A stretch of 53,732 nucleotides of DNA from Oscillospiraceae bacterium (GTDB lineage: Bacteria > Bacillota > Clostridia > Oscillospirales > Oscillospiraceae): positions 1 through 53,732 of the forward strand of contig JAFQBN010000034.1 in assembly GCA_017416685.1 (NCBI GenBank), read 5' to 3'. The position numbers and the translations under genes are program-made. Shown here in pieces: positions 1-53,732 of the stretch. Within the stretch, counting starts at the first letter, position 1, and each line of letters begins with the position of its first letter. Under the pieces are notes generated by a model. The model was given only the letters and a program-made list of their open reading frames with translations, had not been told where the DNA came from and did no database searches.

Positions 1-1
1 G

Positions 2-3000
2 ACTGTCAACCTGACTTTGGCTCTGAGCGAGGACGTGCTGACTGAAGAGGAGGCTCAGAACCCCGACAGCTTCATCACCGTGGACGAGTATGACTACGAC
101 GCGGAGGAGCTGAAGCCTGTCGTTTACGTGGCCGAGGTCAATGGTGTGGGCTATCCCACTCTGGCTGATGCCTTTGCAAACGCCGAGGACGAGGACATCA
201 TCACTCTGCTGACCGACATCGAGCTGAACGAGATGATCGTCAACAGCAAGAAGATCACTCTGGACCTGAACGGCATGACCATCACCGGTACCGATGAGGC
301 TACCGGCAGCTTCGGCCTGATCACCAACCGCGGCGACCTGACCATCAAGGACAGCAGCGCCGAGCAGACCGGTAAGATCACCCTGACTGCCACCAACGAC
401 CGTGGCTGGAACGCTTACTCCTCCGTGGTTTCCAACAACCCCGGCGGCAAGCTGACCGTGGAGAGCGGTACCATCGAGCATCTGGGCGGCACTTCCATGG
501 CCTACGGCATCGACAACCTGACCAACGGTAAGGGTACCTATGCCGAGACCGTCATCACCGGCGGCACCGTTACCTCTGCTTACATCGGTGTCCGTCAGTT
601 CCTGAACGGCGTTGAGGCTCAGAACATTCTGACCATCAGCGGCGGTACCGTCACCGGCGGCAACAGCGCCATCTACTTCCAGAGTCCCAGTGCCAACGCC
701 AACACCGGTACGCTGACGATTTCTGAGAACGCGGCCATCGGCAAGCGCATCTATCTGGGCATTACCAGCGGCACCACCGAGTGGCCGGTCGAGATCTCCG
801 TCGCGGCTGCGGCTCTGGCTGAGGGCGTTGAGATCGTCCACGATCCCATCCCCGAGGGTTACGAGCTCAAGCTGACCGACGACGTTTACGGCGTGGTCGA
901 GGTGACCTATGTTGCCGAGGTCAACGGCGAGAAGTATGAGACTCTGCAGGCTGCTATCGATGCTGCCGGCGAGGGCGACACCGTTACTCTGCTGACTGAC
1001 GTTGAGCTGAGCGAGGCTCTGACCGTCGCTGCCGACAAGGTCATCATTCTGGAACTGAACGGCAAGAGCGTGGCCTACACCAGCACCGTTCAGGGCGAGG
1101 CCATGATCACCAACCGAGGCACGCTGACCATCAACGACAGTGTTGGCACCGGTGTCATCAACTACAACTACACCGGCGCAGCTGATTCCAGCTACGGCAA
1201 GGGCAACTACACCATCTCCAATGGCGGCACCCTGACCGTTAACGGCGGTAAGATCACCATTGCCAACCTGCGCGCTCACGCCAAGTACCCCATTGATAAT
1301 AACAGCACCACCGGCGACGCTGTGCTGGTCATCAACGGCGGTCACCTGTACAACTACAACACCAGCGCCATCCGTATGTTCTGCAACAGCGATACCTACG
1401 AGAACAGCGTCACCGTCAACGGCGGTCTGATTGAGGGCTACTGCGCCATCTGGATGCAGAATCCCTCCAAGACCAAGACCATGAACGGCAGCCTGACTGT
1501 CGCCGGCGGTGAGATCAAGACCACTGCCGCTGCCTACGTCAACGGTACTTCCGAGCTGAAGGATGTTACCTCCAGAATCTACTGCACCACTGAGGGCGGT
1601 AGTTGGAGCGCCGACTCCAAGGTGATCCTTACCGGCGGCACCTTCAACGAGAACGTGGATCTGGCGGAGAACGCTCCTGCGAACATTACTGCGGATGAGC
1701 AGACCGCTTCGTTTAACGGTCGTTTGGAACTGCCTGTTGTCTATGTCGCTGAGGTCAACGGCGAGAAGTATGAGACTCTGCAGGATGCTATCGATGCTGC
1801 CGGCGAGGAAGGCACTGTCACTCTGCTGGATGACCTGACCATCGCAAGCGATCTGAACAACGCTGCAAAGGGTTACTTCAACATCACGGCTGACCAGAAG
1901 GTCACCATCGACCTGAACGGCAAGACCATCACCGCGACCGACGACTCCGCCGGCAACTTCATCCTGTTCTACAACTACGGTGAGCTGACCATGATGGACA
2001 GCGTTGGCGGCGCCAAGGTGAACCTGACCTCCACCATCGACCGCGACTGGAACGCACAGTCCACCATCATCCTGAACCGCGGCGGCGTGCTGACCGTGGA
2101 GGGCGGCGAGTACAACCATCTGGGCGGCACCGACATGGCCATCACCGTCTGCAACAGCGGCAACAGCTTCGGTGATGCGCACCTGTACGTGAACGGCGGT
2201 ACCATCACCAGCACCTACGTCGGTGTGCGTATGCGCATGGCCAACCCTGCTCTGAACGGCAACCCCGGCAACGGCCTTGTTTACATGACCGTGACCGGCG
2301 GTACCATCAAGGGTGAGAACCGCGGTATCTGGGGTCAGATCACCGATGCTGCCACCGATGCTCTCGGCGAGCTGGACATCACTGGCGGCACCATCGAGGG
2401 TGGTACCAATGCCATCAGGATGACTGCCGATGAGAGCGACAATATCCACATTACCATTTCCGGCGATGCGATGGTCAAGGGCGCGCTTGTCGGCGATGTT
2501 GGCGACTATGCTGTCACCGGCGGTACCTTCACGACCGACGTGACCGAGTTCTGCGCCGACGGCTTCACCTGCGAGCAGAATGCCAACGGCACCTACGGCA
2601 TTGTGGCTGAGGAACTGTTTGAGATCACCAGAACCAATATGGCCATGGGTCAGAACCTTAAGCTTCTGTTTGCCTTCGAACAGAGTTGCATTACCGATGA
2701 GGATCTGAGTGACTATGTGGCGAAGGTTTCCGTAGAGTACAAGGATGATCGCGGTACTGTGGAGACCGAGATTGCCGCTGCTGATTGGGCTCGAACTGCG
2801 ATTAGTGGGGTTGCATACTGGGCAGTAACCGTTTCCGATTTGGCTGCCAAGGAGATGGATGACAAGGTAACTGTCACTATCTACAAGGGTGATGAGGCGG
2901 TGAGCAAGCCTAAGACCACAAGTCTGATTGAGTATGGTATGGACAGACTGGCAAACTCCACCGATGACTTGTTCAAGACTACCGTTGTCGATATGCTGAA

Positions 3001-3523
3001 CTACGGCGCCGAGGCGCAGATATACTTCGAGTACAATACCGAGAACCTGGCTAACCGAAAGCTTACCGACGAGCAGAAGTCTTTGGCGACCACTGAAGTG
3101 ACCTTGGATAAGACCATGGAGATTATCAGCGGTTCCGCTGAACATTTTGTTGCGTCCAACGTGCGATTCCAGAGCGACATCACCATGCTGTTTGCTGTCA
3201 GCAGAGAGTCTGCCGCAGTAAGCGCCAAAATTACTTTCAAAAATCATAGAGGCACGGAAGTGAGCGCAATGGACGAGACTCCTACCCAAACGAGCGTGGG
3301 TGGAGCATCCGCCTATGCGTTTGAGTTTACCGGCATGGTGGTTGCGGACATCGATCAGATCATTACCGCAGAATTCTTTGATGCGGAGGGAAATGTGGTC
3401 CTGTCTTTGACCGACAGCCTGGATGCTTATCTGGGTCGCCTGAAGAATACCAGTTCCATGTATAATCTGGCTATTGCCTTCGGCAAATTTAGCACGTCTG
3501 CTTATGCGTTCCTGCATAAGTAA
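2..3523 (+). CDS. Large repetitive surface-type protein, 5' end outside window
   Basis: The reading frame is open to the window edge, so the true start and any signal peptide lie upstream. About 1170 residues are visible. Three modules of roughly 260-280 residues each begin with a VAEVNGxxYxTLxxA motif, near visible residues 38, 299 and 577. They are followed by many short strands with TVTGGT, LTISGG or LDLNGKT turns, which is typical of right-handed beta-helix extracellular proteins. From about residue 870 the sequence changes to two copies of another domain, with the marks LLFAF near 881 and MLFAV near 1054. No LPXTG, SLH or C-terminal anchor is visible. Codon choice also changes near base 2640, from strongly biased to mixed. 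A peptide gene starts 19 bases after the stop. The function is unknown; adhesion or surface display is an inference. Confidence 0.85.
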   Translation, partial: TVNLTLALSEDVLTEEEAQNPDSFITVDEYDYDAEELKPVVYVAEVNGVGYPTLADAFANAEDEDIITLLTDIELNEMIVNSKKITLDLNGMTITGTDEATGSFGLITNRGDLTIKDSSAEQTGKITLTATNDRGWNAYSSVVSNNPGGKLTVESGTIEHLGGTSMAYGIDNLTNGKGTYAETVITGGTVTSAYIGVRQFLNGVEAQNILTISGGTVTGGNSAIYFQSPSANANTGTLTISENAAIGKRIYLGITSGTTEWPVEISVAAAALAEGVEIVHDPIPEGYELKLTDDVYGVVEVTYVAEVNGEKYETLQAAIDAAGEGDTVTLLTDVELSEALTVAADKVIILELNGKSVAYTSTVQGEAMITNRGTLTINDSVGTGVINYNYTGAADSSYGKGNYTISNGGTLTVNGGKITIANLRAHAKYPIDNNSTTGDAVLVINGGHLYNYNTSAIRMFCNSDTYENSVTVNGGLIEGYCAIWMQNPSKTKTMNGSLTVAGGEIKTTAAAYVNGTSELKDVTSRIYCTTEGGSWSADSKVILTGGTFNENVDLAENAPANITADEQTASFNGRLELPVVYVAEVNGEKYETLQDAIDAAGEEGTVTLLDDLTIASDLNNAAKGYFNITADQKVTIDLNGKTITATDDSAGNFILFYNYGELTMMDSVGGAKVNLTSTIDRDWNAQSTIILNRGGVLTVEGGEYNHLGGTDMAITVCNSGNSFGDAHLYVNGGTITSTYVGVRMRMANPALNGNPGNGLVYMTVTGGTIKGENRGIWGQITDAATDALGELDITGGTIEGGTNAIRMTADESDNIHITISGDAMVKGALVGDVGDYAVTGGTFTTDVTEFCADGFTCEQNANGTYGIVAEELFEITRTNMAMGQNLKLLFAFEQSCITDEDLSDYVAKVSVEYKDDRGTVETEIAAADWARTAISGVAYWAVTVSDLAAKEMDDKVTVTIYKGDEAVSKPKTTSLIEYGMDRLANSTDDLFKTTVVDMLNYGAEAQIYFEYNTENLANRKLTDEQKSLATTEVTLDKTMEIISGSAEHFVASNVRFQSDITMLFAVSRESAAVSAKITFKNHRGTEVSAMDETPTQTSVGGASAYAFEFTGMVVADIDQIITAEFFDAEGNVVLSLTDSLDAYLGRLKNTSSMYNLAIAFGKFSTSAYAFLHK
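917..974 (+). repeat. Long direct DNA repeat inside the surface protein gene, copy 1
   Basis: These 58 bases recur at 1751-1808 with a single mismatch (c/a at the 35th base). They encode the start of the repeat module (EVNGEKYETLQ and on to DAAGE). Such near identity at the DNA level would allow copy-number change by recombination. Confidence 0.85.
1751..1808 (+). repeat. Long direct DNA repeat inside the surface protein gene, copy 2
   Basis: Second copy of the 58-base repeat at 917-974. The 834-base spacing is a multiple of three, so deletion or duplication between the copies would keep the frame. Confidence 0.85.
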
Positions 3524-3542
3524 TAGAGAGGAGGATTACCTT

Positions 3543-3662
3543 ATGAAGTTTTATGAAGAGCCTCGTATCGAGGTGCTGAAATTTACAATTGAAGATATTG
3601 TGACTACTTCTTCTTGTCCCGATAACGAACTTGGAGATGAGGATCTGGGCGAGTGGGCCTAA
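3543..3662 (+). CDS. 39-residue peptide, candidate RiPP-like precursor
   Basis: The product starts MKFYEEPRIEVLKF, continues with TIEDIVTTSS, and ends in an acidic tail with one Cys and one Trp (CPDNELGDEDLGEWA). The start is set by a strong GAGAGGAGG site at 3526-3534, eight bases before the ATG. Short peptides with a Y-E-x-P-x-I-E-V front half and a D-[IV]-[IV]-T-T-S motif are, from memory, frequent in gut Clostridia and usually left as hypothetical. The next two genes encode an HPr-kinase-like protein and a PqqD-like protein, families that act on ribosomal peptides elsewhere. A precursor with a leader ending near TTSS and an acidic core is therefore proposed. Ser/Thr phosphorylation is one possible modification. 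No radical SAM, protease or exporter gene lies next to it. Confidence 0.7.
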   Translation: MKFYEEPRIEVLKFTIEDIVTTSSCPDNELGDEDLGEWA

Positions 3663-3674
3663 TCTGTTCCCTGC

Positions 3675-3698
3675 CCCGGCGGGCGAAAGCCCGCCGGG
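3675..3698 (+). promoter_or_regulatory. Perfect 10-bp hairpin with GAAA tetraloop
   Basis: The arms CCCGGCGGGC (3675-3684) and GCCCGCCGGG (3689-3698) pair perfectly around a GAAA loop, 12 bases after the peptide stop codon. No T-tract follows, so it is more likely an mRNA stabiliser or partial attenuator than a full terminator. It would let the peptide be made in excess over the downstream enzymes. Confidence 0.6.
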
Positions 3699-3712
3699 AT
3701 TCCCTCTCAAAA

Positions 3713-3732
3713 CCCCGAGCTCCGGCTCGGGG
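3713..3732 (+). promoter_or_regulatory. Second hairpin with UNCG-type tetraloop
   Basis: The arms CCCCGAGC (3713-3720) and GCTCGGGG (3725-3732) pair perfectly around TCCG, a C-G-closed UNCG-class loop. It lies 14 bases after the previous hairpin, also without a T-tract. Confidence 0.55.
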
Positions 3733-3861
3733 CAGAGGACTGCCAAAAACGCAGTATTCTGCCTCGGGCCGGAACTTTTTTGCCCAAAACTTGACTTTAC
3801 GGGGGAAAAAGAGTATTATGTTAGACATGAAACTATGACTTCGTCGCAAGGAGAAGGCGGT

Positions 3862-4611
3862 ATGACGGAATTTCAGATTCAAATAGCCGGGTACGTGGTC
3901 AACGTGCGGGCTATGTTTGAAAGTACAAAAGAATTCTGCCGGGACTATCTCTGCACCGGTACACCGGACTTCTCTGTGGAGATCACCCCGGAGGACCTTG
4001 TCTTTGAACAGGAGAAGAGCGCCCGGGAGAACGAGCTGGAGGGCAAGTCCGTTCAGCGGCACGCCGACCCCTATCTGGAGACCACCGCCGTGCAGCGGCA
4101 GGTGGTGGAGGGGTTGTTCGAGCGGGACTGCCTGCTGTTCCACGGCTCTGTGGTGGCGGTGGACGGCGCGGGATACCTGTTTACCGCCAAGAGCGGCACC
4201 GGTAAGTCAACCCACACCCGCCTGTGGCGGACACTGCTGGGTGACCGGGCGGTCATGGTGGATGACGACAAGCCCATTCTGCGGCTGACTGACGGCGGGG
4301 TCACGGTCTACGGTACGCCGTGGAACGGTAAGCACCGGATCGGTGAAAATATCAACGTGCCGCTGAAAGCCATCTGCATTCTGGAGCGGGGCGCGGAGAA
4401 TACCATTCGGCCGGCTGCGGCGCAGGAGGTGCTGCCCATGCTGGTGCAGCAGAGCAACCGTCCCCGGCGGGCCAACATGATGGGCAAGTATCTGGAACTG
4501 ATCGACGGACTTGCAAAGAACGTGGCGTTCTACCGGTTGGCGTGCAACATGGACCCGGAGGCTGCGCAGGTAGCGTATGCCGCCATGTCAGGCAGAGAGG
4601 AGGAACCATGA
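3862..4611 (+). CDS. HPr kinase/phosphorylase-like P-loop protein
   Basis: A 249-residue ATPase. The P-loop is AKSGTGKST at about residues 109-117. An upstream LFHGS contains the His that precedes the P-loop in HprK, near residue 94, and an acidic MVDDDKP segment lies near 132-138. Only the C-terminal kinase half of classical HprK is recognisable; the N-terminal ~85 residues differ. Relatives of this type sit in lasso-peptide clusters, where some phosphorylate the precursor. AAGGAG at 3848-3853, eight bases before the ATG, fixes the start; an in-frame TTG much further upstream would overlap the peptide gene and both hairpins. Its stop overlaps the next start (ATGA). It is probably a peptide or protein kinase working with its two neighbours; the substrate is inferred. 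Confidence 0.75.
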   Translation: MTEFQIQIAGYVVNVRAMFESTKEFCRDYLCTGTPDFSVEITPEDLVFEQEKSARENELEGKSVQRHADPYLETTAVQRQVVEGLFERDCLLFHGSVVAVDGAGYLFTAKSGTGKSTHTRLWRTLLGDRAVMVDDDKPILRLTDGGVTVYGTPWNGKHRIGENINVPLKAICILERGAENTIRPAAAQEVLPMLVQQSNRPRRANMMGKYLELIDGLAKNVAFYRLACNMDPEAAQVAYAAMSGREEEP

Positions 4612-4868
4612 AAATCAAAGATGGGTTCGTCCTGCAGGAAGTGGCGGGACAGACGGTGGTCGTTCCGGTAGGCGACGGACTGGATCTGAACATGATGATC
4701 ACCCTGAACGAAACAGGCGCGTTCCTCTGGAAGCAGTTGGAGCAGGAGACAGATGAAGCCACGGTGCTGGCTGCCCTGCTGGCGGAATATGATGTGGACA
4801 AAAAGACTGCAAAAGCCCACGTGGCGGCCTTTGTGGCAAAACTGTACGAACACGGATTTTTTGAGTAA
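4608..4868 (+). CDS. PqqD-family peptide-binding protein
   Basis: An 86-residue protein that fits the PqqD / RiPP recognition element size and pattern. An N-terminal strand segment (VLQEVAGQTVVVPVG) is followed by LNETGAFLWKQLEQETDEATVLAALLAEYDV written across two helices, and by a C-terminal helix ending LYEHGFFE. PqqD-like domains bind leader peptides and present them to modifying enzymes. Its ATG overlaps the stop of the kinase-like gene by four bases, so the two are translationally coupled and probably form a working pair on the 39-residue peptide. A strong terminator follows at once. Confidence 0.8.
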   Translation: MKIKDGFVLQEVAGQTVVVPVGDGLDLNMMITLNETGAFLWKQLEQETDEATVLAALLAEYDVDKKTAKAHVAAFVAKLYEHGFFE

Positions 4869-4873
4869 AGCAT

Positions 4874-4905
4874 AAAATGTCCCACCCTGTAGGGTGGGAC
4901 ATTTT
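4874..4905 (+). terminator. Intrinsic terminator ending the peptide operon
   Basis: Arms AAAATGTCCCACCC and GGGTGGGACATTTT (14 bp) around TGTA, with five T residues from 4902. It starts six bases after the PqqD-like stop. Confidence 0.9.
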
Positions 4906-4953
4906 TGATGTTAGAGGACAGGTGCGGTTGTGTCCCCTTTATTTTACATGCTC

Positions 4954-5020
4954 GGGCGAAGTGAATTCGCCCTGCGCAATTGCACCGCCGCGGGCGGCAC
5001 AATTCACGGCGCAAAGGCGC
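4954..5020. repeat. Palindrome-rich intergenic stretch
   Basis: Several stem-loops are packed between the two convergent terminators. GGGCGAA/TTCGCCC (4954-4960 with 4966-4972) is perfect. AATTGCACCGCC/GGCGGCACAATT (4978-4989 with 4993-5004) has two internal mismatches. A short GGCGC/GCGCC stem follows near 5008-5020. No gene is supported. It looks like a small repetitive palindromic element, but only one copy is in the window. Confidence 0.45.
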
Positions 5021-5042
5021 CGAATACGAGGATTGCCCCGTA

Positions 5043-5074
5043 AAAACACCCACCCCAAATGGGGTGGGTGTTTT
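5043..5074 (-). terminator. Intrinsic terminator of the EF-G-like gene
   Basis: Arms AAAACACCCACCCC and GGGGTGGGTGTTTT (14 bp) around AAAT, ten bases past the EF-G-like stop. The A-run on the plus strand gives the T-tract on the minus strand. Confidence 0.88.
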
Positions 5075-5084
5075 GGTGGATAGA

Positions 5085-7157
5085 TTATTCCTCTTCCATC
5101 GCCTTGGCGGCGGCGATTGCCTTCTCCTGCGCGGCAGGGGGACAATCCTCGTAGCGGATAAAGTGGAAGGTGTAGGAACCGCGGGCCTGAGTCATGGCAC
5201 GCAGGTCGATGGCGTAGGACATCATCTCGGCCATGGGGACCTCGGCCTCGATGACCTGCTCGCCGCCCTCGATGGGGTTCATGCCCATCACGCGGCCGCG
5301 GCGCTTGTTCAAATCGCCGATGACGTCGCCCATGTAGCTGTCAGGTACGGTGACCTTCAGCTCGCCCACAGGCTCCATCAGCACGGGGTTCGCCTCGGGC
5401 ATGGCGGCCTTGTAGGCCAGCTGAGCGGCGGTCTTGAACGCGATTTCGGAGGAGTCAACGGGGTGGTAGGAGCCATCATACAGAACGGCCTTCAGGTTGA
5501 CCACGGGGTAGCCGGCCAAAGGACCGTGGACGCAGGCTTCACGCAGGCCCTTCTCAACGGCGGGGAAGTAGTTCTTGGGCACGGAGCCGCCGAAGACCTC
5601 CTCGGCGAAGACCATTTCTTCCTCGTCGAAGTTGGGCTCAAAGCGGATCCACACGTCACCGAACTGACCGGAACCGCCGGTCTGCTTCTTGTGACGACCC
5701 TGCTTGGACACGGTCTTGCGGATCTTCTCACGGTAGGGAACGCGCGGCTCCTTCAGATCCACTTCCACGTTGAAGCGGGTCTTCAGTTTGGCCATCAGCA
5801 CGTCCACGTGGATGTCGCCGGCGGCGGTGACCACCATCTGATGAGTCTCGGCGTTGTTGACCACGGTGAAGGTGGGATCTTCCTCGTTCAGGCGGGCCAG
5901 ACCCTGAGCCACCTTGTCCTCCTGACCGCGGGTCTTGGGGGAGACGGCAACCTGATAGCAAGGCTCGGCAAAGGGCAGAGCCTTCAGGGAGACGACCTTA
6001 CGGGTGTCGCACAGAGTGTCGCCGGTCTTGACCTTGTCCATCTTGCCGATGGCGCCGATGTCACCGCAGGACAGGACCTTGACCTCGGTAGCCTTCTTGC
6101 CGCGCATCTCGTACAGGCGGCCCAGCTTCTCGCTGTCGCCGGTGCGGGCGTTGACCAGGGGCATATCGGGGGTGATTTCGCCGGACAGGACCTTGATAAA
6201 GGAGAACTTGCCGTACTGGTCGGCAACAGTCTTGAACACGAATGCAGTGGGAACACCGCCGGGGGAGACCACGAATTCCTCGCTCTCGCCGTCCTGGGTG
6301 GTGGCGCGGTGGTAGTTGCCCTCCATGGGGTTGGGCAGCAGATCTACGATGTAGTCCATCAGCATCAGAGAACCCATGCAGTTGACAGCGGAGCCGCACA
6401 GGACGGGGAACAGGGACAGATCCCGCACGCCCTGACGCAGGCCGGAGATCATTTCGGCGTAGGTGAAGTCCTCGCCGGAGAAGAACTTATCCATGAACTC
6501 TTCGCTGGTCTCGGCCACGGACTCTTTCAAAGCGTCGTTAAACTCGGTGATGACGGTGTCCTTGCCCGTGGGGATGTCGATCTCCACGCGCTTGAGGTTC
6601 TGCATCTCGTAGGCGCGCTTGTTCAGCACGTCGATGATGCCGGTGACCTTCTTGTTATCGTCCCAGATGGGAACGACCACGGGAGCGATCTTGTTGCCGT
6701 AGCGCTCACGCAGGGCATCAAAGGTGGCGTTGTAATCGGAGTTGTCTTCATCGGTCTTGGAGATGTAGATGAAGCGGGGCATGTTGCGCTCTTCGCAGTA
6801 CTTCCACGCCTTTTCCAGACCGACGGACAGGCCGTCCTTGGCGGAGCAGACGATGATGGCGGCATCGGCAGCGCGCAGAGCGGCGACCACCTCACCGGCG
6901 AAGCCGGCGCTGCCCGGGGTATCCAAAATATTGATCTTGCAACCCTTATACTCGATGGGGGCGACGGCGGTGGTGATGGAGATCTGGCGCTTGATTTCCT
7001 CCTGATCGTAGTCACACACGGTGTTGCCGTCCGTGGCCTTACCCATGCGGTCCAAAGCACCGGTCATGTAAAGCAGGCTTTCTGCCAGGGCGGTCTTTCC
7101 GTTACCACCGTGACCCAGCAGGCAGACGTTGCGGATGTTTTGTACAGAATAACTCAT
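5085..7157 (-). CDS. Elongation factor G-like GTPase
   Basis: A 690-residue translational GTPase of EF-G length. It has a P-loop GHGGNGKT near residues 15-22, a G3 motif DTPG near 79-82, and a G4 motif SKTDED in place of the usual NKxD. EF-G domains II-V follow (GGSGQFGDVWIRFEP, SYMGDVIGDLNKRRGRVMGM, and YAIDLRAMTQARGSYTF split over domain V). The unusual P-loop and G4 place it among the EF-G-like paralogues of Clostridia rather than the main fusA. It stands alone, not in a str operon, with its own promoter and terminator. AAGGAG sits just before the ATG. Its exact role in translocation, recycling or stress is not known. Confidence 0.85.
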   Translation of the reverse strand: MSYSVQNIRNVCLLGHGGNGKTALAESLLYMTGALDRMGKATDGNTVCDYDQEEIKRQISITTAVAPIEYKGCKINILDTPGSAGFAGEVVAALRAADAAIIVCSAKDGLSVGLEKAWKYCEERNMPRFIYISKTDEDNSDYNATFDALRERYGNKIAPVVVPIWDDNKKVTGIIDVLNKRAYEMQNLKRVEIDIPTGKDTVITEFNDALKESVAETSEEFMDKFFSGEDFTYAEMISGLRQGVRDLSLFPVLCGSAVNCMGSLMLMDYIVDLLPNPMEGNYHRATTQDGESEEFVVSPGGVPTAFVFKTVADQYGKFSFIKVLSGEITPDMPLVNARTGDSEKLGRLYEMRGKKATEVKVLSCGDIGAIGKMDKVKTGDTLCDTRKVVSLKALPFAEPCYQVAVSPKTRGQEDKVAQGLARLNEEDPTFTVVNNAETHQMVVTAAGDIHVDVLMAKLKTRFNVEVDLKEPRVPYREKIRKTVSKQGRHKKQTGGSGQFGDVWIRFEPNFDEEEMVFAEEVFGGSVPKNYFPAVEKGLREACVHGPLAGYPVVNLKAVLYDGSYHPVDSSEIAFKTAAQLAYKAAMPEANPVLMEPVGELKVTVPDSYMGDVIGDLNKRRGRVMGMNPIEGGEQVIEAEVPMAEMMSYAIDLRAMTQARGSYTFHFIRYEDCPPAAQEKAIAAAKAMEEE

Positions 7158-7232
7158 GCTTGTTCACTCCTTACAATTGGGCATTTCTCGACAAGCCTCG
7201 ACCAAAGTCAAAGCAATATCATGCTATTGGTT

Positions 7233-7261
7233 ATTATATAACAAAACGGAAGAAAAGACAA
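7233..7261 (-). promoter_or_regulatory. Promoter of the EF-G-like gene
   Basis: Minus-strand TTGTCT (7256-7261) and TATAAT (7233-7238) are separated by 17 bases, about 75 bases upstream of the ATG. Confidence 0.7.
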
Positions 7262-7320
7262 CAGTTTTTTGACGAAAATGTAAATCAATGATTTAGTGCG
7301 GCAAAGCGGCTGAAGACGAA

Positions 7321-7347
7321 GAACGGGATGCCGGAGGCATCCCGTTC
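7321..7347 (-). terminator. Terminator of the dusB-sigma-anti-sigma unit
   Basis: Arms GAACGGGATGCC and GGCATCCCGTTC (12 bp) around GGA lie just past the anti-sigma stop. The minus-strand continuation CTTCGTCTTC is only moderately T-rich, so termination may be leaky. Confidence 0.7.
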
Positions 7348-7357
7348 AATGTGCGGT

Positions 7358-8104
7358 TCAGTTTTCAAGCAGATCTACTGCCAGAGAGGTTTCCGGGCCT
7401 GCGCTATCCACCTCGGCAAGGATCAGCCAGAGGGCCACGTCCGTGTCGCCGGCCTCGGGAACGGTGCGCAGGATGGCAACGCTGTCCTGAGTCAGGGAGG
7501 AGACGGTGTGGCTGATAGAGCTGCTGGGTTCCCATACTGTCACAGCCAGCAGACGGTGGGTGAGGAAGTATTCCTCGTTATAGGTCCGGGCCAGGTCGGA
7601 AAAATCGTTGTAGGGGAATCGTGCGAGGAATTCGGAAAACCCGTCCGCGCTGCCAAACAGGTCGGCGGTTGGCATAAACGAGGTGGACATACCGCCCAGC
7701 CGCAGCCGCTGCTCATTGGAAAAGGACAACTCGTCGGTCAGGGCGGAAGGCACATGGCGGACCATATTGGGTACGCCGCCGGGGGTTTCGGCAGGTTCGG
7801 GCCGGATCAGTGTAAACAGGCCCACGCACAGCACGAGACAGGCGGCCAAAGAACCCAGCCGGCGGAAGATGCGGCGGCGGGCGGCGCGCTGTCCGCGGAT
7901 GGAACACATCACGCCACCGGCAAGCTGGGCAGGGGGTGTGACCACACAGCCGGTCAGGCAGGTGCGGATATTGGCAAGATCGCCGGCAATGGCCCGGCAT
8001 TGGGGACATTCGTTCAGATGTGCGGCCAGCTCCGCATCGTCCGCGGGGGCCAGAGGGGCATCCAGCCGGGCGCTGATTAAGTCCAAGTAACGTTCACAAC
8101 TCAT
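7358..8104 (-). CDS. Anti-sigma factor with zinc-finger N-terminus
   Basis: A 248-residue membrane protein. The first ~50 residues are an anti-sigma (zf-HC2) domain: MSCERYLDLISARLD, then HLNECPQC, giving the H-x3-C-x2-C zinc motif near residues 28-35. One membrane helix follows (LGSLAACLVLCVGLFTLI, about residues 87-104). The outer ~140 residues match no family I recognise. It would hold the sigma factor encoded 44 bases upstream at the membrane until an envelope signal releases it. The transcript probably also covers dusB. Confidence 0.85.
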   Translation of the reverse strand: MSCERYLDLISARLDAPLAPADDAELAAHLNECPQCRAIAGDLANIRTCLTGCVVTPPAQLAGGVMCSIRGQRAARRRIFRRLGSLAACLVLCVGLFTLIRPEPAETPGGVPNMVRHVPSALTDELSFSNEQRLRLGGMSTSFMPTADLFGSADGFSEFLARFPYNDFSDLARTYNEEYFLTHRLLAVTVWEPSSSISHTVSSLTQDSVAILRTVPEAGDTDVALWLILAEVDSAGPETSLAVDLLEN

Positions 8105-8148
8105 GCCGGGTCACTCCTTTCATTTGGTTTCAATCACTTTGACGCAGG

Positions 8149-8721
8149 CTACGGGGAAAAGTTCCCCGTCTCCAGTAAAATTTTTCTCAGGGCGAGCCGG
8201 GCCCGGGCAATACGGGACTTCACCGTGCCGGCCTCCAGCCCCAGTATATCCCCGATTTCCTGATAACTCAGGCCGTCCAGCTCACGCATGACCAATACCT
8301 GCCGGTGTTCCTCGGACAGTTGGGCAAGCCCCTGCTGCAGGGTTTCCAGGCGTTCCCACTTCTCAAATTCGGTGTCGGGGCGGTAGCGCTCGTCGGGGAC
8401 GTCGGGGGTGGAGTCGTCTTCCTCGTCCACCAGCTGCGGCAGCCACACGTCCTGCCGCCGCTTCTGCTTGCGCAGGTGGTCCAGACAGGCGTTGGTGGCA
8501 AGGCGGTACAGCCACGTGGAGAAGGAGCTGTCGCCCTTGAAAAATTTCAGGCCCTTCCAGGCGTTGAGAAAGGCCTCTTGAGCAAGGTCAAGGGCGTCGT
8601 CCGGATTGCCCGTTATGCGCAGGGTCAGGTTGTAAATGCGGGTCTGATTGTCCAGCATCAGCTGTTCAAAGGCCTTGTCATCCCCGGCCTTGGCCCGGGA
8701 CACCAGTTCCTGCTCCGTCAC
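8149..8721 (-). CDS. ECF-type RNA polymerase sigma factor
   Basis: A 190-residue sigma-70 family protein with only regions 2 and 4. Region 2 runs from AKAGDDKAFEQLM to STWLYRLATNACLDHLRK, with the promoter-melting part in between. Region 4 has LSEEHRQVLVMRELDGLSY, then a helix-turn-helix IGDILGLEAGTVKSRIARAR. It resembles SigW-type ECF factors. It lies between dusB and its cognate anti-sigma gene on the same strand. An acidic linker (DEEDDSTPDVPDE) joins the two regions. The regulon cannot be told from the window. Confidence 0.9.
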   Translation of the reverse strand: MTEQELVSRAKAGDDKAFEQLMLDNQTRIYNLTLRITGNPDDALDLAQEAFLNAWKGLKFFKGDSSFSTWLYRLATNACLDHLRKQKRRQDVWLPQLVDEEDDSTPDVPDERYRPDTEFEKWERLETLQQGLAQLSEEHRQVLVMRELDGLSYQEIGDILGLEAGTVKSRIARARLALRKILLETGNFSP

Positions 8722-8755
8722 GCTTGCTCACCGCCTTTCTTTCAGGTTTATTGTG

Positions 8756-9724
8756 TCAGCACAGGTCCCGCTTGATACCTGCGGTGACCCGATATACGTC
8801 TTCCAGCGTGGTGATTTTACAGATTTGCTCTTTGTAGTACCCGGCGTGGGCCACACCTTTGAGATACCACGCGTATTGCTTGCGGGCCTCCAGGCAGGCC
8901 ACCTTTTCCCCCTTGTTGGCGGCGGCCATCTCGAACTGCCGAACGGCGGTGTCGCAGCGTTCGGAAAGGGGCGGAATTTCGGGGATCTCACGGCCCTCCA
9001 GTGCGGCCTTGCACTGAGCAAAGATCCAGGGGTTGCCGAACACGCCCCGGCCGATCATGGCCATGTCCGCCCCGGTGTATTTCAGGATGCGCACGGCGTC
9101 CTTTGCCTCGAACACATCTCCGTTGGCGATAACAGGGATCTTGACGGCGTTTTTAACTTCCCGGATCCAGTCCCAGTTGGCGGTTCCGGCGTACATCTGA
9201 GTCCGGGTACGGCCGTGGACTGCCACGGCGGACACACCGGCCTGCTCCATGGCGCGGGCAAACTCCACGCAGTTGATGCTGCCCTTGTCCCAGCCAAGGC
9301 GGAATTTGACGGTGACGGGACAGCCGGCACCCTTTATCACCGCTTCGGCGACCCTGACCGCCAAGTCGGGAGTGCGCATCAGTCCGCTGCCGTCGCCGCT
9401 GTTGGCGATTTTGGGTACGGGGCAGCCCATGTTGATGTCGATAAAGTCGGCACCGGACACCTCGCGGGCAATGGCGGCGGCCTCCTGCATGCAGATGGGG
9501 TCGCTGCCAAAAATTTGGGCGGCGGCGGGGTGTTCGTTCTCGCCCAGCTGCAGCAGGGGTATAGACTTTTTATCCTGATAGCACAGAGCCTTGGCGCTGA
9601 CCATCTCGGTAATGGTCAGGGCCGCGCCCTGCTCCCGACAGATGGTGCGAAAGGCCATGTCCGTCACCCCGGCCATAGGGCCAAGGGCCAGTTTGCCATC
9701 GATTTTGATGCCGCCGATGTCCAT
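8756..9724 (-). CDS. dusB: tRNA-dihydrouridine synthase, DusB type
   Basis: A 322-residue flavoenzyme that reduces uridines in the tRNA D-loop. It has the opening LALGPMAGVTDMAFR, the central DINMGCPVPKI with the catalytic Cys, KFRLGWD, the HGRTRTQMY phosphate/FMN signature, and IANGDVF. The ATG at 9724 is preferred over one seven codons earlier: it aligns with the family start, and the promoter at 9761-9789 would leave almost no leader for the earlier start. The ECF sigma gene follows after 34 bases, so basal transcription of sigma may come from dusB. Confidence 0.9.
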   Translation of the reverse strand: MDIGGIKIDGKLALGPMAGVTDMAFRTICREQGAALTITEMVSAKALCYQDKKSIPLLQLGENEHPAAAQIFGSDPICMQEAAAIAREVSGADFIDINMGCPVPKIANSGDGSGLMRTPDLAVRVAEAVIKGAGCPVTVKFRLGWDKGSINCVEFARAMEQAGVSAVAVHGRTRTQMYAGTANWDWIREVKNAVKIPVIANGDVFEAKDAVRILKYTGADMAMIGRGVFGNPWIFAQCKAALEGREIPEIPPLSERCDTAVRQFEMAAANKGEKVACLEARKQYAWYLKGVAHAGYYKEQICKITTLEDVYRVTAGIKRDLC

Positions 9725-9760
9725 GCAGTCACCCCGCAGTCCCATAATTTCCTATTTTAC

Positions 9761-9789
9761 ATTTTACCACGAAGGGGAGCGGTTGACAA
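9761..9789 (-). promoter_or_regulatory. Promoter of dusB
   Basis: Minus-strand TTGTCA (9784-9789), a 17-base spacer ending in TGG, and TAAAAT (9761-9766). Confidence 0.7.
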
Positions 9790-9800
9790 GCAGAGCATAA

Positions 9801-9834
9801 AAACACGCCCCACGGTATACCGTGGGGCGTGTTT
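9801..9834 (-). terminator. Terminator of the phospho-sugar mutase gene
   Basis: A perfect 34-base palindrome: half-site AAACACGCCCCACGGTA followed by its exact complement. It lies nine bases past the mutase stop codon and could terminate in both directions. Confidence 0.85.
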
Positions 9835-9843
9835 GCAAATTGC

Positions 9844-11571
9844 TTAGTTCTTGAGGCTCTCTGCCCAGGCGGAGTATTTGGCCACCTTCTCGTCGCACTC
9901 GGCCTTGTCAGCACCATTGGCCAGGATATACACCTTGACCTTGGGTTCGGTGCCGGAGGGACGGACGATGAGGCTGGTGCCGTCGGCCATCTCATAGCGC
10001 AGCACGTTGGAGCCGGACAGCTCCATGGTGGATTTCTTGCCGCACTCGGCACAGACCACGCTGCCGTTGGAGTAGTCCTTGTATTCGGCCACCTTGACCC
10101 CGGCGATGTCGGCGGGGGGATTCCGGCGCAGACCGGACATCAGGTCGGCCATCTTCTTCAGACCGTCCAGACCCGGCATCACAAGGTTCAGCGTGCGCTC
10201 ACCGTAGAAGCCGTATTTTACAAACAGCTCCTGCAGGGCGTCGTACAGGGTCATGCCCCGGTCGGCGTACCACGCGGCCATCTCGGTCAGCAGCAGGGAG
10301 GCGGTGACGGCGTCCTTGTCCCGGACGAAGCCGCCCAGCATGTAGCCGAAAGACTCCTCATAGGAGAAGATGACGTTGCCCTCGCCGGACTGCTCCAGCC
10401 GGTCCTTCTTCTGAGCCAGGAACTTGAATCCGGTAAAGGTGTCGTAACAGGCAAGGCCGTTGACTTCGGCCACCTTGCGGGCCATCTCGGTGGTGACGAT
10501 GGTCTTCAATGCTACGGGTTTGGGGGGCAGCTTGCCCGCGCGCTTCATGGCGCCGATGAGATAGTCCAGCAGCAGAACACCGGTCTGGTTGCCGGAGATG
10601 ACCACAAATTCGCCGTTTCCGGTGTTGACCATGATGCCCACGCGGTCGGCGTCAGGGTCGGAGCCGAGAATGAAGTCGGCGCCCTCGCGCTTAGCCAGCT
10701 CTACCGCCAGAGCAAAGCCCTCGGGATTTTCCGGGTTGGGGGACACCACAGTGGGGAAGTCACCGTCAATGACCATCTGCTCAGGCACGCAGATGAGGTT
10801 CTTCACGCCCAGACGGCCCAGAGCGGTGGGAATGAGCTTGTGGCCGGTGCCGTGGAAGGGGGTGTAGACCATCTTGAACTTGTCGGCGACCTTTTCCACC
10901 ACAGCCTTGTCGTTGACCTGAGCCATGACGTTGGACAGGAAAGCCTCGTCGGTTTCCTCGCCCATGAGAACGATTTTGCCCGCAGCCACAGCTTCGTCAT
11001 AGTCGGCCCGGCGCACGCAGTCGAACACGTCCAGCTCCTTCATCTTCCGGGCCACTTCGTCGGCATGCTCCGGGGGCAGCTGGGCGCCGTCGTCCCAGTA
11101 GACCTTGTAGCCGTTGTACTCCTTGGGGTTGTGGCTGGCGGTGATGTTGATGCCGGCGGTACAGCCGTACTCGCGCACGGCGAAGGACAGCTCCGGCGTG
11201 GGGCGCAGGGCATCAAACAGACGCACAGGGATACCGTTTCCGGCAATGACGCAGGCCGCCTCCCGGGCGAAAAGGTCGGAGTTGTTGCGGCAGTCATAGC
11301 ACACAGCAACGCCCCGTTGGGCGACCTGCGTACCCTGCGCCAGAATGACTTCGGCAAAGGCCTGAGTAGCGTGGCGGATGACGTGGATGTTCATGCGGTT
11401 CAGGCCCACGCCCATGGTGCCGCGCAGACCGGCGGTGCCGAAGGACAGCTGGTCGTAGAAGCGGGACTCGATTTCCTTCTCGTCGTTGGCGATGGCCTGC
11501 AGCTCGGCCTTTTCCCCGGCGGACAGGGCGGGGCTGGACAGCCATTTTTCGTAGGTATCACGGTACGTCAT
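9844..11571 (-). CDS. Phosphoglucomutase/phosphomannomutase
   Basis: A 575-residue alpha-D-phosphohexomutase that interconverts hexose 1- and 6-phosphates for glycolysis and cell-wall sugars. It has the phosphoserine loop ITASHNPKEYNGYK, the metal loop DPDADRVGI, the sugar-binding EESFGYMLG and the phosphate-binding RPSGTEPK near the C-terminus. The length matches the long PgcA/PGM2-like group. AGGAGG eight bases before the ATG at 11571 decides the start; the open frame continues 13 codons further upstream without a better site. It is a single-gene unit. Confidence 0.92.
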   Translation of the reverse strand: MTYRDTYEKWLSSPALSAGEKAELQAIANDEKEIESRFYDQLSFGTAGLRGTMGVGLNRMNIHVIRHATQAFAEVILAQGTQVAQRGVAVCYDCRNNSDLFAREAACVIAGNGIPVRLFDALRPTPELSFAVREYGCTAGINITASHNPKEYNGYKVYWDDGAQLPPEHADEVARKMKELDVFDCVRRADYDEAVAAGKIVLMGEETDEAFLSNVMAQVNDKAVVEKVADKFKMVYTPFHGTGHKLIPTALGRLGVKNLICVPEQMVIDGDFPTVVSPNPENPEGFALAVELAKREGADFILGSDPDADRVGIMVNTGNGEFVVISGNQTGVLLLDYLIGAMKRAGKLPPKPVALKTIVTTEMARKVAEVNGLACYDTFTGFKFLAQKKDRLEQSGEGNVIFSYEESFGYMLGGFVRDKDAVTASLLLTEMAAWYADRGMTLYDALQELFVKYGFYGERTLNLVMPGLDGLKKMADLMSGLRRNPPADIAGVKVAEYKDYSNGSVVCAECGKKSTMELSGSNVLRYEMADGTSLIVRPSGTEPKVKVYILANGADKAECDEKVAKYSAWAESLKN

Positions 11572-11608
11572 GGTAAAAACCTCCTGTTGGAATAAGGTTG
11601 GTACTTTC

Positions 11609-11614
11609 ATTATA
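11609..11614 (-). promoter_or_regulatory. Extended -10 promoter of the mutase gene
   Basis: TATAAT preceded by TGC on the minus strand, with no good -35 (TGGAAG at 17-base spacing). The distance to the ATG is about 38 bases. Confidence 0.5.
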
Positions 11615-11637
11615 GCACAAATGCGGGCGGACTTCCA

Positions 11638-12120
11638 CTATTTATGGTAGGAAGAACCCTCGTTGATCTTGAAGGCGCGGTAGATCTGTTCCAGCAGCAT
11701 GACTCGGGCCAGATGGTGGGGGAAGGTCATGGGGGACATGGACAGGCGCAGGCGGGCCTGCTGCTTCAGCGTCTCATCCAAACCGCAGCTGCCGCCGATA
11801 AGAAAGACGACGTGCTTGGCACTGTCCTGCTCAAAGCGGAGCATCTGCCGGGCAAGCTCCGGACTGGAGCAGGTCTTGCCCTCCACGCACATGGCGACGA
11901 TGGCAGCGTTGGGGGGGAGCTTTGCCCGGATGGCCTGTCCCTCCCGGGCAAGGGCGGCATCGATCTGGGCCTGAGAGGGGTCGGCGGGCAGCCGCTCCTC
12001 GGCAAGCTCGGTGACGGTCAGCTTACAGTAGCCGCCCAGCCGCTTGGCATATTCCTGCGCGGCATCGATATAGAATTTTTCTTTCATTTTGCCCACGCAG
12101 ATGATATGTACGCTCAGCAA
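11638..12120 (-). CDS. rlmH: 23S rRNA (pseudouridine-1915-N3)-methyltransferase RlmH
   Basis: A 160-residue SPOUT-fold methyltransferase of the usual family size. The N-terminus is LSVHIICVGKMKEKFY, the SAM-knot segment is VVFLIGGSCGLDE, and the C-terminus is LLEQIYRAFKINEGSSYHK. It modifies helix 69 of 23S rRNA. The start is TTG with GAAAGGAGC upstream. It overlaps the end of the metallo-hydrolase gene by seven bases; the YycJ-RlmH pairing is common in Firmicutes. Confidence 0.95.
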   Translation of the reverse strand: MLSVHIICVGKMKEKFYIDAAQEYAKRLGGYCKLTVTELAEERLPADPSQAQIDAALAREGQAIRAKLPPNAAIVAMCVEGKTCSSPELARQMLRFEQDSAKHVVFLIGGSCGLDETLKQQARLRLSMSPMTFPHHLARVMLLEQIYRAFKINEGSSYHK

Positions 12121-12923
12121 GGCTGCTCGCTCCTTTCAGCGAAAAAGGTGGGACTGTTTCCACACACCGGAGCCACGGTCAGCACTACGTCCCGGTCCGG
12201 GTCAATCCCGGCAGCACACAGGCTGCGGCGGGCCACGTCCAGCGCCCGGGCGGGGGTATTGTTCTCACGGCTCAGGTGGGCCAGAATGATGGTGTGAGTG
12301 CCGGACAGGGCGGCCCGGGTGACCAGTTCCGCACCGGCCTCGTTGCACAGATGGCCCCGGTCGCCCAAAATTCGCTCCTGCAAATAAATGGGATAGGGTC
12401 CGGAACGCAGCCAGTCCACGTCGTGGTTGGACTCCGCCACCAGAATGTCGCAGCCGAGGACAGCGTTCAGAACCTCGTCAGACACGTAGCCAAGGTCGGT
12501 GGCAAGGACCATGCGATGTTTGCCCGCGCTGACGCAGTAGCCGGTGCTTTGGGCGCTGTCGTGGCTGGTGGCAAAGCTGCGCACGGACAGCCCGCCCACA
12601 GAAAATTCCTCACCCACCGCCATGGGGCGCAGCTGCCCCTCGGCCAGGGCCAGCCGGTATTCCAGCGCCCGGGCGGTGCCGGGGGAGGCAAAAATGGGGG
12701 TGGTATTTTTCTTGATGAAGGTGGCAAGACCGCAAATGTGGTCGGAATGTTCGTGGGTGATGAGAATGCCGTCCAGTTCAGACAGGCTTATATTCAAATC
12801 GGCCAGCGCGGCGGTGATGCGGCGGCACGAGATGCCCGCATCAATGAGCAAATGTGAGCCTGCGCCGGACACCAGCAGGCAGTTGCCGCCGGAGCCGCTG
12901 GCAAGGGTGGTAACGCGCAGCAA
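12114..12923 (-). CDS. MBL-fold metallo-hydrolase, YycJ/WalJ type
   Basis: A 269-residue metallo-beta-lactamase-fold protein opening LRVTTLASGSGGNC. It has the metal site THEHSDH near residue 60 and SNHDVDWL and ILAHLSRENN later on. The WalJ/YycJ group is linked to DNA replication and cell-wall coordination and is thought to be a nuclease. TTG at 12923, with AAGGAAG seven bases upstream, is chosen. The frame is open a further 43 codons upstream, but that part is low-complexity basic and overlaps the murA stop region. It is co-transcribed with murA and rlmH. Confidence 0.85.
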   Translation of the reverse strand: MLRVTTLASGSGGNCLLVSGAGSHLLIDAGISCRRITAALADLNISLSELDGILITHEHSDHICGLATFIKKNTTPIFASPGTARALEYRLALAEGQLRPMAVGEEFSVGGLSVRSFATSHDSAQSTGYCVSAGKHRMVLATDLGYVSDEVLNAVLGCDILVAESNHDVDWLRSGPYPIYLQERILGDRGHLCNEAGAELVTRAALSGTHTIILAHLSRENNTPARALDVARRSLCAAGIDPDRDVVLTVAPVCGNSPTFFAERSEQPC

Positions 12924-13008
12924 AGTGATCTTCCTTTCAAAAACGAAAGCCGAAGACGGCGGCACCCACAGGCGGGGCAGACATCTCCGGCTTTTGTATG
13001 TGATAAAA

Positions 13009-14307
13009 TCAGCCGACCTGAGGCTGGGCGGCCTCCTCGTCCGGGGTCTCAACCACGCGGATGTGGGCGCCCACGGCGGCCAGCTTTTCCACCAGATTTT
13101 CGTAGCCGCGCTCGATGTGGTGGATGGAGTCGATCTCGGTCACACCCTCGGCGGCAAGACCGGCGATGACCATGGCGGCGCCGGCACGCAGGTCGCAGGC
13201 GTGGACAGGGGCGCCGGTCAGCTTTTCCACGCCCTCGATGACGGCGACCTTGCCGTCCACCTGAACGCTGGCACCCATGCGGCGCAGCTCGTCAACGTAG
13301 CGGTAGCGGTTATCCCACACGCCCTCGGTAATGACGCTGGTACCCTGAGCCAGACATAGCACCGCACCGATCTGGGACTGCATATCGGTGGGGAAACCGG
13401 GATAGGGCATGGTCTTGATATTGGTGCGGGTCAGGGGGCCGCTGCGGCGGACCAGAACGGTGTCGTCCTCCTCAATGACCTCCACACCCATCTCCAGGAG
13501 CTTGGCGGTGATGCAGTCCAGATGCTTGGGGATGACGTTGCAGATGCGCACCTCGCCCCCGGCGGCGGCCACGGCAGCCATGTAGGTGCCGGCCTCGATC
13601 TGGTCGGGAATAATAGAGTACGTACCGCCGCGCAGGCGCTCCACGCCGCGGATCTTGATCACATCGGTGCCGGCACCCATAATGTCGGCGCCCATGGAGT
13701 TCAGGAAGTTGGCAAGGTCCACGATGTGGGGTTCTTTGGCGGCGTTTTCGATGATGGTCATACCGTCGGCCAGAGCGGCGCCCAGCATGATGTTCATGGT
13801 GGCACCCACGGACACGATGTCCAGATAGACCTGACCGCCCTTGAAGCGATTGCCGCTGTTCATTTTACCGCAGATAACACCAGACACCACATCCACAGCG
13901 CCGCCCATGGCGGCAAAGCCCTTGATGTGCTGGTCGATGGGGCGGCTGCCCAGATCACAGCCGCCGGGCATGGGGACCTCCGCCCAGCCGAAGCGGCCCA
14001 TCAGGGCGCCCACCAGATAGTAGCTGGCGCGGATCTTGCGGCCCATGTCCTGAGGGACCCGCTGATTGACGATGTGGGAGCAGTCGATCTCCATGGTGGT
14101 GCGGTTGATGGTCTTGATCTGTGCGCCCAGTTCCTGCATGATCTGCAGGATCAGGGACACGTCGCTGATCTGGGGAATGTTTTCAATGCGGCAGACTCCG
14201 TCCACCAGCAGAGCGGCGGGCAGGATGGCCACGGCGGCGTTTTTGGCGCCGCTGATCTCTATGGAGCCGTACAGCTTGTGGCCGCCGGTGACTTGGTATT
14301 TCTTCAC
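13009..14307 (-). CDS. murA: UDP-N-acetylglucosamine 1-carboxyvinyltransferase
   Basis: A 432-residue enzyme for the first committed step of peptidoglycan synthesis, transferring enolpyruvate from PEP to UDP-GlcNAc. The substrate Lys lies in SGAKNAA (K22). The catalytic, fosfomycin-target Cys is C117 in MPGGCDLGSRPIDQH. The rest has the repeated EPSP-synthase fold pattern. The start is GTG. Clostridia usually carry two MurA copies; only this one is in the window. It is the first gene of a murA-yycJ-rlmH unit. Confidence 0.95.
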   Translation of the reverse strand: MKKYQVTGGHKLYGSIEISGAKNAAVAILPAALLVDGVCRIENIPQISDVSLILQIMQELGAQIKTINRTTMEIDCSHIVNQRVPQDMGRKIRASYYLVGALMGRFGWAEVPMPGGCDLGSRPIDQHIKGFAAMGGAVDVVSGVICGKMNSGNRFKGGQVYLDIVSVGATMNIMLGAALADGMTIIENAAKEPHIVDLANFLNSMGADIMGAGTDVIKIRGVERLRGGTYSIIPDQIEAGTYMAAVAAAGGEVRICNVIPKHLDCITAKLLEMGVEVIEEDDTVLVRRSGPLTRTNIKTMPYPGFPTDMQSQIGAVLCLAQGTSVITEGVWDNRYRYVDELRRMGASVQVDGKVAVIEGVEKLTGAPVHACDLRAGAAMVIAGLAAEGVTEIDSIHHIERGYENLVEKLAAVGAHIRVVETPDEEAAQPQVG

Positions 14308-14414
14308 GATCGCACCCTCTTTGACGAAAATGGATGACTATATTGACACCCGCCAACAGGCGAGGTTTACTCCTGCATCAGCATATGAGAAAAGTATATG
14401 CCCATACACCGTAA

Positions 14415-14443
14415 ATTATAGCATCCTTTGTCACAAAAGGCAA
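14415..14443 (-). promoter_or_regulatory. Promoter of the murA operon
   Basis: Minus-strand TTGCCT (14438-14443), 17-base spacer ending TGC, then TATAAT (14415-14420). It leaves a leader of about 100 bases before the murA GTG, in which no gene was found. Confidence 0.7.
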
Positions 14444-14475
14444 AGTTTTTTTGCGCATTTGGAAATAAAACTTTT

Positions 14476-15429
14476 TTACCGGACTACACCTGCCCGGGCG
14501 ACGGCCTCGAGCAGCTGACCCAAGGCGTAGCGACGGAAGTTGGCAAGGGCGAAATTTACCGCGTTTTTGCGGCTGACCTCCAGCCGGATGCCGCCCGCCA
14601 GATGGGGGGTGAGCAGAAGGTTGGGAATGTCCCACAGGGGACTGTCGGCGTTAAGCGGTTCGGGGACGGTCACGTCCAGCGCCGCGCCCCACAGATGGCC
14701 CTGCTTCATCAGGTCGGCCAGTGCATCCTGATCCAGTACGCTGCCCCGGCCGTCACTGACCAGCATGGCATCCGATTTCATTAGAAGCAACCGCCGGCGA
14801 TCCATCAGGTGAATAGTTTCTGCAGTGTGGGGCAGGATGAGGGCCACCACATCGGCCTGAGGCAGCCACGCGTCCAGACGATCCATGGTGTCCAGCCGGT
14901 CAAAACCGTCGATGGGGCCGGTGACGGTGCGCTTCAGGCCCACGGTGTTGGCACCCAGCGCCTTGCACAAACGGGCAAAGTCGCCGCCGATGGTACCCGC
15001 GCCCACCACCAGCACGGTGGCACCCCGGATGGTGCGCATCTGCTTGATGTCCACCCACTTGTGTTCGCGCTGATTGTCCCGGGCCTGAGGCAGATTGCGG
15101 CACATGGCCAGCAAGGTGGCCAGCATATGCTCGGATACCGACTGCCGGTAAGCCCCGGCGCAGGCGGTGATGGTGACGGTATCGGGCAGGATTCCCTCGG
15201 CCACGTACTCATCCACGCCCATCCAAAGAGACTGCAGCCAACGCAGATTTTTGGCATGGACCAGATCCTCCGGCTTGGGAGTGCCCATGATGACGGTGGC
15301 GCGTTCCAACTGTTCTTTTGTGACGGTGCTGCGGCGGGGATACTCCCACACCGCGTCGGGCATCAGTGCCTCAAACTCGGCCCGCTCGGACTGGTTGGCG
15401 GGGAACATGTTCAAAATGTGATCGCTCAT
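14476..15429 (-). CDS. D-2-hydroxyacid dehydrogenase family protein
   Basis: A 317-residue NAD(P)-dependent 2-hydroxyacid dehydrogenase. The Rossmann motif is VLVVGAGTIGGDFARL near residues 140-155. The catalytic Arg is in SDGRGSVLD, the Glu in VTVPEPLN and the His in LTPHLAGG, so the full triad is present. It would reduce a 2-ketoacid to a D-2-hydroxyacid or the reverse; the substrate is not evident. AGGAGG precedes the ATG. It is a single gene, divergent from recG. Confidence 0.88.
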   Translation of the reverse strand: MSDHILNMFPANQSERAEFEALMPDAVWEYPRRSTVTKEQLERATVIMGTPKPEDLVHAKNLRWLQSLWMGVDEYVAEGILPDTVTITACAGAYRQSVSEHMLATLLAMCRNLPQARDNQREHKWVDIKQMRTIRGATVLVVGAGTIGGDFARLCKALGANTVGLKRTVTGPIDGFDRLDTMDRLDAWLPQADVVALILPHTAETIHLMDRRRLLLMKSDAMLVSDGRGSVLDQDALADLMKQGHLWGAALDVTVPEPLNADSPLWDIPNLLLTPHLAGGIRLEVSRKNAVNFALANFRRYALGQLLEAVARAGVVR

Positions 15430-15462
15430 GGAAAACCTCCTGCGTAACTGTCCTATGAACCT

Positions 15463-15491
15463 ATTATATTCACTTTTTCGAAAAGGGGCAA
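15463..15491 (-). promoter_or_regulatory. Promoter of the hydroxyacid dehydrogenase gene
   Basis: Minus-strand TTGCCC (15486-15491), 17 bases, TATAAT (15463-15468). Confidence 0.65.
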
Positions 15492-15506
15492 GGACTATAT
15501 ATCTTT

Positions 15507-15535
15507 TTGCATTTGGCGGGGGAATGTGTTAAAAT
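15507..15535 (+). promoter_or_regulatory. Promoter of the recG unit
   Basis: TTGCAT (15507-15512), 17-base spacer, TAAAAT (15530-15535), about 30 bases upstream of recG. Confidence 0.65.
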
Positions 15536-15565
15536 TGAGCCAAACGAAGGAAGGGAGGTGCGGCA

Positions 15566-17629
15566 ATGGACCTGCGCACGTCTGTGGAGCAGTTTCCCGG
15601 CATCGGTCCGGCACGGGCAAAGAAGCTGGCAAAACTGGGTATTGAGACCGTGGGAGATATTCTGCGCAATTTCCCCCGTGATTACGAGGACCGCCGCACC
15701 GAGACCTCCATTGGCCGCGCCGGGGAAGAACAGCCGGTCTGTATCCGCGCTATGGTGGCCAAACCGCCCCGGCTCAGCCGTATCCGCCGGGGACTTGACC
15801 TTGTAAAGGTGGATGTGGTGGACCACAGCGGCCTTGCGCAGATCACCTACTTCAATCAAAGCTACCGCAAAGACAGTCTGCAGGTGGGCAAGGAGTACAT
15901 TTTCTACGGTCGGGTGGAGCGGCAGGGCCGCGCCGTGCGCATGACCAACCCGGTGACCGAGCCGGCGGACCGGCAGGCCACCACCGGCTGTATCCTGCCC
16001 GTCTACCCCCTGACGGCAGGTATTACCAACAACATCATGGTCAACCTTGCCCGTTGGGCGGTGGATGGCTGCGCCCACCTGTGGCAGGAGACTTTGCCTG
16101 CGGATATTGTGGAGCGCAGCGACCTTATGGACTGCACCGCCGCCCTGCGCGGCATCCATTTCCCAAATGATTTCGAGCAGTTGGAGCGGGCCAAACACCG
16201 CATGATCTTTGAGGAACTGTTCTACCTCACGGCGGGTCTTGCCCTGCTGAAGGACCGGCGCACCAACGTTGCCGGCCCGGTGTGCCGATGCCCATCGCTG
16301 CAGCCCTATCTTGACCTGCTGCCCTTTGCCCCCACCGAGGCCCAGCTGCGGGTCATGGAGCAGTGCCGGGCGGATATGGCCTCCGGCCGACCCATGAACC
16401 GCCTTGTGCAGGGCGACGTGGGTTCGGGCAAGACCGTGGTTGCCGCCGCTGCCGGCTGGATCGCGGTGCAAAGCGGCCTGCAGGCGGCACTGATGGCACC
16501 TACGGAACTGCTTGCCGCCCAGCATTTCAAGACGCTTTCCAACCTGCTTGCTCCCGCCGGAGTGCGGGTGGGTTTGCTGACCGGCTCCATGTCGGCAGCT
16601 CAAAAGCGGCAGGTGCAGGAACAGATCAAAACCGGAGAAATCCAGTTCGTGGTTGGGACCCACGCCCTGTTCAGCAAGGGCGTGGAATTTGATCAGCTTG
16701 GCCTTGTGGTGGCGGACGAGCAGCACCGCTTCGGCGTGGAGCAGCGCGCCGCCCTGAACGCCAAGGGCGCCTCGCCCCACGTGCTGGTCATGTCGGCGAC
16801 TCCTATTCCGCGGACGCTGGCCCTGATGGTGTACGGCGACCTGGATGTGTCCATTATCGACCAGATGCCCGCCGGGCGTCTGCCCATCGACACCTTCGTG
16901 GTGGGGGAGGACAAGCGGCAGCGCATGTACGGTTTTGTGCGCAGGCTGGTGGGTGAGGGACGACAGGTCTATATGGTCTGCCCCACGGTGGAGGAAAATC
17001 CCGCCGCCGGTATGGAGGGTCTGCCCGACCTGAAGGCGGTGACCACCTACGCCAAAACGTTGGCCGAAGACGTATTTGCCGACCTGCGGGTGGCCTTCGT
17101 CCACGGCAAACTGAAAGCAAAAGAAAAAGAGGCGGTCATGGCCGCCTTTGTAGCGGGTGACATTGACGTGCTGGTGTCCACAACGGTTATCGAGGTGGGT
17201 GTGGATGTACCCAACGCCGCCCTGATGATCGTGGAGAATGCAGAACGCTTCGGCCTGAGCCAGCTGCACCAGCTGCGGGGGCGCGTGGGCCGGGGCAAGC
17301 ACCAGTCTTACTGCGTGCTGGTCACCGCATCCCACAGCGACAGCGTGAAGGAACGTCTGGGGGTCATGCGCGCCACCAACGACGGCTTCAAGATCGCCGA
17401 AGCCGATCTCAGACAGCGCGGCCCCGGTGACTTTTTCGGCAGCCGTCAGCACGGCCTGCCCCAACTGCACGTGGCGGATCTGGCCGGGGATATGGCGGTG
17501 CTGGAGCAGGCGCGCCTTGCCGCCCACAATCTGCTTGCCCGGGACCCGGGCCTGTCTGACCCTGCGCACCGGGCAGTGCGAGAGCGGGTCCACGCCCTGT
17601 TTGCCGAACAGGCTGACATTTTCAATTGA
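15566..17629 (+). CDS. recG: ATP-dependent DNA helicase RecG
   Basis: A 687-residue branch-migration helicase that processes stalled forks and Holliday junctions. It has an N-terminal wedge/OB domain (about 1-240), Walker A GDVGSGKTV, the Walker B-like box DEQHRFG, then SATPIPRTL, TVIEVGVDVPNA and QLRGRVGRGKH of helicase motifs III-VI, and the C-terminal RecG signature SRQHGLP. GGGAGG precedes the ATG. It heads a plus-strand run with the C_GCAxxG protein, mutY and a radical SAM gene, linked by gaps or overlaps of about ten bases. Confidence 0.96.
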   Translation: MDLRTSVEQFPGIGPARAKKLAKLGIETVGDILRNFPRDYEDRRTETSIGRAGEEQPVCIRAMVAKPPRLSRIRRGLDLVKVDVVDHSGLAQITYFNQSYRKDSLQVGKEYIFYGRVERQGRAVRMTNPVTEPADRQATTGCILPVYPLTAGITNNIMVNLARWAVDGCAHLWQETLPADIVERSDLMDCTAALRGIHFPNDFEQLERAKHRMIFEELFYLTAGLALLKDRRTNVAGPVCRCPSLQPYLDLLPFAPTEAQLRVMEQCRADMASGRPMNRLVQGDVGSGKTVVAAAAGWIAVQSGLQAALMAPTELLAAQHFKTLSNLLAPAGVRVGLLTGSMSAAQKRQVQEQIKTGEIQFVVGTHALFSKGVEFDQLGLVVADEQHRFGVEQRAALNAKGASPHVLVMSATPIPRTLALMVYGDLDVSIIDQMPAGRLPIDTFVVGEDKRQRMYGFVRRLVGEGRQVYMVCPTVEENPAAGMEGLPDLKAVTTYAKTLAEDVFADLRVAFVHGKLKAKEKEAVMAAFVAGDIDVLVSTTVIEVGVDVPNAALMIVENAERFGLSQLHQLRGRVGRGKHQSYCVLVTASHSDSVKERLGVMRATNDGFKIAEADLRQRGPGDFFGSRQHGLPQLHVADLAGDMAVLEQARLAAHNLLARDPGLSDPAHRAVRERVHALFAEQADIFN

Positions 17630-17640
17630 GGAGAATTCTT

Positions 17641-18024
17641 ATGACTGCCATGGAAAAGGCCCGCGCCCTGCGGGAGGATGCCAATGTACATTATAACTGC
17701 GCTCAGGCGGTGCTGGTGGCTTTTGCTGAACGGTTGGGTCTGAGTGAAGAACAGGCTAATGCCCTGGGCGCTCATTTTGGCAGCGGTATGCGTCACGGAG
17801 CTACCTGCGGCGCCCTGACCGGGGCGCTGATGGCGGCGGGACTTGCGGGCAAAGATGCTTCGGCAGCTGCGCAGCTGATCGGCCAATTCCGCGCAGCCAA
17901 TGGATCTACGGATTGCCGGGATCTGCTGCAGGCGGCCAGGGAGCGGGGACAGGTGAAGAAGGACAACTGCGACGAGCTGGTCTATCAGTGCGTCGGCTTT
18001 CTTGAGGAATTGCTCGATGGGTAA
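17641..18024 (+). CDS. C_GCAxxG_C_C family redox-type protein
   Basis: A 127-residue protein of the family named after spaced Cys residues: NCAQAVL (C near 20), GSGMRHGATCGALTGAL (C near 61), DCRDLL (C near 94), and later NCDELV and QCVGFLEE. This family is widespread in anaerobes and is thought to bind a metal or redox centre; its reaction is unknown. It sits between recG and mutY, with mutY starting inside its last codons. GAGGAG precedes the ATG. Confidence 0.85.
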   Translation: MTAMEKARALREDANVHYNCAQAVLVAFAERLGLSEEQANALGAHFGSGMRHGATCGALTGALMAAGLAGKDASAAAQLIGQFRAANGSTDCRDLLQAARERGQVKKDNCDELVYQCVGFLEELLDG

Positions 18025-19072
18025 GAGGACTGACCCCTTGACTCAGCTGCCCATCCCTCTGTTGGAGTGGTACGGCGAACACGCCCGGCAGCTGCCCTGG
18101 CGCAGCGACCCCACCGCCTACCATGTGTGGGTGTCGGAGATCATGCTGCAGCAGACCCGTGTGGCGGCAGTGCTGGACTATTACCGGCGGTTTATGGATG
18201 CCGCCCCCACGGTGGCAGATTTGGCCCGGATGCCGGACGAGCAGCTGATGAAGCTGTGGCAGGGGCTTGGCTACTACAGCCGCGCCCGCAACCTGAAAAG
18301 GGCGGCAGTGCAGATCGTGGCGCGATTTGACGGCCAGTTTCCCGATAAATATGAGGATATCCGCGCCCTGCCCGGAGTGGGGGACTACACCGCCGGGGCA
18401 ATCGCTTCCATCGCCTTTGGGCAGGCGGTCCCCGCCGTGGACGGCAATGTGCTGCGGGTAGTCACCCGCCTGACCGCCAATCCATCCGACATCACCCTGC
18501 CTGCTACCAAACGACAGGTGGCGGAGAAGCTGGGAGAGATCATTCCCACCGCCCAGCCGGGGCAGTTTAATCAGGCTATGATGGAGCTGGGGGCTACTGT
18601 TTGCATCCCCAACGGCGCACCCCTGTGCGACAAATGTCCCGCGGCGCAGTTTTGCCTTGCCCGGCAGAAAGGCTTGACGGCGGAGCTGCCCGTCAAGACT
18701 CCAAAAAAGGCCCGGCGAATAGAGGAGCGCACGGTGTTTCTCATTTTCCGCGGCAATAAAGTTGCCCTGCGGCAGCGGGGCGCAAAGGGCCTGCTGGCTG
18801 GGCTTTGGGAGTTCCCCAATGAGCATGCCCCCGCTGAGGATGCACTGAAAAAGTGGGGCGTTGAGGGAATTGCCACCCCCGGCGACACCGGGCGGCACAT
18901 CTTCACCCATATCGAGTGGCACATGAGCGCCATTATGGTGGAGGCGGTGGATGACCGCCTGCCCCACGGCTGGGTGTGGGCCAGTCGGCAGGAACTGGAC
19001 CGGCAGTACGCCGTACCCAACGCCTTTCGTGCCTTTGAAACCGCTGTGCGCCAACAGCTGGGATACTTTTGA
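18017..19072 (+). CDS. mutY: A/G-specific adenine DNA glycosylase
   Basis: A 351-residue base-excision enzyme that removes adenine mispaired with 8-oxoguanine. It has the catalytic Glu in VSEIMLQQTRV, a helix-hairpin-helix LPGVGDYTAGAI, and the catalytic Asp in AVDGNVLRV. A cysteine cluster with spacing C-x7-C-x2-C-x5-C near residues 200-217 serves as the [4Fe-4S] site. The C-terminal NUDIX-like 8-oxoG domain is present (FLIFRGNKVALRQR, GLLAGLWEFPNE). The start overlaps the preceding stop region, so the two are coupled. Confidence 0.94.
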   Translation: MGKRTDPLTQLPIPLLEWYGEHARQLPWRSDPTAYHVWVSEIMLQQTRVAAVLDYYRRFMDAAPTVADLARMPDEQLMKLWQGLGYYSRARNLKRAAVQIVARFDGQFPDKYEDIRALPGVGDYTAGAIASIAFGQAVPAVDGNVLRVVTRLTANPSDITLPATKRQVAEKLGEIIPTAQPGQFNQAMMELGATVCIPNGAPLCDKCPAAQFCLARQKGLTAELPVKTPKKARRIEERTVFLIFRGNKVALRQRGAKGLLAGLWEFPNEHAPAEDALKKWGVEGIATPGDTGRHIFTHIEWHMSAIMVEAVDDRLPHGWVWASRQELDRQYAVPNAFRAFETAVRQQLGYF

Positions 19073-19083
19073 CGGAGGATACT

Positions 19084-19962
19084 ATGGTCTGTGATATTTG
19101 CCCCCGCCGCTGTCACGCCCTGCGTACAGAGGAAAGAGGGGAGGGCTATTGCCGCATGCCGGCCCAGCCGGTGCTAGCCCGGGCCGACCTGCATATGTGG
19201 GAAGAACCGCCCATCTCCGGCAGCCGGGGGTCGGGAACGGTGTTCTTCTCCGGCTGCAGCCTTGGATGTGTGTTCTGTCAGAATGAAGAGATCAGCCACC
19301 GGGACTTCGGCAAGCCGGTAAGTTTAGTACGGTTGGGCGAGATCTGCGACGAGCTGGTAGCGCGGGGCGCTCATAACATCAACTTTGTCACCCCCACCCA
19401 CTATGCCCATGCCATCATAAAGCTCTTGGAGGAACACCCCATGCCCGTCCCTGTGGTGTATAACTGCGGCGGGTATGAGAGAATTGAAACGCTAAAGGCT
19501 TTGGCGGGCAAAGTGGATATTTATCTGCCCGACCTGAAGTACATGGATGGAGCGGTGTCTGCCCGCTACTCCGACGCACCGGATTACCCCGAAACTGCCG
19601 CCGCCGCCATCCGGGAGATGGTGGAGCAGGTGGGGCCCTGCGTATTTGATGAGGATGGCCTTTTGAAGCGGGGGATTATCATCCGCCACCTGCTGCTGCC
19701 CGGTCAGCTGAACGGAGCCAAGGCGGCTATGGATTGGGTGGCAGAGACGTTTGCACCCGGAACGGTGCTGTTCTCTCTCATGAGCCAGTACACTCCCTGG
19801 GGCAGAGCGGTGGAGTTTCCGGAAATCGACCGCACCCTCCGCGCCGGTGAGGTGCGTGCCGCCCGGGAGTATATGGACAATCTCGGTCTGGATGGCTTCG
19901 TGCAGGAGCGCTCCAGCGTGGGGCGGCAGTACACGCCCAACTTTGATTTGACCGGAATATAA
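19084..19962 (+). CDS. Radical SAM protein, PflA-like
   Basis: A 292-residue radical SAM enzyme. The cluster motif is CSLGCVFC near residue 62. Ahead of it is a Cys-rich start (CDICPRRCHAL, then GYCRMP), as in the PflA-related anaerobic radical SAM group. Further marks are VTPTHYAHAI, NCGGYE, YLPDLKYMD and the C-terminal GFVQERSSVGRQYTPNF. The function is unproven; similar proteins are called pyruvate formate-lyase activating enzyme-like. No glycyl radical enzyme is adjacent. GGAGG five bases before the ATG sets the start. It is the last gene of the recG run. Confidence 0.85.
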   Translation: MVCDICPRRCHALRTEERGEGYCRMPAQPVLARADLHMWEEPPISGSRGSGTVFFSGCSLGCVFCQNEEISHRDFGKPVSLVRLGEICDELVARGAHNINFVTPTHYAHAIIKLLEEHPMPVPVVYNCGGYERIETLKALAGKVDIYLPDLKYMDGAVSARYSDAPDYPETAAAAIREMVEQVGPCVFDEDGLLKRGIIIRHLLLPGQLNGAKAAMDWVAETFAPGTVLFSLMSQYTPWGRAVEFPEIDRTLRAGEVRAAREYMDNLGLDGFVQERSSVGRQYTPNFDLTGI

Positions 19963-19997
19963 AAACACGCCGCAGGCATTGCCTGCGGCGTGTTTTT
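19961..19997. terminator. Bidirectional terminator between the radical SAM gene and thrS
   Basis: 17-bp arms from AAAAACACGCCGCAGGC to its complement around ATT, with A- and T-runs on the two sides. It serves two convergent genes and overlaps the last bases of the radical SAM stop codon. Confidence 0.92.
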
Positions 19998-20007
19998 ATA
20001 TTTGTAA

Positions 20008-21792
20008 TTACTTCTTGGCCTTGGTGTCCACAACTTCTTTCAGCAGGGCGGCGAACTCATCGAAGGACATAGCGCCCAGATCCTCGCCGGAGCGGTGACG
20101 GGGAGAAACGGTGCCGTTCTCCATGTCCCGGTCGCCCACAACCACCATGTAGGGAACTTTCTCCAAAGTGGCCTCGCGGATCTTCTTGCCGATCTTCTCG
20201 TTGCGGTAGTCCACCTCCACGCGGAAGCCCATGGACTCCAGCTCGCGGGCCTTCTCGGCGCAGTAGTCGGCGGCGCGGTCGGTGACGGGCAGGAAGCGGA
20301 CCTGCTCGGGAGCCATCCAGGTGGGCAGAGCGCCGGCGTATTCCTCAATGAGGTAGGCCAGGGTGCGCTCGTAGCAGCCCAGAGAAGTGCGGTGGATGAT
20401 GTAGGGCAGAGCCTTCTCACCGTTCTCGTCGATGTAGTACATGCCGAACTTGGCGGCCAGCAGCATGTCGATCTGGATGGTGACGATGGTATCCTCCTTG
20501 CCGAACACGTTCTTGTACTGGATGTCCAGCTTGGGACCGTAGAAGGCGGCTTCATCGATGCCGATCTCGTAGTTCACGCCCAGATCGTCCAGAATCTGGC
20601 CCATGATCCGCTGTGCCTCGTTCCACTGTTCAGCAGTACCCTCGTACTTGGCGGTGTTGTTGGGATCCCACTGGGAGAAACGGAAGGTACACTTGTCCAG
20701 CATACCAACGGTGTCCAGGCAGTACTTGGCCAGGTCGAGGCAGCCCTTGAATTCCTCCTCCAGCTGATCGGGGCGCAGGACCAGGTGGCCCTCGGAAATG
20801 GTGAACTGGCGTACACGGATCAGGCCGTGCATCTCGCCGGAATCCTCGTTGCGGAACAGGGTGGAGGTCTCGCCCAGACGCATGGGCAGGTCGCGGTAGG
20901 AACGCTGGCGGTTCAGATAGACCTGATACTGGAAGGGGCAGGTCATGGGACGCAGAGCGAAGCACTCCTTCTCCTCATCCATGGGGTCGCCCAGAATGAA
21001 CATGCCGTCCAGATAGTGGTCCCAGTGGCCGGAGATGCGGTACAGGTCGCGCTTGGCCATCAGGGGGGTCTTGGTCAGCAGGTAGCCGCGCTTTTGCTCC
21101 TCATCCTCCACCCAGCGCTGCAGGGTCTGGATGGTGCGGGCGCCCTTGGGCAGAAGGATGGGCAGACCCTGACCAATGCAGTCCACAGTGGTGAAATACT
21201 CCAGCTCGCGGCCCAGCTTGTTGTGGTCGCGCTTGAGGGCCTCCTCGCGCTCGGCCAGGAAGGCGTCCAGATCGTCCTTCTTGGCGAAGGCCACACCGTA
21301 GATGCGCTGGAGCATCTTGCGGCTGGAATCGCCGCGCCAGTAGGCACCGGTGGCGGAGGTCAGCTTGATGGCGTTGCCCTTGATGCGGCCGGTGGAGTCC
21401 AGATGGGGGCCGGCGCACAGGTCGGTGAAGTCGCCCTGCTTGTAGAAGGAGATGGTGGCACCCTCGTCAAGATCGTTGATGAGTTCCACTTTGTAGGGTT
21501 CATCCTTCATCAGCTCCAGAGCCTCGGCACGGGACAGCTCGAACCGCTCAAGCTTGATCTTCTCCTTGCAGATCTTGCGCATCTCGGCCTCCAGAGCCTC
21601 CAGATCCTCGGGGGAGAAGGGGCGGGGGGTGTCAAAATCGTAGTAGAAGCCGTTGTCGATGGCGGGGCCGATGGCCAGCTTGACCTCGGGATGCAGGCGC
21701 TTCATAGCCTGAGCCAGCACGTGGGAACAGGTGTGCCAGTAGGTCTTGCGGTACTCCTCGTTTTCAAAGGTGTAGATGTTTTCTTCGGACAT
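20008..21792 (-). CDS. thrS: Threonine-tRNA ligase lacking the TGS domain
   Basis: A 594-residue ThrRS, about 50 residues shorter than the usual form. It begins directly at the editing domain (HTCSHVLAQ giving HxxxH, later CAGPH) and lacks the N-terminal TGS domain. The class II core has MTCPFQYQVY, RLGETSTLFRNE, RVRQFTISEGH and IIHRTSLGCYERTLAYLIEEY, with the zinc ligands Cys/His/His in place. The anticodon domain has RFLPVTDRAADY. The T-box leader directly upstream confirms threonine control. Confidence 0.96.
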   Translation of the reverse strand: MSEENIYTFENEEYRKTYWHTCSHVLAQAMKRLHPEVKLAIGPAIDNGFYYDFDTPRPFSPEDLEALEAEMRKICKEKIKLERFELSRAEALELMKDEPYKVELINDLDEGATISFYKQGDFTDLCAGPHLDSTGRIKGNAIKLTSATGAYWRGDSSRKMLQRIYGVAFAKKDDLDAFLAEREEALKRDHNKLGRELEYFTTVDCIGQGLPILLPKGARTIQTLQRWVEDEEQKRGYLLTKTPLMAKRDLYRISGHWDHYLDGMFILGDPMDEEKECFALRPMTCPFQYQVYLNRQRSYRDLPMRLGETSTLFRNEDSGEMHGLIRVRQFTISEGHLVLRPDQLEEEFKGCLDLAKYCLDTVGMLDKCTFRFSQWDPNNTAKYEGTAEQWNEAQRIMGQILDDLGVNYEIGIDEAAFYGPKLDIQYKNVFGKEDTIVTIQIDMLLAAKFGMYYIDENGEKALPYIIHRTSLGCYERTLAYLIEEYAGALPTWMAPEQVRFLPVTDRAADYCAEKARELESMGFRVEVDYRNEKIGKKIREATLEKVPYMVVVGDRDMENGTVSPRHRSGEDLGAMSFDEFAALLKEVVDTKAKK

Positions 21793-21819
21793 GATAATTG
21801 CTCCTTTCTAAGTGTTGGG

Positions 21820-22060
21820 GCAAAGAAAAAGCTTCACCCCTGAGTGTTCAGGGGTGAAGCATATAAGATACTCCACGGTTCCACCCTGCTTACGGAACTG
21901 CGTTCCGTCGCTTGTGACCGCTGTAATGGGCGGTTCCCATCCCGGTCGTCCCGGGCAGCTCGGAAGTGGTACCGACCGCCGTCCACACAGGACGCTTGCA
22001 CCGAATGCGCCCCTCTCTGAGAGTGTCTTGCGGTCTCGTCTTCGTCAAAGCCGATTTAAC
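21820..22060 (-). promoter_or_regulatory. T-box riboswitch leader of thrS
   Basis: On the minus strand the leader carries the T-box core AGGGTGGAACCGTGGA (plus 21872-21887), which pairs with the acceptor end of uncharged tRNA. A Stem I region has AGAGAGG near 22012-22021. An ACC triplet in GGTACCACTT (ACC at 21968-21970) is the likely Thr specifier. The terminator lies at 21831-21860. Uncharged tRNA-Thr should favour the antiterminator and switch on thrS. Confidence 0.93.
21831..21860 (-). terminator. T-box regulated terminator
   Basis: Arms GCTTCACCCCTGA and TCAGGGGTGAAGC around GTGT; the minus strand then reads TTTTTCTTTG. It is the off-state of the thrS leader. Confidence 0.9.
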
Positions 22061-22066
22061 AGGGGT

Positions 22067-22095
22067 ACTATATCATTTTTGCAGGGGAATGTCAA
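22067..22095 (-). promoter_or_regulatory. Promoter of the thrS leader
   Basis: Minus-strand TTGACA (22090-22095), 17 bases, TATAGT (22067-22072). Transcription would start near 22060, at the T-box 5' end. Confidence 0.8.
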
Positions 22096-22120
22096 GGGCG
22101 GAGGGAGAATGTGCCGCAGG

Positions 22121-22149
22121 TTGTTTTTTTAATTATAATATGCTATACT
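22121..22149 (+). promoter_or_regulatory. Promoter of the secreted deacetylase-like gene
   Basis: TTGTTT (22121-22126), 17-base spacer ending TGC, TATACT (22144-22149), about 40 bases before the ATG. It is divergent from thrS. Confidence 0.6.
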
Positions 22150-22188
22150 TGTGAAGCAATGGTCAAAATGAGAGAGGAGGCTGACGGC

Positions 22189-23334
22189 ATGAAAAGATGG
22201 ATCGCGGCATTGCTGTGTGCGGTGCTGCTGGTGGTCGGTGTTCCCTCTGCCCGGGCCATTACGGTAGAGGATATCTACTTCACTGCCGTCAACATCAGCC
22301 TGCTGCCGCTGAGCGCCAACACCATGCCGATCTGGGTGGACGGTCAGATCTATGTCCCGGCCAGCGTATTTGATAAGCAGCAGACCGGCGCCGATCTGGG
22401 CGTAGCACTGAGCCGGGTCGGTGCGAAGAATACGGTCATCCTGATCGCCGAGCGTAAGAATATGATTTTCAACCTGACGACTGGCACCTGTATGGACGAA
22501 CACGACGACCCCATTGCAAACTGCAAAGCGGTGGTGCGAAAGGGGGTCGCCTTCCTGCCGCTGGGTCGTGTATGTGAGTATTTCGGTCTTGAGGACAGCT
22601 ACACCCACACCCGATACGGCTACCTCGTGCGCATCAAAACCCCGGGCGCGCGCCTGACGGATGACGAATTTGTGGAGGCGGCGGAGCTTCTGATGCAGAC
22701 CCGTATGAAGGATTTTATTCAGGCCAACACCCCGCCGGTGATTCCTGACAAACCGAACCTGCCCGATATTCCGCAGGTGCCTGACGATCCTGAGCCGGTA
22801 GAGCCGCCTGCCAACCGGGTGCGTCTGTATCTGGCATTCCGCTGTGAAAGCGGCGAGGGCGTGGAGCGTATTCTGAACAGCCTTGACCGCCATCAGGTCA
22901 AGGGCCTGTTCCTGTTTACGCCGGAGCAGCTGGCGGCTCAGGACGGCCTTGTCCGCCGCGCAGTGGGACAGGGACACACCGTGGGTCTTTTGGCGGAAGA
23001 AAATCCGCAGGAAACGCTGGACCGGGGCAACGCACTGCTGAACCGCATTGCCTACACCGCCGCCACCGTGGCCGCAGTACCCGAGGGGCAGCGGGCCGGA
23101 TTTGAGGAGCGCGGCTGGATCTGCTGGAACCAGACGGCCGATGGCCGACCCCGACAGGGGGAGCGGTCCGCGACTTACGTTCAGCGCATCGCGCGGATGC
23201 TGGACGGGCGCAGCCGCACCATCTATCTCACCATGGATGACGGCGCAGCCACGGCTTCGGCACTCAACGCTATGCTGGACGAGTTTGAACGGCGGGAATT
23301 CACCGTTGTCACTCCGCTGGAGAGCCGACTGTAA
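22189..23334 (+). CDS. Secreted protein: copper-amine-oxidase-N-like plus polysaccharide-deacetylase-like domain
   Basis: 381 residues. The signal peptide is MKRWIAALLCAVLLVVG with cleavage after SARA, near residue 23. Residues ~35-170 look like the stalk-type copper amine oxidase N-terminal domain common in Firmicute exoproteins (MPIWVDGQIYVPASVF, VVRKGVAFLPLGRVCEYFGL). A Pro-rich linker (PPVIPDKPNLPDIPQVPDD) leads to a C-terminal ~170 residues with a deacetylase-like layout (VRLYLAFRCESGEGVERIL, GHTVGLLAEE, IYLTMDDGAATASAL). The usual catalytic Asp-Asp and HxxxH are not visible, so enzymatic activity is doubtful and a cell-wall binding or sensing role is possible. AGAGAGGAGG eight bases before the ATG decides the start. 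Confidence 0.75.
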   Translation: MKRWIAALLCAVLLVVGVPSARAITVEDIYFTAVNISLLPLSANTMPIWVDGQIYVPASVFDKQQTGADLGVALSRVGAKNTVILIAERKNMIFNLTTGTCMDEHDDPIANCKAVVRKGVAFLPLGRVCEYFGLEDSYTHTRYGYLVRIKTPGARLTDDEFVEAAELLMQTRMKDFIQANTPPVIPDKPNLPDIPQVPDDPEPVEPPANRVRLYLAFRCESGEGVERILNSLDRHQVKGLFLFTPEQLAAQDGLVRRAVGQGHTVGLLAEENPQETLDRGNALLNRIAYTAATVAAVPEGQRAGFEERGWICWNQTADGRPRQGERSATYVQRIARMLDGRSRTIYLTMDDGAATASALNAMLDEFERREFTVVTPLESRL

Positions 23335-23343
23335 GGGAAAAAG

Positions 23344-23378
23344 AAAAGCACGCCTTCTGCAACGGACGGCGTGCTTTT
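23344..23378 (+). terminator. Terminator after the deacetylase-like gene
   Basis: Arms AAAAGCACGCC and GGCGTGCTTTT with a 13-base loop and a T5 end, ten bases past the stop. Confidence 0.8.
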
Positions 23379-23408
23379 TCGTCTATAGAAGTAAAGGGGG
23401 AGACCCGG

Positions 23409-23969
23409 ATGGAAGACAACCGCATCATTGATCTGTACTGGGCCAGGTCCCAGCAGGCCATCGCGGAGAGCGAACTGAAATACGGTACCTACTGCCGCAC
23501 GGTGGCCCGGAACATTCTGAGCCGGACGGAGGATGCGGAGGAGTGTGTCAACGACACCTGGCTGCGGGCGTGGAACGCCATGCCGCCCCAGCGGCCCGCA
23601 GTATTACAGGCCTTTTTCGGCACCCTGACCCGCAACCTCAGTTTAGATCGCTGGCGGCGGGACAGGGCGGAAAAACGGGGCGGCGGTACTGTGGAGCTGG
23701 CTTTGGAAGAGCTGGAGGACTGTCTTGCCGCCCGGGATGAGGTGGAGCAGGCGGTCCAGGCGGAGGATACCGCACGGCTTATTTCGGACTTCCTGCGCCG
23801 GCAGAGCAAGCAGGACCGGCAGCTGTTCGTGCGCCGGTACTGGTATCTAGACGATATCCGCACTCTGTGCCGCCGGTTCGGCATGGGGGAAAGTCAGGTG
23901 AAGTCCCGCCTGCACCGTATGCGGAAAAGACTGAAACAAGAGTTGGAACAGGAGGGTGTTGCAGTATGA
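23409..23969 (+). CDS. ECF-type RNA polymerase sigma factor
   Basis: A 186-residue sigma-70 family protein. Region 2 includes YCRTVARNILSRTEDAEECV, NDTWLRAWNAM and FFGTLTRNLSLDRWRRD. Region 4 includes DRQLFVRRYWYLDDIRTL and the helix-turn-helix FGMGESQVKSRLHRMRKRL. It differs clearly from the SigW-like factor at 8149-8721 and resembles a group of ECF factors common in gut Clostridia. GGGGGAG precedes the ATG. The following gene starts inside its stop codon (ATGA), pointing to a coupled anti-sigma partner. Confidence 0.88.
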   Translation: MEDNRIIDLYWARSQQAIAESELKYGTYCRTVARNILSRTEDAEECVNDTWLRAWNAMPPQRPAVLQAFFGTLTRNLSLDRWRRDRAEKRGGGTVELALEELEDCLAARDEVEQAVQAEDTARLISDFLRRQSKQDRQLFVRRYWYLDDIRTLCRRFGMGESQVKSRLHRMRKRLKQELEQEGVAV

Positions 23970-24580
23970 AACGGGAACATTTGCTGGATGCCATCGGTAT
24001 GCTGGATGACGACCTGATCGTGGAAGCGGCGGCAAAGCCCGCCCGCCGCAAGCTGCCTGTGTGGCAGATAGCCACTGCGGCGGCTGCGGCCCTGGTCGTG
24101 TGCGTGGGCGCGTATCTGTGGCCGGCTATGCAGCCGGCGGGGGCGGCGGCGCCGGAAAATCAGGGGTTGAACAACAAGTTTGATCTTTTTGCCGATGTGG
24201 CCGACACGGCGGGCGGAGTGCTGGCCGACGGGACCCTTGAGGAATACGAATACAAGAGCAGCAGCGAGTCCGCTCTGCGGGCGCCCTCCACGGCCAATAA
24301 GGATACTGCCGGAACGACCCAGGGGGTCTTTGAACCGGTGTTCCGCACAGAGCAGGGCAGATACCTGCTCGTTGGAGAGGAACTGCCGCTCAAGACCAAG
24401 CTGCCCGACGATGTGCGGTATTTGGGCGAACTGGCGGAGACTGACCATGACAAGCCGGTCTATCCCTGCGTTGGGACGAAGGAACTGGTAGGCTGCCCTG
24501 TGTGGCAGAGTGAGGATGGGGAATACCTCTACATCCAAAGTCCTGCGGGTGGCTGGCTGCAGGCAACGCGGCAAAAATGA
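23966..24580 (+). CDS. Probable membrane anti-sigma factor of unknown family
   Basis: 204 residues, translationally coupled to the ECF sigma gene by a four-base overlap. A short cytoplasmic part opens MKREHLLDAIGMLDDDLIVEA and is followed by one membrane helix (WQIATAAAAALVVCVGAYLW, about residues 33-52). The outside domain is ~150 residues, Ala/Gly-rich at first, then with VGEELPLKTKLPDDVRYL and WLQATRQK at the end. No zinc HC2 motif is present. The DAIG(x)LDDDLI(x)EA start is, from memory, recurrent in proteins paired with this sigma group, so an anti-sigma role is inferred from position and topology. Confidence 0.65.
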   Translation: MKREHLLDAIGMLDDDLIVEAAAKPARRKLPVWQIATAAAAALVVCVGAYLWPAMQPAGAAAPENQGLNNKFDLFADVADTAGGVLADGTLEEYEYKSSSESALRAPSTANKDTAGTTQGVFEPVFRTEQGRYLLVGEELPLKTKLPDDVRYLGELAETDHDKPVYPCVGTKELVGCPVWQSEDGEYLYIQSPAGGWLQATRQK

Positions 24581-24581
24581 G

Positions 24582-24614
24582 AAAAGACCGATGTGCATTG
24601 CACATCGGTCTTTT
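24582..24614. terminator. Bidirectional terminator
   Basis: 15-bp arms AAAAGACCGATGTGC and GCACATCGGTCTTTT around ATT, between the anti-sigma gene and the convergent CBS-domain gene. Confidence 0.92.
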
Positions 24615-24616
24615 GT

Positions 24617-25870
24617 TTATTCTTCTTCCTCTTCCTCGGGGAGGACGCTGACTTGAATTTCCATCACGCGCCGCTGCTCCACCTGAGTCACGGTAACCTC
24701 CAGACCCTCTGCCTGGAAGGTGTCACCCTGCTCAGGCACACGGCCCAGCTGATCCACGACCCAGCCGGAAATGGTGCTGGCATCGGGGTCGCCCTTGACG
24801 GAGAACAGGTCGTACAGGTCGTCCAGACCTGCGCTGCACTGAATGATGTAGCTGCCGTCGTCCAGTTTGCGGAAGGACTCCACCACTTCGTCGTGTTCGT
24901 CCCAAATCTCGCCAACCAGCTCTTCCAAAATATCCTCCAGCGTGACGATACCCTCGGTGCCGCCGTACTCGTCAACGACCACCGCCATGTGAGCCTTGTT
25001 TTTCTGCAGGATGCGCAGCAGGTCGGAGATCTTGGTGCTGCCGGTGGTGTACATCACGCCGCCGATGAGGTCGGACAGAGACTTGAAACCGCGATAGCGG
25101 GCGGCATAGAAATCCTTCTCGTGGATGACGCCGATGATGTTGTCGATGCTTTCTTTGTAAACGGGCAGACGGGAATAACCGCTTTCGGTCAGCAGACGGG
25201 CGATCTCGTCGGCATCGGTGTTTTCCTCCACCGCCACAAGGTCCACGCGGGGGGTGAGGATCTCGGACACTTCCAGATCGTTGAACTCGATGGCGGCGCG
25301 GATCAGCTCGCTCTCGTGTTCGTCCAGACCGCCCTCGGTCTCCGCCTGTTCCACCATGCCCACCAGTTCTTCTTCGGTGATGCCCTCATCCTCCGCCTTG
25401 TGGAACAGCAGACCCAGCAGCTTTTTCCACAGGCCGAACAGGAAATTGACCGGGGTGAGGATGACGGTGAGCAGGTACAGCAGCGGGGTCGCCATCATAG
25501 CCCACCGCTCCGGAAATTCTTTGGCGAGGCTCTTGGGAGAGATTTCACCAAAGATCAGGATGGTCACGGTCAGCACCACGGTGGCCAGGGCGGGACCCAG
25601 GTCGTGGAAGTGCTTGGTGAACAGCACGGTGGCGATGGTGGTGGCGGCAATGTTGACAAGGTTATTGCCGATCAGGATGGTGGACAGCAGTTTGTCGTAC
25701 TGCTCTGCCAGGGCGAGGGTGCGTTTGGCACGCCGGTCACCGTCATCGGCCTTTGTCTTCAGGCGGATGCGGTTCAGGGAAGTGAACGCGGTCTCGGTGG
25801 CGGAGAAGTAGGCAGACATGGCAATCAGAATTACCAGGGCTACTATCATTCCTGTACTGTTAGGGTCCAT
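24617..25870 (-). CDS. CNNM/CBS-domain membrane protein (HlyC/CorC family)
   Basis: 417 residues. The N-terminal CNNM (DUF21) membrane domain has about four helices (VALVILIAMSAYFSATETAF, TILIGNNLVNIAATTIAT, TVVLTVTILIFGEISPKSL, a segment near 135-150). Two CBS domains follow (SEILTPRVDLVAVEEN and KAHMAVVVDEYGGTEGIVT). The C-terminal CorC/HlyC domain starts near YIIQCSAGLDDL and ends in a Glu-rich tail. The family is linked to magnesium/cobalt transport or membrane homeostasis; the old name hemolysin is misleading. It is a single gene. Confidence 0.9.
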   Translation of the reverse strand: MDPNSTGMIVALVILIAMSAYFSATETAFTSLNRIRLKTKADDGDRRAKRTLALAEQYDKLLSTILIGNNLVNIAATTIATVLFTKHFHDLGPALATVVLTVTILIFGEISPKSLAKEFPERWAMMATPLLYLLTVILTPVNFLFGLWKKLLGLLFHKAEDEGITEEELVGMVEQAETEGGLDEHESELIRAAIEFNDLEVSEILTPRVDLVAVEENTDADEIARLLTESGYSRLPVYKESIDNIIGVIHEKDFYAARYRGFKSLSDLIGGVMYTTGSTKISDLLRILQKNKAHMAVVVDEYGGTEGIVTLEDILEELVGEIWDEHDEVVESFRKLDDGSYIIQCSAGLDDLYDLFSVKGDPDASTISGWVVDQLGRVPEQGDTFQAEGLEVTVTQVEQRRVMEIQVSVLPEEEEEE

Positions 25871-25904
25871 TTGGACGAATCAACTCTGCTTTCTTTATAA
25901 TATT

Positions 25905-25924
25905 TTAAGTACTTCCGTACTTAA
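25905..25924 (-). promoter_or_regulatory. Perfect inverted repeat in the CNNM gene leader
   Basis: TTAAGTAC and GTACTTAA flank TTCC. It lies just downstream of the -10 at 25931-25936, so it could be a repressor operator or an mRNA hairpin. Confidence 0.45.
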
Positions 25925-25930
25925 TTGCAC

Positions 25931-25959
25931 AGTATAGCACACTTTTATAATAAATGCAA
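25931..25959 (-). promoter_or_regulatory. Promoter of the CNNM/CBS gene
   Basis: Minus-strand TTGCAT (25954-25959), 17 bases ending TGC, TATACT (25931-25936). Confidence 0.65.
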
Positions 25960-25974
25960 GGATATGGGCAAAAA

Positions 25975-26003
25975 GCGGCGGTCCTCAAAAAGAGGACCGC
26001 CGC
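25975..26003 (-). terminator. Terminator of the putP-like gene
   Basis: Arms GCGGCGGTCCTC and GAGGACCGCCGC around AAAAA, followed by TTTTT on the minus strand. Confidence 0.9.
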
Positions 26004-26021
26004 AAATGGATGTGCTGAATT

Positions 26022-27473
26022 TTAATCGTCGAAGGCCACGGCCTTGTCGTACAGAGCCTCTACATCTGCGCCGGGCTTCTTGGTCAGCAGGGTGACCACA
26101 ACGGCGGCCACGGTGCTGGCGATGAAGCCGGGGATGATCTCGTAGATACCGGTGGAGGACAGGAATGCCAGCCAGGCAATGTCCACTACGAAACCGGCTA
26201 CGATACCGGCCACGGCGCCGGCGAAGTTAAAGCGCTTCCAGAACAGGGACAGCATGATAGCGGGGCCAAAGGCGGCGCCGAATACGCCCCAGGCGTTCTC
26301 CACCAGACCCATGATGGTGCCGCTGTTGGGGTCGGAGGCGATCACCACGGCAATAATGGCGATGGCCAGCACCACGAAGCGGCCGGCCCACAGCATTTCC
26401 TTGTCGGTGGCTTTGTTTTTACGGATGACGGGCTTATACACGTCGCTGGCAAAGGCGGAGGAGGCAGCCAGCAGCTGAGAGTCGGCGGTGGACATGGCAG
26501 CAGAAAGGATGGCGGACAGCAGCACACCGGAGATCAGGGCGGGGAACAGCTTGCGCACCATCTGGATAAAGACGGTGGAGCTGTCGGCGATGTCGCCCAG
26601 CAGCAGGTGACCGATGCAGCCGGCGGCCACGGAGAAGATGACGATCAGGGTGGTCCAGGTGATGCCGATCTTGGCGGACTTCTTCAGGGACTTCTGGCTC
26701 TCCAGGGACATAAAGCGGATGATGATGTGGGGCATGCCGAAGTAGCCGAGGCCCCAGCCCAGACCGGATACGATGTCCTTCCAGTTGCCGAACAGGTTCC
26801 AGTAGTTCTCGGGCAGGGTCACATTGGCGGCACCATGGCCGGCATTGATGACGCCCAGAGCAAAGATGGGGGCGATGAGCAGGGCACCCAGCATCAGCAG
26901 GCCCTGGAAGAAGTCGGTCCAGCACACGGCGGAGAAGCCGCCCAGGAAGGTGTAGCTGATGATGACCACGGCGGCCAGATACATGGCGACGGTGGTGTCG
27001 ATGCCCATGACCTGATTGAACAGAGTGCCGCAGGCCTTAATGGAGGAGGCGGCGTATACGGTGTAGGCCACCAGGAAAATGACCGCGCACAGGATCTGCA
27101 GCGCCTTGGACTTGGAACGGAAGCGATTGGTCAGATACTGGGGAATGGTGATGGAGTCATCAGCCACGATGGAGAACCGACGCAGGCGGGGAGCCTGAAC
27201 GGTCCAGCTGATGGCATAGCCGATGGCCAGGCCGATGGCGATCCACGCCTGGCCGATACCGGCGGCGTAAATGGAGGCGGGCAGGCCCATCAGCACCCAC
27301 GCGCTCATGTCAGAGGCGCCGGCGGACAGAGCGGACACCCAGGGCCCCATCTGACGGCCGCCCAGGAAATAACCCTTCTCACCGGTGTTGCGGCTCTTCA
27401 GGAAGAAGAAGATGCCGATTCCCAGCATAAACAGCAGGTACACCAGGAATACCAAACTTTCTGTGTTGAACAT
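26022..27473 (-). CDS. putP: Sodium:proline symporter-type SSS transporter
   Basis: A 483-residue sodium/solute symporter with about 13 membrane helices. Marks of the PutP group are SLVFLVYLLFMLGIGIFFF at the start, GGRQMGPWVSALSAGASDMSAWVLMGLPA, RLRRFSIVADDSITIPQYLTNRF split over two lines of helix, and SAILSAAMSTADSQLLAASS, which carries sodium-binding Ser/Thr residues. It would take up L-proline with sodium for nutrition or osmoprotection. AAGGAG precedes the ATG. It is monocistronic, behind an unusual repeat-containing promoter region and next to a TetR gene. Confidence 0.9.
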   Translation of the reverse strand: MFNTESLVFLVYLLFMLGIGIFFFLKSRNTGEKGYFLGGRQMGPWVSALSAGASDMSAWVLMGLPASIYAAGIGQAWIAIGLAIGYAISWTVQAPRLRRFSIVADDSITIPQYLTNRFRSKSKALQILCAVIFLVAYTVYAASSIKACGTLFNQVMGIDTTVAMYLAAVVIISYTFLGGFSAVCWTDFFQGLLMLGALLIAPIFALGVINAGHGAANVTLPENYWNLFGNWKDIVSGLGWGLGYFGMPHIIIRFMSLESQKSLKKSAKIGITWTTLIVIFSVAAGCIGHLLLGDIADSSTVFIQMVRKLFPALISGVLLSAILSAAMSTADSQLLAASSAFASDVYKPVIRKNKATDKEMLWAGRFVVLAIAIIAVVIASDPNSGTIMGLVENAWGVFGAAFGPAIMLSLFWKRFNFAGAVAGIVAGFVVDIAWLAFLSSTGIYEIIPGFIASTVAAVVVTLLTKKPGADVEALYDKAVAFDD

Positions 27474-27525
27474 ATTTTCTGCTCCTTAACTTTTCGGCGG
27501 AGGATCCGCCGTTATTGACCATGGC

Positions 27526-27554
27526 ATTATACCACAATTTTTTATAGAATGAAA
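27526..27554 (-). promoter_or_regulatory. Probable putP promoter
   Basis: Minus-strand TTTCAT (27549-27554), 17 bases, TATAAT (27526-27531). The -35 is weak and overlaps the first TATAGAAT half-site. Confidence 0.5.
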
Positions 27555-27595
27555 TACAGAATGCAGTACAGAATAAACTCCGTACCGCATTCTGT
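27543..27595. promoter_or_regulatory. Half-site array upstream of putP (operator candidate)
   Basis: TATAGAAT at 27543, TACAGAAT at 27555 and TACAGAAT at 27567 form direct repeats with an exact 12-base period. An inverted copy (GTACCGCATTCTGT at 27582-27595) pairs 13 of 14 bases with ACAGAATGCAGTAC at 27556-27569. The array covers the -35 and the region upstream, where a regulator would act. Confidence 0.55.
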
Positions 27596-27678
27596 TAAAA
27601 ACGTAAAATACTATAAACCACAATGATTTTGCGGCTGTACAATGTTTAGAAATGATAATTGTATAAATTATACAAAAA

Positions 27679-28269
27679 TTACGATTTCACACGGAAACTG
27701 TCCAAAAAGCGGGGCAGCATAGTGCGGCCGTAGTGGGTCAGGGAGTAGCTGCCCTCGGACAGGCACCAGTCGTAGATCAGCGCCCGCTCACACATGGCGT
27801 AGACCCGCACCATCTCGCTGACGGTGGAGTCCTGAGTCAGCTGCCCCTTCTGCTGACCTTCGGAGATGATGCGCCGCAGCAGTTTGTAATAGGTGCGGTT
27901 ATGGTCCAGCAGGTGCTTTTCTCCCCGGGTGACCAGCTGGGAGGAATAGAGCCGGGCCAGCAGGTCCAGAGAGATGGAGTTTTCGATCATGGCGAACAAT
28001 TCCCGGTTGAGGAACATCAGGGCCTCAAAGCTGTCCATGTCCGGGGTGATCTGGTCCATCAGCTCCTCATACTTTTCGTCGAAGAGGTAGGACAGGGAGG
28101 ACAGCAGGGCGTCCTTGCCCTCGAAATAGTGGTAGAACGAACCCCGGGAGGTGCCGGATTCCTCGATGATCTCCTCCACGGTGGTATTGTCATAGCCCTG
28201 ACGGTAAAAGAGGCTCCAGGCCGCGGATACGATGCGGCCCTTGGTATTGCGTCCGGCCCTTTTCGACAT
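27679..28269 (-). CDS. TetR family transcriptional regulator
   Basis: 196 residues. The N-terminal TetR helix-turn-helix is complete: GRIVSAAWSLFYRQGYDNTTV, then EEIIEESGTSRGSFYHYFEGKDALL (read as two segments). The C-terminal ligand domain (about 60-196) is unlike named subfamilies. The start overlaps the gtrA stop (TGATG), so it is the last gene of a ttcA-gtrA-tetR unit. Its nearest target candidates are this operon and putP downstream. Confidence 0.88.
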   Translation of the reverse strand: MSKRAGRNTKGRIVSAAWSLFYRQGYDNTTVEEIIEESGTSRGSFYHYFEGKDALLSSLSYLFDEKYEELMDQITPDMDSFEALMFLNRELFAMIENSISLDLLARLYSSQLVTRGEKHLLDHNRTYYKLLRRIISEGQQKGQLTQDSTVSEMVRVYAMCERALIYDWCLSEGSYSLTHYGRTMLPRFLDSFRVKS

Positions 28270-28667
28270 CAGTTTCCACCGTCCTTTCGCTCCAGAAACA
28301 GCTTGCGGGTAATGAAGTTATACACCATGACAACCGCCGTGGCTGCCAGCTTGGACACGGAAGTGGGAACAGGCAGCAGCCCGCTGAGCAGCCACAGCAG
28401 CAGCTCGTTGATGCCCAGACCCACGGCACTCATGGCGGTGAAGAAGGTGAACTGCGCCCCGGTGCTGCGGCGTTTATCCGCATCAAAGACAAACTTCACA
28501 CTCAAAATGTAGTTTACAATGACCGACACCAAAAAGGCCACAGGGTTGGCGATCAGGTAGTGTACCCGGCACAGCTCGGTCAGCAGCAGGAACAGACCGT
28601 AATCCAAAACAGTGGCAATAATACCCACCACGCCGAAGCGCAGAATTTGGTTCAGCAGTTTATTCAT
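28269..28667 (-). CDS. GtrA family membrane protein
   Basis: 132 residues with four predicted helices: LRFGVVGIIATVLDYGLFLL, HYLIANPVAFLVSVIVNYIL, an amphipathic turn with KFVFDADKRR, FTFFTAMSAVGLGINELLLW, and TAVVMVYNFITRKLFLER. GtrA-like proteins are small flippase-like partners in transfer of lipid-linked sugars to teichoic acids or glycans. No glycosyltransferase is adjacent. It overlaps the upstream ttcA-like gene by eight bases and the downstream tetR by one base. Confidence 0.88.
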   Translation of the reverse strand: MNKLLNQILRFGVVGIIATVLDYGLFLLLTELCRVHYLIANPVAFLVSVIVNYILSVKFVFDADKRRSTGAQFTFFTAMSAVGLGINELLLWLLSGLLPVPTSVSKLAATAVVMVYNFITRKLFLERKDGGN

Positions 28668-29433
28668 CGTTGTCGCCCTCCTCCCATTGAATGGGGCGGC
28701 CCAGGGGATTTACAGGCCCCCATTCGGGCAGGGGCAGGCGCTGCATAGCGCCGAAGATGCGCCCCTTCAGGCCGGGGTAGCGGCCGTTGAGTTCGTACAG
28801 AAGTTCCTTCATCTCCTGACGGCGGGTGTTGCCGTCGGCAGGGCAGGGATTGTGGACCACGGGCAGCTCCAACCGTCTGGCGGTGTTGCGCACCAGAGCC
28901 TCGCTGCAGTAGAGCAGGGGGCGGATCTGGCTGATCTCGGTCCGGTCCAGCCAGGTTACCGGCTGAAAGCAGGACAGGCGCCCCTCATACACAAGGGACA
29001 GCAAAAAGGTCTCCACCGCGTCGTCATAGTGGTGGCCCAAAGCGATTTTATGGATGCCGCGCTCTACCAGTGCGTTGTGCAGGGCGCCCCGGCGCATTTT
29101 CGCACACATGGAGCAGGGATTCTTCTCTTTCCGCAGGTCGAAAATGATGTGATGGATCTCGCTGTCCAGCAGGGTAAAGGGGACGTTCAGGGACTTGCAG
29201 TACTCCGCCACGGCGGTGAAGTCCATACCCTCCCGCCCGTCGGCGGCGCCCATGTCCAGGGTGATGGCCTCCACGGTGAAGGGGACAGGATAGAAGTCAC
29301 GCAGCTGGGCCAGCGCCGCCAGCAGCACCAGGGAGTCCTTGCCGCCGGACACGCCTACGGCAATGCGGTCCTGGGGCTTTATCATATCATAGTCCTCTAC
29401 GCACCGGCGCACAAGGGACAGAACCTTTCTCAT
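28660..29433 (-). CDS. TtcA/TilS-type tRNA-modifying ATP pyrophosphatase
   Basis: A 257-residue PP-loop protein. The ATP motif is GVSGGKDSLV near residues 29-38, with PCSMCAKMRRG carrying a CxxC near 106-109 and a further Cys in NPCPAD near 198. This is the TtcA pattern for an iron-sulfur-dependent 2-thiolation of cytidine 32 in tRNA. The family also contains proteins with other substrates. It is first in the unit with gtrA and tetR. Confidence 0.82.
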   Translation of the reverse strand: MRKVLSLVRRCVEDYDMIKPQDRIAVGVSGGKDSLVLLAALAQLRDFYPVPFTVEAITLDMGAADGREGMDFTAVAEYCKSLNVPFTLLDSEIHHIIFDLRKEKNPCSMCAKMRRGALHNALVERGIHKIALGHHYDDAVETFLLSLVYEGRLSCFQPVTWLDRTEISQIRPLLYCSEALVRNTARRLELPVVHNPCPADGNTRRQEMKELLYELNGRYPGLKGRIFGAMQRLPLPEWGPVNPLGRPIQWEEGDNDE

Positions 29434-29469
29434 AGAAGCTTCGCCTCCGGGTCAAATCATCTTATGCGC

Positions 29470-29498
29470 ATTTTACCAAAAAAGTTTGACTTTTGCAA
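29470..29498 (-). promoter_or_regulatory. Promoter of the ttcA-gtrA-tetR unit
   Basis: Minus-strand TTGCAA (29493-29498), 17 bases ending TGG, TAAAAT (29470-29475). Confidence 0.6.
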
Positions 29499-29611
29499 AA
29501 AAACACCCGCGCAAAATTGAAAAATGAAATTGAGAAAACAGGAGATATACAGAGAAAACAAGAGAGAACAAGAGATATAGAAAAATTCGAGAAAAAAATA
29601 CAAAAAAGTGG

Positions 29612-29640
29612 TTGACAGGGGCGATGCGGCATACTATAAT
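29612..29640 (+). promoter_or_regulatory. Strong promoter of rplM-rpsI
   Basis: Exact consensus TTGACA (29612-29617), 17 bases, TATAAT (29635-29640). It is preceded by about 90 bases of A-rich DNA that may act as an UP element. The ~80-base leader before rplM shows no clear gene. Confidence 0.88.
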
Positions 29641-29721
29641 GCATTTTGCTCGGTCAGCCGGGCATCTGTTCTGTTTGCAACTGCAACAAGTTCAAGATAA
29701 AAAACAATGGAGGATTCACCT

Positions 29722-30150
29722 ATGTCTACTTTTATGGCAAACAAGGCGAACATCGAGCGTAAGTGGTACGTTCTCGACGCCGCCGGCAAGCCCCTGGGTA
29801 AGACTGCTGCTGCCGCTGCCGATCTGCTGCGCGGCAAGCTCAAGCCCGAGTTCACCCCCCACGCCGACTGCGGCGACTTCGTCATCATCATCAACGCGGA
29901 AAAGGCTGTCCTGACCGGCAAGAAGCTGGAGCAGAAGTACTACCGCACCCACTCCGGTTGGGTGGGCGGCCTGAAGGAAGTTCAGTACCGCACCCTGATG
30001 CAGGAGAAGCCCGAGCTGGCCATGAAGGTCGCTGTTCGCGGCATGATGCCCAAGAACGTCCTGAGCAAGGACGCTCTGTCCCGCCTGAAGATCTACCGCG
30101 GCGCCGAGCACGAGCATGCTGCTCAGAAGCCCGAGATCTGGAACGGCTAA
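29722..30150 (+). CDS. rplM: 50S ribosomal protein L13
   Basis: A 142-residue ribosomal protein with the L13 pattern: [21 protein letters not shown], the [18 protein letters not shown] core, [26 protein letters not shown] and [22 protein letters not shown] at 29709-29713, eight bases before ATG 29722, sets the start. It is followed after 14 bases by rpsI, the conserved pair. Codon use is strongly biased, as expected for a highly expressed gene. Confidence 0.97.
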
Positions 30151-30164
30151 GGAGGTAAATGATT

Positions 30165-30569
30165 ATGTATAAGAGCAAGAAGCCTTATTTCTACGGCACC
30201 GGCCGCCGCAAGTCCTCTGTCGCCCGTGTGCACCTGTTCCCCAACGGCACCGGCGCTATCACCATCAACGGCCGTGACATCGACGATTACTTCGGTCTGG
30301 ATACCCTGAAGCTGATCGTTCGTCAGCCCCTGAACACCACCAACACTCTGGGCAAGGTGGACGTTGTCGCCACCGTCGCCGGCGGCGGTGTGACCGGCCA
30401 GGCCGGCGCTATCCGTCACGGTATCGCCCGCGCCCTGCTGCTGGTGGACGAGAACAACCGCGCTGCCCTGAAGGCTGCCGGCTTCCTGACCCGCGATCCT
30501 CGTATGAAGGAGCGTAAGAAGTACGGTCTGAAGGCCGCCCGCCGCGCTCCCCAGTTCTCCAAGCGCTAA
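30165..30569 (+). CDS. rpsI: 30S ribosomal protein S9
   Basis: A 134-residue S9 with [13 protein letters not shown] at the start, [11 protein letters not shown], a [19 protein letters not shown] core, and the basic tail ending APQFSKR that reaches the decoding site. The ATG at 30165 sits nine bases after GGAGG (30151-30155); an ATG two codons earlier is too close. Its last 39 coding bases are repeated downstream at 30759-30797. Confidence 0.97.
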
Positions 30570-30582
30570 GCTTACAGAACAA
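30531..30582 (+). repeat. rpsI 3' end and trailer, original copy of a 52-base duplication
   Basis: From the AAG GCC GCC codons through the stop to GAACAA. It matches 30759-30810 in 51 of 52 bases. Confidence 0.9.
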
Positions 30583-30588
30583 ACTATC

Positions 30589-30616
30589 AAGTGCCGCTCC
30601 GAATGGAGCGGCACTT
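30589..30616 (+). terminator. First terminator after rpsI
   Basis: Arms AAGTGCCGCTCC and GGAGCGGCACTT around GAAT, then TTT. Confidence 0.88.
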
Positions 30617-30631
30617 TTTACACACTTCACA

Positions 30632-30758
30632 GGCCTTCAGACCGTACCTGCAGGGGACCCCGCCGCAACGGAGGTTGCGGTGGGGAAAGGAGGAGCGGCG
30701 GCATGAACGAGCTTCGTTGTCAGCAACGAAGTGAGAGATATAAAGCCCGCGACGACGC
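30632..30758. repeat. Palindromic element between two copies of the rpsI end
   Basis: It begins with GGCCTTCAGACCGTAC (30632-30647), an exact inverted copy of rpsI bases 30521-30536. A 12-bp stem follows (30658-30669 with 30674-30685, loop GGAG) and then an 8-bp stem CTTCGTTG/CAACGAAG (30711-30718 with 30723-30730). No protein is supported. Together with the duplication this stretch of about 340 bases holds no gene up to the DeoR start. Confidence 0.6.
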
Positions 30759-30810
30759 AAGGCCGCCCGCCGCGCTCCCCAGTTCTCCAAGCGCTAAGCT
30801 TACGGAACAA
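30759..30810 (+). pseudogene. Duplicated 3' fragment of rpsI
   Basis: A 52-base copy of 30531-30582 with one A-to-G change in the trailer. It encodes the last 12 codons and stop of S9 but has no start. It is followed by its own terminator. Confidence 0.85.
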
Positions 30811-30816
30811 TCTTTT

Positions 30817-30844
30817 AGAACGCCACCCATTTGGGTGGCGTTCT
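30817..30844 (+). terminator. Second terminator after the rpsI fragment
   Basis: Arms AGAACGCCACCC and GGGTGGCGTTCT around ATTT, then T5. Confidence 0.9.
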
Positions 30845-30856
30845 TTTTGCACTCTG

Positions 30857-30905
30857 ATGTGGAAATGTGTGTTGACTTGTGCGAAGATGTGGAGTACAAT
30901 GTGGA
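30857..30905 (+). promoter_or_regulatory. Direct repeats ATGTGGA around the DeoR promoter
   Basis: Three copies at 30857-30863, 30887-30893 and 30899-30905 flank and overlap the promoter. The 30- and 12-base spacings are compatible with autoregulation by the DeoR-type repressor. Confidence 0.4.
30872..30900 (+). promoter_or_regulatory. Promoter of the deoR-type/MFS unit
   Basis: TTGACT (30872-30877), 17 bases, TACAAT (30895-30900), 26 bases before the DeoR ATG. Confidence 0.78.
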
Positions 30906-30926
30906 ATTGATTGGAGTGAGTTGCCA

Positions 30927-31703
30927 ATGTTTGCAGAAAACAGACAGGATATTATCCGTCAACAACTGGAAACCAAGGGCGCGGTGTTGACCGCCAAGCT
31001 GGTGGAGCAGTTCGGCGTTTCGTTGGAAACTATCCGCCGGGATTTGATGGCTATGGAGCAGCAGGGACTTTTGAAGCGCGTCCACGGCGGCGCGGTCAGA
31101 GATCCCGGTATGCAGCGATATTACTACCTGCAGGAGAGAACCAAGGACTTTTCTGAGGAGAAACGGCAGGTTGCCCGCAACGCCATGGCCTTTGTGCGGG
31201 AGGGGGACATCATCTTTTTGGACGAGGGCAGCACCGCCCTTGCCTTTGCTGAGATGCTGAACGAGAGGTTCTCCAACCTGACGGTGGTGACCCATGACTT
31301 GGGTGTATTTCGGCTTCTGTGCCAAAAGCCCGGATTCCAAATGATTTTGTGCGCCGGTCACTACGTGCGGGAGGAGAACTCCTTCTACGGCAGCTTAGTG
31401 CTGGAAACCATGGAACGGTTGCATGTGCGGAAGTCTTTTCTGTTCCCGTCAGCGGTTTCCATGGACTTCGGTATCGGTGATTTCCATCCCGACCTGCACC
31501 CGGTGCAGAAAAAGATGCTGGAGATTGCGGACGAAGTTTTTGTTCTGGCCGACAGCAGCAAGTTTGAGAAAAAGGCCTTGCTGAAAATTGCGGACATGAA
31601 GCGGGAATATACCTACATTACCGATGCTAAGCTGCCTGAGGGCCTTCGGACGCTGTATCGGGAAAATGAGTACAATGTGTTTACGGGAGAGGAACTGGCA
31701 TGA
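30927..31703 (+). CDS. DeoR/GlpR family transcriptional regulator
   Basis: 258 residues. The N-terminal winged helix is FAENRQDIIRQQLETKGAVL, then LVEQFGVSLETIRRDLMAM and LKRVHGGAV, the classic DeoR signature. The C-terminal DeoRC sugar-phosphate sensor domain has EGDIIFLDEGSTALAFAEML, LTVVTHDL and VLADSSKFEKKALLKIA. Such repressors usually respond to phosphorylated sugars. It overlaps the MFS gene by ATGA and lies at the edge of the metabolic island, so control of transport and probably of the opposing catabolic genes is inferred. Confidence 0.9.
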   Translation: MFAENRQDIIRQQLETKGAVLTAKLVEQFGVSLETIRRDLMAMEQQGLLKRVHGGAVRDPGMQRYYYLQERTKDFSEEKRQVARNAMAFVREGDIIFLDEGSTALAFAEMLNERFSNLTVVTHDLGVFRLLCQKPGFQMILCAGHYVREENSFYGSLVLETMERLHVRKSFLFPSAVSMDFGIGDFHPDLHPVQKKMLEIADEVFVLADSSKFEKKALLKIADMKREYTYITDAKLPEGLRTLYRENEYNVFTGEELA

Positions 31704-32956
31704 AAACAAAAACCGGAAAGCGGGAAAATCTGCTGATTTTTTTGGCGTGGCTGCTGTATTCCGTGTCCTATCTGGGCAAGGTAAACTATGCTGCCAACAT
31801 TACGCAAATCATTGATTTTTACGGCGTGACCAAGGCCGAGGCCGGCATGGCCTCCACCTTCTTCTTCTTTGCCTACGGTATCGGACAGGTTATCAACGGC
31901 CTGTTCTGCAAGAAGTACAATATTAAATGGGCGGTTTTCGGCAGCATGGCCGCCTCCACCTCCGTCAACCTGATTGTAGCCATGGGCGCGGAGTTTGCGC
32001 TTATCAAGTGGCTGTGGCTGGTAAACGGCATCGCCCTGTCCGTGCTGTGGCCCACCTTGGTCCGCATGCTGGCCGAGGCCCTGCCCGGCAGAGCCTTGGG
32101 GCGATCCAGCATGGTGATGGGCACCACGGTAGGCGTGGGAACTTTGATTATCTATGGCCTGAGCGCCATTTACGCACTGTTTGACAACTTCCAGCTGGCC
32201 TTCTTCACCGCGGCGGCAGCAGATGCCGCAGTGGCCGTGCTGTGGTTGCTGCTATATAGGAAGGCAACAAACCTGGCAGAGGCGGAACGGGCCGCGGACG
32301 CGCCGGAGGTGGTACGCACCGAGGCCAAGGGTGCCCCGGATCGGTTGGACGCGGTGGAACACCGCTTAATCTACACCGCAGTCGGATTCCTGTGCCTGTT
32401 CTCCGTGGGCATCAACCTCATTAAGGACGGTTTGACCACTTGGGTTCCCTCCATTTTGAAGGAAACGTATAATTTCCCCGATGCCCTCTCCATTCTGCTG
32501 ACCCTGTTCCTGCCCATTTCCGCTATTTTCGGCAATGTGTTTGCCCTGTGGATGCACAAGAAAGTGCCGGACTATATCCGGCACAGCGGCATTGTTTTTG
32601 CTATGATGGGTGTGCTGATTGCCGGCCTGGTGGGCTTTATGCGGCTGGACTGGGCGGTGGCACTGCTGGTGGGTATGGTGGTGGTCAACTATCTGGCCGC
32701 CGGTCTGAACAACCTGAACACCAGCATTTACCCTATGTTCATGCGGGAAAAGCTGAATTCCGGCATGATTGCGGGCGTTTTGAACGGATTTTGTTATGTA
32801 GGCAGTACCATCAGCGCCTACGGTCTGGGCGTGGTGGCGGACAACTTCGGCTGGACGGCGGTGTTCTGGGTGTTGTTCGGGTTCTGCGTGATTGCCGTGG
32901 TAGCCTGGGGTATCTACGCCATGATCACAAGACTGATCAAACTCCATACAGCATAA
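31700..32956 (+). CDS. MFS transporter, sugar-phosphate (OPA)-like
   Basis: 418 residues with 12 predicted helices in two six-helix halves joined near residues 185-215. The opening ENLLIFLAWLLYSVSYLGKV, the KAEAGMASTFFFFAYGIGQV segment and GIALSVLWPTLVRMLAEALPG recall the GlpT/UhpT-type organophosphate or organic anion group. The substrate is not fixed by sequence. It is coupled to the deoR-type gene and is the only transporter in the island, so it likely imports the sugar or sugar acid used there. Confidence 0.82.
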   Translation: MKTKTGKRENLLIFLAWLLYSVSYLGKVNYAANITQIIDFYGVTKAEAGMASTFFFFAYGIGQVINGLFCKKYNIKWAVFGSMAASTSVNLIVAMGAEFALIKWLWLVNGIALSVLWPTLVRMLAEALPGRALGRSSMVMGTTVGVGTLIIYGLSAIYALFDNFQLAFFTAAAADAAVAVLWLLLYRKATNLAEAERAADAPEVVRTEAKGAPDRLDAVEHRLIYTAVGFLCLFSVGINLIKDGLTTWVPSILKETYNFPDALSILLTLFLPISAIFGNVFALWMHKKVPDYIRHSGIVFAMMGVLIAGLVGFMRLDWAVALLVGMVVVNYLAAGLNNLNTSIYPMFMREKLNSGMIAGVLNGFCYVGSTISAYGLGVVADNFGWTAVFWVLFGFCVIAVVAWGIYAMITRLIKLHTA

Positions 32957-32970
32957 CAAAACAACAAAAA

Positions 32971-32996
32971 AACACCGAGCCGGACGGCTCGGTGTT
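32971..32996. terminator. Bidirectional terminator at the island centre
   Basis: Arms AACACCGAGCC and GGCTCGGTGTT around GGAC, with A- and T-runs outside. It serves both the MFS gene and the CBM9-like gene. Confidence 0.9.
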
Positions 32997-33005
32997 TTTT
33001 GTTGT

Positions 33006-33599
33006 TTATTTGTCCACCACAAAGGTGCCAAAGCTGTCCGGGTCATGGAAGTCCAGACGGGGGACAGGGGCCCAGCTGGCCCAGTGAGGGGCCACGGTGT
33101 GGTCGCCGCACTTGTAGAAGTTGCCGCGCATCTTGTGGCCTGGTTCCAGAACGAAGGGACGACCGTACAGCGCTTCAAACAGAGCGGCACGCAGCAGGCA
33201 GGTGACCTGCCAGTAAGGCCGGCCGTTGTCCTCGCCGCGCTCCGCCTCTACCTCGGGGTGGGGAATGCCCATAGCCGGCATAGTGCTGCGCAGGTGACGG
33301 CGTGTGCCGAAGGAGCAGAAAGCTGCGCCGTTGGCGTTCATCTCCACGTTGATGTAACCGCGGTGCATCTCGGGGAAGCAGTCCACATACGCCTCCATAC
33401 AGCTGTCGGTGTAGATAGCGCCGTTAGGGTCATGGTAGATGGCCCGGGGTTTCTCCTCATAGCAGCGCATGGTGACCAGCAGACCCTCGCCGGGACGGTA
33501 GGACAGGCTGCCCACAGTCTCGGGGGCGGGGACGCCTTCGGGCCGGTTGTTGGAGACGGTAAACCGGGAGCCGGTGAAATACTGCAGCGACTCGTTCAT
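33006..33599 (-). CDS. CBM9-like (DOMON-type) carbohydrate-binding protein
   Basis: 197 residues resembling stand-alone family-9-like carbohydrate-binding proteins: LSYRPGEGLLVTMRCYEEKP, IYTDSCMEAYVDCFPEM, YINVEMNANGAAFCSFGTRR, WQVTCLLRAALFEALYG, and the final GNFYKCGDHTVAPHWASWAPV. No signal peptide is present, so it acts in the cytoplasm unless exported another way. It starts five bases after the aldolase stop with no good ribosome binding site, implying translational coupling. The role may be ligand binding for, or assembly with, the BNR proteins; this is inferred. Confidence 0.7.
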   Translation of the reverse strand: MNESLQYFTGSRFTVSNNRPEGVPAPETVGSLSYRPGEGLLVTMRCYEEKPRAIYHDPNGAIYTDSCMEAYVDCFPEMHRGYINVEMNANGAAFCSFGTRRHLRSTMPAMGIPHPEVEAERGEDNGRPYWQVTCLLRAALFEALYGRPFVLEPGHKMRGNFYKCGDHTVAPHWASWAPVPRLDFHDPDSFGTFVVDK

Positions 33600-33604
33600 G
33601 GCAA

Positions 33605-34381
33605 TTACTTGTTGAACTGGGCGCTGAACTCGTGGATCTCCTTGAAGTAGTTGTCCAGAGCCACAACGTCAGCACCGATGTTCATGAACTGATAGCCCAT
33701 AGCCAGACGCTCGGCGGCGTTGGCCATGCCGCCCACGGTACCGGCGAACTTGCCGTGCTTCTTGGCGGCCTCAGCCACGCGGCGGAAACCGGCCTGAACC
33801 TCAGGATGATCCATCTGGCCGGGGACACCGATGGCGTGGGAGTAGTCGGCGGGGCCGAAGAACAGCATATCGAAGCCCTCCACAGCGGCGATCTCGTCGA
33901 TCTGCTCCATGGCCTCGGGATCCTCGATCTGCAGGACGACGAAGCGCTGGTCGTTGGCCTGCTGGGTGTACTCATGAGTGGGGACCATGCAGTACTTGGC
34001 ATCGGCGTTGCCGCCGTCAACAGGGCGGCGGCCGATGGGATGGAAGCGGGTCATGCGGACGATCTCCTTGGCCTCATCCACGGACATGACATGGGGAACC
34101 ATGATGCCGGCGGCATCCAGCTCCAGCGGACGGATGTAATCGCTGTAAGAGCCGCGGGGGATACGAACCAGCACGTCGGTGTCGTACATCTTGGCGGCCA
34201 TGATCTGCTTCTCGGTGACGAAGTAGTCGTTGGCCACGTGCTCGTTATCCACCCAGATGCAGGGGAAACCCATCATGGCGGCGATCTCAACCACGCGGGG
34301 GTCGGAGGTGTTGCACTTGGTGGAGATAACGGTCTTGCCGGCGCGCAGCAGTTCCAGGGTCTTGCTTCTTCTCATGTTCAT
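33605..34381 (-). CDS. HpcH/HpaI family class II aldolase
   Basis: 258 residues, a metal-dependent aldolase of 2-keto-3-deoxy acids. The barrel has the catalytic His in WVDNEHVAND, the phosphate/pyruvate-binding Arg in VRIPRGSYSD, the metal Glu in LQIEDPEAM and the Asp in FFGPADYSHAIG. It would cleave a 4-hydroxy-2-keto acid to pyruvate (or an analogue) and an aldehyde, as in sugar acid breakdown. It is downstream of the BNR genes in the same transcript; AAAGGA precedes the start. Confidence 0.87.
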   Translation of the reverse strand: MNMRRSKTLELLRAGKTVISTKCNTSDPRVVEIAAMMGFPCIWVDNEHVANDYFVTEKQIMAAKMYDTDVLVRIPRGSYSDYIRPLELDAAGIMVPHVMSVDEAKEIVRMTRFHPIGRRPVDGGNADAKYCMVPTHEYTQQANDQRFVVLQIEDPEAMEQIDEIAAVEGFDMLFFGPADYSHAIGVPGQMDHPEVQAGFRRVAEAAKKHGKFAGTVGGMANAAERLAMGYQFMNIGADVVALDNYFKEIHEFSAQFNK

Positions 34382-34447
34382 AATCGTTACGTCCTTTCTG
34401 ATTGGCTCATTTTTGGTTTATTTCTGATTAGAAAGAGATGACTGTAA

Positions 34448-35641
34448 TTACCATTCGTTCTGGGCGTGACCGTCGTCGAAGGTCTCGACCTTCTTCTCCG
34501 CATCACCCACAACATCACGGGCGGGCAGCGTCCAGTGGGTAGCGAGCAGGGAGGTCTTGGTGTCGGCGACACCGTTCTCGTCCACGTACTTCTGGTAATA
34601 GACGGTCAGCAGGCTGCCGTCGGACAGCTCTACGGTGGAGGGATAACCCAGATCCCAGTCGGGGGCAGTGTCGTCGATGACCAGATCGGCCTCCCAGGTC
34701 TCGCCGCCGTCGTAGCTGACCAGCACGCGCTCGGAATAGTCGCCGGGCTTACGGCGGCCGTAGGAACACAGCAGGGCACCGGAGGAGTGCAGCATCAGAT
34801 GGGGAGGCGCACCGTCGGTACCCATGGGCTGGGGTACGGTCCAGGTCTTGCCGTTGTCGTCGGAGTAGGTGACATACATAGTCAGCACGCCCACGTCTTC
34901 GTAGCGGATGACGCCCACGATGCGGCCGTTGGGCAGCTGGATGGCGTGAGGCTCGTAGCAGCCGGCCCAACCCACATCAACAGGCTCGGGGGGGCGGCCG
35001 ATCTCGGACCAGGTCTTGCCCTCGTCGGTGGAGTGCCAGGCCACGATGGGACGCTCAGGGAATTCGTTGCCGTCCAGATCGCGCTCGCCGGTCTTGGCGA
35101 AGTACAGCAGGGTACCGTCGTTCAGCATGGTGGGGCCGTGGGGGGAGCTGATGGTCAGGCGGGTCTCCTCCTCCCAGGTCAGACCGCCGTCATGGCTGAC
35201 GCGCACGTGGCAGCCGCGCTTGTGCTTGGAGGTTTCTTCCTCGTTCCAGGTCGCGGCGCGGTAGGCCTGCACGAAGGCCCACTCGGTGGGGGTGTAGTTG
35301 CGGGCCAGGGAGGCAGAGCGGATATCAAGGAAGTTGTGACCGTGATTGAACCAGGTCATGAGCAGACCGTTGTTGGGCAGGGCGCACAGACCCACGTCAC
35401 GCTCGTCCATCCAGGAGTCGTTGACCACGATGGGGTTGGACCAGGTCTTGCCCTCGTTCTTGCTCAGGTACAGGTAGTTCTTGCCGAAGGGACACACGTG
35501 CCACTGACGGTGGGCGGATACGCCTACGGCCAGAGTGCCGTCGGTCAGTTTGGCGATGGTGGGCCAGCCGTGGTAACGGAAGGCACCCTCGGTAACGCGG
35601 CTGATAGCGCTGCGCTCGCCGTTGACTTTAATCACTTTCAT
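34448..35641 (-). CDS. Sialidase-fold (BNR repeat) protein, cytoplasmic, copy 1
   Basis: 397 residues with five Asp-boxes of the S-x-D-x-G-x-T-W type: SKNEGKTW, SHDGGLTW, STDEGKTW, SDDNGKTW and SYDGGETW, the mark of a six-bladed propeller. It opens directly with MKVIKVNGERSAISRV, without a signal peptide. An Arg/Glu set typical of GH33 cannot be confirmed by eye, so it may be a different hydrolase, lyase or isomerase on the same fold. It is a paralogue of the gene just upstream, about half identical, with shared GAFRYHGWPT and HVCPFGK. AAAGGAGCG precedes the ATG. Confidence 0.82.
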   Translation of the reverse strand: MKVIKVNGERSAISRVTEGAFRYHGWPTIAKLTDGTLAVGVSAHRQWHVCPFGKNYLYLSKNEGKTWSNPIVVNDSWMDERDVGLCALPNNGLLMTWFNHGHNFLDIRSASLARNYTPTEWAFVQAYRAATWNEEETSKHKRGCHVRVSHDGGLTWEEETRLTISSPHGPTMLNDGTLLYFAKTGERDLDGNEFPERPIVAWHSTDEGKTWSEIGRPPEPVDVGWAGCYEPHAIQLPNGRIVGVIRYEDVGVLTMYVTYSDDNGKTWTVPQPMGTDGAPPHLMLHSSGALLCSYGRRKPGDYSERVLVSYDGGETWEADLVIDDTAPDWDLGYPSTVELSDGSLLTVYYQKYVDENGVADTKTSLLATHWTLPARDVVGDAEKKVETFDDGHAQNEW

Positions 35642-35671
35642 AAAGAACGCTCCTTTTCAAGGCGTTATAAT

Positions 35672-36808
35672 TTAGTGCCGGGGAAGGCACCATTTGGTGT
35701 ATAGCAGGGAAGTTTTGTCGTCGGCCACGCCGTTTTCGTCCACGTACTTCTGGTAGTAGGCGGTCAACAGGCTGCCGTCGGACAGTTCCACCGTGCTGGC
35801 ATAGCCCAAGTCGCCGTCGGGGGTATTGTCATTGATGCAGATGTCCAGTTCCCAGGTCTCGCCCTCATCGTAGCTGACCATAGCACGCTCGGAATAGGAA
35901 CCCTTGGTACGGCAGCCGTAAGAACAGATCAAAGCACCGGAGGAGTGGACCATCAGGTGGCCGGGTGCGCCGATGGAACCCGTCCACTTGGGTTCGGACC
36001 AGGTGCGGCCGCCGTCGTCGGAGATGGTGCAGAACAGGGTGAAGGTGCCGTACTGCTTGGGTTCGTCGGGGGCCAGACGGGTCTGATAGCGGATGACGCC
36101 CACAATGCGGCCGGAGGGCAGCTGCAGGGCGTAGGGTTCCACAAAGTTAGTGGCCTTGATGCCCACGGGCAGGCCGGGGCGGCCGATCTCCTGCCAGGTC
36201 TTGCCCTCGTCGGTAGAGCGCATGGCAATCACGCGGCGGTCATCGAAGGGGATGGCCTCGTCGTACTCTCGTGCGAAATGAAGCAGACTGCCATCCTTCA
36301 GCAGAGTGGGACCATGGGGGTTGCAGACAGGGGTGGGACGAGGCTCACCCCAAGTCATGCCGCCGTCACGGCTGAAACGCAGGAAGGCACCGGGCTGCTC
36401 ATCCTCGGTCTGGACGGCTACGGCACGGTAGGCATTGACCAGATCCAGCTCGGCGGGGGAGTAGAGTTCCTTCAGCTTGTCAGCCCGCACATCCAGCAGA
36501 GTGTAGTCGGCGTTGAACCAGGACATGACCAACCCGTTGTTGGGCAGAGCGCACAGACCCACATCGCGGTCATCCAGCCAGGTGTCATTAGGCACCACGG
36601 GGGAGGACCAGGTCTTACCCTCGTCCCGGCTGAAAAACAGCTGGGTCTTACCGAAGGGACACACGTGCCACATGCGATGACCGGATACGCCGACGACCAG
36701 GGTGCCGTCGGTCAGCTTGGCCAGGGTGGGCCAACCGTGATAGCGAAAGGCGCCGGAGGTATGGCGGCTGACAATGCCGGACTCACCGTCGACATGGATA
36801 GTTTTCAT
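35672..36808 (-). CDS. Sialidase-fold (BNR repeat) protein, cytoplasmic, copy 2
   Basis: 378 residues. The Asp-boxes are SRDEGKTW, SRDGGMTW, STDEGKTW, SDDGGRTW and SYDEGETW. It begins MKTIHVDGESGIVSRH, which aligns exactly with the paralogue start and decides for the ATG at 36808 over an upstream in-frame one. No signal peptide is present. It shares GWPTLAKLTDGTLVVGVSGH with copy 1. Two non-identical copies in tandem, ending 30 bases apart, suggest either two linkages of one glycan or a heteromer. The substrate is unknown. Confidence 0.82.
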   Translation of the reverse strand: MKTIHVDGESGIVSRHTSGAFRYHGWPTLAKLTDGTLVVGVSGHRMWHVCPFGKTQLFFSRDEGKTWSSPVVPNDTWLDDRDVGLCALPNNGLVMSWFNADYTLLDVRADKLKELYSPAELDLVNAYRAVAVQTEDEQPGAFLRFSRDGGMTWGEPRPTPVCNPHGPTLLKDGSLLHFAREYDEAIPFDDRRVIAMRSTDEGKTWQEIGRPGLPVGIKATNFVEPYALQLPSGRIVGVIRYQTRLAPDEPKQYGTFTLFCTISDDGGRTWSEPKWTGSIGAPGHLMVHSSGALICSYGCRTKGSYSERAMVSYDEGETWELDICINDNTPDGDLGYASTVELSDGSLLTAYYQKYVDENGVADDKTSLLYTKWCLPRH

Positions 36809-36846
36809 GTTTAAAACAACCTTTCCTGCATCTGCAAAGTATGGAA

Positions 36847-36878
36847 TCTGCGGCTGCAGCTGTTGCTGCAGCCGCAGA
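36847..36878 (-). terminator. Perfect 14-bp hairpin between the SDR and BNR genes
   Basis: TCTGCGGCTGCAGC (36847-36860) and its complement (36865-36878) around TGTT. There is no T-tract on the minus strand, so it may be a partial terminator or a processing/stability hairpin inside the unit. Confidence 0.55.
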
Positions 36879-36892
36879 TAACGCATGCTGTA

Positions 36893-36922
36893 ATTTTACT
36901 ATGGAGCGAGTGTGTTTGTCTA
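36893..36922 (-). promoter_or_regulatory. Possible promoter of the BNR-aldolase-CBM9 unit
   Basis: Minus-strand TAGACA (36917-36922), 18 bases, TAAAAT (36893-36898). The hairpin at 36847-36878 would then lie in the 5' leader. Confidence 0.4.
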
Positions 36923-36972
36923 TATGCAGTTTTAACAGGAAAAGACAGGAACCCGCGCCAAACAGAAAAGAA

Positions 36973-37758
36973 TTACCAAGCGGTCCAGCCGCCGTCCACG
37001 ATGATGTTGGTGCCGGTCATGAAGCTGGACGCGTCGGAGGACAGCAGGATCAGGGCGCCGGCCAGCTCGTTGGGATCGCCGGTGCGGCCCAGCATGGTCT
37101 TCTTCTGCAGGATGGACAGCAGGGTGGGGTCGGTAGCGGCCACCTTGGGGAAGGGACCGGGGGTGATGGCGTTGACGCGCACGCCGTCCTTGGCCAGGTA
37201 AGAGGCGGAGTACTTGGTCAGCTGCACCACGCCGGCCTTGCCGGCACCGTAGGTGACAGGGCTGTTGTTGCCGGTGTCGCCGTAGATGGAGTGGTCGGGA
37301 GCCACAACGCCGTACATAGAGGCGATGTTCACGATGGAACCGCCGCCGGCGCGCTTGAAGAAGGGGATGGACTCACGGATGCAGCGGAAGGTGACGCCCA
37401 CAACGCCGTCCAGACCGTAGGCCCAGGTCTCGTCATCGAAGTCCTCCATGCGCGTCTTAGTCATCTTCTTGCCGCCGGCGCCGCCGCCCCAGGCAGCGTT
37501 GTTGATCAGCACGTCCACCTTGCCGCCGACCTTCTCCACGGTCTCGAACATGCCGCGGATAGAGTCGGTGTTGCCCAGATCGCACTTGATGTAGGTCACA
37601 TCAGCACCTTCCAGCTCGGGCAGGGGAGTGTCGATGACGTCGACGATGAACAGCTTAGCGCCGAAGTCGACCAGATGCTTGGCCATGATGCGGCCCAGAT
37701 TGCCGCAGCCGCCGGTCAGAATGACGTTCTTACCGGACAGAGAAAACAGTTCGCTCAT
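36973..37758 (-). CDS. Short-chain dehydrogenase/reductase
   Basis: 261 residues, classical SDR. The nucleotide motif is LTGGCGNLGR near residues 14-23, with NNAAWGG near 86, the catalytic Ser in VNIASMYG, Tyr and Lys in TYGAGKAG, and a GTNIIVDGGW tail. Family members oxidise sugar acids or their keto forms (gluconate 5-dehydrogenase, KDG-type). Together with the HpaI-type aldolase this points to a keto-deoxy sugar acid route. It follows the AraC gene by 15 bases in the same direction. Confidence 0.9.
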   Translation of the reverse strand: MSELFSLSGKNVILTGGCGNLGRIMAKHLVDFGAKLFIVDVIDTPLPELEGADVTYIKCDLGNTDSIRGMFETVEKVGGKVDVLINNAAWGGGAGGKKMTKTRMEDFDDETWAYGLDGVVGVTFRCIRESIPFFKRAGGGSIVNIASMYGVVAPDHSIYGDTGNNSPVTYGAGKAGVVQLTKYSASYLAKDGVRVNAITPGPFPKVAATDPTLLSILQKKTMLGRTGDPNELAGALILLSSDASSFMTGTNIIVDGGWTAW

Positions 37759-37773
37759 TGGTAATACCTCCGT

Positions 37774-38616
37774 TTATTTTGTGGTTTCGGATTGTATGTG
37801 GGATTTGCGGTATTGTACGGGAGACATGCCAAACCGGGCGCGGAATTGCTGGTAGAAGGCCGATTCGGAGTCGTAACCCAATTCACCGGCAATCTGAATT
37901 ACCGGCTTTTGCGTGTTTTTCAGCAGCCACTGGGCGCTGTCCATACGGGAGCGGATCAGCAGCTCCCGCAGACCCATGCCGTAGTGCCGCTGCAGGATGC
38001 GGCTGAGCTGCCGGCGGGAGATCTTCAGCTGGGCAGCCAAATCTTCCATGGTGCCGTGCCTGGTGGCGTATCGCTCGATATAAGTGTCGATTTTATTCAG
38101 CAGATCCTCGTCCCGGTCATGGATGAATCCGGCGTTGATGACTGAAACCCCTGCGCTGCGGAATATGCGGATCAAAAACGTGGTCAGCAGGGTGTGGAGC
38201 ATATCGTACCGGAAAGGATTTGACGCGGAACTCTCATGGAAAATATTGCGGCACAGGGCATCGAACTCCCTGTCGACCGGAAAGGAAATGCTGGCAGGGA
38301 CCGCTGCCTGCAAAGCGGAAAGCAGCGGTCCCTTTTTCATTGAGAAGCAGAGCGAAAATCGCTCTAATTCGCCGGAAAGCGGCTGGGGCAGGAAATGATA
38401 TTGGCCGGGAGCAATCAGCACAGCCTGGGGGCTTTGCAAATTGTACCGGGTCTGTCCCACATTGATCACACAGCTGCCGCGAAGCAGAATGTGTATCTCG
38501 TAATCGGCGTGGCTGTGGCGGTCACAGTCCCACACGTACTTCATCCGGAACAAATCCTCGTTGGTGCGCAGACGAATGGTCTCGCCGCACACGCTGATTT
38601 CAAACAGATGCTTCAT
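37774..38616 (-). CDS. AraC family transcriptional regulator, copy 1
   Basis: 280 residues. The N-terminal cupin has CDRHSHADYEIHILLRGS and VLIAPGQYHFL. The C-terminal double helix-turn-helix has MEDLAAQLKISRRQLSRIL and IAGELGYDSESAFYQQFRARFG with a PVQYRK end. It is likely an activator responding to a sugar. It lies between the SDR and the first aminotransferase, 26 bases after the latter, inside the operon it probably controls. Confidence 0.9.
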   Translation of the reverse strand: MKHLFEISVCGETIRLRTNEDLFRMKYVWDCDRHSHADYEIHILLRGSCVINVGQTRYNLQSPQAVLIAPGQYHFLPQPLSGELERFSLCFSMKKGPLLSALQAAVPASISFPVDREFDALCRNIFHESSASNPFRYDMLHTLLTTFLIRIFRSAGVSVINAGFIHDRDEDLLNKIDTYIERYATRHGTMEDLAAQLKISRRQLSRILQRHYGMGLRELLIRSRMDSAQWLLKNTQKPVIQIAGELGYDSESAFYQQFRARFGMSPVQYRKSHIQSETTK

Positions 38617-38642
38617 TTACGCTTTCACGGCTCAGGTTATCA

Positions 38643-39962
38643 TTAGCCGTTCAGACGCTGGAAGCCGCTCTGGCAGACGGGGCCGCCGATGGCCTCGATG
38701 ACAGCCTCCTTGCCGCCCTTCTTGATGGCTTCGGCGATTTTGGCGAAGACCTTGTCGTTGGCCTCGCGATGCTTGGCCATGATCTTCTCGTTGTGGGCCA
38801 GAGTGGGGTAGAAGCCGCCCTGAGCCAGGAAGCCTTCCTTCAGCATGAGGGCAGTGTACAGGGTCTTGGTCTCCAGGGGGAAGTCCACAAAGCCCAGGTG
38901 GGGCAGGCAGGACACGCCGTCGATGTGGACGTTGACACCGTGACGCTCGGCAGCCTCGGCCCAGTCCTTCAGAGCGATGTCGCCCATGGCGGCGGCATGC
39001 TCCCAGACGCGGGTCTTTTCCATCTTGTCGATGGTGGCCAGAGCGGCGGCGGGGCCGACAGCTTCGGTCCAGTAGGTGGAGCTGATGAAGGACTGCTGAG
39101 CGCCGTCCATAGCGGCCTTGGTGCCGACGATGGCGCCGATGGGGTGGCCGTTGCCCATAGCCTTGGCGAAGGTGGCGATGTCGGGCTGCACGCCCAGCAC
39201 CTTGTGAGAGCCGCCGAAGGTGAAGCGCCAGCCGATGCTGATCTCGTCGTAAATCAGCAGGCCGCCCACACGGTGGACCTCGTCACGCACGTGCTCCAGG
39301 AAGCCCTCGTTGGGCATGGTGCTGCGCAGAGGCTCCATGATAACGCCGGCCAGACGGTCGCCGTACTGGGCGATGAGGGCGTCGAACTCCTCAACGTTGT
39401 TGTAGTGGAAGGTCACAGCGGAGCCGCGCAGGCCGGAGGGAACACCGGCGGGCTGCAGACCGGCCAGGTGGATGCCGTCCAGAGCGTCACCCTCGCTGAG
39501 GTTGCAGGCCAGGTACCAGTCGGCCCAGCCGTGGTAGCCGCAGATGGCGATCACGTCGCGGCCGGTGGTGGCGCGGGCGATACGCACGGCGATGGCGCAG
39601 GTCTCGCCGCCGGTACGGGCGAAGCGCACACTCTCGGCCCAGGGGTGGATCTCCAGCAGCTTGTCAGCCAGCTGAACCTCTTCGGGGGCGTTCAGAGAGG
39701 TCATGCAGCCATTCTTGATGCGCTTGATGGCGGCCTTGCTGACGTCGGGGTCGGCGTAGCCCAGCAGGCACGCGCCGATACCGTTGGTGGTCATGTCGTA
39801 GTAGCTCTTGCCGTCCATGTCCCACAGCTTGCAGCCCTTGCCCTTGACGGCGTAGTTGGGCCACTGCTCAGGAGCGAACATCTCGGGGCGCTTGCTCAGC
39901 AGCTGGACGCCGCCGGGCATGATCTGCTTTGCGCGGTTGTAAGTAGCCTGAGAGATAGACAT
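38643..39962 (-). CDS. Class III PLP aminotransferase, GSA-aminomutase-like, copy 1
   Basis: 439 residues. The PLP Lys lies in IATFAKAMGNGHPIGAIVG near residue 265, with GGETCAIAVRIARA, CGYHGWADWY, EPLRSTMPNEGF and LLIYDEISIGWR before it. The sequence resembles glutamate-1-semialdehyde aminomutase, but there are no haem genes here and the context is sugar catabolism, so a keto or aldehyde sugar is the likelier substrate. It is close to the copy at 40157-41479 (shared IPGGVQLLSKRPEMF-type start). AAAGGATG precedes the ATG. Confidence 0.85.
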   Translation of the reverse strand: MSISQATYNRAKQIMPGGVQLLSKRPEMFAPEQWPNYAVKGKGCKLWDMDGKSYYDMTTNGIGACLLGYADPDVSKAAIKRIKNGCMTSLNAPEEVQLADKLLEIHPWAESVRFARTGGETCAIAVRIARATTGRDVIAICGYHGWADWYLACNLSEGDALDGIHLAGLQPAGVPSGLRGSAVTFHYNNVEEFDALIAQYGDRLAGVIMEPLRSTMPNEGFLEHVRDEVHRVGGLLIYDEISIGWRFTFGGSHKVLGVQPDIATFAKAMGNGHPIGAIVGTKAAMDGAQQSFISSTYWTEAVGPAAALATIDKMEKTRVWEHAAAMGDIALKDWAEAAERHGVNVHIDGVSCLPHLGFVDFPLETKTLYTALMLKEGFLAQGGFYPTLAHNEKIMAKHREANDKVFAKIAEAIKKGGKEAVIEAIGGPVCQSGFQRLNG

Positions 39963-40028
39963 AGTGAAAACATCCTTTCTTTATTGCGGATTTTTAGTTT
40001 ACTTTTATAAATGTACATAGCTACTGTA

Positions 40029-40058
40029 ACTATAATACAAATATTCGCGGAAAGTCAA
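40029..40058 (-). promoter_or_regulatory. Promoter of aminotransferase copy 1
   Basis: Minus-strand TTGACT (40053-40058), 18 bases, TATAGT (40029-40034), about 70 bases before the ATG. Confidence 0.55.
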
Positions 40059-40110
40059 TAGTTTCAAGGATTTTTTGTGGAAAAATCGGGGTGATTTTTC
40101 ACGCAAAATT

Positions 40111-40140
40111 CTGCGACACTCCACACAGGAAGTGCCGCAG
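40111..40140 (-). terminator. Weak hairpin after aminotransferase copy 2
   Basis: CTGCG-x-CACT and AGTG-x-CGCAG pair with one mismatch around a 10-base loop; AATTTTGCG follows on the minus strand. A second hairpin, GAAAAATC/GATTTTTC, lies at 40080-40100. Together they may end the upstream gene. Confidence 0.45.
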
Positions 40141-40156
40141 AAAAAATGGAGAAAAA

Positions 40157-41479
40157 TTATTTGAGCAAACGCTGGAAATCGCTCTGGCAGACCTCGCCGC
40201 CGATGGCCTCGGCCACGGCCTCGCGGCCGCCCTTTTTCAGCAGGTCGCCCATGGTGCCAAATACCTTGTTCAGGGCGATGCGATGCTTGGCCAGCACCTT
40301 CTCGTTGTGAGCCAGGGTGGGGTAGCACAGGGGAGTGGCCAGGAAACCCTCCTGCAGCATCAGCTTGGTGTACAGAGTCTTCAGCTCCTTGGGGCAATCC
40401 TCCTGCCAGCTGAACTGGGCATGGCAGGGAACGCCGAAGGTGCTGATTTTTACGCCGCCATTGGCAGCGGCCTCGGCCCAGTCTTTCTGGATGATACTGC
40501 CCATGGCGGCAGCATGCTCCCAAACCCGGGTCTGTTCCATCTTATCAAGGGTAGCCAGGGCGGCGGTGGGACCCACAGCCTCGGTCCAGTAGGTGGAGCT
40601 GATGAAGGATTTCTGGGCGCCGTCCATGGCCTCCTTGGTGCCGATGATGGCACCGATGGGGTGGCCGTTACCCAGAGCCTTGGCCAGCACAGCAATGTCG
40701 GGGTTCACGCCCAGTGCCAGGTGAGAGCCGCCGAAGCAGTAGCGCCAGCCGATGGTAATCTCGTCCAGAATGAACAGACCGCCTACGCGGTGGATTTCGT
40801 CCCGGACATGCTCCATGAAGCCCTCGGGGGGCAACACGTTGCGGAACGGCTCCATAATCACGCAGGCCAGGCGGTCACCGTACTGGGCGATAATCTTGTC
40901 AAACTCCTCCACATCACCGTGGGTGAAGGTGACGGCGGAGCCGCGCAGACCGGCGGGGATGCCGGCAGGCTCCAAACCGGGCAGGTGGACCCCGGCAAGG
41001 GCGTCACCATCGCCCAGATTGCAGGCCAGATACCAGTCCGCCCAACCGTGATAGCCGCAGATGGCAACTACATCGCGACCGGTGGTGGCGCGGGCGATGC
41101 GCACGGCGATGGCACAGGTCTCGCCGCCGGTACGGGCGAAGCGCACGCTCTCGGCCCAGGGGTGGATCTCCAGCAGACGGTCAGCCAGCTGAACTTCTTC
41201 GGGGGCGTTCAGGGAGGTCATACAGCCGTTTCTGATACGGCGGGTGACGGCGCGGGTGACATCGGGGTCGGCGTAGCCCAAAAGACAGGCGCCGATGCCG
41301 TTGGTGGTCATGTCGTAGTAGCTCTTGCCGTCCATGTCCCAAACCTGGCAGCCTTTGCCGCGGGTGGCATAGGCGGGCCACTGGCCGGGGACGAACATCT
41401 CAGGCCGCTTGCTCAGCAACTGGACGCCGCCGGGAATCACCTGTTTGCAATGCAGATAGGTCTTTTCAGTCAGAGTCAT
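40157..41479 (-). CDS. Class III PLP aminotransferase, GSA-aminomutase-like, copy 2
   Basis: 440 residues, a close paralogue of the 38643-39962 product with the same VIPGGVQLLSKRPEMF opening, GGETCAIAV, CGYHGWADWYLACNL, FILDEITIGWRY and VLAKALGNGHPIGAIIG carrying the PLP Lys. The ATG at 41479 follows AAAGGATGA at the usual distance and matches the paralogue start; two ATGs lie slightly upstream. It has its own promoter. The two enzymes differ most in the C-terminal third, where substrate differences or heteromer contacts could lie. Confidence 0.85.
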   Translation of the reverse strand: MTLTEKTYLHCKQVIPGGVQLLSKRPEMFVPGQWPAYATRGKGCQVWDMDGKSYYDMTTNGIGACLLGYADPDVTRAVTRRIRNGCMTSLNAPEEVQLADRLLEIHPWAESVRFARTGGETCAIAVRIARATTGRDVVAICGYHGWADWYLACNLGDGDALAGVHLPGLEPAGIPAGLRGSAVTFTHGDVEEFDKIIAQYGDRLACVIMEPFRNVLPPEGFMEHVRDEIHRVGGLFILDEITIGWRYCFGGSHLALGVNPDIAVLAKALGNGHPIGAIIGTKEAMDGAQKSFISSTYWTEAVGPTAALATLDKMEQTRVWEHAAAMGSIIQKDWAEAAANGGVKISTFGVPCHAQFSWQEDCPKELKTLYTKLMLQEGFLATPLCYPTLAHNEKVLAKHRIALNKVFGTMGDLLKKGGREAVAEAIGGEVCQSDFQRLLK

Positions 41480-41533
41480 AACCGTCATCCTTTCAATCAT
41501 GTGTGAAGTGGTCGGAACGGATTTTCTGACTCC

Positions 41534-41561
41534 ATTATAGCAAGCCGAATCGGTTGCACAA
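41534..41561 (-). promoter_or_regulatory. Promoter of aminotransferase copy 2
   Basis: Minus-strand TTGTGC (41556-41561), 16 bases ending TTGC, and TATAAT (41534-41539), an extended -10. Confidence 0.55.
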
Positions 41562-41618
41562 TATAAGAATTTCTCGCTTTTTCAAAAAGTATGGCACAAA
41601 ACCACAGTGTTGGGTGCG

Positions 41619-41654
41619 AAAAAACGGTGTACGGAAGTCCGTACACCGTTTTTT
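41619..41654 (-). terminator. Terminator of the epimerase/oxidoreductase unit
   Basis: 16-bp arms from AAAAAACGGTGTACGG to its complement around AAGT, followed by minus-strand pyrimidines. It lies just past the Gfo/Idh stop. Confidence 0.9.
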
Positions 41655-41659
41655 AAGGA

Positions 41660-42685
41660 TTACTTCTTGTTGTGGTGGTAGAAGGTCTTCTTGCCCTCGG
41701 CGTAGATGTCGCAGATGAGCTTTTGGATCTTCAGTGCCTCGCGGCCGGAGATAGGCGGCTCGCGGTCGTTCTCCACGCAGTCGTAAAAATCGGCGATCTC
41801 ACGGATGTGCTGGAAGCCCCAGTAATCCTTGCCGCCCTCGTACACCACGTCGGGATCGATCTTGGTCTCGATGGACAGCACGCGGCCATCGTTGAAGAAG
41901 ATGTTGGCGTGGTCATAGTCCATGACTACCTTGCCGTTCTCGCAGTACAGGCGCACCTCGATGGCGTCATCGAAGCCGTAGTTGTTCATGGCCCAGAAGC
42001 TCAGGGTAGCGCCGTTCTTGTAACGGACAAAGCCCTCGCTGGTGTCGTCCACCTCCATAATGGAGTGGTCGCGGTTGGCCATGCTGGCCTGGACGGACTC
42101 GATCTCGTCATTGATGAACCAGTTGGCCAGGTCCAGGGAGTGGATGGCCTGGTCAATGATGACGCCGCCGCCCTCTTTCTCCCAGGTGCCCTTCCAGTCG
42201 GACAGGGAGTAGTAGGTGTCGGGCTTGGACCAGGTCAGGGTGACACGGGCGGAGATGATCTTGCCCAGCTCACCGTTTTCCAGGTTCTCCTTGACCAGCT
42301 TGGCGGAGTCGTTGTAGCGGCACTGGAAAATGATGCCGTACTTCAGACCCTTCTCCTCGGCCAGCTTGACGTTGTAGAGAGCGTCCTCCATGGTGATGGC
42401 CATGGGCTTTTCGCACAGGACGTTGACACCCTGCTCCAGAGCGTACTTGGAGATGATGGGGTGCAGGTAGTGGGGCACGCAGATGTGTACCACGTCCAGC
42501 AGATCCTTGCGGATCATGTCTTTGTAATCGTAGTAGGCCTGCACGCCGTACTTGGCGGCAGCCTTATCGGCGCGGTCCTTCTTGATGTCGCACACGCCCA
42601 CGATCTGCGCGTTGGGCAGGTGATGGGCGCTGGTGGCGTGCATGGTGAAGATGTTGCCGCAGCCAACAATACCAACTCTCAGCAT
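41660..42685 (-). CDS. Gfo/Idh/MocA family oxidoreductase, copy 1
   Basis: 341 residues. The N-terminal NAD(P) Rossmann fold starts VGIVGCGNIFTMHA, with VCDIKKDRADKAA and the family EKP motif in NVLCEKPMAIT near residue 94. The C-terminal half has the substrate domain (GGGVIIDQAIHSLDLANW with the catalytic His). Such enzymes oxidise or epimerise sugars, inositols or aminosugars. It is last in a three-gene unit with another Gfo/Idh protein and a sugar isomerase-fold protein. Confidence 0.9.
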   Translation of the reverse strand: MLRVGIVGCGNIFTMHATSAHHLPNAQIVGVCDIKKDRADKAAAKYGVQAYYDYKDMIRKDLLDVVHICVPHYLHPIISKYALEQGVNVLCEKPMAITMEDALYNVKLAEEKGLKYGIIFQCRYNDSAKLVKENLENGELGKIISARVTLTWSKPDTYYSLSDWKGTWEKEGGGVIIDQAIHSLDLANWFINDEIESVQASMANRDHSIMEVDDTSEGFVRYKNGATLSFWAMNNYGFDDAIEVRLYCENGKVVMDYDHANIFFNDGRVLSIETKIDPDVVYEGGKDYWGFQHIREIADFYDCVENDREPPISGREALKIQKLICDIYAEGKKTFYHHNKK

Positions 42686-42697
42686 GGGAAATTCTCC

Positions 42698-43702
42698 TTA
42701 CTTGACGATCAGACCGCCGGCAGCCTCGATCTCGCGCTTGGCCAGCTTGACGGACTCGATGGCGTCGGAGATGGGGGCGATGGACATATCGTTCTTGCCC
42801 TGCAGACCCTCAACGAAGTACTTCAGCTCGTTGTAGTAGCCGCCCAGGCTGGACACGTTGCCGCCGATGTCGTTGGTGCCCTCGAACTCGGCCGCGATCT
42901 CGGGGTTGAAGCTGCCGCCGGCCACGGGGTACACGGTGACAACGCCGCCGGACAGAACGACGGTAGCCTTCTCGAACATCACGCGCCAGTCAGCGGTGAA
43001 GGGGAAGTCGGCGGGGTAGTTCCAGCCGGCCTCCAGAGCGATGCAAACGTCCTTGCCGTAGCCGTAGGTGGCGTTGATCTGCTGAATGACGCCGTCGGCA
43101 TCGCGGTAGGCGTGAGCCTTGACGGTGTCGGGCTCGCCCATGATGTAGCGGACGTAGTCCACGTCATGCACGTGCATATCCACGGCCACGCCGCCGCTCT
43201 TCTCGGGCTGATGCAGCCAGTTCTCCCAGGCCCAGGTGGGCAGGTTGGACAGGCGGCGGAACTCGCCGTGCACCACCTTGCCGTACTCGCCGGAGTCCAC
43301 GACCTTCTTCAGCCAGGCATACTCGTTGAACAGGCGGACCACCTGACCGACCTGCACCTTGGCGCCGGTCTCCTTCTCGGTCTTCAGCAGCAGGTCCATC
43401 TCGTCGTCGTTGAAGCACACGGGCTTCTCCACGAAGACGTTCTTGCCGGCCTTCATAGCGGCAACGGCGTGGGCGGTGTGCAGGTGGGTGGGCAGGCAGA
43501 TGTCCACGGTGTCAACGTCAGCCTTCTCGATCAGCTCCATACCGGTGGCGTAGATCTCGGCGCCGTTGGCCAGCTTCTGAGCGAACTCGGGGCGGACGTC
43601 GGCAACGGCGACCACCTTGACGCCCAGCTCTTCCAGAGCGGCGTAGCAGGCAGCGTGCATACCGCCCATAAAGCCACAGCCAATCAAACCAACTTTAATC
43701 AT
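42698..43702 (-). CDS. Gfo/Idh/MocA family oxidoreductase, copy 2
   Basis: 334 residues. The Rossmann motif is VGLIGCGFMGGMHA, the EKP motif is NVFVEKPVCFN near residue 95, and the catalytic segment is GGVAVDMHVHDVDYVRYIMG. It is only distantly similar to the next gene, so the two probably act on different intermediates or as a redox-cycling pair. The gap to copy 1 is 12 bases. Confidence 0.9.
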   Translation of the reverse strand: MIKVGLIGCGFMGGMHAACYAALEELGVKVVAVADVRPEFAQKLANGAEIYATGMELIEKADVDTVDICLPTHLHTAHAVAAMKAGKNVFVEKPVCFNDDEMDLLLKTEKETGAKVQVGQVVRLFNEYAWLKKVVDSGEYGKVVHGEFRRLSNLPTWAWENWLHQPEKSGGVAVDMHVHDVDYVRYIMGEPDTVKAHAYRDADGVIQQINATYGYGKDVCIALEAGWNYPADFPFTADWRVMFEKATVVLSGGVVTVYPVAGGSFNPEIAAEFEGTNDIGGNVSSLGGYYNELKYFVEGLQGKNDMSIAPISDAIESVKLAKREIEAAGGLIVK

Positions 43703-43730
43703 TGTTTGTTCCTCCTATCAGTTTTTATAA

Positions 43731-44573
43731 TCAGAAGTTTTCCTTCAGGATGCGCTCCATAGAGGCAGAGGTGTTGTAGATGATCTGGTCAGCGGCGAAA
43801 GCGTAGTTGGGGATCATCTCGCCGGCAGCCCAGCCGGTGTAGCCGACCTCGCGGAAGGCCTTCATGACCTCGGGCCAGTTTACATCGCCGCCCAGCAGGT
43901 CAACAAAGGCGTTCAGGCCGCCGGGATTGCGGCGGAAGTCCTTGAAGTGGACCTTCTTGATGCGCTTGCCCAGAATGCGGATCCACTGCTCGGGATAGCC
44001 GTTGTAGACTACGTTGCCCACGTCGAAGTAGGAACCCACGTACTCGCTGCCCACGGCGTCGATGAAGGCGCGCATCTCCAGGGGAGAGAGCAGGAAGAAG
44101 TTCCATACGTTCTCGATGCCGATGTTCACGCCGTACTTCTCAGCGTAGGGGACCAGACGCTTGATAGACTCCAGCGCGCGGTTGTAGCAGACCTCGTAGT
44201 CTACCACGGGGCGCTCGGGCACGAACTCCACAGACACGGAGCCGGGGACGACCAGAATGGTGTCGGCACCCAGAGCCTTGGCGCAGCGCAGCTGGTTGAC
44301 AATGATGTTGTGAGCCTCGTCCCGCTCGGCGGGATCCTCGGCAGTCAGGGAGGCGCCCCAGCACAGGCCGCTGGCCAGACTGGGAATGGCCAGGCCCAGC
44401 TTGTCGGCGTAGGCGCGGATCTTGGCCAGCTGCTCGTCGGTGGAATTGGGAGTCAGGTCGCCGCTGTCCAGCAGGGCCAGCTCGATACCCTCAAAGCCGG
44501 CGTCCTTGGCCAGGTCCATGGCCTGATAGACATCCTTGCCGGAAAAAGACCAGAAGTTAATGGATTTTTTCAT
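43731..44573 (-). CDS. Sugar phosphate isomerase/epimerase (xylose isomerase-like TIM barrel)
   Basis: 280 residues of the AP-endonuclease-2/TIM-barrel group. Marks are MKKSINFWSFSGKDVYQAM at the start, GFEGIELAL with a metal Glu, GVNIGIENVWNF, GSYFDVGNVVYNG, KVHFKDFRR with His, and WAAGEMIP carrying the last metal Glu. Members include 3-keto-glycoside hydrolases/lyases, tagatose/psicose 3-epimerases and inosose isomerases. Pairing with Gfo/Idh enzymes is a known arrangement for oxidative glycoside cleavage through 3-keto sugars, a route compatible with this locus. AAGGAGG precedes the ATG. Confidence 0.88.
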   Translation of the reverse strand: MKKSINFWSFSGKDVYQAMDLAKDAGFEGIELALLDSGDLTPNSTDEQLAKIRAYADKLGLAIPSLASGLCWGASLTAEDPAERDEAHNIIVNQLRCAKALGADTILVVPGSVSVEFVPERPVVDYEVCYNRALESIKRLVPYAEKYGVNIGIENVWNFFLLSPLEMRAFIDAVGSEYVGSYFDVGNVVYNGYPEQWIRILGKRIKKVHFKDFRRNPGGLNAFVDLLGGDVNWPEVMKAFREVGYTGWAAGEMIPNYAFAADQIIYNTSASMERILKENF

Positions 44574-44701
44574 AGGAAATCGACCTCCTTATGTATTGGC
44601 ATTTGCCTACTTTTATGATAGAATAAAAACGAAAAATGATAAGTGAAAATTTTACACTATATGTATAAAATTCTGAACAAAGGGAAAGGAGGTGGCCTTC
44701 C

Positions 44702-45583
44702 GTGGCGGCATCCTACAAGAAAACAAGACCGAAAACACTGTTCTACATCCCGGAAATTGTAACGATTCATTACTATGAACTGGATAAATCCTTTGTTTTT
44801 GACGGAGAAGCGCACGATTTTTGGGAAATGGTCTACGTAGACAAAGGGGCGGTGGAGATCCGGGCAGATGATAAAACGCAGGTGCTCAATCAGGGTGAGA
44901 TCCTGTTCCACAAGCCCCATGAGTTCCACGCCATCCGTGCCTTCCGCTCCAATCCGGACTTTTTCGTCATCTCCTTCGTATGCCGCTCCCCGGCCATGAA
45001 GCTGTTCGAGGGGTATCGGGCGGCCCTGAGCCAGAGCCTGCGGCCCTTCGTCAGCTCCATCATTACCGAGGCGCGAAACAGCTTCCATATTCCCAAAAAC
45101 GATGTGACACTCCTCAAACTCCGCCGGCGTTCTCAGGCAAAAGTAGGCGGCGAGCAGCTCATTAAAACTTATCTGGAACAGCTGCTCATTCTGCTGGCCC
45201 GGGCGGTGCTGGAGCAGCAGGAAAATTCCGTGTCCCCGGTACGGGAGAGCATGGAGACCCAGTTGATTTCTACGATAAAAACGTATATCCGTGACAATTT
45301 GGGCAAGAAGATCACCATGGAGGAACTGGCCGGTGTTACGGGTTACAGTACCTCTTACATCAGCCGGGTGTTTCGTCAACAGTGCGGCACCACCATCGGA
45401 CGGTATATCACTTCCAAGAAGATCTCTTACGCCAAGGAGCTGATCCGCAATCATACGTACAACTTCGCTCAAATCTCCGATATGCTGGCCTTTGATACCC
45501 CCCAGTACTTTGCAAGTACATTCAAAAAGGAGACTGACATGACCCCCTCGGAATTCAAACGGTCTTTGGATATTAAACCATAA
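44702..45583 (+). CDS. AraC family transcriptional regulator, copy 2
   Basis: 293 residues. The N-terminal cupin-like sensor has AHDFWEMVYVDKGAVEIR and GEILFHKPHEFHAI. The C-terminal double helix-turn-helix has MEELAGVTGYSTSYISRVFR and ISDMLAFDTPQYFASTFKKE, ending MTPSEFKRSL. The start is GTG, nine bases after a perfect AAAGGAGG (44685-44692). It is divergent from the epimerase unit across 128 bases of AT-rich DNA, where both promoters should lie, so it likely controls that unit. Confidence 0.9.
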   Translation: MAASYKKTRPKTLFYIPEIVTIHYYELDKSFVFDGEAHDFWEMVYVDKGAVEIRADDKTQVLNQGEILFHKPHEFHAIRAFRSNPDFFVISFVCRSPAMKLFEGYRAALSQSLRPFVSSIITEARNSFHIPKNDVTLLKLRRRSQAKVGGEQLIKTYLEQLLILLARAVLEQQENSVSPVRESMETQLISTIKTYIRDNLGKKITMEELAGVTGYSTSYISRVFRQQCGTTIGRYITSKKISYAKELIRNHTYNFAQISDMLAFDTPQYFASTFKKETDMTPSEFKRSLDIKP

Positions 45584-45610
45584 CCACCGGCTGTGCCGGC
45601 GGTTTGCGCA

Positions 45611-45730
45611 GGCCCCCTCTGACGAGGGGGCTGTCAGCCGAATAGGCTGACTGGGGGAGAGACTTTTTGCGTTGTGCGCTCTCCCTTCGTCACGGCTTGC
45701 GCCGTGCCACCTCCCTCATCAGAGGGAGGC
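45611..45730. mobile_element. MITE-like palindromic repeat element
   Basis: About 120 bases with five stem-loops: CCCCCTC/GAGGGGG (45613-45630), GTCAGCC/GGCTGAC (45633-45651), GGGAGAG/CTCTCCC (45655-45685), CACGGC/GCCGTG (45691-45706) and CCTCCCTC/GAGGGAGG (45710-45729). The two ends are imperfect inverted copies of each other. No protein is encoded. From memory, very similar repeats occur in many intergenic regions of gut Oscillospiraceae; only one copy is in this window. Confidence 0.7.
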
Positions 45731-45780
45731 AGAAGAGGAGTTAGTAAAATAACAGTGACCATGCAAGGAGCATAAGTGAA

Positions 45781-45806
45781 AACACCCTGCCATGCAGCAG
45801 GGTGTT
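45781..45806 (-). terminator. Terminator of the metF-metH operon
   Basis: Arms AACACCCTGC and GCAGGGTGTT around CATGCA, next to T-rich minus-strand sequence, just past the metH stop. Confidence 0.85.
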
Positions 45807-45812
45807 TTTGTG

Positions 45813-48185
45813 TCAATTCTGTGCAAAAACCTTGCGGGCCACGTCCACGCCGGCTTTAGCATCCTTGGCGTAGAAGTCCGCGCCAATGGCGGCGGCGTAG
45901 TCCGCCGTCAGCACCGCGCCGCCCACCATGATTTTGCAGGGCAGGCTTTCGGTACGCAGCAGCTTGATGGTGTCCGCCATAGCGGGCAGGGTGGTGGTCA
46001 TCAGGGCGGACAGACCCACAAGGGCGGCGTTGTGGCGGCGCACCGCGGACACGACCGCTTCCGGGGCTACGTCCTTGCCCAGATCGATGACGGTGCAGCC
46101 GTAGTTTTCCAGCAGTACTTTCAAAATGTTCTTGCCGATGTCGTGGATATCGCCCTTAACGGTGGCGACCACCACGATGTTGCTCCGGTCGGGGGCCTGT
46201 CCCGCGGCGGACAGATGGGCGCGCAGCACCTCAAAGGCGGCCTGAGCCGCGCCGGCGGATTGGATGAGCTGGGGCAGGAACTGCCGCCCGGCCTCAAAGT
46301 CCGCACCCACCGCATCCAGGGCGGGAATGAGGGTGTTGTTGACGATGTCCATGGGGGCAGCGCCCTGTTCCAGCAGCAGCCGGACAGCAGGGGCGGCTTC
46401 GCCCTTCAGGCCAAGGCGCACCACTTCGTCCAAAGAGCGGCTTCCGCCCTCGGGAGTGGGAGCGGCGGGAGCAGTCTGCCCGCCGTAGGCGGCGATGTAC
46501 TCCCGTGCATCGGTGTCGACGTTCATCAGCAGGTGGTAGGAGCGAACCGCCGCCATCATGGCCGCGGCGTTGGGGTTGATGATGGGCAGGTCAAGGCCGT
46601 ACACCATGGCCATGGTCAAAAAGTTCTGGTTGACCTGAGGCCGCAGGGGCAGACCGAAAGAGATGTTGGACACGCCAAGGGCAGTCTTGACCCCCAGCTC
46701 CTGTTTGACCAGATGCAGAGCTTTCAGGGTCTCGGCGGCGCACTCCTGCTGAGCGGAGGCGGTCAGAGTCAGACAGTCGATGATGATGTCCCGGCGGGGG
46801 ATGCCGTGGGACTCGGCGGCGGCGACGATGCGCCGGGCGATGTCCAGCCGGGCCTGTGCGGTCTGGGGGATGCCCGATTTATCAAGGGTCAGACCCACCA
46901 CCGCCGCGCCGTACTTCTTCACGATGGGAAGCAGGGAGGAAAGGGACTCCTCGTCGCCGTTGACCGAGTTGACGATGGCCTTGCCGCAGTAGAGGCGCAG
47001 AGCCTGCTCCACCACGGCAGGGTCGGTGGAGTCGATTTGCAGGGGAGCATCGGTGACCGCCTGCACGGCCTTCACTGTGCGGCACATCATGTCCACCTCG
47101 TCCACTCCGGGCAGACCTACGTTGATGTCAAGAATGTCCGCTCCGGCCTCGGTCTGCTCCAAAGCCTGACGGACCATGAAGTCCACGTCCTGCCGCAGGA
47201 GTGCTTCCTTCATCAGCTTTTTACCCGTGGGATTGATGCGCTCGCCAATGACCCGGACCCGGTCAATAGGTACCGCCCGGGTGCCGCTGCACACGGCGGC
47301 AGGGATGGGGGTGGTGTTGGCGCGAACGGTGCGGCCCTGCACCGCCTTGGACAGCAGGGCAATGTACTCCGGGGTCGTGCCGCAGCAGCCGCCCAGCAGT
47401 TTGACCCCCAACTGGGTGGCGGGGGCAAGAGTCTCGGCAAACTGGGCCGGGGTGATGTCATAACCGCCGCCGGCGGGGTCGGGCAGGCCGGCGTTTGGCT
47501 TCAAAATCAGGGGCAGAGAGGTCCAGCGGGACAGCTCCTCAATGATGGGCAGCAGCTGCTTGGGGCCCAGCGAGCAGTTCACGCCGATGGCGGCAGCGCC
47601 AAGACCCTCCAAAGTAAGAGCCGCGGCGGCGGGAGGACAGCCCAGGAAAGTTCGGCCCCGCTCTTCAAAGGTCATGCTGACCATCACGGGCAGGTCGCAG
47701 ACTTCCCTGGCGGCGATCAGTGCGGCCCGGGCCTCCTGCAGATCGGCCATGGTCTCGATGAAGATCAGATCCACGCCGGCCTCCACACCGCAGATGACGG
47801 TCTCTTTGAAAATATCCACTGCCTGCTCGAAGGGCAGGATGCCGGTGGGTTCCAACAGCTGACCGACAGGGCCGATGTCCAGAGCGACCAGCGCCCGGTC
47901 ACCGGCGGCTTTGCGCGCCACGGCGATGGAAGCGGGGACAACTTCGGCTACCGTTTTGCCCATGTTGGCCAGCTTCAGCCGGTTGGCGCCAAAGGTGTTG
48001 GCACTGATGATCTGAGAGCCGGCGTCCACGTAGGCGCGATGAATATCCTCCAGCCAGTCGGGATGCTCCAGGGCGGCAAGCTCCGGATGCTGACCTGCTA
48101 CAAGGCCCTTGGCCTGAAGCATAGTGCCCATGCCGCCGTCCAGCAGGACGGGGGTATTGGAGGCAAGAAGTGTATTAAATTCCAC
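45813..48185 (-). CDS. metH: Cobalamin-dependent methionine synthase without activation domain
   Basis: 790 residues. The N-terminal homocysteine-binding barrel opens PVLLDGGMGTMLQ and has the zinc ligands Cys (INCSLGP) and the Cys pair LLGGCCGTTPEY. The pterin (methyl-THF) domain has RVRVIGERINPTGKK and ILDINVGLPGVDE. The B12-binding module has VVATVKGDIHDIGKNI, whose His is the lower cobalt ligand. The reactivation domain of long MetH is missing and is encoded by the adjacent gene. The start is GTG with AGGTGG upstream, overlapping that gene by 11 bases. Confidence 0.95.
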   Translation of the reverse strand: MEFNTLLASNTPVLLDGGMGTMLQAKGLVAGQHPELAALEHPDWLEDIHRAYVDAGSQIISANTFGANRLKLANMGKTVAEVVPASIAVARKAAGDRALVALDIGPVGQLLEPTGILPFEQAVDIFKETVICGVEAGVDLIFIETMADLQEARAALIAAREVCDLPVMVSMTFEERGRTFLGCPPAAAALTLEGLGAAAIGVNCSLGPKQLLPIIEELSRWTSLPLILKPNAGLPDPAGGGYDITPAQFAETLAPATQLGVKLLGGCCGTTPEYIALLSKAVQGRTVRANTTPIPAAVCSGTRAVPIDRVRVIGERINPTGKKLMKEALLRQDVDFMVRQALEQTEAGADILDINVGLPGVDEVDMMCRTVKAVQAVTDAPLQIDSTDPAVVEQALRLYCGKAIVNSVNGDEESLSSLLPIVKKYGAAVVGLTLDKSGIPQTAQARLDIARRIVAAAESHGIPRRDIIIDCLTLTASAQQECAAETLKALHLVKQELGVKTALGVSNISFGLPLRPQVNQNFLTMAMVYGLDLPIINPNAAAMMAAVRSYHLLMNVDTDAREYIAAYGGQTAPAAPTPEGGSRSLDEVVRLGLKGEAAPAVRLLLEQGAAPMDIVNNTLIPALDAVGADFEAGRQFLPQLIQSAGAAQAAFEVLRAHLSAAGQAPDRSNIVVVATVKGDIHDIGKNILKVLLENYGCTVIDLGKDVAPEAVVSAVRRHNAALVGLSALMTTTLPAMADTIKLLRTESLPCKIMVGGAVLTADYAAAIGADFYAKDAKAGVDVARKVFAQN

Positions 48186-48855
48186 AGTGACCACCTGACT
48201 TTCGAAGTTGACAGTTGCCCGTGTTGGGACACAGGACACAACTGCGCCTGTGAGCAGGAGCAGGGGAGTCGGACAGACCCAAAATGGCGGTGACCGACTT
48301 GCGGGGGGTCAAAATACAACTGTCCGTGGCGGACAGACCGATGAGACGATGGGCGTCCAGCAGGTCCAGCAGAGCGCACTGCACCCCAAGGGGCAGGTCG
48401 CCGTAACCGGGACTGTACCGATAGGGGGAATGCAGGCCGGGATATTGGGTGTGGATATACCCCTCGATGCGGTCGCAGAGCTGTTCCACCAGTGCGCCGG
48501 CGGCACAGTCCAAGGCGAGAGCCTGAGTCATGTCGGTGTACTGGGCGCGGCGGATAAGGGCATCCGCGTCTGCACCGAGGGTGGCGCAGAAAACCATAGC
48601 GCGGGTACAGCCGTCCAGATGGGCTTTCAATTCCAGACCGCCCAGCAAAAGACCGCCGTCCAGCCGCACGCCGCCCGCTTCAAAGGACAGTTCAAAAATC
48701 TGCCCGCACCAACGGGGGGCGGCCACGGATAAAAGCTGTTGGCCGCACTGAACGGCAAGGGAACGGGTGGCATCGTCTGCTTTTTCCGGTGGCATGCCCA
48801 TGTAGCGCAGGATCTCGTCCGTGTCCGGAGCGGACAGGGTGATCTCGGCGGTCAT
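48175..48855 (-). CDS. Methionine synthase activation protein (split MetH reactivation domain)
   Basis: 226 residues resembling the C-terminal AdoMet-binding reactivation domain of MetH, here as a separate protein. It has the AdoMet motif RYSPGYGDLPLGVQ (R-x3-G-Y), VFCATLGADADALI and LTPRKSVTAILGLS. A Cys-rich tail (CVLCPNTGNCQLRKSGGHC) could bind a metal or iron-sulfur cluster and supply electrons. The start overlaps the metF stop (TGATG) and its end overlaps metH, so all three are tightly coupled. Confidence 0.85.
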   Translation of the reverse strand: MTAEITLSAPDTDEILRYMGMPPEKADDATRSLAVQCGQQLLSVAAPRWCGQIFELSFEAGGVRLDGGLLLGGLELKAHLDGCTRAMVFCATLGADADALIRRAQYTDMTQALALDCAAGALVEQLCDRIEGYIHTQYPGLHSPYRYSPGYGDLPLGVQCALLDLLDAHRLIGLSATDSCILTPRKSVTAILGLSDSPAPAHRRSCVLCPNTGNCQLRKSGGHCGI

Positions 48856-49721
48856 CACAGGGCGCGGATGGAGCTGATGCTGTCGCTGATGTGCCGGGCG
48901 ACGGCGGGGTTGTTCATGGTGTACAGGTGGATGCCGTCCACACCGCCGGCGATCAGGTCGCTGATCTGCTCCACGGCGTAGGCAAGACCGGCCTGCCGCA
49001 GGGCCTCCGGATGGTCGCCGTATTTGGCCAGCAGTCGGGAAAGCTTCCGGGGGATGCTGGCACCGCACAGGGATACCATGCGCTCGATAGACCCCCGGTT
49101 CAGCACGGGCATGATGCCCGCCTCGATGGGTACGTCGATGCCCGCGATGCGGCACCGCTCCACAAAGCGGAAAAAGTCCTCGTTATCAAAAAACAGCTGG
49201 CTGACCAGATGCTCCGCGCCCGCATCCACTTTTTGTTTCAGATAGCGGATGTCGTGGAGCAGATCGGGACTTTCGGGATGCCCCTCGGGGTAGCAGGCGG
49301 CGGACACGCCGAAGTCGCCCCGGCGCAGGATGAAGGACACCAGCTCGTCGGCGTGGAGAAAGTCGGTCTTGGGGGGCAGGTCGGGGTTGCGGTCACCTCG
49401 CAGAGCCAGCACGTTTTCCACGCCCTCCTCCTTCAATCCCGCCAACAGGGCGGTCACCTCGCCCCGGGTGGCGTTGACACAGGTCAGGTGAGCCATGGCG
49501 GGGATACCGTACTTGTTTTGAATGATGGAGGCGATCTCACGGGTGGACTGGTTGACCTGAGACCCGCCCGCGCCGAAGGTGACGCTGATAAAGTCGGGCT
49601 TGATGTCCTTCAAACCGTCCAGCGTCTTGTAGATGCTGTCCACGGGCGCGGTCTTTTTGGGCGGAAATACCTCGCAGGAAAAGACCGGGCGGCCCTGATT
49701 GAATAGATCTTTGATTTTCAT
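48855..49721 (-). CDS. metF: Methylenetetrahydrofolate reductase
   Basis: 288 residues, a FAD-containing TIM barrel that makes 5-methyl-THF for the methionine synthase encoded downstream. Marks are FSCEVFPPKKTAP with the catalytic Glu, FISVTFGAGGSQ, AHLTCVNATRGE, LALRGDRNPD, and VSQLFFDNEDFFRFVERC. The size is close to the 290-300 usual for bacteria. It is first in the metF-activation-metH operon. Confidence 0.95.
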   Translation of the reverse strand: MKIKDLFNQGRPVFSCEVFPPKKTAPVDSIYKTLDGLKDIKPDFISVTFGAGGSQVNQSTREIASIIQNKYGIPAMAHLTCVNATRGEVTALLAGLKEEGVENVLALRGDRNPDLPPKTDFLHADELVSFILRRGDFGVSAACYPEGHPESPDLLHDIRYLKQKVDAGAEHLVSQLFFDNEDFFRFVERCRIAGIDVPIEAGIMPVLNRGSIERMVSLCGASIPRKLSRLLAKYGDHPEALRQAGLAYAVEQISDLIAGGVDGIHLYTMNNPAVARHISDSISSIRAL

Positions 49722-49733
49722 GGTAGTTCCCCC

Positions 49734-50489
49734 TTAAATATCCAGTTCCAAAAGCACCGGGCAATGGTCACTGCCCTCCACGGTGGAGAGAATATCGGCG
49801 CGCTTGATTTTGTCTTTCAGCCGGTCGGATACGATGAAGTAGTCGATGCGCCATCCGGCGTTGTTGGCCCGGGCGTTGAACCGGTAGGACCACCAGGAGT
49901 AGGCCCCCTCCCGGTCCGGGTAGAGATAGCGGAAGCTGTCGGTGAAGCCGGAGGAGAGAAGCTGGGTCATTTTTTCACGCTCCTGATCGGAGAAACCGGC
50001 GTTCATGCGGTTGGTTTTGGGGTTTTTCAGGTCGATCTCCTCGTGGGCCACGTTAAGGTCGCCGCAGTAGATGACCGGCTTGGTCTTATCCAGCGAGATG
50101 AGATAGTCCCGCAGGTCGTCCTCCCAACTCATGCGGTAGTCCAGCCGCTTCAGGCCGTCCTGGGCGTTGGGAGTGTAACAGCAGACCAGATAGAACTGCT
50201 CGTATTCCAGCGTGATGAGCCGCCCCTCGTGGTCGTGGATATCCCTGTCCATGCCGTAGGCCACGGCAAGGGGGGCGTGGTGGGTGAACACGGCGGTGCC
50301 GGAGTAGCCCTTTTTGTCGGCACTGTTCCAAAACTCCTGCCGCCCGCCCAGATCGGGGTGGGCCTGACCCTGTTCCATCTTGGTTTCCTGCAGGCAGAGG
50401 AAGTCGGGATTTTCCGCCCTGACAAAGTCCTCAAACCCTTTTTTCAGGCAGGCCCGCAGACCGTTGACGTTCCAAGAGATGAATTTCAT
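49734..50489 (-). CDS. xth: Exodeoxyribonuclease III
   Basis: 251 residues of the AP-endonuclease/exonuclease III family acting on abasic sites and 3' blocked ends. It has FISWNVNGLRA, LCLQETKME with the metal Glu, YSGTAVFTH, the CGDLNVAHEEIDL core, and the final GSDHCPVLLELDI with catalytic Asp-His. The ATG at 50489 is preferred over one two codons earlier by alignment. It ends 12 bases before metF but has its own promoter. Confidence 0.94.
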   Translation of the reverse strand: MKFISWNVNGLRACLKKGFEDFVRAENPDFLCLQETKMEQGQAHPDLGGRQEFWNSADKKGYSGTAVFTHHAPLAVAYGMDRDIHDHEGRLITLEYEQFYLVCCYTPNAQDGLKRLDYRMSWEDDLRDYLISLDKTKPVIYCGDLNVAHEEIDLKNPKTNRMNAGFSDQEREKMTQLLSSGFTDSFRYLYPDREGAYSWWSYRFNARANNAGWRIDYFIVSDRLKDKIKRADILSTVEGSDHCPVLLELDI

Positions 50490-50515
50490 GCACAATCCCC
50501 CATTCTTTATGCCTT

Positions 50516-50544
50516 ATTATAGTAGCTTGACAGCTTATTCGCAA
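50516..50544 (-). promoter_or_regulatory. Promoter of xth
   Basis: Minus-strand TTGCGA (50539-50544), 17 bases, TATAAT (50516-50521). Confidence 0.65.
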
Positions 50545-50551
50545 GTAAAGA

Positions 50552-50580
50552 TTGCTTTTTTCCTGCGGCGGGACTATAAT
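50552..50580 (+). promoter_or_regulatory. Promoter of asnA
   Basis: TTGCTT (50552-50557), 17 bases, TATAAT (50575-50580), ~30 bases before the ATG. It is divergent from the xth promoter. Confidence 0.7.
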
Positions 50581-50612
50581 ATCGGGAAGAAACGAAAACG
50601 GAGGACAAGCTT

Positions 50613-51629
50613 ATGTCCAAACAAACTGTCATTCCCGAGGGGTACAAACCCTCGCTGGACCTCTATCAGACCCAAAAGGCCATCGGTATGCTCAAGCGCC
50701 TGTTTGAAGACAATCTCAGCGGCGCTCTGCGCCTGCGCCGTGTGTCCGCACCCCTGTTCGTGTCGGCCTCTTCCGGCCTGAACGATAACCTCAACGGTGT
50801 GGAGCGCCCGGTCAGCTTTGACATCCACGGCGTGAATGATATGGGCGAAGTAGTGCACTCTCTGGCCAAGTGGAAACGACTGGCCCTCAAGCGTTACCAG
50901 TTCCATGTGGGTGAGGGCCTGTACACCGATATGAACGCCATCCGGCGAGATGAGGATCTGGACAATCTCCACTCCTGCTACGTGGATCAGTGGGACTGGG
51001 AAAAGGTCATCGGCGAGGGCGACCGCACCGTGGATTATCTGAAAAAGACCGTACAGGACATCGTCGATGCGCTGGCGGTGACCCAGACCTTTTTGAAGTC
51101 TGTGTTCCCTCAACTGTCCAATCTGCCCGACATCAGCACCGATGTGTATTTTGTCACCAGTCAGGAGCTGGAGGACCGCTGGCCCGACTATACCGGCAAA
51201 CAGCGGGAAAATGCCATTGTGGAGGAGCATTCCACCGTGTTCATCATCGGCATCGGCGGCAAGCTCCGTTCCGGCAAACCTCACGACGGCCGCGCCCCCG
51301 ACTATGACGACTGGGATCTGAACGGTGACCTGCTGCTGTGGGACAGCGTCAATCAGCAGGCGGTAGAGCTGTCCTCCATGGGTATCCGTGTCAGCCCGGA
51401 GTCTTTGGACAGGCAGCTGACTTTGGCCGGCTGCGACGACCGGCGCCAGCTGCCCTTCCACAAGGCACTGCTGGCAGGAGAGCTGCCCCTGACCATGGGC
51501 GGCGGCATCGGCCAGTCCCGGGTGTCCATGCTGCTGCTGGGCAAGGCCCATGTGGGCGAGGTGCAGGTGTCCCTGTGGGATGAGGAGACTGTGCGCGTCT
51601 GTGCCGAGGCGGGTGTACCTCTGCTGTAA
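50613..51629 (+). CDS. asnA: Aspartate-ammonia ligase
   Basis: 338 residues, an ammonia-dependent asparagine synthetase with a class II aminoacyl-tRNA-synthetase-like fold. Marks are RVSAPLFVSASSGLNDNLNG split near residue 50, RPVSFDIHGV, the KWKRLALKRYQF helix, GLYTDMNAIRRDEDLDN, and the C-terminal GGGIGQSRVSMLLLGKAH with the ATP-binding Arg. It makes asparagine from aspartate, ATP and ammonium in the cytoplasm. Confidence 0.96.
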   Translation: MSKQTVIPEGYKPSLDLYQTQKAIGMLKRLFEDNLSGALRLRRVSAPLFVSASSGLNDNLNGVERPVSFDIHGVNDMGEVVHSLAKWKRLALKRYQFHVGEGLYTDMNAIRRDEDLDNLHSCYVDQWDWEKVIGEGDRTVDYLKKTVQDIVDALAVTQTFLKSVFPQLSNLPDISTDVYFVTSQELEDRWPDYTGKQRENAIVEEHSTVFIIGIGGKLRSGKPHDGRAPDYDDWDLNGDLLLWDSVNQQAVELSSMGIRVSPESLDRQLTLAGCDDRRQLPFHKALLAGELPLTMGGGIGQSRVSMLLLGKAHVGEVQVSLWDEETVRVCAEAGVPLL

Positions 51630-51700
51630 ATTTGCGGCAAGGTGTACCCAAACGTACACAAAAACACCAAATCTGCCCCCTGTATAGAGGGGGTGATACT

Positions 51701-51991
51701 ATGGCAGAGCTGGCAAGCATGCTGGGTGTGCTGGGTACGGCGGCGGCCATCCTGTTTGGCTGGGCGGCCTTTCAGCGCGGCAGCCGGCAGGACCAGCGGG
51801 CCCGGGGCAAGGACGACGGCGCCATTCTGACCGAGATCGGCTATATCAAGGCCGGTGTGGACGACATCAAGCTGGAACAGCGCGATCAGCGCGCCCATAA
51901 CGAGAGTTTTGCGGCCCGGCTGACAGCGGTGGAGGGCATGGTCCATGAGAACGGACGCCGTCTGGACCGTTTGGAAGAAGTGAATCGGTAA
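51701..51991 (+). CDS. Small membrane/coiled-coil protein of unknown function
   Basis: 96 residues. One membrane helix near the N-terminus (ASMLGVLGTAAAILFGWAAF, about residues 4-23) is followed by a basic patch (RGSRQDQRARGKDD) and a long charged helix with heptad-like spacing (ILTEIGYIKAGVDDIKLEQ, then LTAVEGMVHENGRRLDRLEE). The layout recalls XhlA/holin-associated proteins of phages and small septal coiled-coil proteins, but no phage genes are near. GAGGGGG before the ATG fixes the start. Function unknown. Confidence 0.72.
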   Translation: MAELASMLGVLGTAAAILFGWAAFQRGSRQDQRARGKDDGAILTEIGYIKAGVDDIKLEQRDQRAHNESFAARLTAVEGMVHENGRRLDRLEEVNR

Positions 51992-52026
51992 AAAAAGGGT
52001 GGAAACTCTGGTTTCCACCCTTTTTT
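51991..52026 (+). terminator. Terminator after the small membrane protein
   Basis: 16-bp arms AAAAAAGGGTGGAAAC and its complement around TCTG, with a T7 end. Confidence 0.93.
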
Positions 52027-52098
52027 TGTTTGAAATCCACAGAAAAAAACGTGCAGGTCATATTAAAATAAAAAAACGTGAAAAAAGTGCGCGGAGGC

Positions 52099-52127
52099 TT
52101 GCAATTATTCCTGCATTCGGTTATAAT
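52099..52127 (+). promoter_or_regulatory. Promoter of ppdK
   Basis: TTGCAA (52099-52104), 17 bases, TATAAT (52122-52127). It leaves a structured leader of about 155 bases. Confidence 0.75.
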
Positions 52128-52133
52128 ACTTCT

Positions 52134-52288
52134 GCGATTTCTTTATTAAGGTGGTTTCGTCCCATCTTCGCAGGAGAACGAAGACGCGGACAAGCCAGCC
52201 AAAGCCATGATACGCATCTGAAAAGGGCCGCGATGCGGCGGTTTTTTTCAGATGCGTATTCAACGAAAACAGAAAGGATGATTTGAAC
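52134..52288 (+). promoter_or_regulatory. Structured 5' leader of ppdK, attenuator candidate
   Basis: Helix 1 is GTCC/GGAC plus TCTTCG/CGAAGA (52159-52191) with a CAGGAGAA loop. A linker with GCCAGCC and AAAGCC follows. Then comes a terminator-like structure: GCCGC/GCGGC around GAT (52227-52239) followed by GG and T7 (52242-52248), enclosed by long outer arms 52210-52224 and 52245-52259. I do not recognise a named riboswitch class. Confidence 0.5.
52227..52248 (+). terminator. Intrinsic-terminator-like hairpin inside the ppdK leader
   Basis: A GC-rich 5-bp stem with a GAT loop and seven T residues sits 41 bases before the ppdK ATG. The outer arms (15 bp, ATACGCATCTGAAAA and complement) sequester the T-run in a longer stem. 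Confidence 0.6.
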
Positions 52289-53732
52289 ATGGCACACAAG
52301 TACGTCTATCTCTTTTCCGAGGGCAACGGCTCCATGCGCGAGCTGCTGGGCGGCAAGGGCGCCAACCTGGCCGAGATGACCAAGATCGGTCTGCCCGTGC
52401 CTCAGGGCTTCACCATCAGCACCGAGGCCTGCACCCAGTATTACGAGGACGGCAAGAAGATCAACGATGAGATCCAGGCTCAGATCCTGGAATACATCGA
52501 GAAGATGGAGGCTATCACCGGCAAGAAGTTCGGCGATCTGGAGAACCCCCTGCTGGTCTCCGTCCGTTCCGGCGCCCGCGCTTCCATGCCCGGCATGATG
52601 GATACCATCCTGAACCTGGGCCTGAACGAGCAGGTCGTCGAGGTTATGGCCAAGAAGTCCGGCAACCCCCGCTGGGCTTATGACTGCTATCGCCGCTTTA
52701 TCCAGATGTACTCCGACGTCGTTATGGAGGTCGGCAAGAAGTACTTCGAGGAACTCATCGACAAGATGAAGGAAGAAAAGGGCGTCACTCTGGACGTGGA
52801 CCTGACTGCCGAGGATCTGAAGGAGCTGGCCAACCAGTTCAAGGCCGAGTACAAGGCCAAGATCGGCACCGACTTCCCCTCCGATCCCAAGGAGCAGCTG
52901 ATGGGCGCCGTCAAGGCCGTGTTCCGCAGCTGGGACAACCCCCGCGCCAACGTGTACCGCCGCGACAACGACATCCCCTATTCCTGGGGTACTGCCGTTA
53001 ACGTGCAGGCCATGGCCTTCGGTAACATGGGCGACAACTGCGGCACCGGTGTTGCCTTCACCCGTGACCCCGCCACCGGCGAGAAGAAGCTGATGGGCGA
53101 GTTCCTGACCAACGCTCAGGGCGAGGACGTGGTGGCCGGCGTGCGTACCCCCATGCCCATCCAGGAGATGGAGCAGAAGTTCCCCGCCGCGTTCAAGCAG
53201 TTCGTTGAGGTGTGCCAGATCCTGGAGAACCACTATCACGATATGCAGGACATGGAGTTCACCATCGAGAACGAGAAGCTGTATATGCTGCAGACCCGTA
53301 ACGGCAAGCGCACTGCTCCCGCCGCTCTGCAGATCGCTGTTGATTTGGTGAAGGAGGGCCACAAGACCAAGGAAGAGGCCGTCCTGATGATCGATCCCCG
53401 CAACCTGGACACCCTGCTGCATCCCCAGTTCGATGCCAAGGCTCTGAAGGCCGCCACCCCCATGGGCCGCGGTCTGGGCGCCTCTCCCGGCGCTGCCTGC
53501 GGTCAGATCGTCTTCTCCGCTGAGGATGCCGAGGCGTGGAAGAACGCCGGCAAGAAGGTGGTTCTGGTCCGTCTGGAGACCTCTCCCGAGGACATCACCG
53601 GCATGAAGGCCTCTCAGGGCATCCTGACCGTCCGCGGCGGTATGACCTCTCACGCCGCCGTTGTGGCCCGCGGCATGGGTAAGTGCTGCGTGTCCGGCTG
53701 TGGCGACATTGCCATGGACGAGGAGAACAAGC
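52289..53732 (+). CDS. ppdK: Pyruvate, phosphate dikinase (3' end outside window)
   Basis: 481 codons are visible. Opening MAHKYVYLFSEGNGSMRELLG, the nucleotide-binding domain has GGKGANLAEM, SVRSGARASMPGMMDTILNLG, and GTGVAFTRDPATGE. The phosphohistidine domain has RGGMTSHAAVVARGMGK with the His at residue 455, the position known for clostridial PPDK. The C-terminal PEP/pyruvate barrel is cut off. The enzyme interconverts pyruvate/ATP/Pi and PEP/AMP/PPi, replacing or bypassing pyruvate kinase in anaerobes. AAAGGA lies ten bases before the ATG. Codon bias is very strong, suggesting high expression. Confidence 0.96.
   Translation, partial: MAHKYVYLFSEGNGSMRELLGGKGANLAEMTKIGLPVPQGFTISTEACTQYYEDGKKINDEIQAQILEYIEKMEAITGKKFGDLENPLLVSVRSGARASMPGMMDTILNLGLNEQVVEVMAKKSGNPRWAYDCYRRFIQMYSDVVMEVGKKYFEELIDKMKEEKGVTLDVDLTAEDLKELANQFKAEYKAKIGTDFPSDPKEQLMGAVKAVFRSWDNPRANVYRRDNDIPYSWGTAVNVQAMAFGNMGDNCGTGVAFTRDPATGEKKLMGEFLTNAQGEDVVAGVRTPMPIQEMEQKFPAAFKQFVEVCQILENHYHDMQDMEFTIENEKLYMLQTRNGKRTAPAALQIAVDLVKEGHKTKEEAVLMIDPRNLDTLLHPQFDAKALKAATPMGRGLGASPGAACGQIVFSAEDAEAWKNAGKKVVLVRLETSPEDITGMKASQGILTVRGGMTSHAAVVARGMGKCCVSGCGDIAMDEENK

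Follow-up and report, generated by a model that had tools for sequence, protein, structure and literature searches.

The window analysed here is a stretch of 53,732 nucleotides from an Oscillospiraceae bacterium, and the module described below is located on the forward strand at its start. The first open frame (2-3523) encodes a giant repeat surface protein, of which 1173 aa are seen since the contig start cuts it off. After a ribosome binding site, AGGAGG (3529-3534), the gene for a 39-aa precursor peptide (3543-3662) begins 19 nt past the surface-protein stop. By lasso numbering, residues 1-20 of this peptide form the leader and the core starts at Thr21; the codon for Ser23 (3609-3611), the equivalent of Ser3 in BsfA, would specify the phosphorylation site. 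Directly 3' of the peptide gene lies a strong GC-rich hairpin with a GAAA loop and no T-run (3675-3698; -26.3 kcal/mol, z -4.5), and a promoter-like site, TTGACT-17-TATTAT (3791-3819; 1 found versus 0.7 by chance), is situated upstream of the next gene. The latter (3862-4611) codes for an HprK-like P-loop kinase of 249 aa, recognized by its conserved residues and HprK/PEPCK fold, and overlaps via ATGA with the gene for an 86-aa PqqD-family protein (4608-4868; Pfam PqqD, 1.7e-19), the putative leader-binding protein. A terminator hairpin followed by TTTTT (4876-4903; -21.2 kcal/mol, z -5.1) closes the module. The sequence-only reading had described the strong ribosome binding site and the kinase and PqqD genes coupled by ATGA, which was confirmed, but its single operon is doubtful given the promoter-like site before the kinase gene and the hairpin after the peptide gene. 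The module is adjoined by a reverse-strand gene for an EF-G-like protein of 690 aa with EF-G domains by Pfam (5085-7157), and genes for an ECF sigma factor and, next to it, a zinc-finger (zf-HC2) protein that is probably the cognate anti-sigma factor are found at 7358-8721, also on the reverse strand.

A search with the single peptide sequence (E <= 1) gave matches in 13 of 99 genomes, the own genome included, some of them downstream of a surface-protein gene and next to a kinase gene, and others chance-like. A leader profile (A2) of 20 rows, 15 of which were taken from kinase loci, had matches (E <= 0.01) in 73 of the 295 genomes examined from the order, with up to 10 peptide copies per genome. 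When both own peptides were left out of the profile, the window peptide scored 31.7 bits versus 12.9 bits for the best of 2000 shuffles. The peptide family is real and widespread: 107 distinct members were collected, with conserved leader columns and variable acidic tails, the short precursor with a conserved leader and a variable core that characterizes a RiPP. These 107 peptides are a non-random sample, because they were drawn from kinase loci, from the best search matches, and from two hand-picked batches of match places. No description of the family was found in the literature searched, which consisted of titles and the starts of abstracts, subscription papers being mostly outside reach. 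In L301, the peptide tail contains a repeated unit (DNDFDVGNAYWN / DNNFNVGNTDWN) and resembles a multi-core precursor, and in L054, L261, L262, and L292 the same leader is followed by tails of ~90 to 120 residues.

The accessible part of PMC10368454 places Tyr, Pro, and Leu of lasso leaders at -17, -14, and -12, and reports Ile at -2 in BsfA. The leader pattern of the present family is YxxPx[IML]..F..ED[VI][IV]T-x-S. With Tyr4 of the window peptide set at -17, Pro7 falls at -14, Ile9 at -12, Asp18 at -3, Ile19 at -2, Val20 at -1, Thr21 at +1, and Ser23 at +3, without a gap, and Ser23 is therefore core position 3. Among the 107 peptides, Y or F is present at -17 in 105, P at -14 in 78, I, M, L, or V at -12 in 92, D at -3 in 103, V or I at -2 in 104, and Ser at +3 in 99, counts that are partly selected for, since the leader profile was used to collect the peptides. 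In 27 of the 107 there is no Ser or Thr beyond this serine, so that in these peptides it is the sole acceptor that is common to nearly all members of the family. The TTSS segment had been suggested earlier as a possible target, and the predicted site Ser23 indeed lies within it.

Conserved residues of the kinase are H94, G112, G114, K115, and D136. Seven of the eight residues of the BsfK motif H-G-G-G-K-S-D-D are present (H94, G112, G114, K115, S116, D135, and D136), Ala109 replacing the first Gly, and the His, Lys, Asp, and Asp residues are those of lasso kinases, in support of the kinase-based tailoring proposed before. A fold comparison assigned the protein to the HprK/PEPCK fold; its profile gave no HprK match among PDB sequences, where the sole match was unrelated (E 0.09). 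For the PqqD family profile, the nearest PDB proteins were the lasso B1 proteins TbiB1 (5.6e-11) and TfuB1 (9.7e-9), in agreement with the earlier suggestion that the protein is a leader binder. Thus, a PqqD/RRE-type leader-recognition protein, with binding predicted by sequence, is encoded beside the precursor.

The kinase was present in 86 of the same 295 genomes. Both peptide and kinase were found in 66 genomes, the kinase only in 20, the peptide only in 7, and neither in 202 (Fisher 2.2e-39, phylogeny ignored), so that the kinase occurs in 66 of 73 peptide-bearing versus 20 of 222 peptide-free genomes; without the 18 seed genomes, the counts were 48, 20, 7, and 202 (Fisher 4.8e-30, phylogeny ignored). 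Of 398 genomes sampled from the phylum, 8 have the kinase (E <= 1e-20), among them the 3 in which the peptide was detected; in G732, a genome of a different class, 96 bases separate the peptide match from the kinase match. A genome search with the peptide profile had been proposed as a check in the sequence-only reading, and it turned out in its favor: the peptide is conserved and co-occurs with the kinase. Of 80 named kinase loci, 60 contained a PqqD gene, counted anywhere in the stretch. Counted in the same way, 59 loci contained a signal-peptidase-like gene, 45 an ABC gene, 38 an NTP_transf_5 gene, and 36 the peptide. The two 80-locus sets that were used overlap (for example, L045 and L215, and L048 and L251, are the same contigs), and duplicates were dropped by peptide or upstream sequence in the tail, upstream-protein, and kinase-locus counts. 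The best 80 of 588 encoded kinase relatives include records titled Faecalibacterium prausnitzii and Ruminococcus flavefaciens, and a scan of viral contigs yielded no encoded relative.

The own genome contains two strong peptide copies, as judged by the leader profile, and one match to the kinase. The second peptide (G000:C24) is located behind an SLH protein with three SLH stretches, and downstream of it are genes for a second PqqD protein, a signal-peptidase-like protein, an ABC exporter, and a Polysacc_synt_2 protein. Relatives often have the parts of the kinase system together in one locus; here, the window module would be half of a RiPP-type peptide system, with further parts at the second locus. 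The earlier descriptions 'minimal' and 'no transporter' are thus true of the window module and not of the genome. For the lasso cyclase, which had also been described as lacking, the own genome gave partial Asn_synthase matches only. This genome has 46 SLH-domain matches in 1.86 Mb, many of them in ORFs of ~2000 codons.

The gene upstream of the 107 peptides encodes a predicted secreted protein in 44 cases, is a long ORF cut by the stretch in 23, and is another gene in 23; in 11 cases there was none, and 6 peptides lie at an edge. A secreted or long truncated ORF ends at most 60 nt upstream of 52 of 101 peptides versus 150 of 1856 other genes, a background that consists of genes of the same loci and not of whole genomes; simple in-house rules served to assign gene starts and signal peptides. 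In L097, the surface protein encoded before the peptide is 53% identical to that of the window across 243 aa. Among 153 distinct kinase loci, a secreted protein is encoded no more than 500 nt upstream of the kinase in 46; in 32 of the 46 it contains a low-complexity linker, and 19 of these 32 low-complexity proteins carry an LP-containing, ELPFVP-type end by our own count.

We modestly favor, as somewhat better than an even chance, a RiPP-type system that uses lasso leader recognition without a cyclase. The 39-aa precursor would be bound at its YxxPxI leader by the PqqD protein and presented to the HprK-like kinase, which would phosphorylate Ser23. Leader removal and export of the acidic core are probably the tasks of the signal-peptidase-like protein and the ABC exporter of the second locus, and the product may then act on the cell surface in concert with the giant or S-layer proteins encoded ahead of the peptides. 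The product is most likely a cell-surface phosphopeptide, its phosphorylation site, cleavage, and role being predictions from gene content and conservation. The kinase-based peptide tailoring proposed earlier is thus backed by a conserved peptide, kinase, and PqqD protein, while binding, phosphorylation, and cleavage are steps that we infer.

Alternatively, the machinery could act mainly on the C-terminal ends of lipoproteins and SLH proteins at the surface, the short peptide being a copy of such a tail that bears a leader and serves as competitor, signal, or immunity counterpart, a reading that we consider unlikely. The two 80-locus sets contain 47 loci with a peptide, 29 of which also have a secreted protein near the kinase, and 28 were left after removal of one duplicate. 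When the peptide tails were compared with the last 60 residues of the secreted proteins, the summed best match was 674 versus 481 +- 25, a value not reached in 20000 permutations (p < 5e-5). In five loci (L097, L110, L109, L254, and L260), the match exceeded all 27 others, and 8 of the 28 ranked in the top tenth. Identical stretches were DNGTGWG (L097) and NDIADPWG (L110), both in SLH-domain proteins, and PYETPED in a lipoprotein (L109). This sharing, together with the close spacing described above, strengthens the connection between peptide and surface protein that the sequence-only reading had raised, and the ELPFVP-type ends ahead of the kinase would also fit tails as substrate. However, many of the 28 loci have a general ELPFVP-type ending in common, 12 of them show no special match, and the lipoproteins lack the leader. 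In the window genome no partner was found, DLGEW occurring in the peptide only and the protein ends read at SLH loci being unlike, and the protein encoded immediately before the peptide gave no significant sharing (66 pairs, 788 versus 744 +- 26, p 0.052). In L100, L110, and L237, the C-terminal region of the secreted protein repeats the leader end (EDLATS, EDLTTS, and EDITVS) before the tail motif, and such a repeat was seen in 4 of 51 proteins.

Less probable still is that the module is the remnant of, or one part of a split cluster for, a genuine lasso peptide that is phosphorylated, in which case the cyclase and B2 peptidase would be encoded at another place in the genome. The family does have a YxxPxL-type leader at -17 to -12 and a lasso-like PqqD protein, and the window core has D7 and E9. 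Lasso cores start with Gly (rarely Ala, Ser, or Cys) and carry Asp or Glu at positions 7-9. In the present family, core position 1 is Thr, not Gly, in 76 of 107 peptides, and D or E is found at 7-9 in 69, though the tails are acidic, so that the lasso combination was not recovered. An asparagine-synthetase-like cyclase (C) was not found in the own genome, where matches to PF00733 (Asn_synthase) were partial only (39 to 62 of 354 positions) and fell in proteins that we take to be MnmA- and GuaA-like. Nor was a cyclase read among the recurrent neighbor families of the two overlapping 80-locus sets, families that were partly run against the library. HprK-like kinases, for example PadeK, and nucleotidyltransferases are known lasso tailoring genes in the accessible parts of PMC9266682 and PMC8498205, which would suit a lasso origin, and HprK, PqqD, and nucleotidyltransferase were reported in ~58, 46, and 30% of analysed rumen genomes in a lasso context (PMC7533575, accessible part).

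The same tailoring genes raise the possibility, which we rate as very unlikely, that Ser +3 receives a sugar linked through phosphate by the joint action of the HprK-like protein and NTP_transf_5, giving a phosphoglycosylated anchor for surface polysaccharide. In pseudomycoidin, PsmK and PsmN add a phosphate and then a hexose, the hexoses being the work of the nucleotidyltransferase homologue (PMC9266682 and PMC8498205, as far as accessible), and NTP_transf_5 is frequent at the kinase loci, as counted above. Polysaccharide chain-length proteins adjoin the module in L110, Polysacc_synt_2 is part of the own second locus, and both own NTP_transf_5 genes lie amid glycan genes (flippase, pyruvyl transferase, UDP-glucose dehydrogenase, and Polysacc_synt_2). 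Yet the module itself has no NTP_transf_5 gene, the own copies are away from the peptides, and polysaccharide neighbors are a minority. We give hardly any credence to the idea that the core Cys (SSCP) is cross-linked, as it is in some relatives, by a radical SAM enzyme and that the kinase step is secondary: Cys is present in 15 of 107 tails, SCP in both own tails, and radical SAM/SPASM maturases adjoin Cys-bearing peptides in L046 and L058, but the module has no such enzyme, a radical SAM family recurs in just 7 of the 80 named loci, and the only other PqqD-like match of the own genome (G000:C1:79697-79870) is the N-terminal part of a radical SAM protein (L212) that is presumably a SCIFF maturase.

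For a kinase family that is widespread among gut and rumen bacteria, the favored phosphopeptide system would point to a substrate residue open to testing, and, if true, it would show that leader recognition of the lasso type and phosphorylation also occur separately from lasso folding. A wider generalization, which we put forward tentatively and think rather doubtful, is that gut and rumen Clostridia possess a cyclase-free class in which a central kinase phosphorylates one serine, perhaps also sugar-decorated, of short leader peptides that are encoded at scattered sites after giant S-layer-type proteins, and in which cores copy lipoprotein or SLH tails so that peptide and displayed tail form a matched surface pair. 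This would link RiPP chemistry to S-layer-type and lipoprotein surfaces, the matched tails suggesting recognition or anchoring.

When compared with known systems, the kinase shares its fold, P-loop, and His and Asp residues with HPr(Ser) kinase/phosphorylase and PEPCK, but it has its own N-terminal part, a GTPWxGK motif, and a different genetic context, and by its score against the HPr(Ser) kinase NCBIfam equivalog (17.8 of 240 bits) it is not an HprK. The HPr-rel-A/B systems (TIGR04352, TIGR04353, and TIGR04355) also contain an HprK-related kinase, which in the A system is accompanied by a PqqD protein; the scores were far under the cut-offs (15 of 200, 18.3 of 35, and 18.4 of 200 bits). The SynChlorMet cassette (ScmC/ScmD) likewise pairs an HprK-like with a PqqD-like protein, and ScmC is the best NCBIfam match of the kinase, but neither ScmC (24.9 of 125 bits) nor ScmD (23.5 of 100 bits) reached its cut-off. 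From the phosphorylated lasso peptides (BsfA/BsfK/BsfB1, paeninodin PadeK, and pseudomycoidin PsmK/PsmN), the system differs in that no cyclase was found, core position 1 is Thr instead of Gly, a signal-peptidase-like gene occurs where lasso clusters have B2, the precursors are often behind giant surface proteins, and in some relatives their tails recur in surface proteins. In the accessible part of PMC10368454, the HprK-like BsfK phosphorylates Ser3 of BsfA, a reaction greatly accelerated by the PqqD-like BsfB1. A point against the site assignment by leader numbering is that BsfA with Tyr, Pro, and Leu all changed was still phosphorylated. With these systems the present one has in common the YxxPxL leader spacing, a PqqD-type leader binder, an HprK-like kinase with the His, Lys, and Asp-Asp residues, the frequent presence of a nucleotidyltransferase and an ABC exporter, and, as in BsfA, a serine at core position +3.
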